Source of the DNA: Bradyrhizobium sp. CB1717
Lineage (GTDB): Bacteria > Pseudomonadota > Alphaproteobacteria > Rhizobiales > Xanthobacteraceae
Length of the DNA stretch: 64,000 nucleotides
Assembly: GCF_029714325.1 (NCBI RefSeq)
Contig: NZ_CP121666.1
Coordinates: 3,968,001-4,032,000 of the forward strand
Direction of reading: 5' to 3'
This document shows positions 1 to 64,000 of the stretch, one piece after another. Positions within the stretch are counted from its first letter, which is position 1. Every line of letters starts with the position of its first letter. The notes below the pieces were generated by a model that saw only the letters and a list, made by a program, of their open reading frames with translations, searched no databases and was not told the origin of the DNA. The position numbers were made by a program, and so were the translations under genes.

Positions 1-269
1 GGCACCTGGAAGCGCGGACTGCCAGAATCTCTTTTCCATCGTTAACCAGCCTTGGAGGCCTCTTCGAGGCTCCGTGGGAGGCCGTATTAGCACGGGGTCG
101 TATCTGCTGCTAACGCATTGAATTTCAACAGCTTGTTAAACTTTTGGGCTTGAGATGGGTTGTCAGTTTGCGTCACATTTCTCTCATGTGAGCGCATCTC
201 CACCGGGTGGCTCGTAAGCAGCGTACCGGAAAGCCGCCCCCTGAATGCGCTCCTGCAAAGGAGGTTGGC
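1..269. other. Left-edge non-coding stretch upstream of usg
   Basis: I see no convincing gene here. Minus-strand reading frames that cross it also run through the usg gene and look like GC-driven shadows. The part around 100-190 is comparatively AT-rich and is the likely place for the usg promoter, but no clear -35/-10 pair stands out. Confidence 0.4.
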
Positions 270-557
270 ATGGGACTGCGGGTTGGGGGCGTTTCCGAAG
301 ACTTCCGGAAACAGATGCTGGGCTACGGGCTGACGACGGCACAAATTCTCTACCGGATGCCGGATCATCCCTCGCTGCTCCAGACCTATGTCTGGCAGAA
401 CTACGACATGTTTCCGAAATTTCCGGCGCTGACCGACTTCCTGGCCTTCTGGCAGGAAAAGCTCGACGGTCCGCTGTTCTCGGTGACCGTCGCGCATTCC
501 AAGCTGATCAAGCCCGCCGAGTTGCGCGCCGTCGACGGCGTGTTCCGGCTGCATTGA
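270..557 (+). CDS. usg: Usg family protein
   Basis: This 95-residue protein matches the alphaproteobacterial Usg family (named from the tryptophan operon region, function unknown). The family core YRMPDHPSLLQTYVWQ lies at residues 28-43, and the C-terminal stretch SVTVAHSKLIKPAELRAVDG is also typical. I chose the ATG at 270 because an excellent Shine-Dalgarno, AAAGGAGG, sits at 257-264 and because family members are about 90 residues long. An upstream in-frame ATG at 207 would add an unrelated basic extension. The protein has no signal peptide or membrane segment, so it is probably cytosolic. It stands alone here, with no trp genes beside it. The family call is firm; the function is unknown. 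Confidence 0.9.
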   Translation: MGLRVGGVSEDFRKQMLGYGLTTAQILYRMPDHPSLLQTYVWQNYDMFPKFPALTDFLAFWQEKLDGPLFSVTVAHSKLIKPAELRAVDGVFRLH

Positions 558-572
558 TTTAAGGCGCGGTCT

Positions 573-670
573 CGTAGGGTGGGCAAAGGCGCGCGCCTGC
601 GCGCCGTGCCCACCATCTCTCCACGATCGCACCCGGCATGGTGGGCACGCTTCGCTTTGCCCATCCTACG
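573..670. repeat. Palindromic intergenic repeat, family C copy 1
   Basis: An inverted-repeat element whose ends read CGTAGGGTGGGCAAAGGC and GCTTCGCTTTGCCCATCCTACG, with an internal GCGCGCCTGCGCGCC palindrome and CCCACCAT. A second copy lies at 19487-19578. It sits between usg and the convergent OGT-like gene. A structured RNA, terminator-like role or mobile MITE-like origin are all possible. Confidence 0.8.
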
Positions 671-731
671 ATATCTCGGCTGGAGCTGCGTCGGGCGAAC
701 GCGCTATCTCCGTGGTTGCCCGAGGCAGAGA

Positions 732-2858
732 TCAGGCGCCGCTGCTGCAATAGCGCTTCCACATCGCGCGATAGGCCTCGTCCACCGCTTGCGCGTAGGC
801 GACCGGGTTGCAGGCGGCCGCAGCCCGGACTTGTCCGGGCAGTTCGCTGCGCAACTTGTCGAGATCGCCGATCTCAGCCGCACGGCTCACCGCGATGTCG
901 ACATAGGCCTCCTCGCTATCCGTCACCCAGTCCGGCAGGCCGAGCGCGGTGAGAATGGAGCCGGCGGCACGGCTGGGCAGACTGTTCCCGAGCTTCGCCA
1001 CCACGGGCACGCCCATCTGCAAGGCTTCCAACGTGCTGACACCGCCATTCTGCGGGAACGGGTCGAGGGCGATATCGACGCGATTGAACGCTGCCAGATG
1101 ATCGACCCGCAAGGTGGTGCCGAGCAGTTCGACGCGTTCGGCCGGAACGCCGCAAGCTGCAAGCCGTGCCAGCAGATTGTCGCGGACCAGTTGATCGTCC
1201 AGCGCAACATCCTTGATCAGCAGCCGGGATCCCGGCACCCGCTCGAGAATCCTTGACCAGGCCTGCGCGGCCTGGTCCGAAATCTTGCTGATGCGATTGA
1301 AGACACCGAATGTGATGAAGCCGTTCGAGATCGCCGGCGTTGACGTCCTCGCAAGCTCCATTGGCAGCGGCTCCAGTGTCACGAAGCACGGCAGGTCGAC
1401 GACGGTTTCCGCAAACAGATGCCGGACCGGGGCAGGAATCGCGACCGGGTCCGAGAACAGATAATCGATCGTCGGCAGCCCGGTGCCGGTGCCATGCCCC
1501 CAGCCATGGGCCTGGATCGGCGCCGGCTTGCGCGCAAACACGCTGAGGCGGTTTCCTTTGGTGTGGCCGGACAGGTCGATCAGGATATCGACGCCATCGG
1601 CGCGGATCTGATCGGCGAGGCGATCGTCGCTCCATTGCGAGGCGTCGCGCCAGCGATCGGCGATCTTTTGAAATTCGGCGGTCGCCGGATCCACTTTCGA
1701 CGAACAAGAGTAGCACACGACCTCGAACTGTGCCCGGTCGTGGTATTGCAGGACCGGCTTGAATATGAACGCGGCCGAATGCGCGTTGAAGTCCGACGAG
1801 ACGTAGCCGAGCACCAGAGGGCGATCCGGATCGCGGCTGTTGTCGTACGGTCCCGCCACTTCTGAAGCGAACGTCGTGCCGATCCGCTCCCACCAGAGCT
1901 GCCGCGCTTGCTGATGCTGCTCAACGCTGGCATCCGCCACGAAATCGAGCGTGAATATCTTGTTGGAGATCGCGCCCGGGAAGTTAGGCTCGATCTCGAG
2001 CGCTCTGTCGTAACTGGCCAAAGCTTCGTCGACCCGCCCAAGTGTGGAGAGACAAACGCCCTGGACCAGGTGAGCTTGAGCGGCATCGGGATCGAGCGCG
2101 ATGGCTTTCTCGCTATCGTGCAATGCTTCGGCGATTTGCTGGGTCTGCAGCCAGACATTGGCGCGCCCGAGCCACCCGTTCATCTCGTCGGGCGCCAGGG
2201 CGATCGCCTGATTGCAATCCGCCATGGCGTCGTCAAATCGCAGAAGCTCCTGCAATGCGATGGCGCGGTTCGCCAGGGCCGAGGCATAGTCGGGCTTGAT
2301 CGACAGCGCGCGGTTCAGGCTTGCGATGGCCTCGTCATAATTGCGCAGACGGCAGAGCACCCAACCCCGGCCGTTGTGGGCTTCGGCAAGATTTGCGTCG
2401 ATTGCGAGCGCCTTGTCGTAGCACTCGAGCGCTTGCTGAAGATCGACGGTCACGCTCGCGTTGCCGAGATTGGACAGGGCTAAGGCGTAGTTGGGGCGCA
2501 AGGCGAGGGCCCTTCGATAGCTCTCGCGGGCCTCATCGTGACGTCGTAGCTTGTTCAGCGCGATGCCTCGGCTCATGTGAGCGTCGGCAGATTTCGGATC
2601 TACGGCAACCGCCCGGCTCAGCAGGATTTCGGCTTCCTGATAGTTCTTGGCGTCAGACTCCAAACTGCCGAGCATATGCAGCGCAATGAACTGATTGGGC
2701 TCGAGCTGCAGGACCTGGCGATAGCCATTCCGGGCCTCGGGGAGAAGCCCTTGCTTGTGCAACTGGAGGGCAAGCCCGAGCAATGGCAGTACTTCGGCCT
2801 GCTGCCGCTTCCGAAGCCGGGCATTGTGGAATGCACGCTGACCTACGCTGTTGCTCAT
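732..2858 (-). CDS. TPR-containing O-GlcNAc transferase (SPINDLY-type, GT41) protein
   Basis: A 708-residue protein with about eight tetratricopeptide repeats (roughly residues 25-295, each with the A-x-x-x-Y/L-x-x-A-L-x-x-x-P pattern) followed by a GT41-like catalytic region. The hallmark GYVSSDFNAHS is at 351-361, with H360 at the position of the family's conserved histidine, then ILIDLSGHTKGNR near 425-437 and GHGTGTG at 454-460 where relatives have a G-Y-x-G-T-x-G motif. GT41 enzymes transfer a sugar, usually GlcNAc, from a UDP donor to Ser/Thr of proteins. No signal peptide is seen, so it is probably cytosolic. The ATG at 2858 gives a full-length start. Bacterial targets of such enzymes are mostly unknown, and nothing nearby names one. 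Confidence 0.88.
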   Translation of the reverse strand: MSNSVGQRAFHNARLRKRQQAEVLPLLGLALQLHKQGLLPEARNGYRQVLQLEPNQFIALHMLGSLESDAKNYQEAEILLSRAVAVDPKSADAHMSRGIALNKLRRHDEARESYRRALALRPNYALALSNLGNASVTVDLQQALECYDKALAIDANLAEAHNGRGWVLCRLRNYDEAIASLNRALSIKPDYASALANRAIALQELLRFDDAMADCNQAIALAPDEMNGWLGRANVWLQTQQIAEALHDSEKAIALDPDAAQAHLVQGVCLSTLGRVDEALASYDRALEIEPNFPGAISNKIFTLDFVADASVEQHQQARQLWWERIGTTFASEVAGPYDNSRDPDRPLVLGYVSSDFNAHSAAFIFKPVLQYHDRAQFEVVCYSCSSKVDPATAEFQKIADRWRDASQWSDDRLADQIRADGVDILIDLSGHTKGNRLSVFARKPAPIQAHGWGHGTGTGLPTIDYLFSDPVAIPAPVRHLFAETVVDLPCFVTLEPLPMELARTSTPAISNGFITFGVFNRISKISDQAAQAWSRILERVPGSRLLIKDVALDDQLVRDNLLARLAACGVPAERVELLGTTLRVDHLAAFNRVDIALDPFPQNGGVSTLEALQMGVPVVAKLGNSLPSRAAGSILTALGLPDWVTDSEEAYVDIAVSRAAEIGDLDKLRSELPGQVRAAAACNPVAYAQAVDEAYRAMWKRYCSSGA

Positions 2859-3076
2859 GAATCAATCCCCCAGAATCTCCGGGCGAGACTAAATCGGCGC
2901 GGGAGCGAATACGAGACGACGGCCGTTCGCCACGACAGCTTCGGACAAGCTACGAGCGACCGGGGCATGTCGTTCACTGATCCAGGTCCCGCAATTGCTG
3001 CCCGGTCCAGGACTGGCTAATCTGCCTTCGGGTTGCGCCCGTCCGGCGGGCGCGGCTCAGATCAGGGAGGCAGACA

Positions 3077-3604
3077 ATGGCCAGGCAAAAGGCATCAAGA
3101 CCCGCATCGAAGACCGCCGTGAAGAAGCGGAGTGGCACCAAGGCCGCGGCGCGGTCCTCGGCACGCAAGGCGGTCAAGGCAAAGGCGCGCACGGTGGCAC
3201 CGAAGAAGCCGGCACGTCGGAGGCAGCGCATCGCGATCAGCCATCACCGCGAAGAGGACTTCAAGGCCGACGGCCTGCGCGCCTACGCAAAATACCGCGA
3301 CCTCGGCATCGCCGATGCGACCCATGGCCTGGCGCAGGCGCATGTGATCCGGCTGCAAGGCCCCTGCGATCCGGCGGAGGTCTCGAAGCTGCATTTCCAC
3401 GACGTCGAATTCCAGATGGTCTACGTGCTCAAGGGCTGGGTGAAGACCTACATGGACGGGCAGGGCGAGACCTTGATGAAGCAGGGCAGCGCCTGGACCC
3501 AGCCGCCGAAGATCAAACACATGATCCTGGATTATTCGGACGACGTCGAGCTGCTGGAGGTGATCCTGCCGGCGGAATTCAAGACGGTGGAGTTGAAGGC
3601 GTAG
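3077..3604 (+). CDS. Cupin domain protein with lysine/arginine-rich N-terminal tail
   Basis: A 175-residue protein in two parts. Residues 1-50 are a low-complexity Lys/Ala/Arg tail (AKKPARRR type) resembling histone H1-like tails. Residues about 60-175 form a single cupin barrel, with the metal-motif-like LHFHDVEFQMVYVLKGW and a second motif ending in IKHMILDYSDDVELLEV. The start is supported by GGGAGG about 7 nt upstream of ATG 3077. A basic tail could bind nucleic acid or acidic surfaces (inference). Substrate is unknown; cupins of this size include small-molecule sensors and isomerases. It is flanked downstream by two palindromic repeats and is apparently monocistronic. Confidence 0.85.
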   Translation: MARQKASRPASKTAVKKRSGTKAAARSSARKAVKAKARTVAPKKPARRRQRIAISHHREEDFKADGLRAYAKYRDLGIADATHGLAQAHVIRLQGPCDPAEVSKLHFHDVEFQMVYVLKGWVKTYMDGQGETLMKQGSAWTQPPKIKHMILDYSDDVELLEVILPAEFKTVELKA

Positions 3605-3614
3605 CTCTCTCCGT

Positions 3615-3692
3615 CGTCATTGCGAGCGCAGCGAAGCAATCCAGACTGTCTCCGCGGACAGATTCTGGATTGCTTCGCTTCGCTCGCAATGG
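3615..3692. repeat. Palindromic intergenic repeat, family A copy 1
   Basis: Inverted repeat with left arm CATTGCGAGCGCAGCGAAGC followed by AATCCAGA, a central CTCCGCGG, and right arm TCTGGATTGCTTCGC then TTCGCTCGCAATG. It lies directly downstream of the cupin gene. Four further copies occur at 6451, 14950, 17772 and 24886. Confidence 0.85.
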
Positions 3693-3697
3693 CAGCT

Positions 3698-3778
3698 CGT
3701 AGCCCGGATGGAGCGCCGGGGCCGCTGTATCCGGCGGTGACGCTGTCCCGGATTGCGCTACGCTCCATCCGGGCTACG
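3698..3778. repeat. Palindromic intergenic repeat, family D
   Basis: Inverted repeat bounded by CGTAGCCCGGATGGAGCG and CGCTCCATCCGGGCTACG, with a central TATCCGGCGG. It directly abuts the family A copy at 3615-3692 and fills the space up to the stop codon of the convergent transporter gene. It could form a long hairpin in transcripts from either side. Confidence 0.8.
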
Positions 3779-3781
3779 ACG

Positions 3782-5032
3782 TCACGCCAACACCCCCACT
3801 ACCGCTCCAATCAAGCACGTTGTCAGCGTCCCCGACACGATCGACTTCAGCCCGAGCGCGTTGATCTCCGCGCGCCGCTCCGGCGCCATCACCCCCAGGC
3901 CGCCGATCATGATGCCGAGGCTGGCGAAGTTTGCGAAGCCGCACATCGCGTAAAGCATGATCAGGCGCGAGCGCGGATCGAGCGTATCGGGCGGCAGCTT
4001 CGAGAAGTCGACATAGGCGATCAGCTCGTTGAGCACGGTCTTGGTGCCCATCAGGCTGCCGGCCGTCACCGCCTGGTCCCACGGCAATCCCATCAGCCAG
4101 CACACCGGCGCCATCACCAGGCCCAGCAGACGCTGCAGCGAGATCGCGGCGCCGCCGATGTTTGGCAACAGGCCGAGGATGGCGTTGACGAGATAGACCA
4201 GCGCCACCAGCACCAAGAGCATGGCGACGATGTTGAGCAGCAGCTCGAGCCCTGCGCTCGTGCCTTTCACGATCGCGTCCATCGTGCTGGCGACGTCCAT
4301 TTCCGGATCCTCCAGCGCGCCGCCGGTGCGCTTGTCCGAGGTCTCGGGCACCATGATCAGGCTGACGAGGATCGCGGCCGGCGCGCCCAGCACGGATGCG
4401 ATCACGAAATGCGCGGCCGAGTCGGGGATGAGCGGCGCCAGCAGCGTCGCATAGAGCACCAGCACGGTGCCGGCGATGCCGGCCATGCCGCCGGTCATGA
4501 CCAGAAACAATTCGCTGCGGGTCATCTGCGTCAGATAGGGCCGCACGAACAGCGGCGCCTCGACCATGCCGAGGAAGATGTTGGCGGCGGTCGAGAGCCC
4601 GACCGCGCCGCCGACGCCGAGGGTGCGCTCCAGCAGCCAGGCCATGCCGCGCACGATCGGCGGCAGCACGCGCCAATAGAACAGCAGCGTGGTCAGCACG
4701 CTCATGACCAGCACGATCGGCAGCGCCTGGAACGCCAGGATGAAGTCGGCGCCGGGCACCTTCAGGTCGAAGGGCAGGGCGCCGCCGCCGACATAGCCGA
4801 ACACGAAGGCGGAGCCTGCGCGCGAGGCCGCCGAGATCGCGCCGACCGCGTCGTTGATGGTGCCGAAGGCATGGGCGACGACCGGCAGTTTCAGCAGCAC
4901 GACCGCGGTGACGAAGGTCGCGGCGAGGCCGATCGCCGCCTGGCGCAGCGAGACCGCGCGGCGATTCTCTGCGAGCGCGAAGGCGATCAGCAGCAATGCG
5001 AAAATGCCGAGTGCCGATTGCAGGCGAAGCAT
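3782..5032 (-). CDS. Concentrative nucleoside transporter (CNT/NupC family)
   Basis: A 416-residue inner-membrane protein with about 9-10 hydrophobic segments. The order follows the CNT family: N-terminal Nucleos_tra2_N-like helices, a gate domain with GSAFVFGYVG, then the C-terminal transport domain with the strongly conserved region LSTAANIFLGMVEAPLFVRPY and MTGGMAGIAGTVLVLYA. CNT proteins couple nucleoside uptake to a proton or sodium gradient. The ATG at 5032 is preceded by GGGGACA. A strong palindrome-rich region lies just beyond the stop. It is divergent from the MFS gene at 5193 across about 160 nt. The exact nucleoside cannot be read from the sequence. Confidence 0.92.
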   Translation of the reverse strand: MLRLQSALGIFALLLIAFALAENRRAVSLRQAAIGLAATFVTAVVLLKLPVVAHAFGTINDAVGAISAASRAGSAFVFGYVGGGALPFDLKVPGADFILAFQALPIVLVMSVLTTLLFYWRVLPPIVRGMAWLLERTLGVGGAVGLSTAANIFLGMVEAPLFVRPYLTQMTRSELFLVMTGGMAGIAGTVLVLYATLLAPLIPDSAAHFVIASVLGAPAAILVSLIMVPETSDKRTGGALEDPEMDVASTMDAIVKGTSAGLELLLNIVAMLLVLVALVYLVNAILGLLPNIGGAAISLQRLLGLVMAPVCWLMGLPWDQAVTAGSLMGTKTVLNELIAYVDFSKLPPDTLDPRSRLIMLYAMCGFANFASLGIMIGGLGVMAPERRAEINALGLKSIVSGTLTTCLIGAVVGVLA

Positions 5033-5192
5033 GATGTCCCCAAAACCCCCAATGATTATGGCCGCGCGTGCGTTGCAAAGGCAATGCCGACCGGCCCCGG
5101 AAGTGTCCCGTTGTTGACAAGCGGACCCGTCTCAGCCACGCGGGAAGCCCATCAGATCAGGGGGCGGACAGTCCGAGGTGACCGAAGAGGCG

Positions 5193-6431
5193 ATGCCAGA
5201 GCAGCCAATATCCCGAAATCCGCCGGTCAGCGCCGGCGCGCTCCTCGCCCACCGCGCCTTCCTGTTCTTCCTGCTCTCGCGTAGCCTGTCACGCTTTTCG
5301 AGCCAGATCGCGGCGGTCGCGATCGGCTGGCAGATCTACGATCTCACCGGCTCGGCCTTCGACCTCGGCATGGTCGGGCTCGTGCAGTTCCTGCCCACGG
5401 CGCTCCTGGTGTTCGTCGCCGGCCACGCCGCCGACCGTTTCGAGCGCAAGCGCGTGGTCCAGCTCTGCCAGCTCGTGGAAGCCGCGACCGCGCTCTATCT
5501 CGCAACCATCACCTATCTCGGCGCGGTCAGCGAGGTGCAGATCTTCATCGCGACGTTCGTGCTCGGCATTGCCGGCGCCTTCGAGAGCCCGACGACCGCG
5601 GCGCTGCTGCCGCTGATCGCGCCGCAGGGTTCGCTCCAGCGCGCCACCGAGGTCGCGAGCGGTGCGGGCCAGGTCGCGACCATCACGGGTCCCGCGCTCG
5701 GCGGTTTCGCCTACGCGATCGCGCCGCATCTCGCCTACGCCGTGATGCTGCTGTTCTGGATTCTTGGGATGATCCTGACCGGCTTCATCCGGCCGCGGCC
5801 GCAGGCCGTCGCCAAGGACATGGACGAGGCGGACAACATCTTTGCCGGGGTCCGTTTCATCCGCAGCAATCCCGCGATTCTCGGTACCATCTCGCTCGAT
5901 CTGTTCGCGGTGCTGTTCGGCGGCGTCACCGCGCTCCTGCCGATCTATGCCCGCGACATCCTCCAGACCGGCCCGGTGGGCCTCGGCGTGCTTCGCGCGG
6001 CGCCTGCGGTCGGCGCGCTCCTGATGACCATGGTGCTGGCGCGCCACGCCATCTCGCATCATGTGGGCCTGCGCATGTTTCAGGCCGTGATCGTGTTCGG
6101 CATCGCCACGATCGTGTTCGCGCTGTCCCCCTGGATGTGGCTGTCGGTGCTGTCGCTCGCGATCCTCGGCGCGGCCGACACGATCAGCGTCGTGATCCGC
6201 TTCTCGCTGGTGCAGCTGTCGACGCCCGACGAGATGCGCGGCCGGGTCGGCGCGGTGAATTTCCTCTTCATCAACGCCTCGAACCAGCTCGGCCAGTTCG
6301 AGAGCGGGCTGACGGCCGCCCTGTTCGGCACCATGCCCGCCGCCGTGCTCGGCGGCGTCTGCACGGTCGCAGTGGCGCTGCTCTGGATGAAGCTGTTTCC
6401 GAGCCTGCGGCAGGTGGAGAGCCTGGAGTAG
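5193..6431 (+). CDS. MFS transporter of the MFS_3 (EntS-like) group
   Basis: A 412-residue, 12-helix major facilitator protein. After helix 1-2 it carries the family loop motif VFVAGHAADRFERKRVV, and the second half repeats the topology (SLDLFAVLFGG, then LLPIYARDIL). The best resemblance is to the PF05977/enterobactin-exporter-like branch, which usually exports siderophores or other small molecules. ATG 5193 has a purine-rich leader, but an in-frame GTG at 5178 would add five residues and cannot be excluded. A hairpin with a T-rich tail at 6595-6641 may end its transcript. Substrate unknown. Confidence 0.88.
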   Translation: MPEQPISRNPPVSAGALLAHRAFLFFLLSRSLSRFSSQIAAVAIGWQIYDLTGSAFDLGMVGLVQFLPTALLVFVAGHAADRFERKRVVQLCQLVEAATALYLATITYLGAVSEVQIFIATFVLGIAGAFESPTTAALLPLIAPQGSLQRATEVASGAGQVATITGPALGGFAYAIAPHLAYAVMLLFWILGMILTGFIRPRPQAVAKDMDEADNIFAGVRFIRSNPAILGTISLDLFAVLFGGVTALLPIYARDILQTGPVGLGVLRAAPAVGALLMTMVLARHAISHHVGLRMFQAVIVFGIATIVFALSPWMWLSVLSLAILGAADTISVVIRFSLVQLSTPDEMRGRVGAVNFLFINASNQLGQFESGLTAALFGTMPAAVLGGVCTVAVALLWMKLFPSLRQVESLE

Positions 6432-6450
6432 GGGCCCTCCGCTCCCTCCT

Positions 6451-6537
6451 CGTCATTGCGAGGAGCCCTTGCGACGAAGCAATCCAGAATCCCACCGCTG
6501 AGGCAGCCTGGATTGCTTCGCTGCGCTCGCAATGACG
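6451..6537. repeat. Palindromic intergenic repeat, family A copy 2
   Basis: Begins CGTCATTGCGAGGAGCC and ends with GATTGCTTCGCTGCGC then TCGCAATGACG. The left arm is diverged (AGGAGCCCTTGCGACGAAGC) relative to other copies. It sits between the convergent MFS and SDR genes. Confidence 0.85.
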
Positions 6538-6594
6538 ATTGTGGAGGCAGCTTGGGGATTTAGTCGATGTCACCCTGCTTGGCGAAGTCAGGCC

Positions 6595-6641
6595 ACAACC
6601 CCATGCCGCCTACTGTGCATGGGGTTGTTTTCGCAGTTTTG
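6595..6641 (+). terminator. Hairpin with T-rich tail between convergent genes
   Basis: Perfect 11-bp stem: ACAACCCCATG (6595-6605) pairs with CATGGGGTTGT (6618-6628), followed by TTTCGCAGTTTTG. On the plus strand this resembles a rho-independent terminator for the MFS gene ending at 6431. The 3' half is part of a 24-nt sequence that recurs at 57334-57357. Confidence 0.5.
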
Positions 6642-6642
6642 T

Positions 6643-7401
6643 TCAGCCGCGTCCGACGAACGGCATCTTGGTGGCCATCACCGTCATGGTCAGCACGTTG
6701 GCGTCGAGCGGCAGGCCGGCCATGTAGGCGACGGCATCGCCGACAGCCTTGGCGTCCATGCGGGGCTCGTGCTTGGTGGTGCCGTCGGGCTGCAGCACGC
6801 CGGGGCCGTTGACCATGCGATCGGTCATCGGGGTTGCGGCATTGCCGATGTCGACCTGGCCGACCGCGATGTCATACATGCGGCCATCGAGGTTGCTGGC
6901 CTTGGTGAGGCCGGTGATGGCGTGCTTGGTCGAGGTGTAGGCCGCCGAGAACGGCCGCGGCGCGTGCGCCGAGATCGAGCCGTTGTTGATGATGCGGCCG
7001 CCGCGCGGGCTCTGGTCCTTCATGATGCGGAAGGCGTGCTGGGTGCACAGGAACGGGCCGGTGAGGTTGGTGTTCACCACCGCCTGCCACTGCTCGAGGC
7101 TGAGGTCCTCGAAGTTCACCGCCGGCGCGCCCATGCCGGCATTGTTGAACAGCACGTCGAGGCGGCCATAGGTCGCCTTCACCTTGTCGAACAGCGCGGC
7201 AATCGAGTCCGGCTTGGTCATGTCGGCGGTGACGCACAGGCTTTTGCCCGCGGGGCCGAGCTTTGCGGTCTCCTCGAGCATGTCGAGCCGGCGGCCGGTG
7301 AGCACCACGGTGAAGCCGGCGTTCATCAGCGCCAGCGACGCCGCGCGCCCGACACCGGTGCCGGCGCCCGTCACCACTGCGATCTTTTTCGCTTCACTCA
7401 T
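6643..7401 (-). CDS. Short-chain dehydrogenase/reductase (SDR) family oxidoreductase
   Basis: A 252-residue classical SDR. The N-terminal cofactor motif TGAGTGVG begins near residue 11, with [10 protein letters not shown] after strand 2 (an arginine pair there favours NADP). NNAGMG lies near residue 90, and the catalytic set is the Ser of [10 protein letters not shown] followed by Y-T-S-T-K, the expected Y-x-x-x-K. The ATG at 7401 was chosen because the open frame further upstream is not SDR-like. It is the gene just downstream of the Anbu peptidase gene (27 nt gap), so the two may be cotranscribed. Substrate unknown. Confidence 0.9.
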
Positions 7402-7427
7402 CGTTTCCTGCCTTTTCTCTTGAGCTG

Positions 7428-8186
7428 TCAGGTTTTGGGTTCTTTTTCGTTCTTGTAGGGCGGGCGCGGGATGTTCTGGTGCGCGGCGCGCAAGGCCGCC
7501 GACCAGCGCGAGCGCAGATCGTGGAAATAGGGCTCGCCCGCCTCGATGCGGTGGTTGAGATCGGCCTCGCAGGCGTCCGTGCGCACCACCAGCACGTCGA
7601 TCGGCAGGCCGACGCCGAGATTGGACCGCATGGTCGAGTCCATCGAGATCAGGCCGGTCTTCAGCGCCTCGTAGAGCTCGACGTCGTAATGCATGGCGCG
7701 GTCGAGCACCGGCTTGCCGTATTTGTGCTCGCCGATCTGAAGGTACGGCGTATCGGTGGTGCACTCGATGAAATTGCCGGCGGTGTAGACCATGAACAGG
7801 CGCATGCGTGCGCCCTTGATCTGGCCGCCGAACAGGAAGGAAACGTCGAAGGAGACGTCCTCGGACTTCAGCGCCGGGCCTTCGGTCGCATGCACCGCCC
7901 GGATCGCCCGGCCGATGCGCTGGGCGGCCTGGAACATGGTGGGCGCGTTCATCAGCGTCTCGATCTCGCCCGTGTTGGGGTCCTCGAGGCCTTCGGTCAG
8001 CGTCGAGAGCACCGACTGGCTGATGGCGAGGTTTCCGGCGCTGGCGATCGCCATGATGCGGTCGCCGGGCTTGGAGAAGATATGCAGCTTGCGGAAGGTC
8101 GAGACGTTGTCGAGGCCGGCATTGGTGCGGGTATCGGCGATCATCACCAGACCGTCCCGAACCAGGATTCCGCAGCAATAGGTCAT
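7428..8186 (-). CDS. Anbu (proteasome-related) peptidase subunit
   Basis: A 252-residue Ntn-hydrolase of the Anbu family (COG3484), the proposed ancestral proteasome beta-like subunit. After removal of Met the protein starts T-Y-C-C-G. Thr1, Asp17 (in IADTRTNAG) and the Lys at 32 (FRKLHIF) match the Thr-Asp-Lys active-site set, allowing for the known one-residue shift. Anbu assembles as open helical oligomers. Its partners elsewhere are a transglutaminase-like protease, an alpha-E protein and a circularly permuted ATP-grasp enzyme; all three are encoded on this strand at 10093-13417, but two other genes lie between. No propeptide precedes the Thr, as expected for Anbu. Confidence 0.93.
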
Positions 8187-8269
8187 TTCCAGTCCCCGAA
8201 CGCGTTTGCGCGGAATTACTAGCGAATTTCGCCGGCCGCTCCAACCCCCGAATCCCGCGGGGGGAGGCT

Positions 8270-8300
8270 GTCATTCCGGGGCGCGCACCCCGGAATGACG
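8270..8300. repeat. Short palindromic repeat, family B copy 1
   Basis: A minimal inverted repeat: GTCATTCCGGGGCGCG joined to CACCCCGGAATGAC. It lies between the AhpD-like gene and the Anbu gene, so it may mark a transcript boundary between them. Longer copies are at 10960, 20518 and 26640. Confidence 0.75.
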
Positions 8301-8331
8301 GGAGGAAACGGCTTGGTTCTCCGCGCCGACC

Positions 8332-8739
8332 TCAATCCGCGCTATCGACCAGAAATGCCTCATCGACGGGGACGCCGAGCGCGGTGACCAGCCGGTTCGT
8401 TTCCGCCGCCATGCCGACGATGGCGAGCAACTCGCCATATTCGGCGGCGCTCATGCCCTTGGCCCGGGCGGCAGCGGTGTGGGAGTGGATGCAATAGCTA
8501 CAGCCATGCGCGATCGAGACCGCGACATAGAGCATTTCCTTGACCTTGGGATCGAGCGCGCCCGGAGCCATCACCTCCTTGATGCTCTCCCAGGTCCGCC
8601 GCAGCGTCTTCGGATCATGCGCCAGCGCGCGCCAGAAATTGTTGACGAAATCCGACTGCCGCACCTTGCGGATGTCGTCGAAAACGGCGCGCGCCTCGGT
8701 GGAGAGTTCATCGTCCGAAAGCAGTTTTACAGTCGCCAT
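8332..8739 (-). CDS. Carboxymuconolactone decarboxylase (AhpD-like) family protein
   Basis: A 135-residue all-helical protein with the AhpD-type active-site pattern: E69, then C80-S-Y-C83 and H87 in the run HGCSYCIHSHTAA. In AhpD the two cysteines cycle between dithiol and disulfide to reduce peroxide-linked partners, while other members are decarboxylases or unknown. The CxxC plus His favours a redox role (inference). It lies between the acyl-CoA-dehydrogenase-like monooxygenase gene and the Anbu gene on the same strand, and thus splits the usual Anbu set. The start ATG 8739 is immediately upstream of the conserved core. Confidence 0.88.
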   Translation of the reverse strand: MATVKLLSDDELSTEARAVFDDIRKVRQSDFVNNFWRALAHDPKTLRRTWESIKEVMAPGALDPKVKEMLYVAVSIAHGCSYCIHSHTAAARAKGMSAAEYGELLAIVGMAAETNRLVTALGVPVDEAFLVDSAD

Positions 8740-8792
8740 GCGGGCCTCGCGGGATCAGGTCTGATCCCGCGAGTGTAGCACGGCTCATGCGG

Positions 8793-9989
8793 TCAGGCGG
8801 CAGGCTCGGCCGAACGGCGCAAGGCGAGCTTGCCGACGTCGACATATTGCCTCTGCTGCGCGTGAGCGTGCTGCGCGCCGACGTGAAGGTCGCGCAGGCG
8901 CCGCTGCAGCGGCGAGCTGTCGTAGACCGCGCTGCTTCCGGCCAGCGCAAAGGACGCATCTGCGATGCCGACGCAGGTCGTCGCGAGCCAGACCGCGGAT
9001 CTGGCCCCCTCGATCATGAGGTCTTCGTCATTCAACGTGCCGGCCTGCGCGCGGCGCCAGTGGCCGGCAACCTGGACCTCGTGAAACGCCTGCGCAGCCC
9101 TGAGGTCGGCGCAAATCCGGCCGAGGCAGAACTGGAAGGTCTCGGACTCCCGCATCGGTACGGCCGCATACAATTGCTGCCGCCCGGTATGGGCCAGCGC
9201 GAGCAGGTCATCGACCGCGCCCTCGGCGAGGCCGACCGAGAATGCACCGTGAAACAATGGCAGCCATTGCCGGAGCGCCTGGTAGAGCGGACCCGACATG
9301 CGAGGCGGAGCTTCGAGGTCGAAGACATGCACCTCCGGAACCAGCCTCTCCCGCAGCGTGATGTGATGGCTGCCGGTGCCCTCGAGCCCCGCCGCATACC
9401 AAGTGTCCTCGATCTCCCAGTCGTGCGCCGGCAGCACAACGACGCGAATCTGCGGCTTGCCCTGCGGCCCGGCGACCGGTTTGCCATTCTCGGTAACGAT
9501 GCAGAACCCGCCGATCCATTGGGCATGCGTGCAAGAGCTGGCGAACGGCCAGCGGCCCTTGACGCGGTAGCCGTCCGCCACACGCTCTGCCGTTCCGCCC
9601 GGTTGGGATGAGCCGCAGATCGCCACGTCCGGTCCGTCCTGATAGATTCGCTGATACAGGTCGGGATGAGACGCGGCGGCGAACAGGCTGCCGACTGCGC
9701 CGACGATCGAGATCCAGCCGACCGAGCCGTCGAGACGGGTCAGTGCCTTGATGACCTCGAGGCCATCGGGAAAATCGAGCTCCAGCCCGCCATGGCTCCG
9801 CGGAACGAACATCCGGAAGACCCCGATCGACCTCAGCCGCTCCACCAGGTCGGGCGGGATGCGGCGCGCAGCTTCGATCTCGGCGGCGCGGGCCGTGATC
9901 TCGGGTGCCAATTCCCGGATGCCCACAAGCATGGCTTTCTGGGGATCGCGCAGTGCGAAATGATCGCTGAGTCTTTCTTGAAGCCGCAT
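8793..9989 (-). CDS. Acyl-CoA dehydrogenase-fold flavin monooxygenase-like protein
   Basis: A 398-residue protein with the acyl-CoA dehydrogenase fold. It has an N-terminal helical part with PPDLVERLRSIGVFRMFVPR, a middle beta domain (GRWPFASSCTHAQWIGGFC) and a C-terminal helical bundle of the PF08028 type. This resembles the group that includes DszC- and HpaA/HsaA-like FMN-dependent monooxygenases more than true acyl-CoA dehydrogenases, since the usual catalytic Glu region is not evident. ATG 9989 was chosen over a TTG three codons upstream; AGAGG lies about 9 nt before it. It needs a reduced-flavin supplier that is not encoded next door. The substrate is unknown. Confidence 0.82.
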   Translation of the reverse strand: MRLQERLSDHFALRDPQKAMLVGIRELAPEITARAAEIEAARRIPPDLVERLRSIGVFRMFVPRSHGGLELDFPDGLEVIKALTRLDGSVGWISIVGAVGSLFAAASHPDLYQRIYQDGPDVAICGSSQPGGTAERVADGYRVKGRWPFASSCTHAQWIGGFCIVTENGKPVAGPQGKPQIRVVVLPAHDWEIEDTWYAAGLEGTGSHHITLRERLVPEVHVFDLEAPPRMSGPLYQALRQWLPLFHGAFSVGLAEGAVDDLLALAHTGRQQLYAAVPMRESETFQFCLGRICADLRAAQAFHEVQVAGHWRRAQAGTLNDEDLMIEGARSAVWLATTCVGIADASFALAGSSAVYDSSPLQRRLRDLHVGAQHAHAQQRQYVDVGKLALRRSAEPAA

Positions 9990-10092
9990 CTGTCTCAACC
10001 TCTGTTGCGGGAACGGATCGCAACAAGAATTGGACGGACCGTGCTACGGCGCGGTTTCAGCGCGGCGGTCGTCGGTTACGGCTGTAACGCTG

Positions 10093-10941
10093 CTAGCTCT
10101 GCCGCTGGGACTGCGACTGCGATTGCCCGCCGCGGCCGGCCTGCTCGACCTTGACCGCGACCGTCAGCGTCTCCGCGCCGCCGCCATAGCGGGTGCCGCG
10201 CACGGGGGCGGCGCCGAGATAATCGAGCCCGATCGCGACGCGGACATGGGCGTCCGTGGTGCAGATGCAGTTGGCGGGATCGAAGCCGACCCAGCCGAGA
10301 TCGGGCACATACGCCTCCGCCCAGGCGTGGCCGGCATCCTGGTGCACCGTGCCGTCGGAGCGCAGGAAATGGCCGGAGACGAAGCGCGCGGGCACGCCGC
10401 CGGTGCGGGCGCAGGCGATGAAGATGTGTGCGTAGTCCTGGCAGACGCCGCGCTTGAGCGTAAACGCCTCGGCCGCCGAGGTGCCGCTGTTGGTCGGGTC
10501 CTCGTCGAAGGTCATGTGATCGCTGATCTCGCTCATCAGCGCGTGCAGGAAGCCGAGCGTGTCGCTCTCGGCCTCGCTGCGCAGCTGCCGCGCGACCGCC
10601 GCCATCGCCGGGTTGACCGTGGTGAGATCGGTAGGACGCAAGAACATCCCGGCCGGAAAGCGCTCGTCGGCGCCGCGCAGCACGCCACCGGTGTCGTGGG
10701 TCTCGATCAGCCCTTCGGCGGTGATCTTGATGTCGCCGACGGGTCCGCAGGACAGCACATGGGTGACGTTGCCGAAGGCGTCCTCATGGGTGTCGAGCTT
10801 GGTGTCCGTGGAGACGTCGATCTGCCACTCCGCCACATATTGCCCGTCATGGCTGCACGGCGTCATGCGCAGGATCTGGATCACGCTGGTGGCCGCCGGC
10901 TCGTAGCGATAGGTCGTGGTGTGCTGGATTCGCAGGCGCAT
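10093..10941 (-). CDS. Transglutaminase-like cysteine protease of the Anbu cluster
   Basis: A 282-residue transglutaminase-core protein. The N-terminal beta domain begins RIQHTTTYRYEPA, typical of this bacterial family. The catalytic triad is C167 (RGVCQDYAH), H205 (GHAWAEAY) and D221 (GFDPAN). Such proteins accompany alpha-E and ATP-grasp proteins in the Anbu/peptide-ligase gene set and are thought to hydrolyse or cross-link peptides. ATG 10941 is preferred because the upstream ATG at 10965 lies inside palindromic repeat B. The repeat fills the gap to the upstream alpha-E gene. Confidence 0.92.
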   Translation of the reverse strand: MRLRIQHTTTYRYEPAATSVIQILRMTPCSHDGQYVAEWQIDVSTDTKLDTHEDAFGNVTHVLSCGPVGDIKITAEGLIETHDTGGVLRGADERFPAGMFLRPTDLTTVNPAMAAVARQLRSEAESDTLGFLHALMSEISDHMTFDEDPTNSGTSAAEAFTLKRGVCQDYAHIFIACARTGGVPARFVSGHFLRSDGTVHQDAGHAWAEAYVPDLGWVGFDPANCICTTDAHVRVAIGLDYLGAAPVRGTRYGGGAETLTVAVKVEQAGRGGQSQSQSQRQS

Positions 10942-10959
10942 GATGGACCGTTGTTCTGG

Positions 10960-11042
10960 CGTCATTCCGGGGCGGTGCGCAGCACCGAACCCGAAAATCT
11001 CGAGATTCCGGGTCTGGTCCTTCGGACCATCCCGGAATGACG
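10960..11042. repeat. Palindromic repeat, family B copy 2, inside the Anbu operon
   Basis: Inverted repeat starting CGTCATTCCGGGGCGGTGCG and ending CATCCCGGAATGACG, with an internal TCTCGAGATTCCGGGT. It occupies nearly all of the gap between the alpha-E and transglutaminase genes. A transcript through the operon would carry a long stable hairpin 20 nt before the transglutaminase start. Confidence 0.85.
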
Positions 11043-11049
11043 GCGTGTA

Positions 11050-11994
11050 TCAGATCAAATACTGCTTCGTGATGATTTCGCCCAGCCTGGAATTGTCCGC
11101 GATGAATTCCTGAATGAATTCATGCACGCCATGCTGGAAAATGTCGTTCATATTGCTGTGTTCCAGCCGGTTGCGGATGCCGCGGGCGTGGCGCTGGGCC
11201 GGGCCCTGGCGGCCATAGGCGACGCCGATCTGGTCGAGGTTGCGCACGAGGTTGCCGTAGCAGCTGGCCAGCGAACGCGGCAGCGTGTCGTTGAGGATCA
11301 GGAGATCCGCGATCAGCCACGGCTTGAGCGTCTCGCGATAGACCCAGTGATAGGCCGTCAGCGCCGAGACCGAGCGCAGGATCGAGCTCCACTGATAGAA
11401 GTCGAGCGGGCCGCCGACATGCTCTTCCTCGGGCAACAGCACATGGTACTTCACGTCGAGGATGCGGGCGGTGTTGTCGGCGCGCTCGAGGTGCACGCCC
11501 ATGCGCGAGAACCAGTAGGCATCGTTGCGCAGCATGGTCCGGTACGCCGAGCCGTCGAAGCGCAGCGAGGTCTCCTGCACGAAGCGCAGGAATTTCGCGA
11601 GATCCTCGCGCGTCGAGGTGCCCTTGCTCCAGACCGCCTGGAGCTCGATCCAGGCCGAGTTGATGGTGTCCCACATCTCGCTGGTCAGCGCGGTGCGCAC
11701 CGAGCGCGAGTTCAGCCGCGCCGCCTCGATGCAGTTCCGGATCGAGGACGGGTTGTTCTGTGAGAACGACAGATATTCGACGACGTTGTGCTCGTTGGCT
11801 TCCTCATAAGCCTGATAGAAGCTCGCGGCGACGCCGGCGGTGAGAAGCGCCGAGTCCCATTCATTGGTCTTGCCGATATAGGCGGCGGGAAGCGCGGTGA
11901 CGCGCAGCGTCGCATCGATGGTGCGCGCGAGATATTCGGCCCGTTCGACGTAGCGGGCGAGCCAGTAGAGGTTTTCGGCGGTACGCGACAGCAT
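11050..11994 (-). CDS. Alpha-E domain-containing protein
   Basis: A 314-residue, almost wholly helical protein of the alpha-E family (DUF403). The diagnostic start MLSRTAENLYWLARYVERAE gives many family members their first line, and further on are AHLERADNTARILD-like and YRETLKPW segments. In Anbu and related peptide-ligase gene sets, alpha-E is a partner of the circularly permuted ATP-grasp enzyme; its biochemical role is unproven. It starts 4 nt after the ATP-grasp stop, so the two are very probably cotranscribed and translationally coupled. No signal peptide or membrane helix is seen. Confidence 0.94.
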   Translation of the reverse strand: MLSRTAENLYWLARYVERAEYLARTIDATLRVTALPAAYIGKTNEWDSALLTAGVAASFYQAYEEANEHNVVEYLSFSQNNPSSIRNCIEAARLNSRSVRTALTSEMWDTINSAWIELQAVWSKGTSTREDLAKFLRFVQETSLRFDGSAYRTMLRNDAYWFSRMGVHLERADNTARILDVKYHVLLPEEEHVGGPLDFYQWSSILRSVSALTAYHWVYRETLKPWLIADLLILNDTLPRSLASCYGNLVRNLDQIGVAYGRQGPAQRHARGIRNRLEHSNMNDIFQHGVHEFIQEFIADNSRLGEIITKQYLI

Positions 11995-11998
11995 CTGA

Positions 11999-13417
<1,419 letters not shown>

Positions 13418-13638
13418 AGATCCCGACTGTTCTCCGTGGCCATGCGTCAACAGTGCATGACTTTCATGTGGTAGCAAGGGCTGGGCCAGCGCGATAAGCA
13501 TGGACTGGCAGGATTTACCGGGGATGGCAGGCAGCTTGCCTGAAAAAATGGCTGAGGACTGCTTATTTCGGCAGCAAAACCGCGTGACTTCAACGCGTTA
13601 CCTCGGCAAAGTCGGCGCATAGGTGAGGGACTTAAGGC

Positions 13639-14376
13639 ATGAGCGAGATCGTCACGGCGGGCATTCTGGTCATTGGGGACGAAATCCTGTCCGGCCGGAC
13701 CAAGGACAAGAATATCGGCTTCATCGCCGAGTACCTGACCAATATCGGCATTGACCTCAAGGAAGTCCGGGTCGTTTCCGACGACGAGCCCGACATCATC
13801 GCCGCGCTGGATGCACTGCGGCATCGCTACACCTACGTCTTCACCACCGGCGGCATCGGGCCGACCCATGACGACATCACCGCCGACAGCGTCGCCAAGG
13901 CCTTTGGCGTCGGCATCGACCATCATCCCGAGGTGGTCGCCCGCTTCCGCGAGCGCTGGAGCGAGCAGGATCTCAACGAGGCCCGCCTGCGCATGGCCCG
14001 CATCCCCGACGGCGCCGAGCTGATCCAGAGCGCGACCATCCTCGCGCCCGGCTTCAAGATCGGCAATGTCATCGTGATGGCGGGTGTGCCCTCGATCATG
14101 CAGGCGATGATGGACATCGTCTCGCCCAAGCTGAAATCGGGCGTGCGCATGCTGTCCGAATCGGTTCGTGCCAATGCGCGGGAGGGCGACATCGGCAGCC
14201 CGCTGCGGGCCATTGCCGCCGCCCATCCCGACACCATCATCGGCAGCTATCCCTTCATGGACGAAGAGCAGAAGCCAAACACCAATCTGGTGGTCCGATC
14301 GCGCGATGCAGATAAGCTCGCGGCAGCGATGGCGGCGGTGAAGGACATGCTGGCGGGATTGAACATCACCCGCTAG
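13639..14376 (+). CDS. Competence/damage-inducible protein A (CinA/MoaB-like) domain protein
   Basis: A 245-residue protein with a molybdopterin-binding (MoCF) domain: GILVIGDEILSGRTKDKN at residues 8-25, FTTGGIGPTHDDITADSVA at 68-86, and a proline-containing VMAGVPSIMQAM. It matches the CinA N-terminal domain and lacks the C-terminal nicotinamide-nucleotide amidase domain of full-length CinA. Such stand-alone proteins may act as ADP-ribose pyrophosphatases or be of unknown function. It lies just upstream of gpt on the same strand with a 34 nt gap, so the two may form a unit. Confidence 0.9.
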   Translation: MSEIVTAGILVIGDEILSGRTKDKNIGFIAEYLTNIGIDLKEVRVVSDDEPDIIAALDALRHRYTYVFTTGGIGPTHDDITADSVAKAFGVGIDHHPEVVARFRERWSEQDLNEARLRMARIPDGAELIQSATILAPGFKIGNVIVMAGVPSIMQAMMDIVSPKLKSGVRMLSESVRANAREGDIGSPLRAIAAAHPDTIIGSYPFMDEEQKPNTNLVVRSRDADKLAAAMAAVKDMLAGLNITR

Positions 14377-14410
14377 CACCATGCTGCCGGCGGACGAATG
14401 GTAGGAGACG

Positions 14411-14941
14411 ATGATGGCGGGTGAAGCACCGGAACTGAATGCGCAGGAGAAGGCCGGCAAGGCGTTCCCGGTGTCCTGGGACCAGTTCCACCGGGATTGC
14501 CGGGCGTTGACCTGGCGGCTCAACGAGGTCGGCCCATTCCATGCCGTGATCGCGATCACCCGCGGCGGGCTGGTGCCGGCCGCGATCGTGGCGCGCGAGC
14601 TCGGCGTGCGCGTGATCGATACGGTCTGCATCGCCAGCTACGACCACAACAAGCAGGGTGAGCTTCAGGTGCTCAAGGGCATTTCCGAGGCTGCCATGAA
14701 GCTCGGCGGCGGCACCGGCAAGGGCCTCTTGATCGTCGACGACCTCGTCGACACCGGCAAGACCGGCAGGCTGGTCCGCGAGATGCTGCCCGATGCGCAT
14801 TTCGCCACCGTCTACGCCAAGCCGATGGGCCGCCCGTTGGTCGACACCTTCATCACGGAGGTGTCGCAGGACACCTGGATCTTCTTCCCCTGGGACACCG
14901 CGTTGTCCTACCACCCGCCGCTGCGCGACGGCGCGGCGTGA
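14411..14941 (+). CDS. gpt: Xanthine phosphoribosyltransferase
   Basis: A 176-residue purine phosphoribosyltransferase. The PRPP-binding motif [14 protein letters not shown] is at 106-119, and the N-terminal half carries [20 protein letters not shown] at 45-64 and the flexible loop with YDHNKQGE. The C-terminal WIFFPWDT is characteristic of Gpt. The enzyme salvages xanthine and guanine to XMP and GMP in the cytosol. AGGAG at 14403-14407 places the start at 14411. It is about 24 residues longer at the N-terminus than the E. coli enzyme, as in other alphaproteobacteria. Confidence 0.93.
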
Positions 14942-14949
14942 CCGCCGCA

Positions 14950-15029
14950 GTCATTGCGAGCGCAGCGAAGCAATCCAGACTGCTTCCGCGGATGCATTTC
15001 TGGATTGCTTCGCTTCGCTCGCAATGACG
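14950..15029. repeat. Palindromic intergenic repeat, family A copy 3
   Basis: GTCATTGCGAGCGCAGCG starts the left arm and CGCTTCGCTCGCAATGAC ends the right arm, with CTTCCGCGGATGCATTT at the centre. It lies between gpt and the next plus-strand gene, 13 nt before the latter's start. Confidence 0.85.
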
Positions 15030-15042
15030 GGCGGAGGCCACC

Positions 15043-15660
15043 ATGCCCCTGCAAAACCGCGTCACTCCCACCGGCGAGATCATCGCGACGCCGCATCGGG
15101 GCCTGTTCACCGGCAACCGCGGCATCATCCACGATCCCGCGACCAAGACGCTGCTGACGAAGCGCTGGTCGTCACCGGCCTGGATCACCTGCCTGTGCGA
15201 ATTCCGAGGCTGGCGGCGGCCGGTGATGGCGCGGCGGAGCTGGACCGAGCTGTTCTTCCTGGATGAAGCCACCGCCTTTGCCGCAGGCCATCGGCCCTGC
15301 TTCTTTTGTCGCCGCGATGACGCCCGCCGCTTTCGAGCCGCGTGGGAGAAGGGCAATGGTCTGAGTGCGGTGAGCGCGAAGGCGATGGATGCCGTCCTGC
15401 ATCAGGAGCGGCTCGATCGTGGCAGGAAACGGCTGCATGAATTACCGATGCCGCCCGCGCAATTGCCCGACGGCGCAATGGTGCAGCAGGGTGACGAGAG
15501 CTTTTTGGTGACGCAGGGCAGGGCGCTGCTGTGGTCGTTCGCGGGCTATGCCCCGCATGCACGCGCCCTCGATCGTCCGATGTTGCTGACGCCGCCGTCC
15601 ACGCTGCGTGCGATCATCGCCGGATATCAGCCGGTGCTGCATCCGACGGCCTCGCACTAG
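15043..15660 (+). CDS. Conserved hypothetical protein with two Cys pairs
   Basis: A 205-residue protein I do not recognise by function. It opens with QNRVTPTGEIIATPHRGLFT, which reads like a beta-rich start, and has two close cysteine pairs: C50-x-C52 (TCLCEF) and C86-x-x-C89 (HRPCFFCRRDD). The second resembles the zinc-binding motif of Ada-like proteins (G-x-R-P-C-x-x-C). A four-Cys metal site is therefore plausible (inference). No signal peptide or membrane helix. Its stop codon overlaps that of the convergent small secreted-protein gene by two bases (shared CTAG). Homologues are common in Bradyrhizobium to my recollection. Confidence 0.8.
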   Translation: MPLQNRVTPTGEIIATPHRGLFTGNRGIIHDPATKTLLTKRWSSPAWITCLCEFRGWRRPVMARRSWTELFFLDEATAFAAGHRPCFFCRRDDARRFRAAWEKGNGLSAVSAKAMDAVLHQERLDRGRKRLHELPMPPAQLPDGAMVQQGDESFLVTQGRALLWSFAGYAPHARALDRPMLLTPPSTLRAIIAGYQPVLHPTASH

Positions 15661-15890
15661 CGTATCGGCCGCCCCCGTTCGTCGACGGTCATCCGCGCAT
15701 CGCGCAGCGCCCATTCCCGGATCACCTGGCGGCAGCGGGTCAACTCGGCTTCGCTGGCGGCGGTCGCATTCTTCGATGCGCGCTCGACCGTCGCCTGGCA
15801 ATTGACGAGCACCGAGCGGTCCTCCGCGCGTGCCGGCAACGCGGCAACCACCAGCACGGCGACGATGCCGGCGACGCGCACCGCCATCAT
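15657..15890 (-). CDS. Small secreted hypothetical protein
   Basis: A 77-residue protein with a clean Sec signal peptide (MMAVRVAGIVAVLVVAALPARA, cleavage after residue 22). Two cysteines in the mature part, in NCQATVER and LTRCRQVIRE, could form a disulfide in the periplasm. Its ATG overlaps the stop of the upstream MetE-like gene as ATGA, so translation is probably coupled. The frame further upstream is discarded because it lacks a signal peptide and runs through the MetE-like gene. Function unknown. Confidence 0.7.
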   Translation of the reverse strand: MMAVRVAGIVAVLVVAALPARAEDRSVLVNCQATVERASKNATAASEAELTRCRQVIREWALRDARMTVDERGRPIR

Positions 15891-16909
15891 CCCAGCTTCT
15901 CGCGCGCCAGCGCGGCGCCGGCGCCGAGCGCCATCAGCTTGGCTTCCGCGATCTCGCGCCGCATCGGCGCCATGCCGCAATTGGTGGTGGCGATGATGTT
16001 GCTCTTGGGCACGAATTTCGACACCGCCTCAATCACCTTCACGACGTCCTCGGCGGTCTCGACCGTGTCGCTGGCGACATCGATCACGCCGGCCTGCACG
16101 ATCTTGGTCTTCAGCAGCGCGAGCAGGTCGAGCGGCACCTTCGAATTGCGACACTCGATCGCGACCTGCTGGATCGGGCTCGCATCGATCGCGGGGAAGA
16201 TCTGCTCATATTGCCGCCATTGCGCGCCGAGCGTCTCCTTCCAGTCCGTATTGGCCTTGATGCCGTAGCCGTAGCAGATGTGCACGGCGGTGGCGCAGGT
16301 GAGGCCCTGCGCGGCGCGCTCCAGCGCCTTGATGCCCCAGTCGTTGACCTCGTCCATGTAGACGTTGAAGGCGGGCTCGTCGAACTGCACGAGATCGACG
16401 CCGTCGGCTTGCAACGCCTTGGCTTCCTCGTTGAGCAGCTCGGCGAAGGCGAACGCCATCTTGACCCGGTCGCCATAGTAGCGGTCGGCAATGGTGTCGA
16501 TGATGGTCATCGGGCCGGGCAGGGTGAATTTCAGCTTCTTCTTCGTATGCGAGCGCGCGACGCGCGCCTCGAAGGCATGGACGCGGTCCTTCAGCCGGAG
16601 CGGGGCGACCACCTGCGGCACCATTGCCTTGTAGCGGTCCTTGCGGATTCCCATCTCGACCTTGTGGGCAAAATCGATGCCCTCGATCTTCTCCAGGAAA
16701 CCGTGCACGAAATGCTGCCGGGCCTGCTCGCCCTCGGTGACGATGTCGATGCCGGCGTCCTCCTGGATCTTCAGCCAGATCAGCGTCGCGTCACGCTTGG
16801 CGCGGGCAAGTTCGTCGCCTCCGGACTTCCAGGGCGCCCAGAGCATGTTGGGCTCGGCGAGCCATTCCGGCTTCGGCAGGGAGCCGGCGATCGTGGTTGG
16901 AAACAGCAT
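15887..16909 (-). CDS. MetE C-terminal-domain-like methyltransferase
   Basis: A 340-residue single-domain relative of the catalytic half of cobalamin-independent methionine synthase. The zinc ligands expected from MetE are present: H210 and C212 in HICYGYG, E252 in AIECRNS and C311 in TTNCGMAP. The substrate segment LVQFDEPAFNVYMDEV is also typical. The protein lacks the N-terminal MetE domain that binds the polyglutamyl folate, so the methyl donor may differ; relatives act on corrinoid proteins or use other donors. The ATG at 16909 fits the family start LFPTTIAGSLPKP. It is followed by a translationally coupled secreted-protein gene. Confidence 0.9.
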   Translation of the reverse strand: MLFPTTIAGSLPKPEWLAEPNMLWAPWKSGGDELARAKRDATLIWLKIQEDAGIDIVTEGEQARQHFVHGFLEKIEGIDFAHKVEMGIRKDRYKAMVPQVVAPLRLKDRVHAFEARVARSHTKKKLKFTLPGPMTIIDTIADRYYGDRVKMAFAFAELLNEEAKALQADGVDLVQFDEPAFNVYMDEVNDWGIKALERAAQGLTCATAVHICYGYGIKANTDWKETLGAQWRQYEQIFPAIDASPIQQVAIECRNSKVPLDLLALLKTKIVQAGVIDVASDTVETAEDVVKVIEAVSKFVPKSNIIATTNCGMAPMRREIAEAKLMALGAGAALAREKLG

Positions 16910-17008
16910 GGCGGCCCTCCCGGCAGGTTGAGTTGCGCCCCTTCCTGCCATGTCCTAACGTCGAGGTACAGAACAACGAAAGTCGCTCTCTATTCCAGCG
17001 GCGGCGAC

Positions 17009-17054
17009 AGGGAAGGCCCAAGAAAGGGCCAGAGGGAAGGCCAAGGAAAAGGTC
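17009..17054 (+). promoter_or_regulatory. Purine-rich leader with repeated SD-like motifs before the GST gene
   Basis: The 46 nt before ATG 17055 hold near-direct repeats AGGGAAGGCCCA (17009-17020), AGAAAGGGCCAG (17021-17032) and AGGGAAGGCCAA (17033-17044), then AAGGAAAAGGTC. Several could pair with 16S rRNA; only the last is at proper spacing. Confidence 0.5.
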
Positions 17055-17756
17055 ATGATCGACCTCTATTACGCGCCGACGCCGAACGGCTGGAAAATCT
17101 CGATCATGCTGGAGGAACTCGGGCTTCCCTACACCGTGAAGCCCGTCAACATTCGCGTTGGCGAGCAGTTCAATCCTGAGTTTCTGGCGATCAGCCCAAA
17201 CAACCGCATTCCCGCGATCGTCGATCATGAGCCCGCCGATGCCGGCGCACCGTTCTCGGCGTTCGAGACCGGCGCGATCCTGATCTATCTCGCGGAGAAG
17301 ACCGGCCGTTTGCTGCCGGCTGATTTGCGCGGGCGCTCCACCACCATTCAATGGGTGATGTGGCAGATGGCGGGCCTCGGGCCCATGCTTGGCCAGCACG
17401 GCCATTTCGCGCTCTATGCGGCCGAGAAGATCCCTTATGCGATCGAGCGCTATCGCGACGAGGCGGCGCGGCTCTACGGCGTGCTCGACCGGCAGCTCGA
17501 CAAGACCGGCGCCTATGTCGCCGGCGACTATTCCATCGCCGACATCGCCTGCTTCCCCTGGACCATGACTCACAAGGCGCAAGGCTTCACGCTCGACGAC
17601 TATCCGAGCGTGAAACGCTGGTACGCCGAGGTGCGGGCGCGGCCGCAGGTGCAGGCGGGGCTTGCGATCGGCAAATTCGTGAAAGAGCCGTTCGACGAGG
17701 AATCACGCAAGATCATGTTCGGCCAGCGGGCTAAGGAAGTGTTGGGAAGGAAGTAG
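17055..17756 (+). CDS. Glutathione S-transferase (Ure2p/nu-like)
   Basis: A 233-residue cytosolic GST. The thioredoxin-like domain opens with MIDLYYAPTPNGWKISIMLE, the asparagine-glycine pair being typical of the nu/YfcG group; the cis-proline is in NNRIPAIVD and the glutathione-contact serine in FETGAILIYLA is replaced by ET-G. The C-terminal helical domain carries the N-capping box YSIADIACFPW. YfcG-like enzymes reduce disulfides and peroxides with glutathione. An upstream purine-rich leader contains the ribosome-binding site. It precedes the DsbA-like isomerase and quinone reductase genes, suggesting a detoxification group. Confidence 0.92.
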   Translation: MIDLYYAPTPNGWKISIMLEELGLPYTVKPVNIRVGEQFNPEFLAISPNNRIPAIVDHEPADAGAPFSAFETGAILIYLAEKTGRLLPADLRGRSTTIQWVMWQMAGLGPMLGQHGHFALYAAEKIPYAIERYRDEAARLYGVLDRQLDKTGAYVAGDYSIADIACFPWTMTHKAQGFTLDDYPSVKRWYAEVRARPQVQAGLAIGKFVKEPFDEESRKIMFGQRAKEVLGRK

Positions 17757-17771
17757 CCACTGCTGCCTCCT

Positions 17772-17857
17772 CGTCATTGCGAGCGAAGCGAAGCAATCCA
17801 GACTGATTCCGCGGAAAGAGTCTGGATTGCTTCGTCGCTCCGCTCCTCGCAATGACG
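17772..17857. repeat. Palindromic intergenic repeat, family A copy 4
   Basis: Starts CGTCATTGCGAGCGAAGC and ends CGCTCCGCTCCTCGCAATGACG; the right arm carries a small insertion (TCGCTCC). It sits between the GST gene and the isomerase gene, both on the plus strand. Confidence 0.85.
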
Positions 17858-17894
17858 GGGAGAGATCGAGAGTAACAAGACACAAGGAAACGCC

Positions 17895-18503
17895 ATGATC
17901 GAATTCTTCTTCGACTGCTCCAGCCCCTGGACCTATCTCGCCTTTCACAACATCCAGCCGCTGGCGAAAGAGCTCGGCACCGAGGTCGTCTGGCGACCGA
18001 TCCTGGTCGGCGGCATCTTCAACACGGTCAATCCGAGCGTCTACGCCCAGCGCGAGACACCGGTGCCGCTGAAGGCGCGCTATATGAAAAAGGACCTCGC
18101 GGACTGGGCGCGCTCGGCGGGCCTTGCGATCAAGATGCCGCCGACGGTGTTTCCGGTGAACAGCGTCAAGGCCATGCGCGGCTGCATCTGGCTCGGCAAA
18201 GACATGGTGCCGTTCGCGACCGCCGTGTTCGAGGCCTATTGGAGCGAGGACAAGGACATCTCGCAGGACGCGGTGCTCGCCGGGATCTGCAAAAAGGTCG
18301 GCATCGACGAGCAGAAGTTCCTTGCCGGTATTTCCGAGCAGGGCATCAAGGACCAGCTCAAGGCCAATACGGAGGAGGTCGTCGCGCGCGGCGGCTTCGG
18401 CTCGCCGACGATCTTCGTGAACAAGACCGACATGTATTTCGGCAATGACCGCCTGCCGTTGATCCGCGAGGCTCTTACGCGCAGCAAGGCGAGCGCGGCC
18501 TGA
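17895..18503 (+). CDS. 2-hydroxychromene-2-carboxylate isomerase (DsbA-like, kappa-GST family)
   Basis: A 202-residue thioredoxin-fold protein of the DsbA/HCCA isomerase family. It starts MIEFFFDCSSPWTYLAF, where the serine pair before the proline replaces a redox CxxC and marks the glutathione-dependent isomerase branch. Later landmarks are PTVFPVNSVKAMRG and the cis-proline loop GGFGSPTIFVN. Known relatives isomerise hydroxychromene carboxylates in naphthalene breakdown, but no other naphthalene genes are here, so the true substrate is uncertain. Its stop codon overlaps the start of the next gene (TGATG), which makes translational coupling likely. Confidence 0.9.
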   Translation: MIEFFFDCSSPWTYLAFHNIQPLAKELGTEVVWRPILVGGIFNTVNPSVYAQRETPVPLKARYMKKDLADWARSAGLAIKMPPTVFPVNSVKAMRGCIWLGKDMVPFATAVFEAYWSEDKDISQDAVLAGICKKVGIDEQKFLAGISEQGIKDQLKANTEEVVARGGFGSPTIFVNKTDMYFGNDRLPLIREALTRSKASAA

Positions 18504-27636: not shown

Positions 27637-28578
27637 TCAGTACCGGATCCGGGGATCGAGCAGTGTATAGGCGACGTCGATGAGAAGATTGACGACGACG
27701 TAGATCAGCGACGTCAGCAGGATCATGGCCTGGATCACCGGATAGTCGCGCGCCAGCACCGCATCGACCGTGAGACGCCCGATGCCGGGGATGTTGAACA
27801 CGCTCTCGGTGACGACGACGCCGGAGATCAGCAGCGCAAAGCCGGTGCCGATCACGGTGATCACGGGCACGGCGGCATTGCGCAGCGCATGCCGCATCAT
27901 CACGGCAACCTCGTTGATGCCTTTCGCACGTGCCGTTCGCACGTAATCTTCGCCGAGAACGTCGAGCATCGCCGCGCGCGTCATGCGCGCGATCAGCGCG
28001 ATGTAGATGAAGGACAGGGCGCAGGTCGGCAGGATCATGCGCTCGAAGAACGGGCCGAAACCGTTGAAGATGCTGCGGAAGCCCTGCACCGGCACCAGGC
28101 GCAGATCGATCGCGAAGACCTCGATCAAGACATAGCCGACCACGAACACCGGCACCGAGAAGCCGAGCACGGACAGGCCCATCACGAAACGGTCGATCCA
28201 GGTGCCGTGCTTCCACGCCGCGATCACGCCCAGCGGCACCGCGACGATGACGGCGAGGATGATGGTGCACAGCGCGATCGAGATCGACGGCTCGACGCGC
28301 TGGCCGATCATCTTCATGACCGGCAGGTTGGAGATCAGCGATGTTCCGAGGTCGCCGTGCAGCAGCTTGTTCACCCAGGTGATGAACTGCACGATCAGGG
28401 GCTCGTTGAGGCCGAGCGATTCGCGGATGCGCTCGAGCCGTTCGGGTGTCGCGTTGTCGCCGGCAAGGATCGCGGCGGGATCGCCCGGCGTCAGCCGCAG
28501 CAGCAGGAACACGAACAGCGCGACGACGCCCATCACGGGCACCGCGGCCAGAACGCGGCGAATGAGATAACCTAGCAT
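27637..28578 (-). CDS. Peptide ABC transporter permease (DppB-like)
   Basis: A 313-residue inner-membrane permease with six predicted helices. The N-terminal MLGYLIRRVLAAVPVMGVV and the loop LRLTPGDPAAILAGDNATPE are hallmarks of OppB/DppB. The E-A-A loop reads YVRTARAKGINEVAVMMRHA, and the C-terminus ends YTLLDPRIRY as in most family members. It opens the minus-strand transport operon that continues to the DppC-like, fused ATPase and perhaps peptidase genes. The matching binding proteins lie apart, at 31839 and 33594 on the other strand. Confidence 0.94.
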   Translation of the reverse strand: MLGYLIRRVLAAVPVMGVVALFVFLLLRLTPGDPAAILAGDNATPERLERIRESLGLNEPLIVQFITWVNKLLHGDLGTSLISNLPVMKMIGQRVEPSISIALCTIILAVIVAVPLGVIAAWKHGTWIDRFVMGLSVLGFSVPVFVVGYVLIEVFAIDLRLVPVQGFRSIFNGFGPFFERMILPTCALSFIYIALIARMTRAAMLDVLGEDYVRTARAKGINEVAVMMRHALRNAAVPVITVIGTGFALLISGVVVTESVFNIPGIGRLTVDAVLARDYPVIQAMILLTSLIYVVVNLLIDVAYTLLDPRIRY

Positions 28579-28759
28579 GCACCTATCTCCGGCTGCGGAA
28601 CTTGTGGGGCCCTGGGGCGCCCGTGGATTCGAACGTGTCTATCATGCGCGCCTGTCACTAGGGCTGGGAAAGCCGGCCGGAGATGCCGGTCTTTCGGGGC
28701 AAATTGTGTGCCAAGGGCAGGGCAGTCGCAAGAGGCCGCCGCGCGCCGGCTTCAACCAC
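28579..28759. other. Intergenic region between DadA-like and DppB-like genes
   Basis: This 181-nt gap lies between two minus-strand genes. I see no repeat family member and no clear hairpin with T-run, so whether the riboswitch-controlled transcript continues into the transporter operon cannot be settled by inspection. Confidence 0.4.
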
Positions 28760-30061
28760 TCAGGATGCATGACGCAGCTCACGCTCAACCCCAAGTGAAG
28801 GAACGGTCGGCGGCGCGTTGAGCCCGCGCCAGCCGTCGATGGTCCCGGCGATCATGTGCGCGGTGGCGGCCGACAGGGTCCAGCCGAGATGGCCGTGGCC
28901 GGTGTTGAAGAACACGCCCGGAATCCGCCCTGCGCGCACCACCGGCATCATGTTCGGCATCATCGGGCGCAGCCCGGCCCAGGGCACGACGCGCGAGGTC
29001 TCGATGGCGGGGAAGTTGCTACGCACCCAGTCGACCAGCGGCTGCACGCGGTCGGCGCGGATGTCGCGGTTGAAGTCGTTGAACTCGGCGGTGCCGGCCA
29101 CGCGAAAACGATCGGCACCGAGCCGGCTGGTGACGATCTTGGCGGCTTCGTCGAGCAGGCTCACGGTCGGCGTCGCGTTGCGGCTCTCGGCGGTGTCGAG
29201 CTGCACGGTGATCGAGTAGCCCTTCACCGGGTAGACGTTGATGCGATCGTCGAGGAGGGCGGCGAAGTGGCGGCTGGCGACGCCGGCGCAGACCACGACA
29301 CCGTCGGCCTTCAGCATGCCGCGCGCGGAGGCGAGGGCATCGCTTGCAGCAAGATCGGCCCAGCCGAGCACGAAGCCGCTGCCGGCGCGCGCGATTGAAT
29401 CGATATTGGCCTCGTGGATGAAGGTCGCGCCGCGCCGCTTGCAGGCGTCCGCCAGCCCGCGGGTGAACTTGTGGATATCGCCGGTCGCATCCGACGGCGT
29501 GTAGAAGCCGCCATAATACGCCTTGCGCAGCGTCGGCTCGATCGCGCGGATCTCCTCAGGCGTCACCGGACGGCGATCGAGACCACCTTCCTGCAGCAGC
29601 GCGTTGACGCGCAGGCCGGATTCGAAACCCGTCTTGTCGTGATAGATGTGGAGGATGCCGCGGCGCTCGAGATCGAAGTCGATGCCTTCGCGCGCCGCGA
29701 TCTCGAACAGATGCTTGCGGGCTTCGATCGCGAGCCGCGTGGTCTCGATCGTATTGGCGCGGTAGTTGCCGATGTTGGCGACGAACTCGCTCATCCACGA
29801 ATATTTGTGCCAGTTCGGCCGCGGGTTCATCAGCAGCGGCGCGTCGCGCCGGAACATCCAGCGCAAGCCTTTCAGGATGGTCGCGGTGCTGTTCCACACT
29901 TCGGCATTGCTGGCGGAGAGCTGTCCGCCATTGGCGAACGATGTTTCCATCGCGGCGTAACGGTGCTTGTCGAGCACCGTCACCTCAAAGCCGCGTTCGA
30001 GCAGGGCATAGGCAGTCGTCACGCCGGTGATGCCGGCGCCGATGATGGCGATATGGGTCAT
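28760..30061 (-). CDS. D-amino-acid dehydrogenase-like FAD oxidoreductase (DadA family)
   Basis: A 433-residue flavoprotein of the glycine/D-amino-acid oxidase (DAO) family. The FAD dinucleotide motif GAGITGVTTAYALLERG starts at residue 8, followed by the acidic VTVLDKH strand end. Further family marks are TSFANGGQLS near the flavin, VVVCAGVASR, PVKGYSITV and the C-terminal AGLRPMMPNMMPV and NTGHGHLGWT. DadA enzymes deaminate D-amino acids, chiefly D-alanine, passing electrons to the respiratory chain; relatives oxidise glycine or sarcosine. A tandem glycine riboswitch lies in its leader (30124-30331), which points to glycine or a glycine-linked amino acid as signal. ATG 30061 fits the family start. 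Confidence 0.93.
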   Translation of the reverse strand: MTHIAIIGAGITGVTTAYALLERGFEVTVLDKHRYAAMETSFANGGQLSASNAEVWNSTATILKGLRWMFRRDAPLLMNPRPNWHKYSWMSEFVANIGNYRANTIETTRLAIEARKHLFEIAAREGIDFDLERRGILHIYHDKTGFESGLRVNALLQEGGLDRRPVTPEEIRAIEPTLRKAYYGGFYTPSDATGDIHKFTRGLADACKRRGATFIHEANIDSIARAGSGFVLGWADLAASDALASARGMLKADGVVVCAGVASRHFAALLDDRINVYPVKGYSITVQLDTAESRNATPTVSLLDEAAKIVTSRLGADRFRVAGTAEFNDFNRDIRADRVQPLVDWVRSNFPAIETSRVVPWAGLRPMMPNMMPVVRAGRIPGVFFNTGHGHLGWTLSAATAHMIAGTIDGWRGLNAPPTVPSLGVERELRHAS

Positions 30062-30090
30062 GGCAGGTTCGGGGCTCCCGTGAGTTAGGA

Positions 30091-30116
30091 TAGGTCGGCC
30101 GCCGGCCAAAGGCCGT
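30091..30116 (-). promoter_or_regulatory. Putative expression-platform hairpin below the glycine riboswitch
   Basis: On the minus strand GCCGCC then AACGGCC pairs across a TTT loop with GGCC then GGCGGC, giving a strong stem about 30 nt upstream of the DadA-like start. No T-run follows, so translational control or RNA stabilisation is more likely than simple termination (inference). Confidence 0.5.
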
Positions 30117-30123
30117 TGGCGGC

Positions 30124-30331
30124 GCCCCATCTGTCACGGTTACCTGAGAGCTTGATCCGCTGCGGATCACGCAACGGACTATCCCCTTCGGTGGACGCCA
30201 CGATTGCCTGAAATCGCGCCGCCTCTCTCCAGATCGTCCTGACGATACGGTCCTTTTGCCTGAGAGTTTCCGGGGCGGTTGCTCCGTCGGCGCCGCAACG
30301 AAAGCCGAAAACCTTCGTTGCGATCTCTCCC
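30124..30331 (-). promoter_or_regulatory. Tandem glycine riboswitch (two gcvT-type aptamers)
   Basis: Read on the minus strand, both aptamers are recognisable. Aptamer 1 (about 30251-30331) begins GGAGAGATCGCAACG, has the core GGCGCCGACGGAGCAA and ends CTCTCAGGCAAAAGGACCG. Aptamer 2 (about 30124-30230) begins CTGGAGAGAGGCGGCG, has the core CCACCGAAGGGGATAG and ends GCTCTCAGGTAACCGTGACAG. These match the conserved glycine-binding cores and the typical short linker between paired aptamers. It occupies the leader of the DadA-like gene whose start is at 30061. Whether glycine turns expression on or off is not readable with certainty; catabolic genes are usually activated. Confidence 0.95.
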
Positions 30332-30373
30332 GCATCGTCGCGTGGACGATCGAGCAGTACGATACGCCTCATT

Positions 30374-30396
30374 TTTAGACAAGGCTAAATTTAGAC
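30374..30396 (-). promoter_or_regulatory. AT-rich palindrome upstream of the riboswitch
   Basis: A perfect palindrome CTAAATTTAG at 30385-30394 is flanked by a repeated TTTAGAC (30374-30380 and 30390-30396). It lies just upstream of the expected transcription start of the riboswitch leader and could be a regulator site or promoter part. Confidence 0.35.
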
Positions 30397-30437
30397 CGCG
30401 ATTGCCAACGCATTGTGCAGTGCGAAGTTGATTCAAT

Positions 30438-31568
30438 TTACTCCAGCGTCGCCAGCAATCCCGCCATCAAGCGCCCGCGTTCGACGAGGCTATCGACCTC
30501 GATGAACTCCTCGAGTGTGTGGCCGTTGCCGCCGCGCACGCCGAGGCCATCGAGAGTTGGGATTCCCATCGCACCGGTGAAGTTGCCGTCGGAGCCGCCG
30601 CCGGAGCTCGCATGCGGTAATTCCGCGCCGAGGGATTTGGCGATGCCGCGCGCCTTCTCGTACAACGCCATGGTGCCGGCATCCGGCTCCCAGACCGGCC
30701 GCGTCACGCCGCGCGTCACCTTGAAGCTGACGTCGTTCTTGGTGCCCGAGAGTGCCAGCATCCGCTCGACGCCGCGGTCGAGATCGGCCTGGCGCTTGGC
30801 CATCGACAGCGCCTCGCCGGTCGCGGTCGTGGCAACGCAATTGACCCATTGTCCGCCATGCACGACGCCGACCGAGAAGGTGCAGTCCTCCGTCGTCATC
30901 GCGTCGATCGCGAGAATCTGCCGCGCCATTTCGCGAATTGCCGAACGGCCCGCCGACAGCGTCGCGCCGGCGTGGCTCGGCCGTCCCGTCGCCTCGAGAT
31001 TGAAGCGTGCGATGGCGTAACGTCCGGTAGTGACGCCGTTGTCGGCGCGGCCGGGCTCGGGCACCAGCACGTATTTATTGCGCGCGGCTTCCGCCTCGAT
31101 GATGTCGCGCGTCGAAGGCGTGCCGACTTCCTCGTCGGGCGTGAACAGCACGGTGACCGGCAGCGGCGTGGTGAACGAGGCGCGCGCCAGCTGCCGGATC
31201 GCTTCCAGCGAGAGATAATTGCCGCCTTTCATGTCGTATATGCCGGGGCCGTAGCATTTGTTGCCCTCGCGCCGCCATTTCAGCTTCTCGATGGTGCCGA
31301 CCGGATGGACGGTATCCATGTGACCGGCGATCAGGATGCCCGGCTCGCCCTGTTTCGGATGCGGAAAACGCGCGCGGATCACTCCGCCAAAACCCTGACG
31401 GCCGGCGATGCGCTCGATCGTCGCACCCATGATCGCCATATCCCGCGCTGCGATATCGAGCATGTGGTTCACCGCGTTCGCGTCCCAGGTCGGGCTTTCG
31501 CATTCCACCCAGGTGCGCAGGCCCTCGAGCATGGCCTCGGAATCGAAGGGAAGATTGGCTGGATTCAT
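30438..31568 (-). CDS. M20 family metallopeptidase (carboxypeptidase G2-like)
   Basis: A 376-residue two-zinc exopeptidase. Metal ligands can be placed: H83 (AGHMDTVHP), D112 (YDMKGGNYLS), E147 with catalytic E146 (TPDEEVGTPS), E171 (VPEPGRA) and the C-terminal His of NGHTLEEF. The insertion domain carries GRPSHAGATL. Carboxypeptidase G2/glutamate carboxypeptidase relatives remove C-terminal amino acids from peptides or folates. ATG 31568 is preceded by GAGAGA. It is divergent from the first binding-protein gene and ends about 100 nt before the riboswitch, so it may be regulated with the transporter rather than with glycine. Confidence 0.92.
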   Translation of the reverse strand: MNPANLPFDSEAMLEGLRTWVECESPTWDANAVNHMLDIAARDMAIMGATIERIAGRQGFGGVIRARFPHPKQGEPGILIAGHMDTVHPVGTIEKLKWRREGNKCYGPGIYDMKGGNYLSLEAIRQLARASFTTPLPVTVLFTPDEEVGTPSTRDIIEAEAARNKYVLVPEPGRADNGVTTGRYAIARFNLEATGRPSHAGATLSAGRSAIREMARQILAIDAMTTEDCTFSVGVVHGGQWVNCVATTATGEALSMAKRQADLDRGVERMLALSGTKNDVSFKVTRGVTRPVWEPDAGTMALYEKARGIAKSLGAELPHASSGGGSDGNFTGAMGIPTLDGLGVRGGNGHTLEEFIEVDSLVERGRLMAGLLATLE

Positions 31569-31838
31569 CTTAATGTCTCTCAAGCTGCGAAAGATGGAAC
31601 GCGCATTGCATCGGCGCGGGGCAGGACAAGCGGAGAGCGTTGTAGAGCCAAACCGATCTTTGTGGAGCCCGTGCGCGCGCTGCGAGGGCTTGCGACGAAA
31701 CCGGATTGACGCGCTCAACACTGTCTGCAAGTCTCGAAAAGATAAAGGCATTGCATGAGGTTAGTTCGCCCAAGGAACGAACCGGATGCTCAACCAATAA
31801 CCTGCCTTTGAACAGTTTCACGTCAGGAGAAACTTTTT

Positions 31839-33446
31839 ATGTCCAACTTCATGCGCCGGGGGCCTCGCGCGTTCGCCTCCAAACTTGCGCTGTCGGTCGT
31901 CGCGCTTTCAACGGCACTGGCCTCGCCGGTGCTTGCGGCCGGCAAGACCCTTACCGCGGTGATGCATTCCGACCTTCGCATCATCGATCCGATCTTCACC
32001 ACGGCCTACATCACGCGTGACCATGGCTACATGGTCTACGACACGCTGGTGGCCCCCGATTCGAATTTCAAGATCCAGCCGCAGATGGCGGATTGGAAGA
32101 TCTCCGACGACAAGCTCACCTACACTTTCACGCTGCGCGACGGCCTGAAGTGGCATGACGGCGCGCCCGTGACGGCGGAAGACTGCGTCGCCTCGCTCAA
32201 GCGCTGGGCCGCGGTCGACGGCATGGGCCAGAAGCTCTGGGACTTCACCGCGAGCCTCGAGGCGACCGACGCCAAGACCATCACGCTGAAGCTGAAGGAA
32301 CCCTACGGCCTCGTCCTCGATTCCATCGGCAAGCCGTCCTCGCGCGTCGCCTTCATGATGCCGAAGCGTCTCGCCGAGATCCCGCCGGACAAGCAGATCC
32401 CCGAGCAGATCGGCTCGGGTCCCTTCAAGTTCGTGCAGGGCGAATTCCAGCCCGGCGTGAAGGCGGTCTACGTCAAGAACACCGATTACGTGCCGCGCAA
32501 GGAGCCGGCGAGCTGGACCTCCGGCGGCAAGGTGGTGAAGGTCGACCGCGTCGAGTGGATCACGATGCCGGACTCGCAGACCGCGGTGAATGCGCTGCAG
32601 TCGGGCGACATCGACTTCATGGAAAACCTGCCCTACGACATGTTGCCGGTGCTGGAAGCGAACAAGGAGCTCACGATCGAGGTCTCCAACAAGTTCGGTT
32701 TCCAGACCCTCGGCCGGATGAACTTCCTCTATCCGCCGTTCGACAACGTGAAGGTGCGCCGTGCTGCCCTGCTGGCGATGAACCAGAAGGACGTTCTCGA
32801 CGCGCTCGTCGGCAATGCCAAGTACCAGAAGATCTGCGGCGCGTTCTTCGTCTGCGACACGCCGTTTGCGACCGAGGTCGGCGCGGAAACCCTGGTGAAG
32901 GGCAACGGCATGGCGGAAGCCAAGAAGGCGCTCGCCGAGTCCGGCTACGACGGCACCCCGGTCGTGGTGATGGCGCCTGGCGACGTCACGACGCTCAAGG
33001 CGCAGCCGATCGTGGCTGCCCAGCTGCTGCGCGAGGCCGGCTTCAAGGTCGACCTGCAGGCGACCGACTGGCAGACGGTGGTGAGCCGCCGCGCCAGCCA
33101 GAAGCCGCCGAAGGAGGGGGGCTGGAACATGTTCTTCACCAACTGGGTCGCGGCCGACGTGTCCAACCCGATCGCCAATCTCTCGATCGGCGGCCAGGGC
33201 AAGAAGGGCTGGTTCGGCTGGGCGGAAGACGCCAAGATCGAGCAGCTCAAGGACGCCTTCGTCCGCGCGTCCTCGATCGACGAGCAGAAGAAGATCGCGG
33301 CCGACATCCAGAAGGAAGCCTATGAGCAGGTGATCTACATCCCGCTCGGGCAGTACCTGCTGCCGAGCGGCTGGCGCAAATCGCTGACCGGCGTGCTCGA
33401 CGGCCCGGCAACGCCGCTGTTCTGGAACGTCGACAAGTCTGAGTAA
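31839..33446 (+). CDS. Peptide ABC transporter substrate-binding protein, copy 1
   Basis: A 535-residue periplasmic binding protein of family 5 (DppA/OppA type). The signal peptide runs through residue 33 or so, with n-region MSNFMRRGPRAFASK and cleavage near SPVLAAGK. The SBP_bac_5 landmark DHGYMVYDTLVA and the sequence TYTFTLRDGLKWHDG follow. It delivers peptides or similar ligands to the Dpp-type permease encoded at 26732-28578 (inference from context). A paralogue of the same length follows at 33594, and both are trailed by the same hairpin. AGGAGA precedes the ATG. Confidence 0.94.
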   Translation: MSNFMRRGPRAFASKLALSVVALSTALASPVLAAGKTLTAVMHSDLRIIDPIFTTAYITRDHGYMVYDTLVAPDSNFKIQPQMADWKISDDKLTYTFTLRDGLKWHDGAPVTAEDCVASLKRWAAVDGMGQKLWDFTASLEATDAKTITLKLKEPYGLVLDSIGKPSSRVAFMMPKRLAEIPPDKQIPEQIGSGPFKFVQGEFQPGVKAVYVKNTDYVPRKEPASWTSGGKVVKVDRVEWITMPDSQTAVNALQSGDIDFMENLPYDMLPVLEANKELTIEVSNKFGFQTLGRMNFLYPPFDNVKVRRAALLAMNQKDVLDALVGNAKYQKICGAFFVCDTPFATEVGAETLVKGNGMAEAKKALAESGYDGTPVVVMAPGDVTTLKAQPIVAAQLLREAGFKVDLQATDWQTVVSRRASQKPPKEGGWNMFFTNWVAADVSNPIANLSIGGQGKKGWFGWAEDAKIEQLKDAFVRASSIDEQKKIAADIQKEAYEQVIYIPLGQYLLPSGWRKSLTGVLDGPATPLFWNVDKSE

Positions 33447-33500
33447 GGCCAAGTCCAAGTAAGGAAAGGCGCTTCTCGCGACTTTCGCTTCGACCATCGC

Positions 33501-33529
33501 GCGGCGCCGCTGTCATCAGCGGCGCCGCT
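33501..33529 (+). terminator. Hairpin after the first binding-protein gene
   Basis: Near-perfect inverted repeat GCGGCGCCGCTG, loop TCAT, CAGCGGCGCCGC. No T-run follows (the next bases are TTGCCTGG), so it may be an mRNA-stabilising hairpin or weak terminator. The same element follows the second copy. Confidence 0.6.
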
Positions 33530-33593
33530 TGCCTGGAGAACTGCCAAAAGAACTTCCAAGAAAATTGCCAAAAGAACCGTCAGGAGACCTTCG

Positions 33594-35201
33594 ATGTTCG
33601 AAATGATGCGCCGGGGACGTCTCGCGTTCGCTTCAAGACTTGCGCTTTCGGTGGTGGCCCTTTCCGCGCTGGCCTCGCCGGTTCTTGCCGCAGGCAAGAC
33701 CATCACCGCCGTGATGCATTCGGACCTGCGCATCCTCGATCCGATCTTCACCAGCGCCTACATCTCGCGCGACCATGGCTACATGGTCTACGACACGCTG
33801 ATCGCGACGGATTCGAACTTCAAGATCCAGCCGCAGATGGCGGATTGGAAGATCTCCGACGACAAGCTGACCTACACCTTCACGCTCCGCGACGGTCTGA
33901 AGTGGCATGACGGCACGCCCGTCACCGCGGAAGATTGCGTTGCCTCCCTGAAGCGCTGGGCCGCTGTCGACGGCATGGGGCAGCAGATGATGCTGTTCAC
34001 CGCGAGCCTCGAGGCGACCGACCCCAAGACCATCACGCTGAAGCTGAAGGAGCCGTACGCGCTCGTGCTGGAATCGATCGGCAAGCCGTCCTCGCGGGTC
34101 GCCTTCATGATGCCGAAGCGTCTCGCCGAGACGCCGGTGGACAAGCAGATTCCCGAGCAGATCGGCTCCGGCCCCTTCAAGTTCGTGCAGGGCGAATTCC
34201 AGCCGGGCGTGAAGTCGGTCTATGTCAAGAACACCGACTATGTGCCGCGCAAGGAGCCGGCGAGCTGGACCACCGGCGGCAAGGTGGTGAAGGTCGACCG
34301 CGTCGAATGGATCACGATGCCGGACGCGCAGACGGCGTTGAACGCGCTGCAGTCGGGCGACGTCGATTTCATGGAATTTCCTGCCATCGAAATGTTGCCC
34401 GCCATCGAAGCCGACAAGGAGCTCAAGATCGAGATCCTGAACAAGTTCGGATTCCAGACGGGCGCACGGATGAACTTCCTCCATCCGCCGTTCGACAACG
34501 TCAAGGTCCGCCGCGCCGCATTCCTGGCGGTCAAGCAGAAGGACGTGCTCGATGCGCTGATCGGCAATCCCAAATACTACAAGACTTGTGCTGCGGCCTT
34601 CATTTGCGACACGCCGTTCGCGACGGACATTGGCGGCGAGACCCTCGCGAAGGGCGGCGACATGGCTGCGGCCAGGAAGGCGCTCGCCGAGTCCGGTTAT
34701 GACGGGACACCGGTCGTGCTCATGGCGCCGGGCGACGTGCTGCTGCTGAAGGCGCAACCGATCGTGGTGGCTCAGCAGCTGCGCGAAGCCGGCTTCAAGG
34801 TCGACCTGCAGGCGACCGACTGGCAGACGGTAGTGAGCCGGCGCGCCAGCCAGAAGCCCCCGAAGGAGGGCGGCTGGAACATGTTCATCACCAACTGGGT
34901 CAGCGCCGACGTGGACAACCCGATCTCCAACGTCGCCGTCGGCGGGCAGGGCAGGAAGGGCGGCTGGTTCGGCTGGGCGGAGGACGCCAAGATCGAGCAG
35001 CTCAAGGACGCCTTCGTTCGCGCGACCTCGGCGGAGGAGCAGAAGAAGATCGCGGCCGAGATCCAGAAGGAAGCCTACGACCAGGTGCTTTACATGCCGC
35101 TGGGTCAATATCAGGCGCCGAGCGCGTGGCGGAAGTCGCTCACCGGCGTGCTCGACGGCCCGGCAACCCCGGTGTTCTGGAACATCGACAAGACGGAGTA
35201 A
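33594..35201 (+). CDS. Peptide ABC transporter substrate-binding protein, copy 2
   Basis: A 535-residue paralogue of the preceding gene with the same signal-peptide layout (MMRRGRLAFASRLA, cleavage near SPVLAAGK) and long identical stretches, for example KISDDKLTYTFTLRDGLKWH and EQIGSGPFKFVQGEFQPGVK. Differences cluster in a few places: the region after SGD (IDFMENLPYDM versus VDFMEFPAIEM), YPPF versus HPPF, and ICGAFFVCD versus TCAAAFICD. These would fall in or near the ligand pocket if changes track specificity (inference). CAGGAGA precedes the ATG. It ends with the same hairpin as copy 1, followed here by a T-run. Confidence 0.94.
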   Translation: MFEMMRRGRLAFASRLALSVVALSALASPVLAAGKTITAVMHSDLRILDPIFTSAYISRDHGYMVYDTLIATDSNFKIQPQMADWKISDDKLTYTFTLRDGLKWHDGTPVTAEDCVASLKRWAAVDGMGQQMMLFTASLEATDPKTITLKLKEPYALVLESIGKPSSRVAFMMPKRLAETPVDKQIPEQIGSGPFKFVQGEFQPGVKSVYVKNTDYVPRKEPASWTTGGKVVKVDRVEWITMPDAQTALNALQSGDVDFMEFPAIEMLPAIEADKELKIEILNKFGFQTGARMNFLHPPFDNVKVRRAAFLAVKQKDVLDALIGNPKYYKTCAAAFICDTPFATDIGGETLAKGGDMAAARKALAESGYDGTPVVLMAPGDVLLLKAQPIVVAQQLREAGFKVDLQATDWQTVVSRRASQKPPKEGGWNMFITNWVSADVDNPISNVAVGGQGRKGGWFGWAEDAKIEQLKDAFVRATSAEEQKKIAAEIQKEAYDQVLYMPLGQYQAPSAWRKSLTGVLDGPATPVFWNIDKTE

Positions 35202-35241
35202 GCGAAAGGCGCGGCCTCGCGCCTTTCGGCTCGACCATCGC

Positions 35242-35277
35242 GCGGCGCCGCTGTCATCAGCGGCGCCGTTTTCGTTT
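35242..35277 (+). terminator. Rho-independent terminator after the second binding-protein gene
   Basis: Stem GCGGCGCCGCTG / CAGCGGCGCCG with a TCAT loop (35242-35268), followed by TTTTCGTTT. This copy has the T-rich tail that the copy at 33501 lacks, and likely ends the two-gene transcript. Confidence 0.75.
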
Positions 35278-35432
35278 ACTGTTCTTGCATTGGTTGAGAA
35301 GGCGGCCGCTTTTTAACTTTTCCAGTTTCCGATTGTTGCTATTTGTTTCCATCCTGAAATAGATGTGGCGTCTTCGCGCATCTTTCCCTGTCCCATTTGC
35401 TCCCCGTGCCGTTCGATTTTGCATTCCAGGCG

Positions 35433-37028
35433 ATGGCCGAACGGTCCGATCGAGCGCCGGCGCGCTGGCGCCGGCCTTTCCTGCGCTGGCTCGATGGCAT
35501 TGAGGCGGGCTGGGCCGTGCCGCTTCTCATCGCCTGCTTCGTTGCGATCTGGACGCTGTATCTCGTCATCGCCTATGCCGGCGGCGGGCTGCATCCCGAT
35601 ACGCTCGAGGCCTGGACGCTGGGACGGAATTTCGCCTTCGGCTATCACAAGCATCCGCCGCTGATGGGGTGGGTTACGGCAGCCTGGACCTCGGTGTTTC
35701 CGCTCAGCGACTGGTCGCTGCAATTGATGGCGATGGCCAATGCCGGGCTCGCGCTGTTCTTTGTCGATCTGATCTCGCGGCGGTTCGTGACCGGGCACAA
35801 GCGCGTGCTGGTGCTGCTGCTGTTGATGCTGACGCCGGCCTATCAATTCCACGCCCAGCGTTTCAACGCCAATGCGGTGCTGCTTGCGATCTGGCCGCTG
35901 GCGACCTGGTGCTTCCTGCGCGCATTCGAGACCCGCACCGCGCCATGGGCGGTTGCGGTGGGATTCACGACGGCGCTGGCGATGGTCGGCAAATATTATT
36001 CGATCTTCCTCGTCGCGAGCTTCGCCTTTGCCGCGCTGGCGCACCCGGCGCGGCGCGCCTATTTCTTCTCGGCATCGCCCTGGATCTCGGTCGTCGTCGG
36101 GCTCGCAGTGCTGTCGCCGCATCTGTATTGGCTCGCGACGACGGGCGCATCGACCTTCACCTATGCGCTGGCCCACGCAAACGGCAATGTTGTGAGCTCG
36201 CTCAGTGAGGTCAGAAACTTCCTGCTGGGGCTGGCGGCCGCCATGAGCGTGTCGGCCGTGTTCTGGGCGTTGATCGCCGGCACGCGGCTGAAGCAGTTTC
36301 CGGCCGACTTTGCCGCGATGAGCCCGGGCCTGCGACTTCTCTTCTACGTTGCGATCGGAACAATCGTGCTGCCGGTGCTGATTTCGCTCGCGATGGGGAC
36401 GGATTTGCCGTCGCTATGGGCGTTGCAGGGGCTGTTCCTGTTCGCAGTTCTCGTGGTCTGCGGCACGCGCTATCCGATCGAGCGCTTCTACACCGTCAAC
36501 GTCACGGTGATCGTGGCCGGCGTCGCGCTCGCCACCGTTCTGGTCGCAGCCCCGATCCATGCCGTCTATCGCAACGACCACGGCTATGAAGAATGCCGGA
36601 ATTTCTACGCGAAGGCGGCGAACGAGTTGACCCGCGAATGGCGCGAGCTGACCGGCGAGCCGCTGAGCGCCGTCAGCGGCGACGATTCGCTGGCGTTTGC
36701 GACCGCATTCTACAGCCCCGACCATCCGCGTTATGCACGGCCGTTCGCGTATCAGTATAATTGGGGCCTGCCGCGCAAGACGACGCTGGACCGCGGCTGG
36801 GCCGCGCTCTGTTTCCGCGGCCAGGACTATTGCAGCCGCTGGATGGAGGGGGTGTCTTCGCGCGCCGAGCATTCCGTCAAGCGCGAGTTCACGGTGCGGG
36901 CAATGCTTTGGGGCAAGCCCGGCGTGACGCGTGAGGTGGTTGTGTTGATGGTGCCGCCGCGCGGAAGAAGCTCGGCACCGGAGGGCGCTGCCGAAGACTT
37001 CAGCGCCAGCAGGCGGGCTGCGGAGTAG
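35433..37028 (+). CDS. GT39-like (ArnT/PMT-type) membrane glycosyltransferase
   Basis: A 531-residue polytopic membrane protein with about 10-12 helices and a soluble C-terminal tail. After helix 1 the periplasmic loop contains HPDTLEAWTLGRNFAFGYHK then HPPLMGW, the GT39/ArnT-type pattern of an acidic residue, a G-Y and H-P-P. GT39 enzymes move a sugar from a polyprenyl-phosphate carrier onto lipid A or protein on the periplasmic side. The start is uncertain: ATG 35433 is used, but in-frame GTG 35406 and TTG 35397 exist and none has a strong Shine-Dalgarno. The family is fairly clear; the acceptor is unknown. Confidence 0.82.
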   Translation: MAERSDRAPARWRRPFLRWLDGIEAGWAVPLLIACFVAIWTLYLVIAYAGGGLHPDTLEAWTLGRNFAFGYHKHPPLMGWVTAAWTSVFPLSDWSLQLMAMANAGLALFFVDLISRRFVTGHKRVLVLLLLMLTPAYQFHAQRFNANAVLLAIWPLATWCFLRAFETRTAPWAVAVGFTTALAMVGKYYSIFLVASFAFAALAHPARRAYFFSASPWISVVVGLAVLSPHLYWLATTGASTFTYALAHANGNVVSSLSEVRNFLLGLAAAMSVSAVFWALIAGTRLKQFPADFAAMSPGLRLLFYVAIGTIVLPVLISLAMGTDLPSLWALQGLFLFAVLVVCGTRYPIERFYTVNVTVIVAGVALATVLVAAPIHAVYRNDHGYEECRNFYAKAANELTREWRELTGEPLSAVSGDDSLAFATAFYSPDHPRYARPFAYQYNWGLPRKTTLDRGWAALCFRGQDYCSRWMEGVSSRAEHSVKREFTVRAMLWGKPGVTREVVVLMVPPRGRSSAPEGAAEDFSASRRAAE

Positions 37029-37037
37029 GGCGCGGGC

Positions 37038-37178
37038 TCAGCAATGGCTGTCGCGCACTTGCTCCAGCCCTTCGCTGGCAAATGGTGCGGTGAACGCGGC
37101 CTGCTCCGCATTCGGCTCGGAATGCTTCGAGTCCTTCGGCTCCGAGGCGTGGTGGTCTTTGTGGAGTTCCAGTTCCAT
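37038..37178 (-). CDS. Candidate small acidic/histidine-rich protein (46 aa)
   Basis: A short open frame on the minus strand encoding MELELHKDHHASEPKDSKHS and ending QVRDSHC. GAAAGG lies about 8 nt before the ATG, and codon third positions are mostly G or C. It is hydrophilic, with a His-rich start and a terminal Cys, and lies between the convergent GT39-like gene and the MFS gene, downstream of the latter. No family is recognised, and it could be a chance frame. Confidence 0.45.
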   Translation of the reverse strand: MELELHKDHHASEPKDSKHSEPNAEQAAFTAPFASEGLEQVRDSHC

Positions 37179-37232
37179 AACAGCGGCCTTTCGAATTGCT
37201 GCAGTACAACATCGAGGCCGCCGGGAGGTTCC

Positions 37233-38492
37233 TCAACTCACAGGACGATGATGCGGCTTGAACAGCCGTCCTTTCTCCACCACCAGCACGATCGCGAGCG
37301 CAGCCAGCGTCGACAGGAAGAAGCCGACCGAGAACGGCAGCAGCGTGCCGTCAAAGCTCTGGCCGATCGCCATGCCGACCACGATGCCGATCAGAGTCGT
37401 GATCGAGCCGTAGAGCGATGAAGCGGTGCCGGCGATGTGGCCCTGCGGCTCCATGGCGAGCGCAGTGAAGTTCGCGACCATCATGCCGAACGAGAACATC
37501 ATCAGCGCCGAGAGCACCATGAACAGGGAGAGCGGCAGCACGCCGAGAATCTCCGTCAGCAGCATCACGCCCGCCACGACGGTGTAGAGCGTCAGCGCGC
37601 CATGCGAGATCACGCGCATGCCGAGCCGTCCGACCAGCTGGGAATTGAGGAAGCCCGCCACGGCGGTGCCTGCCGCGATCGCGGCGAAGGCGAGCGGAAA
37701 GTAGCGACCGAGATGATAGACGCCTGTGAAGACCTGCTGGGCGCAGAACACATAGGCAAACAGTGCGCCGATGACGCTGCCGGCGGCCGTCGCATAGCCG
37801 ATGGTCTGGCGATTGGTCACCGTCTGGCGGAAAGCCGAGAGCACGTCGGCGGGCGCCAGCGACCGGCGTTCCGATTCGGGGAGGGTTTCAGGCAGCCGCA
37901 ATACGCACCATACGAGCGCGAGCAGACCGTAGAGCATCAGCACGACGAAGATGCCGCGCCAAGCCGTCACCAGCAGCACCGCCTGTCCGAATGACGGCGC
38001 GATCACGGGCACGGCGATGAACACCATCATCGCGAGCGACATCACGCTCGCCATGCGGCGGCCGACATAGCAGTCGCGCACGATCGAGGTCGCGATCACG
38101 CGCGTTGCCGAGGTGCCGAGCCCTTGCAGCGCGCGCGCCAGCAGCAGCGTCTCGAACGAGGGCGCGGCGACCGCCAGCACGCTCGCGACCGCATAGACCG
38201 CCATGCCGCCGAGCAGCACCGGGCGGCGGCCGAAGCGATCCGACAACGGGCCCATGACGAACTGGCCGACGCCGAAGCCGATCAGGAAGGTCGACAGCAC
38301 CAGCTGGAGATGATTGGCGACGGGGATCTTGAATGCCGCCCCGATATTGGGCAGCGCAGGCAGCATCATGTCCATCGCGAGCGGATTGAGCGCCATGATG
38401 GACGCGATCACGATGACAAATTCGGGAAAACCCATGGGCCGGTGTCCGGAGGACACCCAATCGTCGGCATTGACGTCGGACAAGAAGCTCAC
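37233..38492 (-). CDS. Bcr/CflA-type MFS drug-resistance transporter
   Basis: A 419-residue, 12-helix MFS protein of the DHA1 branch. Motif A of the N-terminal half is GPLSDRFGRRPVLLGG, and helix 4-5 has ARALQGLGTSATRVIATSIV, the Bcr/CflA pattern. It exports drugs or small metabolites with proton antiport. The start codon is GTG at 38492; a TTG three codons later has GAGGTGA at good spacing, and ATG 38435 also precedes the first helix, so the true start is open. It diverges from the first GT87-like gene across 300 nt. Substrate unknown. Confidence 0.9.
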   Translation of the reverse strand: MSFLSDVNADDWVSSGHRPMGFPEFVIVIASIMALNPLAMDMMLPALPNIGAAFKIPVANHLQLVLSTFLIGFGVGQFVMGPLSDRFGRRPVLLGGMAVYAVASVLAVAAPSFETLLLARALQGLGTSATRVIATSIVRDCYVGRRMASVMSLAMMVFIAVPVIAPSFGQAVLLVTAWRGIFVVLMLYGLLALVWCVLRLPETLPESERRSLAPADVLSAFRQTVTNRQTIGYATAAGSVIGALFAYVFCAQQVFTGVYHLGRYFPLAFAAIAAGTAVAGFLNSQLVGRLGMRVISHGALTLYTVVAGVMLLTEILGVLPLSLFMVLSALMMFSFGMMVANFTALAMEPQGHIAGTASSLYGSITTLIGIVVGMAIGQSFDGTLLPFSVGFFLSTLAALAIVLVVEKGRLFKPHHRPVS

Positions 38493-38792
38493 CTCTAGAA
38501 ATCAGGGGCTTTATCCAGGTTCATGCTGCGTCGCACAACCCATGTTTCGGGATGGCTGTCAGGCGAGGCCCGGGCGGACACGAGTTGGTGAGGTCGCCCG
38601 TCATCCCGACGGCGGCGTCGAGGGGTTGTTGGTCCGCCGCCGTCTCCAGCCGCGCGCCGGCAACCAGTCATTCACCATAAGATCGCGGACGCCCACCGGG
38701 GAGATGAATCCGCAACTCATCCTGTCCATTGTGGCCCGACGGGGCGCCGCGCAGGCACGCCCCGGAGGAACCGGCAAGACAGGTATCTCGCA
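38493..38792. other. Divergent intergenic region, MFS and GT87-like genes
   Basis: These 300 nt hold no member of the listed repeat families and no coding frame I trust. They must contain promoters for both divergent genes; AGG at 38781-38783 lies about 9 nt before the GTG start of the GT87-like gene. Confidence 0.4.
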
Positions 38793-40124
38793 GTGTCCGA
38801 CGTAGCACGATGGTTGGGCCCCTCGGTCGACATGACCGAAAGGCGAAACACTGGGCGAAACACTTGGCTTGCCTGGCTGATCGGGCTGACGGCGCTGCTG
38901 GTGCTTGGCAATCTCGTCAGCGACGGTACGCTTCCCCTGAACTACGGCTGGGACGTTCGCGTCAATTGCGCCGCGGTCGATGCCTATGCCGATGGGCTCG
39001 ATCCCTATTTCGTCAAGAATTTGAAGGGCACCAGGTTCTCCTACCCCTATCTGCCTGTGACGCTCGACGTCTTCCGCCCCGTGTGCGCGGGCGGCGTCCT
39101 CGTTGCTCATCACATGGGCCTCTATCTCGTCCTCGCCGTGCTCTGCGGCCTGCTCTTGCCAGGGCTTGGCCGAACGCAAACCAGCCCGCGCGATGTCGCG
39201 CTCAGGCTGCTCTGTACGTTCGGCGCGTTCATCGGCTTCGAATGGGTCTGGGCGTCCGGGAATTTCGCGATCCTGGGCGGCGTGCTGACTGCGGTCGCGC
39301 TGAGGCTGCTGCTTCGCTCAACGGCATCCGGCGCTGGGGACCGCGGCTTCGCCTTGCGCGTCGGCGGCGCTGCACTGCTTGGTCTCATGACCTCCTTCAA
39401 GCTGGTGTTCTGTCCCGTGATCGCCGCGCTCTATTTCCTGCCGCTGCCGCGCGCGCGCAAGCTGGTGCTGATCGCGGTGGCCGCGTTCGGCTTCGCATGG
39501 CCGATCCTGATCTCGAGGATGTTCTACGCCGACCTGTTCTCGAGCTGGGTGGGTGTGCTGACGAAGCAGATCCCCGATCAGCATGCCGTCGAGCTCATGG
39601 AAACCAATCCGTCGCTGCTGCTGCTGGCGCGCAGCCTCCTGGAGCAGGTCGGGCTCGGCGACAGCAAGCCTGTTATGTTCGCGACCTTTGCGCTCGCCGC
39701 ACTCGCGCTCGTGCTGGTGCCGTTCGCGCTCTCCGTCCTGCGCGCGGTCGACAGCGGACCGGCTCGGGCAGGGGGATCGCTTCTGACGCGGCTCGATCGC
39801 TGGCTGATCGACCATCCCCACGTGGCCTCGCGCGTCACCGTGCTCGCGATGTTTGCGCTCTACGTCAGCTCGCCGCGCCTCAAGGAATATGCCTTCTTCG
39901 AGCTCGCGGTCTATGCCGCGGTCCTCATCGCCGATCTTCCGGCTCTGGCACTCGCCGCCATGCTCGCCGTCGGCTTCATCGCTCCTGGCCTCGTCTCGAT
40001 TTCGGGACACACGGTGGAGGGCGGCTTTGTCCTCCTCATTGTCGCGCTGGCATGCTTCTGGATTCTGCTGCTCGATTTTCGCGCGGAGCCGATGCGACTT
40101 GAGGCGCAGGACGTGCGTTCATGA
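38793..40124 (+). CDS. GT87-like (DUF2029) membrane glycosyltransferase, copy 1
   Basis: A 443-residue polytopic membrane protein with about 10 helices. The first periplasmic loop has NYGWDVRVNCAAVDAYADGL, then DPYFVKN and SYPYLPVTLDVF. This follows the GT87 layout, in which an acidic residue after helix 1 and a Y-P-P/L-like loop form the catalytic site of polyprenyl-phosphate-sugar dependent transferases. The start is GTG 38793, with a possible later ATG 38832. It overlaps the next gene by four bases (ATGA), and that gene is its paralogue. Acceptor and sugar unknown. Confidence 0.82.
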   Translation: MSDVARWLGPSVDMTERRNTGRNTWLAWLIGLTALLVLGNLVSDGTLPLNYGWDVRVNCAAVDAYADGLDPYFVKNLKGTRFSYPYLPVTLDVFRPVCAGGVLVAHHMGLYLVLAVLCGLLLPGLGRTQTSPRDVALRLLCTFGAFIGFEWVWASGNFAILGGVLTAVALRLLLRSTASGAGDRGFALRVGGAALLGLMTSFKLVFCPVIAALYFLPLPRARKLVLIAVAAFGFAWPILISRMFYADLFSSWVGVLTKQIPDQHAVELMETNPSLLLLARSLLEQVGLGDSKPVMFATFALAALALVLVPFALSVLRAVDSGPARAGGSLLTRLDRWLIDHPHVASRVTVLAMFALYVSSPRLKEYAFFELAVYAAVLIADLPALALAAMLAVGFIAPGLVSISGHTVEGGFVLLIVALACFWILLLDFRAEPMRLEAQDVRS

Positions 40125-41413
40125 CGAGCCTCGCCTCGTCCGCAGATGCCGGATCCGTGGCCGCGAACGGGTCACGGAGCCGTTGGCTGACCTGGTTGAT
40201 CCTGCTCGCGGCGGCGCTGGTCGCCATGTCCGTTACCGTTGACCTCGCCGCGGAAAATACCTTTGGCTGGGACGTGCGGATCAATTGTGCCGCGGTGGAT
40301 GCTCACCTTCAGGGGCTCGATCCGTATTTCGTCAAGAACCTGAAGGATACGAAACTCTCTTACCCGTATCTTCCGGTTACCCTCGACGCCTTTCGGCCGC
40401 TCTGCACCGGCGGTTTTCTCGTCGCCCATTACAAGCCGATCTATCTCGTCCTTGCGGTGATCTGTGCGCTGCTGCTGCCCGCTCTCGGCACGACCAAAGG
40501 GCGCTGGCAAGACGCCGTGCTGCGGGGCGCCATCGTGCTCGGTGGTTTCCTCGGCTTCGACTGGGTCGTTGCGACCGGTAATTTCGAGATTCTCAGCGGG
40601 ATGCTGACGGCGGCGTCGCTCGCATTGTTGCTACGTCCGGTGCAGTCCGACGAGCGGGGTGGGGCGAGCCTCGTGCCGCAGCTCGCCGGTGCGGCCGTGC
40701 TCGGCCTCGTCACCGCCTTCAAGCTGGTGTTCTTGCCGATCCTCGCCGCGCTCTATTTCCTGCCGCAGCCGAGGCGACGCAAGCTGCTTCTGATTGCGGT
40801 GGCGGCGGGTATGTTCGCCCTGCCGATCCTGCTTTCGCTGGCGTTCTACCCGGATCTGTCGCGGAGCTGGCTCAGCGCGATCACCGGCCAGATCCCCGGA
40901 CAGCATTCGCCCGCGAGCGAGGTCAATCCGTCGCTGCTGCTGATTGCCTCGACATTTGCAGGCCGAATTGGACTTGCCGGCAGCAAGCTGTTCGTCATCG
41001 GCCTCTACGGGCTCATCGCGATCACACTCGTGCTCGCGCCGTTCGCCGTCTCGGTGTGGCGCATGGTCAGGCCGCAGGTGCGCGCCGGCAAGGCCTCGCT
41101 GCTGCAAGTGCTCGACGACTGGCTGGTCGATCATCCCGCCGCGGCGATGCGCATCACCGTGCTCGCGATGTACGCGCTCTATCTCTGCACGCCGAGGCCG
41201 AAGGAGTACACCTTCTTCCAGGTGGCGCTCTACGCGGCCGTTCTCGTCGTCGATCTGCCTGCGGCGATGATGCTCGTTGCGCTGACGGTTGCGGTCGCCA
41301 TTCCGATCCTGGCGTCAGCCTCGGTCACCGCGTTCATGGGCGGGTACGGCCAGCTCACGCTCGCGCTGATCTGTTTCTGGATCCTGCTTGCGCACGAACC
41401 GCAGCGGACGTGA
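40121..41413 (+). CDS. GT87-like (DUF2029) membrane glycosyltransferase, copy 2
   Basis: A 430-residue paralogue of the preceding protein. The shared loop is GWDVRINCAAVDAHLQGLDP then YFVKNLKDTKLSYPYLPVTL; internal landmarks GFDWVVATGNFEIL and TAFKLVFLPILAALYFLPQP line up with FEWVWASGNFAIL and TSFKLVFCPVIAALYFLP of copy 1. The two proteins are divergent enough to suggest an old duplication. Start ATG 40121 sits within the ATGA overlap, so the pair is translationally coupled. Copy-specific sugars or acceptors are a reasonable guess. Confidence 0.82.
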   Translation: MTSLASSADAGSVAANGSRSRWLTWLILLAAALVAMSVTVDLAAENTFGWDVRINCAAVDAHLQGLDPYFVKNLKDTKLSYPYLPVTLDAFRPLCTGGFLVAHYKPIYLVLAVICALLLPALGTTKGRWQDAVLRGAIVLGGFLGFDWVVATGNFEILSGMLTAASLALLLRPVQSDERGGASLVPQLAGAAVLGLVTAFKLVFLPILAALYFLPQPRRRKLLLIAVAAGMFALPILLSLAFYPDLSRSWLSAITGQIPGQHSPASEVNPSLLLIASTFAGRIGLAGSKLFVIGLYGLIAITLVLAPFAVSVWRMVRPQVRAGKASLLQVLDDWLVDHPAAAMRITVLAMYALYLCTPRPKEYTFFQVALYAAVLVVDLPAAMMLVALTVAVAIPILASASVTAFMGGYGQLTLALICFWILLAHEPQRT

Positions 41414-41415
41414 TC

Positions 41416-42948
41416 CTATCTCGACGCGGCCGCGTTCGCGCCCTCGGCAGATGGGGCCGGCGGCGCAGTGTAGAGGCTCATATAGGCGCCGGTGTACTCT
41501 TCTCTCCAGCCTCTCTGGCTGACGAGGAACTGCCTCAGCTGTTCATGGGCTCTGACCCAGAGCACCGCATCGATCCTGTATTTCCTGATCACTGTGTCCC
41601 AGGCGGCCGCGTCGATGTCCCAGCGCACCAGCTTGAGATAGTCGCGGAGCAGCTCGTCCGGATAGGCGGTCGCCGCCCGGCCGTCCACGAACATCGGCAC
41701 CGCGCCGTGGGTGCGGAAGATCAGCAGCCCGCCGGAATTCCAGTGGTTGAGCACGCGCGAATGCGTGGAATGCGCGAGCAGGTAGCCGGCATCCTCCTCC
41801 GAGAGCATGTCCGGCAGCGCCAGCGCCGGTCGCACCTGCAGGAAGCTGAGCGGCAGCACGAAGACACCGACGATCCCGGCCGCCAGCATCGCGCGGCGGA
41901 TGTCGAGCCTCGACAGGCGCTCGGGCAACAGGCGATCGACGTGAAGCGCCATCGGGACTGCCGAGAAGATGAAGAAGAACGCGATGTACCTGAACTGGTA
42001 GAGGCCCAGAACCAGGAACAGCCATGCCAGCAGGCGCGGCTCCAGCGGAATGGGTCTCGAGTTGCGGTAGCGCAGCTCGAGCGCAATGAACGTCAATGCG
42101 TAGGCGATGGCGGGAATGCTTCCGGGCAGCTCCATGTTGTGGAAGTAGGGACGCCATTCGCCGATATTGGCCTGGATGAAATGGCCCAGCGTCGCCATCA
42201 CGCCGTCATGGATGTGCCATCCCAGCGGATTGACGAAGATCGCAGCGACGCACCCGATGGCCGCGAGGCAATAATTCCTGAAGTTCGCCCAGTCCCGCCG
42301 AAGCAAGGCGACGCCGGCGAAGACGCCGATGATGGGAAAGGCGAGCATGAAGCCGCCATGCAGATTGACCCATAGCACCATCATCGCCGGCAGCAGGAAC
42401 CATCTGCGCCGCTGCAGGCATTCGCCGTAGAAGATCACCGCGAACAGCATGGTCGCGATATTCGGCGATGCCGCCAGATACGTGTTGGGCGCCGCCTCGT
42501 AGCAGGGGTAGAGCAGGCATGCGGCGAAGACGGTGATGCAGACCGCCGGGACCGACGCGCCGCTGCGCAGGCCGCATGAGGTGAGATATCCGACGATGAC
42601 CGCGCCGCAGGCGACGACCAGCAGGACGATTCCGGCAAGCCCCGTGTGCTGATAGAGCACGCTGGCAATCACGTCCCAGAGCCACGACAGATTATACCAG
42701 CGCTTGTCTGCGAGCGTGAACGCCCATGGATCCCTATACGGGATCTCGCCACGCTCCCTGATGAGGTCTCCGGCGGCGATGTGCCAGCCGAGGTCGTAAT
42801 GGCTGAGCTGCACCGGTCCGTTCGAAATGTAGAACACCGACAGGAACGCGATCAGGACGAAGTAGATCTCACGCCCGTGCAGGCAGCGTCCGAACGCCGT
42901 GGGCGCCCCGCCAATCCCGGACCGGGACCAATTCTCGCGCGCGTCCAT
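41416..42948 (-). CDS. Polytopic membrane protein, probable GT-C-fold glycosyltransferase
   Basis: About 510 residues with roughly 10-12 hydrophobic helices. The first external loop reads QLSHYDLGWHIAAGDLIRER then GEIPYRDPWAFT, a D-x-x-W-H ... P-x-R-D-x-W pattern seen in uncharacterised GT-C-like proteins that I recall from many bacteria. A soluble C-terminal region (GAVPMFVDGRAATAYPDELL, then DYLKLVRWD) resembles the tail of such proteins. The start is uncertain: ATG 42948 has GAGAG at ideal spacing; ATG 42963 and TTG 43011 are alternatives. It is convergent with the GT87-like pair with only 2 nt between stops. No function is proven. Confidence 0.75.
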   Translation of the reverse strand: MDARENWSRSGIGGAPTAFGRCLHGREIYFVLIAFLSVFYISNGPVQLSHYDLGWHIAAGDLIRERGEIPYRDPWAFTLADKRWYNLSWLWDVIASVLYQHTGLAGIVLLVVACGAVIVGYLTSCGLRSGASVPAVCITVFAACLLYPCYEAAPNTYLAASPNIATMLFAVIFYGECLQRRRWFLLPAMMVLWVNLHGGFMLAFPIIGVFAGVALLRRDWANFRNYCLAAIGCVAAIFVNPLGWHIHDGVMATLGHFIQANIGEWRPYFHNMELPGSIPAIAYALTFIALELRYRNSRPIPLEPRLLAWLFLVLGLYQFRYIAFFFIFSAVPMALHVDRLLPERLSRLDIRRAMLAAGIVGVFVLPLSFLQVRPALALPDMLSEEDAGYLLAHSTHSRVLNHWNSGGLLIFRTHGAVPMFVDGRAATAYPDELLRDYLKLVRWDIDAAAWDTVIRKYRIDAVLWVRAHEQLRQFLVSQRGWREEYTGAYMSLYTAPPAPSAEGANAAASR

Positions 42949-43259
42949 GAGAGCTCTCACCATCGAAGCCGGCGCTGCAGGCCCCCGCGTTTCCTCTGAA
43001 GTCTGCGGCAACGGCGGCAGACATCGTTTGCTTTAGGGGAAGACGGTCTAAGGTCGAGTAAAGGCCGGTTGCGCCCGGCGGGTTCCGCAGGGCGACGGGC
43101 GAGTTGGTAAACGAATGGTTTGCGCGACGGGCGTGGCCGCGGTCCTGCTCCGGGATCCAGTGGCGAGCCTGGGTCCGTCTGAACGGCGCAGTGATGCCAC
43201 CCAAGGTGGCAAGGTTCTTGCTACGGTAACCTTCGCTCGACTGCCTGCGGAGGACCGTG

Positions 43260-44216
43260 ATGCTCTCTACGCAACGTTCGCTCGCGACGGCCCAGCTTGG
43301 CCGCAACAGTCTTGAGGAGATATTCGAATCCCGGACGCCGTTGCGCGAGGCCGCCCTGGAGTCATTTCGCCGCAGGAACGCGGTCCTCGACGGAATCTTC
43401 TACGACATCGGCAAGGTGACCCATGAGGAGGCGCGCGAGACGGCCCCTTGGCTGGCGCGCGAGGGCGCCATCCTGATCGTCCCGCCATCCGGCGCCGGAA
43501 CGCTCAAGCTCTGCAACACCGTGGAAGACTTCGCCAATGCCGGCGGCGCCGATGTCCGCATCCTTGCGGTGGCGGGTGTCGGCAGTTCGGCGCTGGGGGC
43601 GGCGGCCTTCGCGCGGAATGTCGCCGACGCGTTTGGCGTCGCGGTCGCGGCCGTGGTGTCGGGCTATGGGCTTGCCGACCTCATGACCGAGGCGCTCGGC
43701 GGCTGGTTCTGGTTCGGCACCCTCAATCGCCTGCGCCATCAGTTCGAGGAGCTCGACGACATGAGCCGGGCGCTCAACCGTCCGGAGACTCTGAGCCCGC
43801 CGACGTCACCGATCGAACTCGGCCGCATCAGCCTGGATACAAGGACGGTCATGGCTTTGCTGAGCGATGGCCGCTTCAGCTTCTCGCTGGTGACCGGCCA
43901 CTCCAAGGGCAACCTCGTGATCTCGGAAGCGCTGTACGAGCTGAAGGAAACACCGGCGGTCGAACAGGCCATTCCCGCCGACAAGTTCTGGATCGTCACG
44001 GTGTCCGCGGCAGTCGCGATGCCGCCCCGATACAGGAAGATCATCGACGTGATGGGCACGATCGATGGCTTCGGCGCGCTCAACTCGACGCTCGGCATCT
44101 CGATCGAGAAGACGTGTCCGTTCCGCTGGCACCACACCAACACGGATTTGCCGTTTCACCTGCCCGTGACGAAGGTTTTCAGGGAGCTTCAGGTCGAGCG
44201 GAATGTTGCCGTCTGA
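43260..44216 (+). CDS. Hypothetical protein with lipase-like GHSKG motif
   Basis: A 318-residue protein of unknown function, without signal peptide. Residues 100-150 are hydrophobic and glycine/alanine-rich (AVAGVGSSALGAAAFARN, then VVSGYGLADLMTEALGGW). Around residue 210 it has SLVTGHSKGNLVISEALYEL, where GHSKG (S215) is a G-x-S-x-G nucleophile elbow of alpha/beta hydrolases. A histidine-rich C-terminal stretch (RWHHTNTDLPFHLP) could supply the catalytic His. The start ATG 43260 is preceded by GGAGG at 6 nt. Relatives may be phasin-adjacent or lipase-like proteins, but I cannot name one. Confidence 0.78.
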   Translation: MLSTQRSLATAQLGRNSLEEIFESRTPLREAALESFRRRNAVLDGIFYDIGKVTHEEARETAPWLAREGAILIVPPSGAGTLKLCNTVEDFANAGGADVRILAVAGVGSSALGAAAFARNVADAFGVAVAAVVSGYGLADLMTEALGGWFWFGTLNRLRHQFEELDDMSRALNRPETLSPPTSPIELGRISLDTRTVMALLSDGRFSFSLVTGHSKGNLVISEALYELKETPAVEQAIPADKFWIVTVSAAVAMPPRYRKIIDVMGTIDGFGALNSTLGISIEKTCPFRWHHTNTDLPFHLPVTKVFRELQVERNVAV

Positions 44217-44312
44217 GTGCGCGCGGAATCGCAATGACGCCGGCGCGCCCGGACGAAAGCGATGCGATTGCAGGCGGCGTATCACCATCCTCGCCCCCGT
44301 CAGCTCGGATGG

Positions 44313-44398
44313 TGCGGGCAGCCGGGGTCGAACCGGCACAGCGCTTGCGCGCCGAGGGATTTTAAGTCCCTTGCGTCTACCAATTCCGCCATGCCCGC
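44313..44398 (-). tRNA. tRNA-Leu (UAA anticodon)
   Basis: On the minus strand the gene starts GCGGGCATGGCGGAATTGG and closes with GCCCGCA paired to GCGGGC. The anticodon loop is GACTTAAAATC (anticodon TAA), the variable arm is long, as in type-2 leucine tRNAs (CGGCGCGCAAGCGCTG), and the T-arm is CCGGTTCGACCCCGG. CCA follows at 44312-44310 and so is genome-encoded. About 86 nt without CCA. No integrase or direct-repeat attachment site was noticed next to it. Confidence 0.97.
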
Positions 44399-44570
44399 TT
44401 GATCCAACGAGATCAAACACTTAAGTCCACCTGCGGCCGTCTGGAATTGGCGTCTTGCCGGCCCGGCGGGTGTCCTTCCTTAAGCGAGCCGGGCGCACAA
44501 GGCAAAGCCTCAATCCGGACATCTGTTGCTGCTTTAGGCATTCTCAATCCACGGGGACTATTCATCCGGC

Positions 44571-44999
44571 ATGGCTGCTTCGCTTTCCGCTTCCCTGCGC
44601 TGTTGCGGCGCGCTTCTCGTGCTGCTCGCCGGCGGCGCGGTCTTGGCCGGCTGCGCCGGCATCAGTGAGACGGTCGCACCCGCCTTTGCCGATCCCGCCA
44701 GGTACGAATTGTACGATTGCAAGCAGCTCGAGACCGAGCGCAAGGGGCTCGCCGCTCGCACGGCCGATTTGCAGAGACTGATGGACAAGGCGCAGACCGG
44801 GGCCGGCGGGGCTGTCGTGTCCGAGCTCGCCTATCGCAACGACTATGTCGCGGTGCGCGGGCAGGCGCAGCTCGCCGAAGACGCCTGGCGCCGCAACAGG
44901 TGCCGGGAGACGCCGCCCGATGCAAAGCCGCCGGCCTCGACTCCGCAGCCGCCGGTGATCAAGCCCGCCCCGACGAGATCCGGCAGCGCCGCGCGCTGA
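44571..44999 (+). CDS. Small lipoprotein, hypothetical
   Basis: A 142-residue protein with a lipoprotein signal: positively charged start, hydrophobic CGALLVLLAGGAVLAGC with lipobox L-A-G-C (Cys at residue 27). The mature part has a KQLETERKGLAARTADLQRL helical stretch with coiled-coil character and ends in a proline-rich tail (PPDAKPPASTPQPPV). Membrane-anchored in the periplasm. Similar small lipoproteins are frequent in Bradyrhizobium to my recollection. Function unknown. Confidence 0.82.
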   Translation: MAASLSASLRCCGALLVLLAGGAVLAGCAGISETVAPAFADPARYELYDCKQLETERKGLAARTADLQRLMDKAQTGAGGAVVSELAYRNDYVAVRGQAQLAEDAWRRNRCRETPPDAKPPASTPQPPVIKPAPTRSGSAAR

Positions 45000-45012
45000 G
45001 ACTCCACCAGCC

Positions 45013-46215
45013 TCAGGGCCGCCAGCCGTAGATCCAGTCCTGCCGCGCCAGCATGCGGTCCGGGCCGAGCGCACGGATCGCAAGATCGCGCGCGATCGCG
45101 AGCGGCCCGCTGAAATGATAGATGCGGCCCTGCTGCCGCGCGGTCCGCTGCACCCGCCGCACGCGGGCCTGGCGCGCGGCGCCATATTGCTTCAGCGCGG
45201 CGGTGATGCCCGCGCTGCTCTCGGCGGCCTCGAGGCTCACGCGCTGCGCAAGCACGGCGGCGTCCTCGATCGCCATGCCGGCGCCTTGCGCGGCGAAGGG
45301 CAGCATCGCATGGACGGCGTCGCCGAGCAGCGCGACCGGGCCCTTGCTCCAGGGGCAGCCGTCGGGCACGCCGAACAGCGCCCATTTCCGCCAGCCGTCG
45401 ACCGCGGATAGCATCATCCGCGCCGCCGGCGGCCAGCGCGGCGCGGCGAACGCGTCCATCACCTCGCGCGGTTCGCCGGGCGTGCTCCAGCCCGGCCTGT
45501 TCCAGGTGCCCGGCAGCACCGCGACCACGTTGATCTGGCGTCCGCCTGCGATCGGATAGGCGACGAGATGAGCGTTCGCCCCCATCCAGAGCTGCACCCG
45601 CCGGGCGGTGTAGTCCTTCGGCAGCTGCGTGGCATCGAACGTGCCGCGCCAGGCGATCAGCCCGGAGAAGCGCGGCTGCACCTCGGGAAACAGATGCTGG
45701 CGTACCGTCGACCAGATGCCGTCGGCCCCGATCAGGGCGCTGGCGAGATCGCTGCGGCGGATCGTGCCGCTGCGATGGACCACGGTCAGTCCCTTGGCAT
45801 GAGGCGCGACGTCCTCGAAGGTTGCCCCCAGCTTCAGGTCGATATCGGGATGGTCGGCGACCGCGCCGGCCAGCGCGGATTGCAGATCGGCACGATGCAC
45901 CACCCAATAGGGGGCGCCGGCGCGCAGCGAGGCTGCTTCGCCGAGCGGCATGCGCAGCAACTCGCCGCCGGCCCGCGCGCTCATGATCGAGACCGCCTCG
46001 GGAACGACGGCGCGCAGCTTGAGGCGCTCGGTGAGGCCGAGCTCGACCAGCACGCGGCTGGCATTGGGGGAGAGCTGCAGGCCGGCGCCGACTTCCTCGA
46101 GGCGCTCGGCCTTTTCCAGCACGACGATGCGGAAGCCGCGCGCGGCAAGCGCAAGCGCCGCCGTCAGTCCACCGATGCCGGCACCGGCGATGACAATCGT
46201 TCGGGAGAGCGCCAC
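45013..46215 (-). CDS. FAD-dependent aromatic monooxygenase (salicylate hydroxylase-like)
   Basis: A 400-residue class A flavoprotein hydroxylase. The N-terminal FAD motif is GAGIGGLTAALALAARG, the second FAD motif is the GDAVHAMLPFAAQGAGMAIE stretch, and the NAD(P)H motif ALIGADGIWSTVR lies between. It most resembles UbiH- and salicylate/3-hydroxybenzoate hydroxylase-like enzymes, which insert one oxygen atom into an aromatic ring. The start is GTG 46215. It lies 19 nt downstream of the small zinc-protein gene, probably cotranscribed. The ring substrate cannot be named. Confidence 0.9.
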   Translation of the reverse strand: MALSRTIVIAGAGIGGLTAALALAARGFRIVVLEKAERLEEVGAGLQLSPNASRVLVELGLTERLKLRAVVPEAVSIMSARAGGELLRMPLGEAASLRAGAPYWVVHRADLQSALAGAVADHPDIDLKLGATFEDVAPHAKGLTVVHRSGTIRRSDLASALIGADGIWSTVRQHLFPEVQPRFSGLIAWRGTFDATQLPKDYTARRVQLWMGANAHLVAYPIAGGRQINVVAVLPGTWNRPGWSTPGEPREVMDAFAAPRWPPAARMMLSAVDGWRKWALFGVPDGCPWSKGPVALLGDAVHAMLPFAAQGAGMAIEDAAVLAQRVSLEAAESSAGITAALKQYGAARQARVRRVQRTARQQGRIYHFSGPLAIARDLAIRALGPDRMLARQDWIYGWRP

Positions 46216-46234
46216 CCCTGACCGATGGACGCGG

Positions 46235-46480
46235 TCAGGCCACCTTGTCCTTCAGGACGCATTCCGGCGGGCGGGCTTCGCCCGCCTTCAGGTCGGCCGC
46301 GAAGCGGTACAGCGTCGAGCAGTAAGGGCAGATGATCTCGTTGTCGTTGCCGAGGTCGAGAAAGACGTGCGGATGATCGAACGGAGGGTTGGCGCCCACG
46401 CACATGAACTCTTGCGAGCCGATCTCGATGACGGGGACACCGGCATCGTTATGGAAGTGCGGGACGACATGGTCGGACAT
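46235..46480 (-). CDS. Zinc-finger domain protein (CHCC type)
   Basis: An 81-residue protein with the CHCC zinc-finger fold of PF10276: C27 (EFMCVGANPPFDHPH), His 36/38 and C51-P-Y-C54 (IICPYCSTLYRF). Such small proteins resemble the NDUFS6 subunit of respiratory complex I, which binds zinc. It is the first gene of a two-gene minus-strand unit with the FAD monooxygenase. The ATG at 46480 is preceded by an ordinary leader. A zinc-binding role is likely; the partner is unknown. Confidence 0.88.
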   Translation of the reverse strand: MSDHVVPHFHNDAGVPVIEIGSQEFMCVGANPPFDHPHVFLDLGNDNEIICPYCSTLYRFAADLKAGEARPPECVLKDKVA

Positions 46481-46788
46481 CGTAGTTCATCCTGGAGTGG
46501 CAGTGGCGGCAGACACAATCAACGCTGACGCGGGTATCTTTTGAGACGCCGCGGACCATACTGGGGGGTACGGATGATTGCTAGTCCAGTGGAACCGAAA
46601 GGTTGCAACTGCCCCATGCTCATTTGCTCATCCAAATTCGACACAATCTTGTCGCCCCAGAGAAGCCCTTCTTTCGTCGGGGACGTTGTGTCGCAATTTT
46701 GGCATACTATGTCTGTGAACGCGCGCAATTTGAGACGAAAGACGAATCATCGGGCGCCGATGAGCCAGGACCTTCCGGACTTTTTTGC
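46481..46788. other. Divergent intergenic region with an inverted repeat
   Basis: These 308 nt separate the minus-strand zinc-protein gene from the plus-strand orphan gene. An inverted repeat CGACACAA (46639-46646) / TTGTGTCG (46686-46693) brackets a 39-nt segment; TTGTGTCG is followed by AATTTTGGCATACTATG, which could supply -35/-10-like elements for the plus strand. No gene is seen. Confidence 0.4.
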
Positions 46789-47925
46789 ATGAAATGGCTG
46801 CGAATCAGCACAGCGTTGACCGGTATTGCGGCTTGCAGCCTTTTGCTCGCGCAGGTAGCGCCGCGTGCCCGCGAGGCCGGTGCGGTCCTCGCCGCCCAGG
46901 ACGATCCGCACCTGCTCTCCGAGCTCAGGCTCGACGCGCTGCTGCGGCAGAACGACCGACTGGTCCAGGACAACATCGAGGCCGCGCTCACAGCCGGCGA
47001 CGCCGATCTCGCCGACAGTTTCGTGGCGCTGGCGCGCGATCGCAACATCGCGCTTCCGGACGACCTCCTCAATCGCGTGAGCGATGCGGTCAAGGCGGAG
47101 AACTCCACGTCGCATTTCGCAAAACGTTTCGCCACCGGCCTCGTCACCGGCAACGCCGACGATGTCGCGAGCCTGTCCGGAACCGTTGCCGGCGACCTCT
47201 TCGTGATTGGCGACGTCAGGGACGTCGTGCGTGAGGGCAAGCATCTGGCGATGGGCGAGGAGACCGACCGTCTCGTGCTGGGCCTTGCGACCGCGGGCCT
47301 TGCGGTGACGGCGGCAACCTACGTCTCCGTCGGCGGCGCAGCGCCGGTGCGGGCCGGGCTGACGCTGGTGAAGGATGCGCGGAAGGTCGGACGGCTCGGC
47401 GAAGGGCTCGCTGCATGGGCCGGCCGTTCGGCACGCGAAATCGTCGACACCCCGATGCTGCAGAACGCGGTCGCCAAGGGTTCCGTGTTCCGCCCGGGCG
47501 AAACCGTCAGCGCGATCCGGGCCGCGTTCCGGGCCGAGAAGGCGGGCGCGCTGGTCCGGCTCGGCAAGGACGTCACGCGCGTGGCCGGGAAGACCGGCAC
47601 GCGCGGTGCCATGGACACGCTGCGGATTGCCGAAGGCCCCAAGGACGTCGCGCGCGCGGCGCGGCTGGCCGAAGCGCAAGGCAGCAAGACCCGTGCGATC
47701 ATGAAGCTGCTCGGGCGCGGCGCGCTGCTGCTCGTCGGCGGCGTGTTCGATCTGGCGATGTGGCTGTTTGGCGCGGTCTTGACGCTGTTCGGCCTGTTGT
47801 CCTCGATCAAGGCCACCACCGAGCGCCTGACCCAGGCCTGGTGCGACCGGAAACGTGCGCGGCGGCTCCGCCGTGCCCAGATCGCCGCCGAAGCCGCTCT
47901 GGCGGATGCGGCCCTTAAGGCCTAA
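46789..47925 (+). CDS. Orphan membrane protein, hypothetical
   Basis: A 378-residue protein I cannot assign. It begins with a signal-anchor-like helix (WLRISTALTGIAACSLLLAQ). A region around residues 40-120 has helices with repeated D/E, such as DPHLLSELRLDALLRQNDRL. A glycine/alanine-rich hydrophobic segment (LGLATAGLAVTAATYVSVGG) follows near residue 165, and a second strong helix (ALLLVGGVFDLAMWLFGAVL) near residue 310. The C-terminus is Arg/Ala-rich. ATG 46789 was chosen because the 62 codons upstream look non-coding. Alphaproteobacterial relatives probably exist but none is named from memory. Confidence 0.75.
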   Translation: MKWLRISTALTGIAACSLLLAQVAPRAREAGAVLAAQDDPHLLSELRLDALLRQNDRLVQDNIEAALTAGDADLADSFVALARDRNIALPDDLLNRVSDAVKAENSTSHFAKRFATGLVTGNADDVASLSGTVAGDLFVIGDVRDVVREGKHLAMGEETDRLVLGLATAGLAVTAATYVSVGGAAPVRAGLTLVKDARKVGRLGEGLAAWAGRSAREIVDTPMLQNAVAKGSVFRPGETVSAIRAAFRAEKAGALVRLGKDVTRVAGKTGTRGAMDTLRIAEGPKDVARAARLAEAQGSKTRAIMKLLGRGALLLVGGVFDLAMWLFGAVLTLFGLLSSIKATTERLTQAWCDRKRARRLRRAQIAAEAALADAALKA

Positions 47926-47975
47926 AGCGCGACGAGATTGAGGTCATTCGTCGACCCGCCTGGGCTATTGTTTGG

Positions 47976-48047
47976 GCATGATCTCCGCGCAAGCGCGTTC
48001 CGCGTTTGCCGCGAGGAAAAACCGCTGCACACTTTTCCGGATCATGC
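47976..48047. repeat. Palindromic intergenic repeat, family E
   Basis: Outer arms GCATGATC and GATCATGC, with the inner AAACCGCTGCACACTTTTCC characteristic of a common rhizobial intergenic element (recollection). It lies between the orphan membrane protein and the alpha/beta hydrolase, both plus strand, about 40 nt before the latter's start. Confidence 0.7.
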
Positions 48048-48086
48048 TCTAAGATCGCTTGTCCCCCCTCAAGACCTCTGGAACTG

Positions 48087-48845
48087 ATGATGCCGAGCTT
48101 TCACAACGGCGCCGTTGAAATTGCCTATCTCGACGAAGGCGAGGGCGATCCGATCATCCTGGTGCACGGCTTTGCCTCGAGCAAGAACGTGAACTGGGTC
48201 TATCCGACCTGGGTCTCGGAGCTGCGCAAGAACGGCCGCCGCGTGATTGCGCTCGACAATCGCGGCCATGGCGAAAGTGCAAAGCTCTACGAGCCCGCGC
48301 AATATTCGATTCCGACCATGGCCGGCGACGTGCTGGCGCTGATGGATCATCTCGCGATCCCGCAGGCCGATATCATGGGATACTCCATGGGCGGACGGAT
48401 GACGGCCTGGCTCGGCCTCAACGAGCCGCAGCGCCTGCGCTCGGCGATCCTGGGCGGCATCGGCATCGGCGGCCTGATCGAGGGCACCGGCCCCGGCGAG
48501 AACGTGGCGAAGGCGCTGGAAGTGCCTTCGCTCGACGACGTCACCGATCCCGTCGGGCGCACGTTTCGCGCGTTCGCCGATCAGACCCGGTCCGACCGCA
48601 AGGCGCTCGCCGCGTGCCTGCGCGGCACGCGCGATCTCATGACGAGGCAGGAGGCCGCGCGGATCGAGGTGCCCGTGCTGATCGCGGTCGGCTCCACCGA
48701 CGACGTCGCGGGATCCGCCGGCGCGCTCGGCGCCATCATCCCCGGTTCGGAAGTGCTCGACATCCCGGGTCGCGATCACATGCGCGCGGTCGGCGACAAG
48801 GTCTACAAGACCGGCGTGCTGGACTTCCTCTCACGCCGCAGCTGA
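48087..48845 (+). CDS. Alpha/beta hydrolase
   Basis: A 252-residue alpha/beta hydrolase. The oxyanion region is ILVHGFASSKNVNW, the nucleophile elbow is MGYSMGGRM (Ser of G-Y-S-M-G), the acid lies in VGSTDDVAG and the His in IPGRDHMRAVG. Two adjacent ATGs (48087, 48090) are possible starts; GGAA sits at suitable spacing. The 27 upstream codons in frame lie in the repeat and are not used. It overlaps the convergent gene at its end by 15 nt. Substrate unknown; ester or lactone hydrolysis is typical. Confidence 0.9.
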   Translation: MMPSFHNGAVEIAYLDEGEGDPIILVHGFASSKNVNWVYPTWVSELRKNGRRVIALDNRGHGESAKLYEPAQYSIPTMAGDVLALMDHLAIPQADIMGYSMGGRMTAWLGLNEPQRLRSAILGGIGIGGLIEGTGPGENVAKALEVPSLDDVTDPVGRTFRAFADQTRSDRKALAACLRGTRDLMTRQEAARIEVPVLIAVGSTDDVAGSAGALGAIIPGSEVLDIPGRDHMRAVGDKVYKTGVLDFLSRRS

Positions 48846-50204
48846 GGGTTCGTCCGCCGGCTCGGGGCCCAAGCGACGCGACAGGGCCATCAGCACGACG
48901 AACGTCGCGACCCAGGCCATCCGCGCGCCGTAGCGGTCGTGCGGGCCGGAGATCACGGCGCAGATGAAGGCATTGCCGAGCAGCGCCAGCGTCACGGTCC
49001 CCGCCAGCAGCGTCAGGTCGTCGAGCCGGCGGTTCGCGAGCCCATGCGCGAGCAGTACGACCAGCGCCAGCATCGAGGCCAGCGCGACGGGGACATGCAG
49101 CCAGTTGATGTAGTCGAAATCGACGCTCCAGTGCTGCTGGCGCGCGGCGCGCATCGGCGCGACCTGCGCGGGGATGTAGCGCTCGATGATCCCATAGGTG
49201 TGCGGGATCCAGCCATTGGTGCCTTCGCCGGTCGCCACATGCAGCAATTGCTGTCCCATCGCGCGCAAGGCCGCGCCGGCCTGCCAGGCCGGATAGTCGG
49301 CGAGTGAATGCACGACGATGTAGCCCATTTCGTCGTTCATGCCTTCGAAGCGGCCCAGCGTGTTGAACATGCTCTTGCCCCACAGGAACTCGTCGGCGGT
49401 CGCCGGCAATTGGTTGCGATAGGGACAGAGCTTGAAGTTTTCGCGCGGGCAATGGTCGTTGAGAAACCGCGTGACGATGCCGTCCTGCATCATGCGGCCG
49501 AAGGCGACGCCGTAGCCGCCGGGCGTCCAGGCCCATTTCCCCGACAGCGCGTGGTTCGCCGACACCAGCATCAGGCCGCCCACGACGATGGTCATGCTCG
49601 CCTGCGCCAGTCCTGCGCGCGGAAGCCTGCGGCCCAGGAACGGCCGCGCCATCCAGCCCGCGACACAGAGGCCGAGCAGCACGCCGAGCGTGGCGCTATG
49701 GGTTGCGGCGGCAAAGGCGGCGAAGCCGAACAGCGAGATCTTTTCGAGCGTTGATGTCCGTTGCCCGCCGATGACCAGCAGGAACAGCGACAGGATCGAG
49801 AGCCCGGCGAAGATGTCCGTGAGCAGCATGCTGGCGAGCCAGGGCAGCGCCGTCGACACCATGAGGATCAGGCTGATCGCAACGAAGCGGGACGTCTGCA
49901 TCAGGCCGAGCACGCGCAAGGTGAGTTGCAACAGCCACAGCGCGGCCAGCGACTGCACCGCGAGGTTGATCCAGAAGCCGAAGCTTTCGCCATAGTGCAG
50001 ATAGAGGCCGAACACGGTGGACCGGCTGGGGACGAGATAGCCTTCGTACCAGCGCGCCAGATAGCCGCCGGTATCCCATTGCAACAGCGGATAGCCGTTC
50101 CAGAACGCCGGCGCGATCATCAGGAGGGGCAGGGTGACGGCCGCCAGCCGCAGCCAAAGCGATCCCGCGGCGCCTACGCGCAATTGTTCGGTGGTGATGC
50201 TCAA
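48831..50204 (-). CDS. Polytopic membrane protein, hypothetical
   Basis: A 457-residue protein with about 10-12 hydrophobic segments and a large loop near residues 245-330. After helix 1 the loop has NGYPLLQWDTGGYLARWYEG, where the Asp followed by G-Y is reminiscent of GT-C catalytic loops, though no family is firmly recognised. The 250-300 region holds two cysteines (NDHCPRENFKLCPYRN) that could pair outside the membrane. The start is TTG 50204, supported by GGAG 5-6 nt upstream. It overlaps the convergent alpha/beta hydrolase gene by 15 nt. Function unknown. Confidence 0.72.
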   Translation of the reverse strand: MSITTEQLRVGAAGSLWLRLAAVTLPLLMIAPAFWNGYPLLQWDTGGYLARWYEGYLVPSRSTVFGLYLHYGESFGFWINLAVQSLAALWLLQLTLRVLGLMQTSRFVAISLILMVSTALPWLASMLLTDIFAGLSILSLFLLVIGGQRTSTLEKISLFGFAAFAAATHSATLGVLLGLCVAGWMARPFLGRRLPRAGLAQASMTIVVGGLMLVSANHALSGKWAWTPGGYGVAFGRMMQDGIVTRFLNDHCPRENFKLCPYRNQLPATADEFLWGKSMFNTLGRFEGMNDEMGYIVVHSLADYPAWQAGAALRAMGQQLLHVATGEGTNGWIPHTYGIIERYIPAQVAPMRAARQQHWSVDFDYINWLHVPVALASMLALVVLLAHGLANRRLDDLTLLAGTVTLALLGNAFICAVISGPHDRYGARMAWVATFVVLMALSRRLGPEPADEPSAAA

Positions 50205-50480
50205 AACCGCTCCGTCGTCGTCCGGACCCAGCCCGCAATAAGGCTTGGGAGAGAATTCACCAATAGTTTGACGCGCCCCGGCTTGAATTTGGCAAAACCC
50301 TGACCACTTTGAGCCAACCTTGTCGCCTGGGGGCGCCAGAATAAATCGTTGTGTTTCAAGGCGTTGGCATGCTTTCGCGGGGCAAGGTGCTGTTCACTCT
50401 CAGGCAAGCCGGTCAGGACTTTGTCGTCTAGACTGTGCTATAGAGCCCGCAAAACGAGCCAATTCGAAAGAGCAAATCCC

Positions 50481-51305
50481 ATGGCAGTGCATCAGGTCAA
50501 TCCGGGAGGAAAGCTCGCATCGCTCGATCCGATCTGGGACCGGATCCGGGGCGAAGCGGAGGACATCGTCCATCGCGAGCCCGAGCTTGCGACCTTCATC
50601 TACTCGACGGTGCTGCATCACAGCCGCCTCGAGGATTCGGTGATCCACCGTCTCGCCGACCGGCTCGATCACTCCGCGCTGTCGGGCGATCTCGTGCGCC
50701 AGACCTATGACGAAGCGCTGCGCGACGATCCCGATCTCGGCAACGCCTTCCGCGCCGATCTCGTCGCCGTCTACGATCGCGATCCCGCCACCTCGCGCTT
50801 CATCGATCCCTTGCTCTACTTCAAGGGCTTCCATGCCATCCAGACCCATCGCCTCGCGCACTGGCTCTGGCTGAAGGGCCGCAAGGACTTCGCGTATTAT
50901 CTCCAGAGCCGCGCCTCGGCGGTGTTCCAGACCGACATCAATCCCGCTGCGCGCATCGGCCGTGGCATCTTCCTCGATCACGCCACCGGTTTCGTCTGCG
51001 GCGAGACGGCGGTCATCGAGGACGACGTCTCGATCCTCCACGGCGTCACGCTCGGCGGCACCGGCAAGGAGAACGAGGACCGCCATCCCAAGATTCGCCA
51101 CGGCGTGCTGATCGGCGCGGGTGCAAAAATTCTCGGCAACATCGAGATCGGCCATTGCGCGCGCATCGCGGCGGGCTCGGTCGTCGTGAAGCCGGTGCCG
51201 CACAACGTCACGGTCGCCGGCGTGCCCGCCAAGATCGTCGGCGAAGCCGGCTGCGCCGAGCCGTCGCGCACCATGGATCAGATGATCAACGCGATGGGGC
51301 TTTGA
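50481..51305 (+). CDS. cysE: Serine O-acetyltransferase
   Basis: A 274-residue CysE. An N-terminal helical trimer-contact domain (WDRIRGEAEDIVHREPELAT) precedes the left-handed beta-helix of hexapeptide repeats, visible as GRGIFLDHATGFVCGETAVI and LIGAGAKILGNIEIGHCARI. The catalytic His-Asp pair of the family corresponds to FLDHATG and the HGVTLGGTGK loop for acetyl-CoA and serine binding. It makes O-acetylserine for cysteine synthesis in the cytosol. ATG 50481 is preceded by GAAAGAG; the 44 upstream codons in frame do not resemble the family. A terminator-like hairpin follows. Confidence 0.95.
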   Translation: MAVHQVNPGGKLASLDPIWDRIRGEAEDIVHREPELATFIYSTVLHHSRLEDSVIHRLADRLDHSALSGDLVRQTYDEALRDDPDLGNAFRADLVAVYDRDPATSRFIDPLLYFKGFHAIQTHRLAHWLWLKGRKDFAYYLQSRASAVFQTDINPAARIGRGIFLDHATGFVCGETAVIEDDVSILHGVTLGGTGKENEDRHPKIRHGVLIGAGAKILGNIEIGHCARIAAGSVVVKPVPHNVTVAGVPAKIVGEAGCAEPSRTMDQMINAMGL

Positions 51306-51314
51306 TCTCGAGTT

Positions 51315-51337
51315 AAGGGCCGGATTCTCCGGCCCTT
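51315..51337 (+). terminator. Terminator-like hairpin after cysE
   Basis: Perfect 10-bp stem AAGGGCCGGA / TCCGGCCCTT around a 3-nt loop (TTC), 10 nt after the cysE stop. It is followed by GCCGTCCCC rather than a T-run, so efficiency is uncertain. Confidence 0.5.
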
Positions 51338-51426
51338 GCCGTCCCCAAATTCTTTGGCAATTCATGCTGGCGGTTCGTCGCGTCTCGTCCTAAAACCCGC
51401 CGACCAATTTTGATCGGAGACTTGCC

Positions 51427-51645
51427 GTGGACGTCAAAGAAGTCAGAAAGCTGGACGCGTATCTGAAGCGCGTATTCGGCAATCCCAAGATCCGCGTCGT
51501 GCCGCGGCCGAAGAAGGATGATTCCGCCGAGGTCTATATCGGCGAGGAATTCATCGGCGTGCTCTTCGTCGACGACGAGGATGATGATCGCTCGTTCCAG
51601 TTCCAGATGGCGATCCTCGAGGACGATCTCGTCGATCAGGAATAG
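51427..51645 (+). CDS. DUF3126 family protein
   Basis: A 72-residue acidic protein matching DUF3126, an alphaproteobacterial family of unknown function. Conserved parts are VRKLDAYLKRVFGNPKIRVV and the acidic VDDEDDDRSFQFQMAILEDD. The start is GTG 51427; AGACTTGCC lies just upstream. The gene commonly follows cysE in related genomes to my recollection. No domain hints at activity. A hairpin lies just beyond its stop. Confidence 0.88.
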   Translation: MDVKEVRKLDAYLKRVFGNPKIRVVPRPKKDDSAEVYIGEEFIGVLFVDDEDDDRSFQFQMAILEDDLVDQE

Positions 51646-51666
51646 ATGCAAGCTCTGTTCGGTGCA

Positions 51667-51686
51667 GTGACCCCGTTCGGGGTCAC
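51667..51686. terminator. Hairpin between convergent DUF3126 and reductase genes
   Basis: Stem GTGACCCCG / CGGGGTCAC with a 2-base loop TT at 51667-51686. It spans the stop codon of the minus-strand reductase gene (51683-51685) and lies 21 nt past the DUF3126 stop, so it may end the plus-strand transcript. No T-run on either side. Confidence 0.4.
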
Positions 51687-52999
51687 GCGCCCACTGCTGC
51701 GAGCATGTCGGGGATCGTGACGAATTTCTCTCGCGGCTTGCCGAGCAACGCTCCCCTGCATTTCTCGGCCGTATCGATCGTCATCCAGTCCGGATAGCTC
51801 ACGATCCGTGCGACGCGGTTGACCACGCGCGAAAGCAATGCCTCGGGCGTGTCCGAACGCGTCCGCCGGTGGACGAGATCGGCCAGGACGGCCTCTGCAG
51901 TGGCGATCCCGCAGCCGCGATTGGTGCCGATCGTGCCGCTCGGCCCGCGCTTGCTCCATCCGCAGACATAGAGCCCATCGATCACCGAACCACCGTTCGC
52001 GACACGTCCATCCATGTTGGCATGGACGCCGCGATCGTCATCGTAGGGAACGCCGGCGACAGGCGTCGTTCGTCGGCCGACGCTGCTGAAGACGAGGCCG
52101 CAAGCGATGTCCTCGACGGCGCCTGACCGCTGCCTGAATGAGACCGTTTCGACCCGGCCGCGACCCTTGATCGCGAGGGGCGACAGGCCAAAGCGAACGA
52201 GACAGCGCCGTGGCTTGGTCACGGCATGCTGCGAGAAGCCGCGCAGCAGCGCCAGCTTTTCGATCAGCTCCGGATCTCCGGGGGGCTGCGGTTCGAACTC
52301 GTCCGGCGCGACGTCGCGGCCGTCGACAGCCGTGTCGCATGCGCCGAGTTCGAGGAAGTCACGCAATTCCTTCGCGCTGAATTTCGCCTGCGCCGGTCCG
52401 CCGCGGCCGATGACATGGATTTCGCGAATCCGGCTCTCCGCCAGCACATCGAGCGCGTGGCGCGCGATGTCGGTCTGGCGCAGCTCGTCGGCTGTCTTGG
52501 CGAGAATGCGTGCGACGTCGAGCGCGACATTGCCATGACCGATGACGATCGCAGCCTCATGGTCGAAATCGAACTGGAGGTCGCGGAATTCCGGGTGGCC
52601 GTTGTACCACGCGACGAAATCACCTGCGCTGTGGCTTCCGGGCAGAGCTTCGCCCGGAATGCCGAGAGGTCGGCTCAGTTCGGCGCCGGTTGCAAGCACG
52701 ACAGCGTCATAGGCCTCGCGGAGCTCGCCGACGGAGACATCGTCTCCGACTTTGACGCCGCCGATGAAACGAAAGCCAGGCGCTTTCGCGATCCTGTCGA
52801 AGGCCATCGTGACCTGCTTGAGCTTTGGATGGTCGGGGGCAACGCCGAACCGCACCAGCCCGTACGGCACGGGAAGCCGTTCGAACATGTCGACGGTCAC
52901 GGGCGCGCCCGAGCGCAACAGGGCCTCGGTCGTGTAGAAGCCGCTGGGTCCGCTGCCGACGACGGCGATACGCAGTTCGCTCGCAGCAGAACCCGTCAT
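51683..52999 (-). CDS. Ferredoxin-NADP reductase, adrenodoxin-reductase type
   Basis: A 438-residue flavoprotein of the FprA/adrenodoxin reductase group. The FAD motif VVGSGPSGFYTTEALL starts near residue 12, followed by FERLPVPYGLVRFGVAPDH, a hallmark of this group. The NADP-binding IVIGHGNVALDVARILAK and VIGRGGPAQAKFSAKEL follow, and the C-terminal WSKRGPSGTIGTNRGCGIAT. It moves electrons between NADPH and a ferredoxin, in either direction. Its ATG overlaps the ferredoxin stop (ATGA), so the two are translationally coupled. It is the last gene of the Mo-oxidoreductase operon, and probably feeds or drains that enzyme through the ferredoxin (inference). Confidence 0.93.
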   Translation of the reverse strand: MTGSAASELRIAVVGSGPSGFYTTEALLRSGAPVTVDMFERLPVPYGLVRFGVAPDHPKLKQVTMAFDRIAKAPGFRFIGGVKVGDDVSVGELREAYDAVVLATGAELSRPLGIPGEALPGSHSAGDFVAWYNGHPEFRDLQFDFDHEAAIVIGHGNVALDVARILAKTADELRQTDIARHALDVLAESRIREIHVIGRGGPAQAKFSAKELRDFLELGACDTAVDGRDVAPDEFEPQPPGDPELIEKLALLRGFSQHAVTKPRRCLVRFGLSPLAIKGRGRVETVSFRQRSGAVEDIACGLVFSSVGRRTTPVAGVPYDDDRGVHANMDGRVANGGSVIDGLYVCGWSKRGPSGTIGTNRGCGIATAEAVLADLVHRRTRSDTPEALLSRVVNRVARIVSYPDWMTIDTAEKCRGALLGKPREKFVTIPDMLAAVGA

Positions 53000-53301
53000 C
53001 GACCCAGTTCCAGCTTGCGCGCGTCGGCGCCCGGCAGCGGCGCAAGACGTGCGCTGATGACGGGAGTCTCGGCCGCGCGTTTCCGATTGACGTCGATCCA
53101 GTACTTCTTGTCCGCGGCCAGGCGATAGTCCGGCTCGATCGCGCCCACCGGACAGGCCGGTGCACAGCCGCCGCAGTCGATGCAGTTTTCCGGATCGATA
53201 TAGGTCATGGCGTCGTCGACGTGAAAACACTCCACCGGGCAGACCGTGACGCATTCGGTATATCGGCAGCCGCGGCAATTGTCGGTGACCACATATGTCA
53301 T
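52996..53301 (-). CDS. Seven-iron ferredoxin (FdxA type)
   Basis: A 101-residue ferredoxin whose cysteines sit exactly one residue further than in Azotobacter FdI. C9, C17 and C50 fit the [3Fe-4S] ligands, C21, C40, C43 and C46 the [4Fe-4S] ligands, and C12 and C25 the two non-ligand cysteines. The segments are NCRGCRYTECVTVCPVECF and CIDCGGCAPACP. It carries low-potential electrons in the cytosol. It starts 2 nt after the molybdoenzyme stop and overlaps the reductase gene by 4 nt, so all three belong to one operon. Confidence 0.94.
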   Translation of the reverse strand: MTYVVTDNCRGCRYTECVTVCPVECFHVDDAMTYIDPENCIDCGGCAPACPVGAIEPDYRLAADKKYWIDVNRKRAAETPVISARLAPLPGADARKLELGR

Positions 53302-53303
53302 CG

Positions 53304-55430
53304 TCAGGCCCCGCTGACCTGAACGAGGATGTCGGAGAACGTCGGCGCGCGGCCGAGGTCGGCGAAGGCAGGCGGCGTCAGCACGTGAACCGTCGCGCCT
53401 CTGCGGTTGGACCGCTGCCAGTAGCCTGATGGCGCCACCACGACGCCCGGCATGATGTCGGGCGACACGGTAGCGAACGCCTCGAACGAGCCGCGATCGT
53501 TGAACACGCGGATCGGGGCGCCCGCGACGATCCCGCGCTTTGCCGCATCGTCCGGGTTGAGCAGCACCGCCTGCTCCTCGCCGGCCTGCGCAGTCTGGGC
53601 CGGCAGGTTGCCGTAGTTGGAATTCAGGAAGGCGTGGCTTTTCGGCGAGATCAGGCTGAGCGGGTACCGCGTTGCGAGCGCGGGAGCGTGGCGCGCGTTC
53701 TCGTTCGGCGGGATGTAGTGGGGCAGGGGATCGACCGGCGCGCCATCCTGGTCGCCGTTGTAGCCCTGGCGAAACAGCGGCACCACGAAGTTGCCGCCGC
53801 CGGCGATCGTCGACTTGAACTCGCACTTTCCGGACGCCGTCGGAAAATTGCCCTCGCGATGCGGCGCCCAGTCGGCGGGCGCCGGCATGTTGAGGCGCAC
53901 ATAGCCCTTGGTCTTGACGTCGTCGAGCGTGATGCCGGCGAGCACCGGATTGCTCCAGTCGAGCGAGGTCTCGATCATCTCGTCGTCGGTCCGGAAGAAG
54001 GCGGCGTCCGTCATGTCCATGGCGCGCGCGAGCCGACGGAACAGCTCGGTGTTGGAGACGGCTTCGCCGAGCGGCTCGATCGCCTGGTTGTTGTAGGAGA
54101 GATAGAGATGTCCCCAGGAGAACATGATGTCCTTCTGCTCGAGCTGGGTGGTCGCGGGCAGAACGATGTCGGCATATCTGGCGGTGTCAGTCAGGAAATG
54201 CTCGCTGACGACGGTGAAGAGGTCTTCGCGTTCGAGGCCCTTTTCGAGCTTGCCCTGCTCGGTCACCATCGCCATCGGATTGGCGTTGTAGACGAACAGC
54301 GCCTTGATCGGCGGGTCGAAGCCGAGTTCGCCCGTGAGCGCCGCTCCAAGACGCCAGGAATTGAGCACACGCATCTTCTCTGGCTGAAGGTCGGGACGCA
54401 TCAGGACGTCCCATCGGACCGGGAACGCCCAGATCGGCAGCTGGAGCAGGCCGCCGCCGACATGCTTCCAGGCGCCGATCAATCCGGGCAGACACGCGAT
54501 CGCGCGCACGGTCTGGCCGCCGCCGGCATGCCGCTCGACCGCGACGCCGATGCGCACCACGGCGGGCGGCGTGGTCGCAAATTCCCTGGCCAGCTTGACG
54601 ATGTCGCTGGCGGGAATGCCGGTTTCCTGCGCAGCGAATTCGGGCGTGTAGGTCGAGGCGCGCTCGGCCAGTTCGTCGTAGCCGACGGTGTATTTGTCGA
54701 CGTAGTCGCGATCGACCAGATTCTCCTTGATGATGACGTGGATCATCGCCAGCGCGAGCGCAGCGTCGGTGCCGGGCCGGATCGGAACATGCCAGTCGGC
54801 GAGGCGCGCGGTGCGGGTGCGGACGGGATCGATCACCACGAGCTTGGCGCCGGCCTTCTTCGCCTGCTCGATGAACGGCCAGTGATGCGAGTTCGTGCTC
54901 AGCGTGTTGCAGGCCCACAGGATGATGTATTTCGAATGCACGAAGCTCTCGGGGTCGACACCCGGCGTGTGCCCGATCGTCATCATGTAGGCTGTGCATG
55001 AGGCGGAGTCGCAGAAGGTGCGCTCCAGAACGGTCGCGCCGAGCTTGTTGAACAGAGGATCGCCGACGTTGAGCCCGTTGATGATGCCCTGCGTGCCCAG
55101 ATAGCTGTAGGGCAGGATCGCCTGCGCGCCGTGCTCGGCGATGACAGATTTCCAGCGCGATGCGATGGTCTCGAGGGCCTCGTCCCAGGAAATCCGTTGA
55201 AACTGCCTGGAGCCCTTCGGACCGACCCGCTTCAGCGGATTGAGAACGCGCTTGTCGCTGTAGACGCGCTCCTCATAGTTGTTGACCTTGACGCAGAGCC
55301 GTCCGCGCGTGAACGGATGATCCGGATTGCCGCGGACCGCGATGGCCTTGCCATCCTCGACCGTGGTCAGGATGGAGCAGGTGTCCGGGCAATCGTGGGG
55401 GCACGCGCCGATGACCGTGGTCCGGGCCAT
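53304..55430 (-). CDS. Molybdopterin (Mo-bisPGD) oxidoreductase with [4Fe-4S] cluster
   Basis: A 708-residue molybdoenzyme of the DMSO-reductase family. The N-terminal [4Fe-4S] ligands are C10, C14, C18 and C46 (GACPHDCPDTC, then GRLCVKVNN). The Mo-bisPGD domain follows, with WDEALETIA, KYIILWACNTLSTNS, LFVYNANPMAM and the C-terminal molydopterin-dinucleotide-binding ISPKSHAFLNS. The likely Mo ligand is C140 in RTFCDSASC, by position against formate dehydrogenase (inference). It lacks a Tat signal, so is cytosolic. GGAGAG sits 5 nt before ATG 55430. It heads the operon with a seven-iron ferredoxin and a reductase, and is divergent from an AraC regulator. Substrate unknown; the family includes formate, nitrate and biotin sulfoxide enzymes. 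Confidence 0.92.
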   Translation of the reverse strand: MARTTVIGACPHDCPDTCSILTTVEDGKAIAVRGNPDHPFTRGRLCVKVNNYEERVYSDKRVLNPLKRVGPKGSRQFQRISWDEALETIASRWKSVIAEHGAQAILPYSYLGTQGIINGLNVGDPLFNKLGATVLERTFCDSASCTAYMMTIGHTPGVDPESFVHSKYIILWACNTLSTNSHHWPFIEQAKKAGAKLVVIDPVRTRTARLADWHVPIRPGTDAALALAMIHVIIKENLVDRDYVDKYTVGYDELAERASTYTPEFAAQETGIPASDIVKLAREFATTPPAVVRIGVAVERHAGGGQTVRAIACLPGLIGAWKHVGGGLLQLPIWAFPVRWDVLMRPDLQPEKMRVLNSWRLGAALTGELGFDPPIKALFVYNANPMAMVTEQGKLEKGLEREDLFTVVSEHFLTDTARYADIVLPATTQLEQKDIMFSWGHLYLSYNNQAIEPLGEAVSNTELFRRLARAMDMTDAAFFRTDDEMIETSLDWSNPVLAGITLDDVKTKGYVRLNMPAPADWAPHREGNFPTASGKCEFKSTIAGGGNFVVPLFRQGYNGDQDGAPVDPLPHYIPPNENARHAPALATRYPLSLISPKSHAFLNSNYGNLPAQTAQAGEEQAVLLNPDDAAKRGIVAGAPIRVFNDRGSFEAFATVSPDIMPGVVVAPSGYWQRSNRRGATVHVLTPPAFADLGRAPTFSDILVQVSGA

Positions 55431-55625
55431 GGATCTCTCCGTTTCCTGATTCAAGACGGCCGAGGATGCGGCGGCCGGGCGCGGTCTGGCTTTTCAAAAT
55501 GTGCGGTGTTGTTGTCCCGGACTGCTTTCGGCCGGTGGACGCACTGCCGGATCTCTGGCATGGTAATTGCTGGACCCGGCAATACCTTTCTACCCACACA
55601 TCGCGTGATCTGGCGGAGATTTCCG
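55431..55625. promoter_or_regulatory. Divergent promoter region, Mo operon and AraC regulator
   Basis: A 195-nt region holding the outward promoters of both transcripts; a Shine-Dalgarno for each flanks it (GGAGAG for the molybdoenzyme, GGAG for the regulator). AraC-family proteins usually control adjacent divergent genes. No clear half-site pair was identified by eye. Confidence 0.5.
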
Positions 55626-56525
55626 ATGGGTATGCTTGGCAACTCTGTCGATAAATATGTTACCGGCAGAATGCTTCAGACGTCCAACGACCGGCGGTGG
55701 GGAAGCCTCCTTGCCGAGCGCTGGAGCCATGAGCCGGGCGATCTTCCCCCGCAATTGCCGCGCGACACCGAGATCGCGATCCTGCTGCGCGGCAGCTCGG
55801 TCGTCGACCGCGAAGGCGCGGGCATGCGGCAGCGCACCTTTGGCCGAAAAGGCACCGTGTGGCTGTGCCCGGCCGGCATCCGCGAGGATTTCATCCGCGT
55901 CGAGAACCAGATGCAGGAATGCCTGCATCTCTTTCTGCCCGGCAAGCCGTTCGACGACACCATGCTGAGGGATCTCGATATCGACCCGTCGGGGATGTCC
56001 ATCCGCTACGAGAGTATCGACCGGGATAGCTTCATCGAGCATGTCGCGGAAAGGATCCTTGGCGAGCTCGCGCAGGAGACATCGACCGGTCGTCTCCTGG
56101 TCGAGAGCCTCGGACGCGCCTTGTCGGCGCATCTCGTGCACACCTATTCGGCCACGTCAGTCCGGTTGAAGCAGTCCTATGCCGTCCAGAAGCCACTCGA
56201 TGCCAGGCGCCTGGTGCGCGTGACCGAGTTTATCGACGCATCCGTCGAGCGCGATTTCACGGTGAAGGATCTGGCATCGGTGGCGTGCATGAGCCCGGCG
56301 CATTTCTCCCGCAGCTTCAAGGCCGCGACCGGCGCCGCGCCGCATGAATATGTGAGCCGTCAGCGTCTTGATCTCGCCAAGCGGCTCCTGTCCACCAGCG
56401 ATCGCCCGCTGGTCGACATCGCCTATGCCGCGGGATTTTCGTCGCAGGCCAATTTCAACCGCGCCTTCCGCAAGGCGGTCGGGACGACGCCGAGCCTGTA
56501 TCGGGCGAAGAAGGGCCGGGACTGA
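55626..56525 (+). CDS. AraC family transcriptional regulator
   Basis: A 299-residue regulator. The C-terminal 100 residues hold two helix-turn-helix units: DFTVKDLASVACMSPAHFSR and the typical second part RLLSTSDRPLVDIAYAAGFS then SQANFNRAFRKAVGTTPSLY. The N-terminal 190 residues are a possible effector domain without recognised motif. ATG 55626 has GGAG 8 nt upstream; long in-frame extensions upstream run through the divergent gene and are discarded. Its place beside the Mo operon, with the common promoter region between, makes it the likely regulator (inference). Confidence 0.93.
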   Translation: MGMLGNSVDKYVTGRMLQTSNDRRWGSLLAERWSHEPGDLPPQLPRDTEIAILLRGSSVVDREGAGMRQRTFGRKGTVWLCPAGIREDFIRVENQMQECLHLFLPGKPFDDTMLRDLDIDPSGMSIRYESIDRDSFIEHVAERILGELAQETSTGRLLVESLGRALSAHLVHTYSATSVRLKQSYAVQKPLDARRLVRVTEFIDASVERDFTVKDLASVACMSPAHFSRSFKAATGAAPHEYVSRQRLDLAKRLLSTSDRPLVDIAYAAGFSSQANFNRAFRKAVGTTPSLYRAKKGRD

Positions 56526-56703
56526 GAAGTGTGCCGATCAACGCGCAGATGTCGGGTTTTTGGTGCGAAGCATATGCTCGATCTGAGTCTTGCCGCTTGT
56601 GATCCAAAGCGGTCCTCATCCACGGCGGTGCATCACCGTGCGCGGATGCGGACCAATAGACTGGTCGATCTCCGCACTCGGCTGATCCGATTGCGATAAG
56701 CGC

Positions 56704-57045
56704 TCACTCGAAATGGACGGCGAGCCAGACCGTTAGCTGTTGCGGCTCCGTCCACTCGACGCGATGGCGTTTCCTTGCAGGGATGAAGACGTAATCCCCC
56801 ACGCCCAGCGATCGTGCGGCAAGCTCATCTTCGAACTGCAATGTGGCGCGCCCTTTCAGCACGATCACCCACTCGTTCCACGCCTGGTCATACCAGAAGC
56901 CCGGCGGACTAGTTTGCCCCTGCGATACAATGCGCTCGATCTTCAAGCCAGGCCGCGCGAGGATTTCGCTGAACGCCTCTTCCCCCATGTTGGCGGCCGA
57001 AACATCCGCCACATCCGCGAATAGATTGCCTGGCTGGATTGTCAT
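56704..57045 (-). CDS. Cupin domain protein
   Basis: A 113-residue single cupin barrel. Motif 1 is around QAWNEWVIVLKGRATLQFED, with a glutamate where the usual His-x-His sits less clearly, and motif 2 is DYVFIPARKRHRVEWTEP with its histidine. The reduced metal-ligand set suggests a weak or absent metal site. Start ATG 57045 is preferred over one four codons upstream. It lies 178 nt downstream of the AraC gene on the opposite strand. Small cupins like this are often phosphoribosylaminoimidazole- or sugar-related; function unknown here. Confidence 0.88.
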   Translation of the reverse strand: MTIQPGNLFADVADVSAANMGEEAFSEILARPGLKIERIVSQGQTSPPGFWYDQAWNEWVIVLKGRATLQFEDELAARSLGVGDYVFIPARKRHRVEWTEPQQLTVWLAVHFE

Positions 57046-57385
57046 CGATATTCCCACGCGTTTCCAGAGCCGAATTACCTACAAGCCCACGTAGCGCCCC
57101 ATTCCGAGTTCGAGGTGAACGCGAGCTTCGACCAGGAGGGCATCGACGTCACGATTACGTCTCGAGGCGAGGCGAGTGCTTCACGGCAGTGACGTTCTTG
57201 CCCGGTCTCCGAACGGGGCGTTCGTCCGGCAGCGCGTCTAATGCCGAGACCGCTGGATAATGCCATTATGCCCCTGTTTTGCCCGACGGGTCAATTTGAC
57301 TTCGACAAATACGAAGTCATGCCAGGCGCCTGGCTACTGTGCATGGGGTTGTTTTCGACTTTTTTGTCGGGGAGCTCCGCCGCGC
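57046..57385. other. Intergenic stretch with family F repeat
   Basis: Contains no gene I can support. The segment 57270-57380 includes inverted repeats CTTCG/CGAAG around ACAAATA and GCCAGGCGCCTGGC, then a 24-nt sequence CTACTGTGCATGGGG followed by TTGTTTTCG (57334-57357) that also occurs at 6610-6633. It reads toward the 3' end of the next minus-strand gene in both places. Confidence 0.5.
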
Positions 57386-58093
57386 TCAGCTCTTCGGCCC
57401 GCGCAATTGCGCCGTCAGCTTCTCCATTGCCTCGGCCACCTCGCGCCATTGCGACAGCCAGCTGCGCGGAAAGCGGAAGGTGAGGTCGGCACCGCCGACG
57501 CGGCGCTCGGAGAGGCACATGCCGGGCGTCGCCGCATCGCGCGTGCAGCGCGCGGTCAGCGCGGGGCTTGCGGCGGAGTAGAGATCCTCGCTGCCATAAG
57601 GTGTGTCGGCGCGAAACATCCGCATCGTCAGTCCGTCCTCCGGCTGGATCGCGGCCCGGTCGAGATAGCGCGGATAGATTGTCGCCGTTCGCTGCTCGGG
57701 CGAGAGCGCATCGTGATGGGCTGCGATCGACAGGAAGATGCGGTCGATCGATTGCACCGCCGTCTCCACCGTGTCGGCGGTGACGTGCTTGGGCGCGCCG
57801 GGCGACTCCAGCGAGGGATAGAGGAAGTCGAGATCGATGCGCTCCTGCGGCCCGGAGTGCCGCTGGATCTTCATCCGGATCGCAGCCACCGGCAGGTTGA
57901 ACAATGTGCCGCCGACGCTCACCGGCAGCTTGTCCGGGGCGCTGGCGCCGCCGGCTCCCCAGGTCGGCCACAACAAATAGGCAACCAGCGCGACCGCGCT
58001 CAGCGCGGCAGCGCCGCCGAGCACGATCGGGACGACGTGCGCCCAAGTGCGCGTCCTGGAGGACCTGAGGGGAGCTGCCGAAAACATCGTCAT
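57386..58093 (-). CDS. Membrane-anchored hypothetical protein
   Basis: A 235-residue protein with a basic start and one transmembrane helix (VVPIVLGGAAALSAVALVAY, near residues 20-40), then a periplasmic domain of about 190 residues with QERIDLDFLYPSLESPG and a single RCTRDAATPGMCLSERR cysteine pair. No known domain is recognised. Similar proteins occur in Bradyrhizobium to my recollection. ATG 58093 has no clear Shine-Dalgarno; ATG 58087 is an alternative. Confidence 0.8.
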   Translation of the reverse strand: MTMFSAAPLRSSRTRTWAHVVPIVLGGAAALSAVALVAYLLWPTWGAGGASAPDKLPVSVGGTLFNLPVAAIRMKIQRHSGPQERIDLDFLYPSLESPGAPKHVTADTVETAVQSIDRIFLSIAAHHDALSPEQRTATIYPRYLDRAAIQPEDGLTMRMFRADTPYGSEDLYSAASPALTARCTRDAATPGMCLSERRVGGADLTFRFPRSWLSQWREVAEAMEKLTAQLRGPKS

Positions 58094-58315
58094 GATGGCG
58101 CGCGTAAAGACCCGAAGTCGGCCGATGGCCGACGAATCAGCGGCGAATATGCCATGCGGCGGCGAATTCGCGCAGCCTTGCCGGCCGCGGGGAAGGGAGA
58201 GGGCCCTGCGCGGATCGACCGGCGCCGTTAACCTTCTCTTAAGGATAATGTAGCGTTAACCGGCACGATTTGTCACAGGAAGGCTCCGGCGTTGCGTAAG
58301 TGCGGACAGTTTCCG

Positions 58316-58645
58316 ATGACACCTGAAGCCCTCAATTCCTTCTTCTCGATCTGCATCGGTTTCGCGCTCGCCGGCGCCCTCGTGAACGGATACCAGGCGG
58401 TCGCGCAGCGGCCCGCCGGCTTCGGCCTGTTGCAGGACGGGGTCGCGCCGAGGACCTTCGCGGCGGTGCCGTTCCTGGTGTTCGCCGCGCCCTTCATCAT
58501 CATGCGCAACACGCTGCGCGGCATGCGGGTGGAAAGCCGCCGCGTCGAATTCGTGATGATGGCGACCGTCATCGCCGGCTTCTGGAGCATGATGAGCGGC
58601 ACCTTCTTCCTGATGACCTTGCGCGCCGCCGGCGTCCTGACCTGA
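58316..58645 (+). CDS. Small membrane protein, hypothetical
   Basis: A 109-residue protein with two or three hydrophobic segments (FFSICIGFALAGALVNGY; FAAVPFLVFAAPFIIM; MMATVIAGFWSMMSGTFFLM). The ATG at 58316 is preferred over a TTG eight codons upstream. No signal motif or catalytic residue is evident. It precedes the gamma carbonic anhydrase gene by about 80 nt. Function unknown. Confidence 0.78.
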   Translation: MTPEALNSFFSICIGFALAGALVNGYQAVAQRPAGFGLLQDGVAPRTFAAVPFLVFAAPFIIMRNTLRGMRVESRRVEFVMMATVIAGFWSMMSGTFFLMTLRAAGVLT

Positions 58646-58726
58646 CGCTCGCTTTGCAGGCCGCGCGGCACTTTGCGTCGGGGCCGCCGTTTCGCTATGG
58701 CTGGGTCAACCTGACAGGAGACCTTG

Positions 58727-59257
58727 ATGGCGATCTACGAGCTCGATGGGCAGGCGCCCGAACTTCCCGCCGACGGCAACTATTTCATCGCGGAGACCGC
58801 GACCGTGATCGGCCGCGTGCGCCTGAAGCCGGGGGCGAGCGTCTGGTTCGGCGCGGTGTTGCGCGGCGACAATGAGTGGATCGAGATCGGCGAGGGAGCC
58901 AACGTGCAGGACGGCTCGACCTGCCACACCGATCTCGGCTTTCCGCTGGTCATCGGCAAGAACTGCACCGTCGGCCACAACGTGATCCTGCACGGCTGCA
59001 CCATCGAGGAGGGCGCGCTGATCGGCATGGGCTCGATCGTGATGAACGGCGCGAAGATCGGCCGCAACAGCATCGTCGGCGCCGGTTCCGTCATCACCGA
59101 GGGCAAGGAGTTTGCCGAACGCTCGCTGATCATCGGCTCGCCCGCGCGCGTGATCCGCACGCTCGACGACGCCCAGGTGCAGAGGATGGGAAGCGCGGCG
59201 AAGTTCTACGTCGCCAACGGCCCGCGCTTCAAGAAGGGCTTGAAGCGGATCGGCTGA
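58727..59257 (+). CDS. Gamma carbonic anhydrase family protein
   Basis: A 176-residue left-handed beta-helix protein. Hexapeptide repeats run from NYFIAETATVIGRVRLK to ALIGMGSIVMNGAKIG. The three metal-binding histidines fit H67 (TCHTDLG), H84 and H89 (VGHNVILHGC). Gamma carbonic anhydrases interconvert CO2 and bicarbonate; many bacterial relatives (PaaY/YrdA type) have other or unclear roles. AGGAG 6 nt before ATG 58727 fixes the start; an adjacent TTG is discarded. A C-terminal helix follows. Confidence 0.92.
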   Translation: MAIYELDGQAPELPADGNYFIAETATVIGRVRLKPGASVWFGAVLRGDNEWIEIGEGANVQDGSTCHTDLGFPLVIGKNCTVGHNVILHGCTIEEGALIGMGSIVMNGAKIGRNSIVGAGSVITEGKEFAERSLIIGSPARVIRTLDDAQVQRMGSAAKFYVANGPRFKKGLKRIG

Positions 59258-59259
59258 GC

Positions 59260-59424
59260 TCAGCCTCCCTCGGATTCACGCGCTTCGATCGCGCCCGCAA
59301 CCCTCTCGTGGCCGGCGGCCCAGAGCGCATGCTCGTCGCTGCCGTCCGCATATGGATTGGCTTCCGCCGGGATATTTTCGCGCGCGGCGCGCTCGCCCTC
59401 TGCAAAGGGATCGCGATCGGTCAT
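59260..59424 (-). CDS. RMF/CrpP-like small protein
   Basis: A 54-residue protein: DPFAEGERAARENIPAEANP, then HALWAAGHERVAGAIEARES. The G-x-x-A-A ... N-P-Y ... W-x-x-G-x pattern matches the ribosome modulation factor/CrpP family of alphaproteobacteria. RMF dimerises and inactivates ribosomes in stationary phase in enterics; alphaproteobacterial members are largely uncharacterised. AGGAGG 9 nt upstream of ATG 59424 supports the start. It lies back-to-back with the carbonic anhydrase gene, with only 2 nt between stops. Confidence 0.75.
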   Translation of the reverse strand: MTDRDPFAEGERAARENIPAEANPYADGSDEHALWAAGHERVAGAIEARESEGG

Positions 59425-59517
59425 CGTGATGGGCCTCCTCGCTTTCAAGCCGATGTGACGGCATTGGTTCCGGAACGGGTCCTGGTCGGGACCGTTGACG
59501 GATAAAGGAGCACCCCA

Positions 59518-59835
59518 ATGGCCCCACCGCGCGCAAACGCTTCAATGAAGACGTTGGTCTTGATCCTCGGTCTCGCGGCGATGCCGGCCGTATCCTTCGC
59601 GCAAGCGACCGGCGGCTCTTCCGGATCGACCGGCAGTTTGTCGGGACCGACCGGAGGTGTCGCCAACGCGCCGGCGCCGCCGCCCGGCACCAACAGCCTG
59701 GGTACGGCTCAATCATCGGGCCCGGGCTCCGGATTGACCACCGGCTCCGGCACCGGTGGTGCTGCCGACGCCACCGTCAATGCCGAGAACCGGCAGCTCG
59801 ACAAGAAAATGAAGAGTATCTGTCGCGGCTGCTGA
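59518..59835 (+). CDS. Secreted glycine/serine-rich protein
   Basis: A 105-residue protein with a signal peptide (KTLVLILGLAAMPAVSFAQA, cleavage after SFA). The mature part is low-complexity Gly/Ser/Thr/Pro (TGGSSGSTGSLSGPTGG) and ends KKMKSICRGC. AAAGGAG 8 nt before ATG 59518 favours this start over ATG 59545, which would give a shorter signal. Proteins of this type are common in Bradyrhizobium to my recollection. Function unknown. Confidence 0.8.
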   Translation: MAPPRANASMKTLVLILGLAAMPAVSFAQATGGSSGSTGSLSGPTGGVANAPAPPPGTNSLGTAQSSGPGSGLTTGSGTGGAADATVNAENRQLDKKMKSICRGC

Positions 59836-59938
59836 TGCTCGCGCGGAAGTGAGACAGTGTGGCTGTCCCGATTGCCCCGACGACGCTAGCTTGATCCCCG
59901 CTTGAAGCGTGGAGCGTGTCCACGCGGAGGATCGAGTG

Positions 59939-60310
59939 ATGTTACGTAAGACGATGATGGCGGCGCTGGCCGTCGCGGCGGTCGGGCTGTCGATGCCGCA
60001 GGCGGCCCAGGCGGGGGGCGGTTTTGGACATGGACATGGCGGCGGCTTTCATGGCGGTGGTGGCTGGGGCCATGGCGGTCACGGCCATTGGCATGGCGGC
60101 GGCTTCTGGCCTGGTGTCGCCATCGGCGCGGGCCTCGCCGGCGCCGGTTACTACGGCGCCTATTACGGTTATGGCTCCCCGTATTACGGCGATCCCTACT
60201 ATTATGGTACCGGCTATGACGATGGCGGTTACGGCGGCTGCTACGTCGTACGCAAGCGCGTGATGACGCCTTCGGGGTGGCGATACCGTCGCGTCGACGT
60301 CTGCGAATGA
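59939..60310 (+). CDS. Secreted Gly/His/Tyr-rich protein
   Basis: A 123-residue protein with a signal peptide (KTMMAALAVAAVGLSMPQAA). The mature part has a GHGHGGGFHGGGGWGHGGHG histidine/glycine-rich block, then a Gly/Tyr-rich block (YYGAYYGYGSPYYGDPYYYG) and a conserved end GGCYVVRKRVMTPSGWRYRR. The His block might bind metal ions such as nickel or copper (inference). Cell-envelope location likely. Start ATG 59939; an upstream in-frame ATG (59909) lacks signal logic. Confidence 0.82.
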   Translation: MLRKTMMAALAVAAVGLSMPQAAQAGGGFGHGHGGGFHGGGGWGHGGHGHWHGGGFWPGVAIGAGLAGAGYYGAYYGYGSPYYGDPYYYGTGYDDGGYGGCYVVRKRVMTPSGWRYRRVDVCE

Positions 60311-60334
60311 GGGTGGAAGATCTGTCGACCCACT

Positions 60335-60377
60335 AAAAAACAAGGCCGTTGACGCAGTATACCGTCAACGACCTTGC
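60335..60377 (-). terminator. Terminator for the coiled-coil protein gene
   Basis: Stem CAAGGcCGTTGACG / GTCAACGaCCTTG (60341-60377, one or two mismatches). Read on the minus strand it is followed by a run of T (60340-60335), as expected for rho-independent termination of the transcript from 60991. It could also act on the plus strand weakly. Confidence 0.7.
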
Positions 60378-60499
60378 CAGCCCCGGATATTGAAATCGGC
60401 TCACGCCATCCGGTGACGGCCAGCATCGCGCGGAATCATACGGGCGAATGTGATCCAGTTCACAAGTGGAGAAATTAAAGCCGCGGGCGAAAGGCCAGT

Positions 60500-60991
60500 T
60501 CAGCCGCGCGAGCGCTTGCGCGCGCTGGCATGACGATAACGCGCCGGTTTCCTGCGGGTAACCGAGGGCGTTTCGGCCTCGGTAGCGCGGGCGCTGGCGA
60601 AAGACTGGCGCAAGCCGTCGATGGATTCGTTCAGGGTCGTCACCTGCTCCGACAGGCGCTTGGTGTCAGCTTGCTGGGCCGCGAGCAGCCGCTTCACGGT
60701 CTGGAGCTGGTCCTGCACGACCTGGAGCTGGTCGATCGATTCCTGCTGGGTCGCCTCCAATCCCTTGGTCTTCTCGACCAACTGCTCGGAGGCCTGGGCG
60801 GTGCGGGCCTGCAGCTGCCGCGATGCCACCACCCGGTCGGTTTCCGGCGCTGAGCCGGTATAGGCACGCCAGATCGCGATCGAAGTCACGCCGGCGATCA
60901 GCAAGAAAAGGGCGACGGCGGTCAGCGCGATGGGCTGGGCGCCAAGCCGAAGCAGGGGGGTGGGCCGTGTGTCCTCCACGAGATCGATCAT
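60500..60991 (-). CDS. Membrane-anchored coiled-coil protein
   Basis: A 163-residue protein: a cytoplasmic N-terminus, one transmembrane helix (PIALTAVALFLLIAGVTSIA, near residues 20-42), then a coiled coil of heptads with many Gln and Lys (ASEQLVEKTKGLEATQQES, then LQTVKRLLAAQQADTKRL). The tail is very basic (RRKPARYRHASARKRSRG). ATG 60991 is preferred over an upstream TTG. No family name is clear. It resembles small envelope scaffold or motility-associated proteins but the role is unknown. Confidence 0.82.
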   Translation of the reverse strand: MIDLVEDTRPTPLLRLGAQPIALTAVALFLLIAGVTSIAIWRAYTGSAPETDRVVASRQLQARTAQASEQLVEKTKGLEATQQESIDQLQVVQDQLQTVKRLLAAQQADTKRLSEQVTTLNESIDGLRQSFASARATEAETPSVTRRKPARYRHASARKRSRG

Positions 60992-61349
60992 CGCTGACAA
61001 AACCCAAATTGAAACTTGGTGAGTGGCGAAGACCGGCAGCCAGAAAGGGCGACCGGGATGTCCCGAAAGTGTTACTATTCGGCAACAATTGGGACCAAAA
61101 AGAGGCTAGGGACCAAAAAAGGTATGGACAGGGCCCTTGGCGCTTCCTTGTGCGGGTCAGGGGAACCGACAGCGTCCGTCCGATCCGGCTCCGACGAGGC
61201 GTTGATCAGGACTGGGGGGGTCTTCGCCGGCACCATGCTCCACGTCGTTGGTCAAGCGCGCGCCGGGCGACAGCGGTCGGCGTTGGCGTCGCGCGGCAGC
61301 TCTCCCATTACCATAGGAACTGTTCGGGGACGGATGCACTTCCCGGTTC
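60992..61349. other. Divergent intergenic stretch
   Basis: No gene is supported here. A near-direct repeat GGGACCAAAAAGAGG (61091-61105) and GGGACCAAAAAAGG (61109-61122) lies in an otherwise unstructured region. It must hold promoters for the coiled-coil gene and the agmatinase-like gene. Confidence 0.4.
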
Positions 61350-62318
61350 ATGTCGATGGACAACAAGCAGCAAGGCCGCATCCCCGCCACTTTCCTTGGT
61401 GTCCCGGCAGCCGGACAACAGGCGTTGTCCGGCGCCGATATCGTGATCTTCGGCGCAGCCGAGGCGACGCCGCACTTGCCGGGCCAGGCCAGCCATGCAG
61501 CTCGTGCGCCTTCCGCCCTTCGCGACAGCACACGGTCGATCGCGTCAGATCCGTTGCGGTGGGATTTCGATCAGGATGGACCTCTGCTCTCGCCCGAACT
61601 GCGTGTGGTCGATCTTGGTGATCTCGCAACGAGCCCGGCAACGCCGTTGGAGAACCGTGCAGCGATCACTGCCACGACGGTGTCCATTGTGAAGGCCGGG
61701 GCCGTGCCCGTGCTGCTCGGCGGTGACGATTCCGTCCCGATTCCCTTCTTCGCCGCTTTCCAGCCCTGCGGTCCCGTCACCATCCTGCAGATCGACGCAC
61801 ATCTCGACTGGCGCGACGAGCGTGGTGGTCTCAAGCACACATTCTCGAGCACGATGCGCCGCGCCAGCGAAATGCCGTGGGTCGAGCGGATCATCCAGGT
61901 CGGGCAACGCGGTGTCGGCGGCTCGCGCGCCGGTGATCTTGCTGACGCGCGCGCATGGGGTGTGCATTTGTTCGACGCCGCATCGGTGCGGCGGCATGGC
62001 GTGCAGCCGATCGTCGAGCAGGTCGTGCCGGGCAGCCGCTGTATCGTCACACTCGACTGCGATGGCCTTGATCCCGGCGTGATCCCTGCGGTGCTCGTTC
62101 CCCAGCCCGGTGGCCTCGGCTATCTCGACGTCGTCGAGCTGCTACATGGCGTTGCCGGGCGCGCGAGGATCGTAGGCTTTGACCTCGTGGAATTGGTGCC
62201 CGATGCTGATGTCAGAGGCCTTGGCGTCCTCGCGGCATCCCGTATCTTCTGCGTCGCCCTGGGATGCATCGGACGTCAGCAGTTGGCGTCAAGGGAACGC
62301 CGCCCGGCAGCGGGGTGA
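61350..62318 (+). CDS. Agmatinase/arginase family hydrolase
   Basis: A 322-residue ureohydrolase. Two of the manganese motifs are intact: DAHLD at 149-153 and TLDCDGLDP with D236 and D238. The first, usually GGDHS, reads GGDDS at 124-128, so D127 replaces the first His ligand. The rest of the fold, for example QIDAHLDWRDE and MRRASEMPWV, resembles a rhizobial subgroup (from memory). Such enzymes hydrolyse guanidino compounds such as agmatine, arginine or guanidinobutyrate to urea plus an amine. ATG 61350 or 61356 may be the start; no strong Shine-Dalgarno. It faces a convergent transporter/racemase operon. Confidence 0.85.
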   Translation: MSMDNKQQGRIPATFLGVPAAGQQALSGADIVIFGAAEATPHLPGQASHAARAPSALRDSTRSIASDPLRWDFDQDGPLLSPELRVVDLGDLATSPATPLENRAAITATTVSIVKAGAVPVLLGGDDSVPIPFFAAFQPCGPVTILQIDAHLDWRDERGGLKHTFSSTMRRASEMPWVERIIQVGQRGVGGSRAGDLADARAWGVHLFDAASVRRHGVQPIVEQVVPGSRCIVTLDCDGLDPGVIPAVLVPQPGGLGYLDVVELLHGVAGRARIVGFDLVELVPDADVRGLGVLAASRIFCVALGCIGRQQLASRERRPAAG

Positions 62319-63056
62319 CTAGGCTTCGGGTTGGAACAGTGAGAACGGCCCGGAGTAGGTCTTCGGCCGCGGCGCCGCGTAGGGGCCGAGCCGCGACGTT
62401 GTCAGCCCCAGCCGCACCAGCGACTCCGCCAGCGTCACCGCGGCGGCGACGCCGTCGACCACAGGCAGGCCGTGGGTTACGGCAAGCTCAGCTGCGAGAT
62501 CGGCCATGCCGGCGCAGCCGAGCACGATGGCCTCGGCACGATCGTCACGGATGGCGGCGGTGATCTCCGCCGAGATCTTGCCGAGCGCGTCGGTGTTGCG
62601 CTCCTCGAGCGCGAGCACCGGGACCTCGGCGGCACGGACGCGGGTGCAGCGCTCGGCGAGGCCATACTTCTTCAGATTATGTTCGATCGGCACGATGGAG
62701 ACACCGAGCGTCGTCACGACGGCAAAGCGCGCTGAGATCAGGCTCGCCATGTGGAAGCCGGCCTCACCGATGCCGATCACCGGCGCTTTGGCGGCGGCGC
62801 GCGCGGCATCCAAGCCGGTATCGTCGAAGCAGGCGATGATGTGGGCATGCGCGCCCTCGCGATCGGCCTCGCGGATGCAGCCGAGCATGCCGGGGACCGC
62901 AAAAGCCTCGTCGTAAAAGCCCTCGATCGAGACCGGGCCCATCGCGGGCTGGCGCGCATCGATGACGGTGTCGGGCAGGGCAACGCTGCGTGCCGCAGCG
63001 GCGATCTTCGCCGTCATCGACGCCGTTGTATTGGGATTGACGACGTGAATCCGCAT
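62319..63056 (-). CDS. Asp/Glu/hydantoin racemase family protein
   Basis: A 245-residue cofactor-independent racemase fold. The family motif VVNPNTTASM is at residues 6-15. The two catalytic cysteines fit C76 (IIACFDDTGLD) and C181 (VLGCAGMADL). Members racemise hydantoins, aspartate or glutamate, or act as maleate isomerases. It starts 4 nt after the stop of the PotC-like permease, so is part of that operon. ATG 63056 is preferred to an upstream in-frame start that lies within the permease gene. Confidence 0.9.
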   Translation of the reverse strand: MRIHVVNPNTTASMTAKIAAAARSVALPDTVIDARQPAMGPVSIEGFYDEAFAVPGMLGCIREADREGAHAHIIACFDDTGLDAARAAAKAPVIGIGEAGFHMASLISARFAVVTTLGVSIVPIEHNLKKYGLAERCTRVRAAEVPVLALEERNTDALGKISAEITAAIRDDRAEAIVLGCAGMADLAAELAVTHGLPVVDGVAAAVTLAESLVRLGLTTSRLGPYAAPRPKTYSGPFSLFQPEA

Positions 63057-63060
63057 CAGA

Positions 63061-63939
63061 TCAGACGAGCCCTTTGCCGGCGTCCGAGCCCTTGGCCGCC
63101 TGCCGCTTGTTGAGCACGTGGATGGTGCCGAGCGCAAGCGTGATCACTGTGAACGAGACGGCCGAGATCACGGTGCCGAGCGCGTAGATGTCGGGGTTGG
63201 TCACGGTGGTGGTGAGACCCTGGAGATCGAGCGGCAATGTATTCACCGCGCCGATCGCCTGGCTGGAGCGCGCCAGTTCGTCCCAGGACAGCGTGAAGCC
63301 GAACAGGCCGATACCGATCACCGAGGGCAGGATGATCGGCAGCACGACATGACGGAAGGTCTGCCACGGCGTCGCTCCGAGATCGCGCGCGGCTTCTTCC
63401 AGCCGCGGATCGAAGCGGTTGAAGATCGCGAACATGATCAAAAGCCCGAACGGCAGCGTCCAGGTCAGGTGCGCGCCGAGGCCTGAGGTGAGCAGGCCCA
63501 TCGAGGTCTCGAAATTCTCGTTCCAGTGTGCCTTGATCAGATCGTCGATGATGCGGAATTCAAGCGAGATGCCGAGCGAGGTGATGATCGATGGCACGAT
63601 CAGGCTCGCGATCGCCGAATAGAACAGGATGCTCTGCGCCTTGAATTTTCTGCGGAAGGCCATGCCGGCGGCGACCGACAGCACGACGGTGACGATCATC
63701 ACGATCACGCCGAGCAGCAGCGAGCGGCGGAAGGCCGCGCCGAGATCGACGATGCCGGTGCCCTGAAACAGCTTTGCGATCCAGAAGGTCGATACGCCGT
63801 TCATCGGGAAGGTGAGGCCGCCCTGCGGCCCCTGGAACGACAGCACGTAGATCGCGATCATCGGCCCGTAGAGAAACAGCACATAGGCCGCGAAGAAGAC
63901 CGCGAGCACGTAGAAAGAGCGCGGACGTCCTTCCTTCAT
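63061..63939 (-). CDS. ABC transporter permease (PotC-like)
   Basis: A 292-residue inner-membrane permease with six helices. The E-A-A loop is EEAARDLGATPWQTFRHVVL, and helix 1 is YVLAVFFAAYVLFLYGPMIA, in the pattern of PotC/spermidine-putrescine permeases. It presumably pairs with the PotB-like permease whose C-terminus is at the right edge. Substrate in this subfamily may be polyamines or other small molecules; the linked racemase suggests a hydantoin or amino-acid substrate (inference). Overlap-free start at ATG 63939, 2 nt after the PotB-like stop. Confidence 0.93.
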   Translation of the reverse strand: MKEGRPRSFYVLAVFFAAYVLFLYGPMIAIYVLSFQGPQGGLTFPMNGVSTFWIAKLFQGTGIVDLGAAFRRSLLLGVIVMIVTVVLSVAAGMAFRRKFKAQSILFYSAIASLIVPSIITSLGISLEFRIIDDLIKAHWNENFETSMGLLTSGLGAHLTWTLPFGLLIMFAIFNRFDPRLEEAARDLGATPWQTFRHVVLPIILPSVIGIGLFGFTLSWDELARSSQAIGAVNTLPLDLQGLTTTVTNPDIYALGTVISAVSFTVITLALGTIHVLNKRQAAKGSDAGKGLV

Positions 63940-63941
63940 GC

Positions 63942-64000
63942 TCAGAGCTCCTTCTTGATGTCGACGATGCGCGACATCATGGTGATGATGAGGAAGGTGA
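63942..64000 (-). CDS. ABC transporter permease (PotB-like), partial at right edge
   Basis: Only the last 18 or so residues are inside the window; they read TFLIITMMSRIVDIKKEL and end with TGA at 63944-63942. This hydrophobic-then-charged end is typical of PotB-type permeases, and it directly precedes the PotC-like gene. The gene continues past 64000. Confidence 0.8.
   Translation of the reverse strand, partial: TFLIITMMSRIVDIKKEL

Follow-up and report, generated by a model that had tools for sequence, protein, structure and literature searches.

The locus described here lies in a window of 64,000 nucleotides from the genome of Bradyrhizobium sp. CB1717, by which we mean the whole stretch of DNA that was analysed, and raises the question of why a glycine riboswitch should precede a gene annotated as a D-amino acid dehydrogenase, and of what the ligand may tell about the enzyme. 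Our answer, to which we give a probability of roughly three in four, is that a tandem riboswitch of the RF00504 family regulates a free-standing PRK12409 flavoprotein, and that the PRK12409 family would be a glycine dehydrogenase or oxidase and not a general D-amino acid dehydrogenase. The features of the locus are collected in Table 1; G and L numbers are our own handles for genomes and loci.

Table 1. Features around the riboswitch-led gene, in window coordinates
Feature	Position	Strand	Evidence
M20 amidohydrolase TIGR01891	22079..23242	-	391 bits, cut-off 153.75
M81 / MlrC-type peptidase	23257..24759	-	PF07364, PF07171
Fused OppD/OppF-type ATPase	24976..26625	-	
OppC-type permease	26732..27700	-	
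OppB-type permease	27637..28578	-	
PRK12409 / NF009074 FAD-dependent amino-acid dehydrogenase, 433 aa; proposed glycine dehydrogenase or oxidase	28760..30061	-	NF009074 718.4 bits, DAO fold PF01266
Likely Shine-Dalgarno GGGAG, 13 nt before ATG	30075..30079	-	sequence, inference
G+C-rich hairpin, no T-run, between aptamer 2 and start codon	30098..30123 (about)	-	sequence and minimum-energy fold
Glycine aptamer 2 (RF00504)	30121..30242, core 30129-30234	-	38.1 / 44.5 bits, cut-off 32
Glycine aptamer 1 (RF00504)	30238..30342	-	64.7 bits, E 3.9e-11
M20 hydrolase PRK07473, upstream neighbour	30438..31571	-	767 bits, cut-off 386
Peptide-type substrate-binding protein 1, no glycine aptamer before gene	31839..33446	+	PF00496
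Peptide-type substrate-binding protein 2	33594..35201	+	PF00496

A standard tandem glycine riboswitch

A preliminary description of the sequence had claimed a tandem glycine riboswitch at 30124-30331, and had named an RF00504 search as its check. This search (cmscan, Rfam 15, gathering thresholds) returns two matches above the gathering score, the first over the full model and the second, at 38.1 bits, with an E of 4e-4; the higher value given for aptamer 2 in Table 1 refers to the whole model in a search of the own genome (G000:C1:3998121-3998242). The claimed span was about right, the riboswitch extending over approximately 30121-30342. The leader fold beats 100 out of 100 shuffled sequences (z -2.96) and, in a model-fitted alignment of 54 related leaders, all P1 (6 of 6) and P2 (4 of 4) pairs show changes on both sides, with 96.5% of the P1/P2 cells paired and 150 both-side changes, against 40 in shuffles.

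The same own-genome search found only one other tandem pair in the 9.23-Mb genome, upstream of gcvT-gcvH-gcvP, which is an internal yardstick for the window riboswitch: in both cases the two aptamers exceed the gathering score, stand in tandem order and retain the conserved core, while the target differs, being in the window a single flavoprotein and not the glycine cleavage system, a transporter or a serine enzyme. The RNA of the window is ordinary in kind; what is unusual is its target, which is nonetheless widely conserved.

The downstream flavoprotein

That a DadA-like enzyme, and not gcvT, lies downstream had also been noticed, and agrees with a match to NF009074 well above the curated cut-off of 494. 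Canonical DadA (NF001933) is the nearest broad family, but the score of 332.8 bits is under its cut-off of 383, and PRK12409 forms a separate clade; NF009074 scores across 398 Pseudomonadota genomes leave a clean gap between 25 genes, at 654-748 bits, and the next homologues, at 341. ThiO (TIGR02352) shares the DAO fold with the window protein, but identity is only about 20-25% and the score, 136.4 bits, is under the ThiO cut-off of 250.8: PRK12409 may work like ThiO without being ThiO. In a structure comparison, glycine oxidases lead the list, sarcosine oxidase and L-proline dehydrogenase being nearly tied with them, and no structure of a D-amino acid dehydrogenase small subunit (DadA) is found among the 50 matches listed. 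The substrate and the electron acceptor are inferred.

EC 1.4.2.1, the glycine dehydrogenase (cytochrome) of Nitrobacter, is known as an orphan enzyme; a literature search on it found nothing useful. A further difference from DadA is that the E. coli enzyme is very poor on glycine, with a KM above 500 mM in the available part of PMC9436414. The glyphosate oxidoreductase Gox was considered as a candidate and rejected, since its motif, given as GHxHxGL in the accessible text of PMC12452685, differs from the GHGHLGW of the window protein. The portion at hand of the Brucella flavoproteome (PMC9045290) added nothing to the PRK12409 case.

Conservation of the pairing

In a first sample of the bacterial family, an RF00504 match lies just 5' of 13 out of 14 genes with at least 58% identity. 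Relatives of the protein were collected with one genome per species, and the best 80 of 587, picked by similarity, are 60-98% identical and come from alpha-, beta- and gammaproteobacteria. A search model made of 30 first aptamers of the PRK12409 family finds an aptamer immediately 5' of the gene, on the same strand, in 78 of these 80, and the 3' end of the second aptamer is recognized by pattern in all 78 loci (70 with one pattern, 8 with a variant). Further genomes, which may share species with the best 80, were sampled by taxonomy: an aptamer precedes 24 of the 25 genes over the NF009074 cut-off in the 398 Pseudomonadota genomes, the window gene being among the 25, and 77 of 79 PRK12409 genes in further taxonomic samples. 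Two genes starting at a contig end (G1262 and G1154) were left out of the leader check. As for controls, among 45 DadA homologues scoring below the cut-off, 5 are preceded by weak matches of 22-37 bits, all in one family, and no aptamer match was obtained for the second DadA homologue of the own genome. On a quick tree of 42 proteins, riboswitch gains and losses amount to 4, against 7.5 with shuffled labels. The earlier suggestion that the enzyme is probably switched by glycine is thus supported by both the tandem RF00504 matches and the conservation of the aptamer.

The two loci lacking the aptamer among the best 80 are L121, with a formyl transferase gene upstream, and L166. Other aptamer-free genes have an amino-acid permease gene (L209 and L257, the latter, in G386, lying directly 3' of it) or a TRAP DctP gene (L327) upstream. 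In the leader of L326 (G1326) the riboswitch is reduced to the 3' end of aptamer 2, and may have decayed. Two divergent aptamers are present in G1057, one towards a gene of the sodium:alanine symporter family, a known kind of glycine riboswitch target, the other towards PRK12409.

A PRK12409 gene within a thi operon

In a single genome, G037, the sole one of its genus in the sample, no glycine aptamer precedes the PRK12409 gene (659 bits), which comes after thiS (PF02597), thiG (PF05690) and thiE (NF000734), the genes being closely spaced or overlapping, downstream of a TPP riboswitch (RF00059, 72.0 bits). An operon of this kind would be expected to contain ThiO, the oxidase that acts on glycine for thiazole synthesis. 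The best match to the ThiO model in G037 reaches just 144.8 bits, against 231-259 in five other genomes (G000, G007, G071, G095 and G386), although four of these five matches are themselves under the cut-off of the model and one passes.

A second clade and the absence of GcvP

In seven genomes of the bacterial family (G017, G034, G038, G052, G063, G069 and G070) a glycine aptamer precedes another DadA-type gene (37-41% identity), which is a fragment at a contig end in G017 and G052 and contains two in-frame TGA in G070; no aptamer was found before the other homologues tested there (L017, L024-L035). A member of this second clade, L019, scores over the NF001933 cut-off, as an ordinary DadA would, so that more than one enzyme family comes with a glycine switch.

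Of 100 genomes of the bacterial family, 34 lack GcvP (PF02347). Among the 34, 14 have a riboswitch-led DadA-like gene, compared with 5 of the 66 with GcvP (p 1.0e-4, kinship ignored), and the figures for the 86 good-quality genomes are 13 of 28 and 4 of 58, respectively (p 4e-5, kinship likewise ignored). Wherever a glycine aptamer occurs in the absence of GcvP (14 genomes), it stands before a DadA-like gene; one of these genomes, G048, is only 79% complete. For PRK12409 alone the comparison within the family is not significant (7/13 versus 27/87, p 0.12, with kinship not considered), hence the association draws its strength from both clades together. At the order level, 12 of 28 genomes with PRK12409 lack GcvP, against 10 of 52 others (p 0.035, again irrespective of kinship); the 52, one of them from the own family, were picked evenly from about 278, and GcvP was scored as present in G857 on a weak match.

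Cupriavidus DadA6 and published targets

The dadA6 gene of C. necator has been deleted as a glycine oxidase, with no gain in growth or yield (PMC11879842), and DadA6 has been called an ortholog of ThiO, Claassens 2020 being cited for it (PMC12421819). One of the two published dadA6 check primers has a site, with one mismatch, in 10 of 60 genomes, whose genus we took as Cupriavidus from 95% protein identity to C. neocaledonicus. For 9 of these 10 genomes the primer sits about 1.2 kb upstream of a riboswitch-led PRK12409 gene, 91-97% identical; neither the gene nor a riboswitch is present in the stretch fetched from the tenth, and for the second primer no site was found near the gene. DadA6 is most likely an ortholog of riboswitch-led PRK12409, as judged from one of two primers in genomes other than C. 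necator H16. The available parts of PMC11879842 and PMC12421819 mention no riboswitch for DadA6. Relatives of the Cupriavidus protein are found on 80 plasmid or second-replicon records, 31 of which are predicted conjugative.

Surveys of glycine riboswitch targets, in the parts available, name gcv genes, transporters, serine genes and malate synthase, and not the PRK12409 family; the latter may already be among the twelve glycine-metabolism orthologs counted in PMC3766115. The malate synthase of SAR11, reported to be under a glycine riboswitch (PMC2211319, PMC5069720), is similarly a non-gcv target handling glyoxylate, the expected product of glycine oxidation. It is nevertheless another gene, and malate synthase was not seen among the conserved neighbours of PRK12409 in the 62 of 80 loci considered.

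The alternative that survives best is a true D-amino acid dehydrogenase, acting for instance on D-alanine, for which glycine would only signal amino-acid or cell-wall stress and the switch could be OFF, sparing D-alanine at high glycine. The family annotation (NF009074, NF001933) and the riboswitch-led clade scoring with NF001933 are what would be expected of it; it accounts poorly, however, for a PRK12409 gene placed in a TPP-riboswitch thi operon where no good ThiO is found, for the GcvP pattern, for the published glycine oxidase role of dadA6 (PMC11879842) and for the lack of an aptamer before 40 of 45 other DadA homologues, and we regard it as improbable. The initial guess that the enzyme may itself oxidise glycine is, given the thi operon, the GcvP pattern and the published role of dadA6, the best-supported reading.

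Neighbouring genes and peptide uptake

In the window the gene adjoins peptide-uptake and hydrolysis genes. Neighbours of the opp, MlrC, M20 and amidase types recur in Bradyrhizobium only, among 62 callable loci of the best 80 of 587 (the remaining 18 were lost, the crude ORF caller having missed the gene), and no other conserved neighbour family is seen in more than 7 genera of these loci. Relatives do have tandem glycine aptamers immediately 5' of genes for family 5 peptide-binding proteins (L052, L066, L067 and L083). A Bradyrhizobium-like cluster in G095 has two riboswitches, one before a peptide-binding protein and one before the dehydrogenase, and an aptamer directly precedes a peptide-binding-protein gene also in G013, in G057 and at a second G095 locus. 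Such genes are not named as glycine riboswitch targets in the portions of published work available. The preliminary description had linked the riboswitch to the neighbouring peptide-uptake genes: glycine-controlled peptide uptake is real in the relatives, whereas in the window, where a remnant riboswitch before the peptide-binding-protein genes was considered and rejected, there being no aptamer, it is no more than possible.

Various other features were recorded. The two binding-protein genes of the window are tandem paralogues whose 3' flanks match; identity is 88-93% over stretches of 300, 241 and 56 nt. An intergenic, near-perfect 40-nt inverted repeat without spacer, at 24886-24965, is probably one of the dispersed palindromic repeats of this genus, and a tRNA-Leu with anticodon TAA lies at 44310-44398 on the minus strand. 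G095, with nine aptamer matches, includes a lone one of 45.2 bits (L068, G095:C1:869006-869102, minus).

The neighbourhood bears on two further alternatives. The substrate could be an N-substituted glycine or other derivative (sarcosine, iminodiacetate, a peptide fragment), whose product, free glycine, would be sensed by the riboswitch; sarcosine oxidases, dimethylglycine dehydrogenases and iminodiacetate oxidase have closely similar folds, and peptide hydrolases and the opp transporter adjoin the gene in Bradyrhizobium, but such neighbours are not conserved outside this genus (62 of 80 loci) and the thi operon requires iminoglycine, which in the thi pathway is made from glycine itself. We judge this reading unlikely, slightly more so than that of a true D-amino acid dehydrogenase. 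That a genuine riboswitch mainly drives the opp-peptidase cluster, the dehydrogenase being incidental, is very improbable: tandem aptamers do stand directly before peptide-binding-protein genes in G013, G057 and G095, but nearly all other genera have the riboswitch before the dehydrogenase with no such cluster.

The leader and the direction of the switch

A strong hairpin lacking a T-run had been placed at 30091-30116, between aptamer and start codon, as a hint of translational or unusual control. The hairpin is real, though at about 30098-30123, and is similar and conserved in Bradyrhizobium leaders; the idea that it is special finds no support, however, and predicted folds of this leader give no clear switch. 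As no terminator-like site was found in the window leader, control is probably translational. GCCCC, following the likely Shine-Dalgarno, is predicted to pair with the GGGGC that follows aptamer 2.

Predictions were extended to 72 leaders, 7 others being left out because the listed start is not ATG. Pairing between the 3' strand of aptamer 2 and the ribosome-binding region is slightly better than in shuffles (mean z -0.49, with 11 of 72 leaders below -1.64). Upon aptamer closure, predicted Shine-Dalgarno exposure goes up in 9 leaders, down in 6 and changes little in 57; in the window it drops slightly, from 0.30 to 0.23. Fold predictions over the 72 leaders thus give no common switch direction, the window being slightly against ON. 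A TCTG mimic of the 5' strand of aptamer 2 near the start is found in 17 of 64 leaders, against 9.5 expected (p 0.004), but it is concentrated in Burkholderia-type leaders and, with one leader per genus, is not over-represented (6 of 33, p 0.086). Glycine most likely switches the gene ON, probably so in view of the catabolic role proposed and of the analogy with gcvTHP.

Proposed role and meaning

In the mechanism that we propose for a PRK12409 glycine dehydrogenase or oxidase, rising glycine would be sensed by the aptamers, which would close and most likely turn the gene ON, as with gcvTHP, probably at translation; the flavoprotein would then convert glycine into iminoacetate and, from this, glyoxylate and ammonia. 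Its role would be the disposal of surplus glycine, beside or instead of the glycine cleavage system. In Bradyrhizobium, where the gene is joined to a peptide-uptake and hydrolysis cluster, this cluster could supply the glycine.

With somewhat less assurance, we lean towards a wider reading: PRK12409 would be a family dedicated to the dehydrogenation of glycine, found in three classes of proteobacteria, through which it has spread as a cassette that includes a tandem glycine riboswitch of its own; where the glycine cleavage system has been lost, PRK12409, or the second DadA-type clade, recruited in parallel, would be the glycine-switched disposal enzyme; by moving into a thi operon as a substitute for ThiO, it would have exchanged a glycine for a TPP riboswitch, and the ligand would thus reveal the true substrate against the annotation.

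If this is true, thousands of genes now called "D-amino acid dehydrogenase" would encode glycine-oxidising enzymes, bacteria without the glycine cleavage system would gain a named, glycine-controlled route for glycine, and the glycine riboswitch regulon would extend to a flavoprotein. It would also help in the design of strains using the reductive glycine pathway, where glycine oxidation is a carbon leak. More generally, the identity of a riboswitch can correct the annotation of an enzyme.
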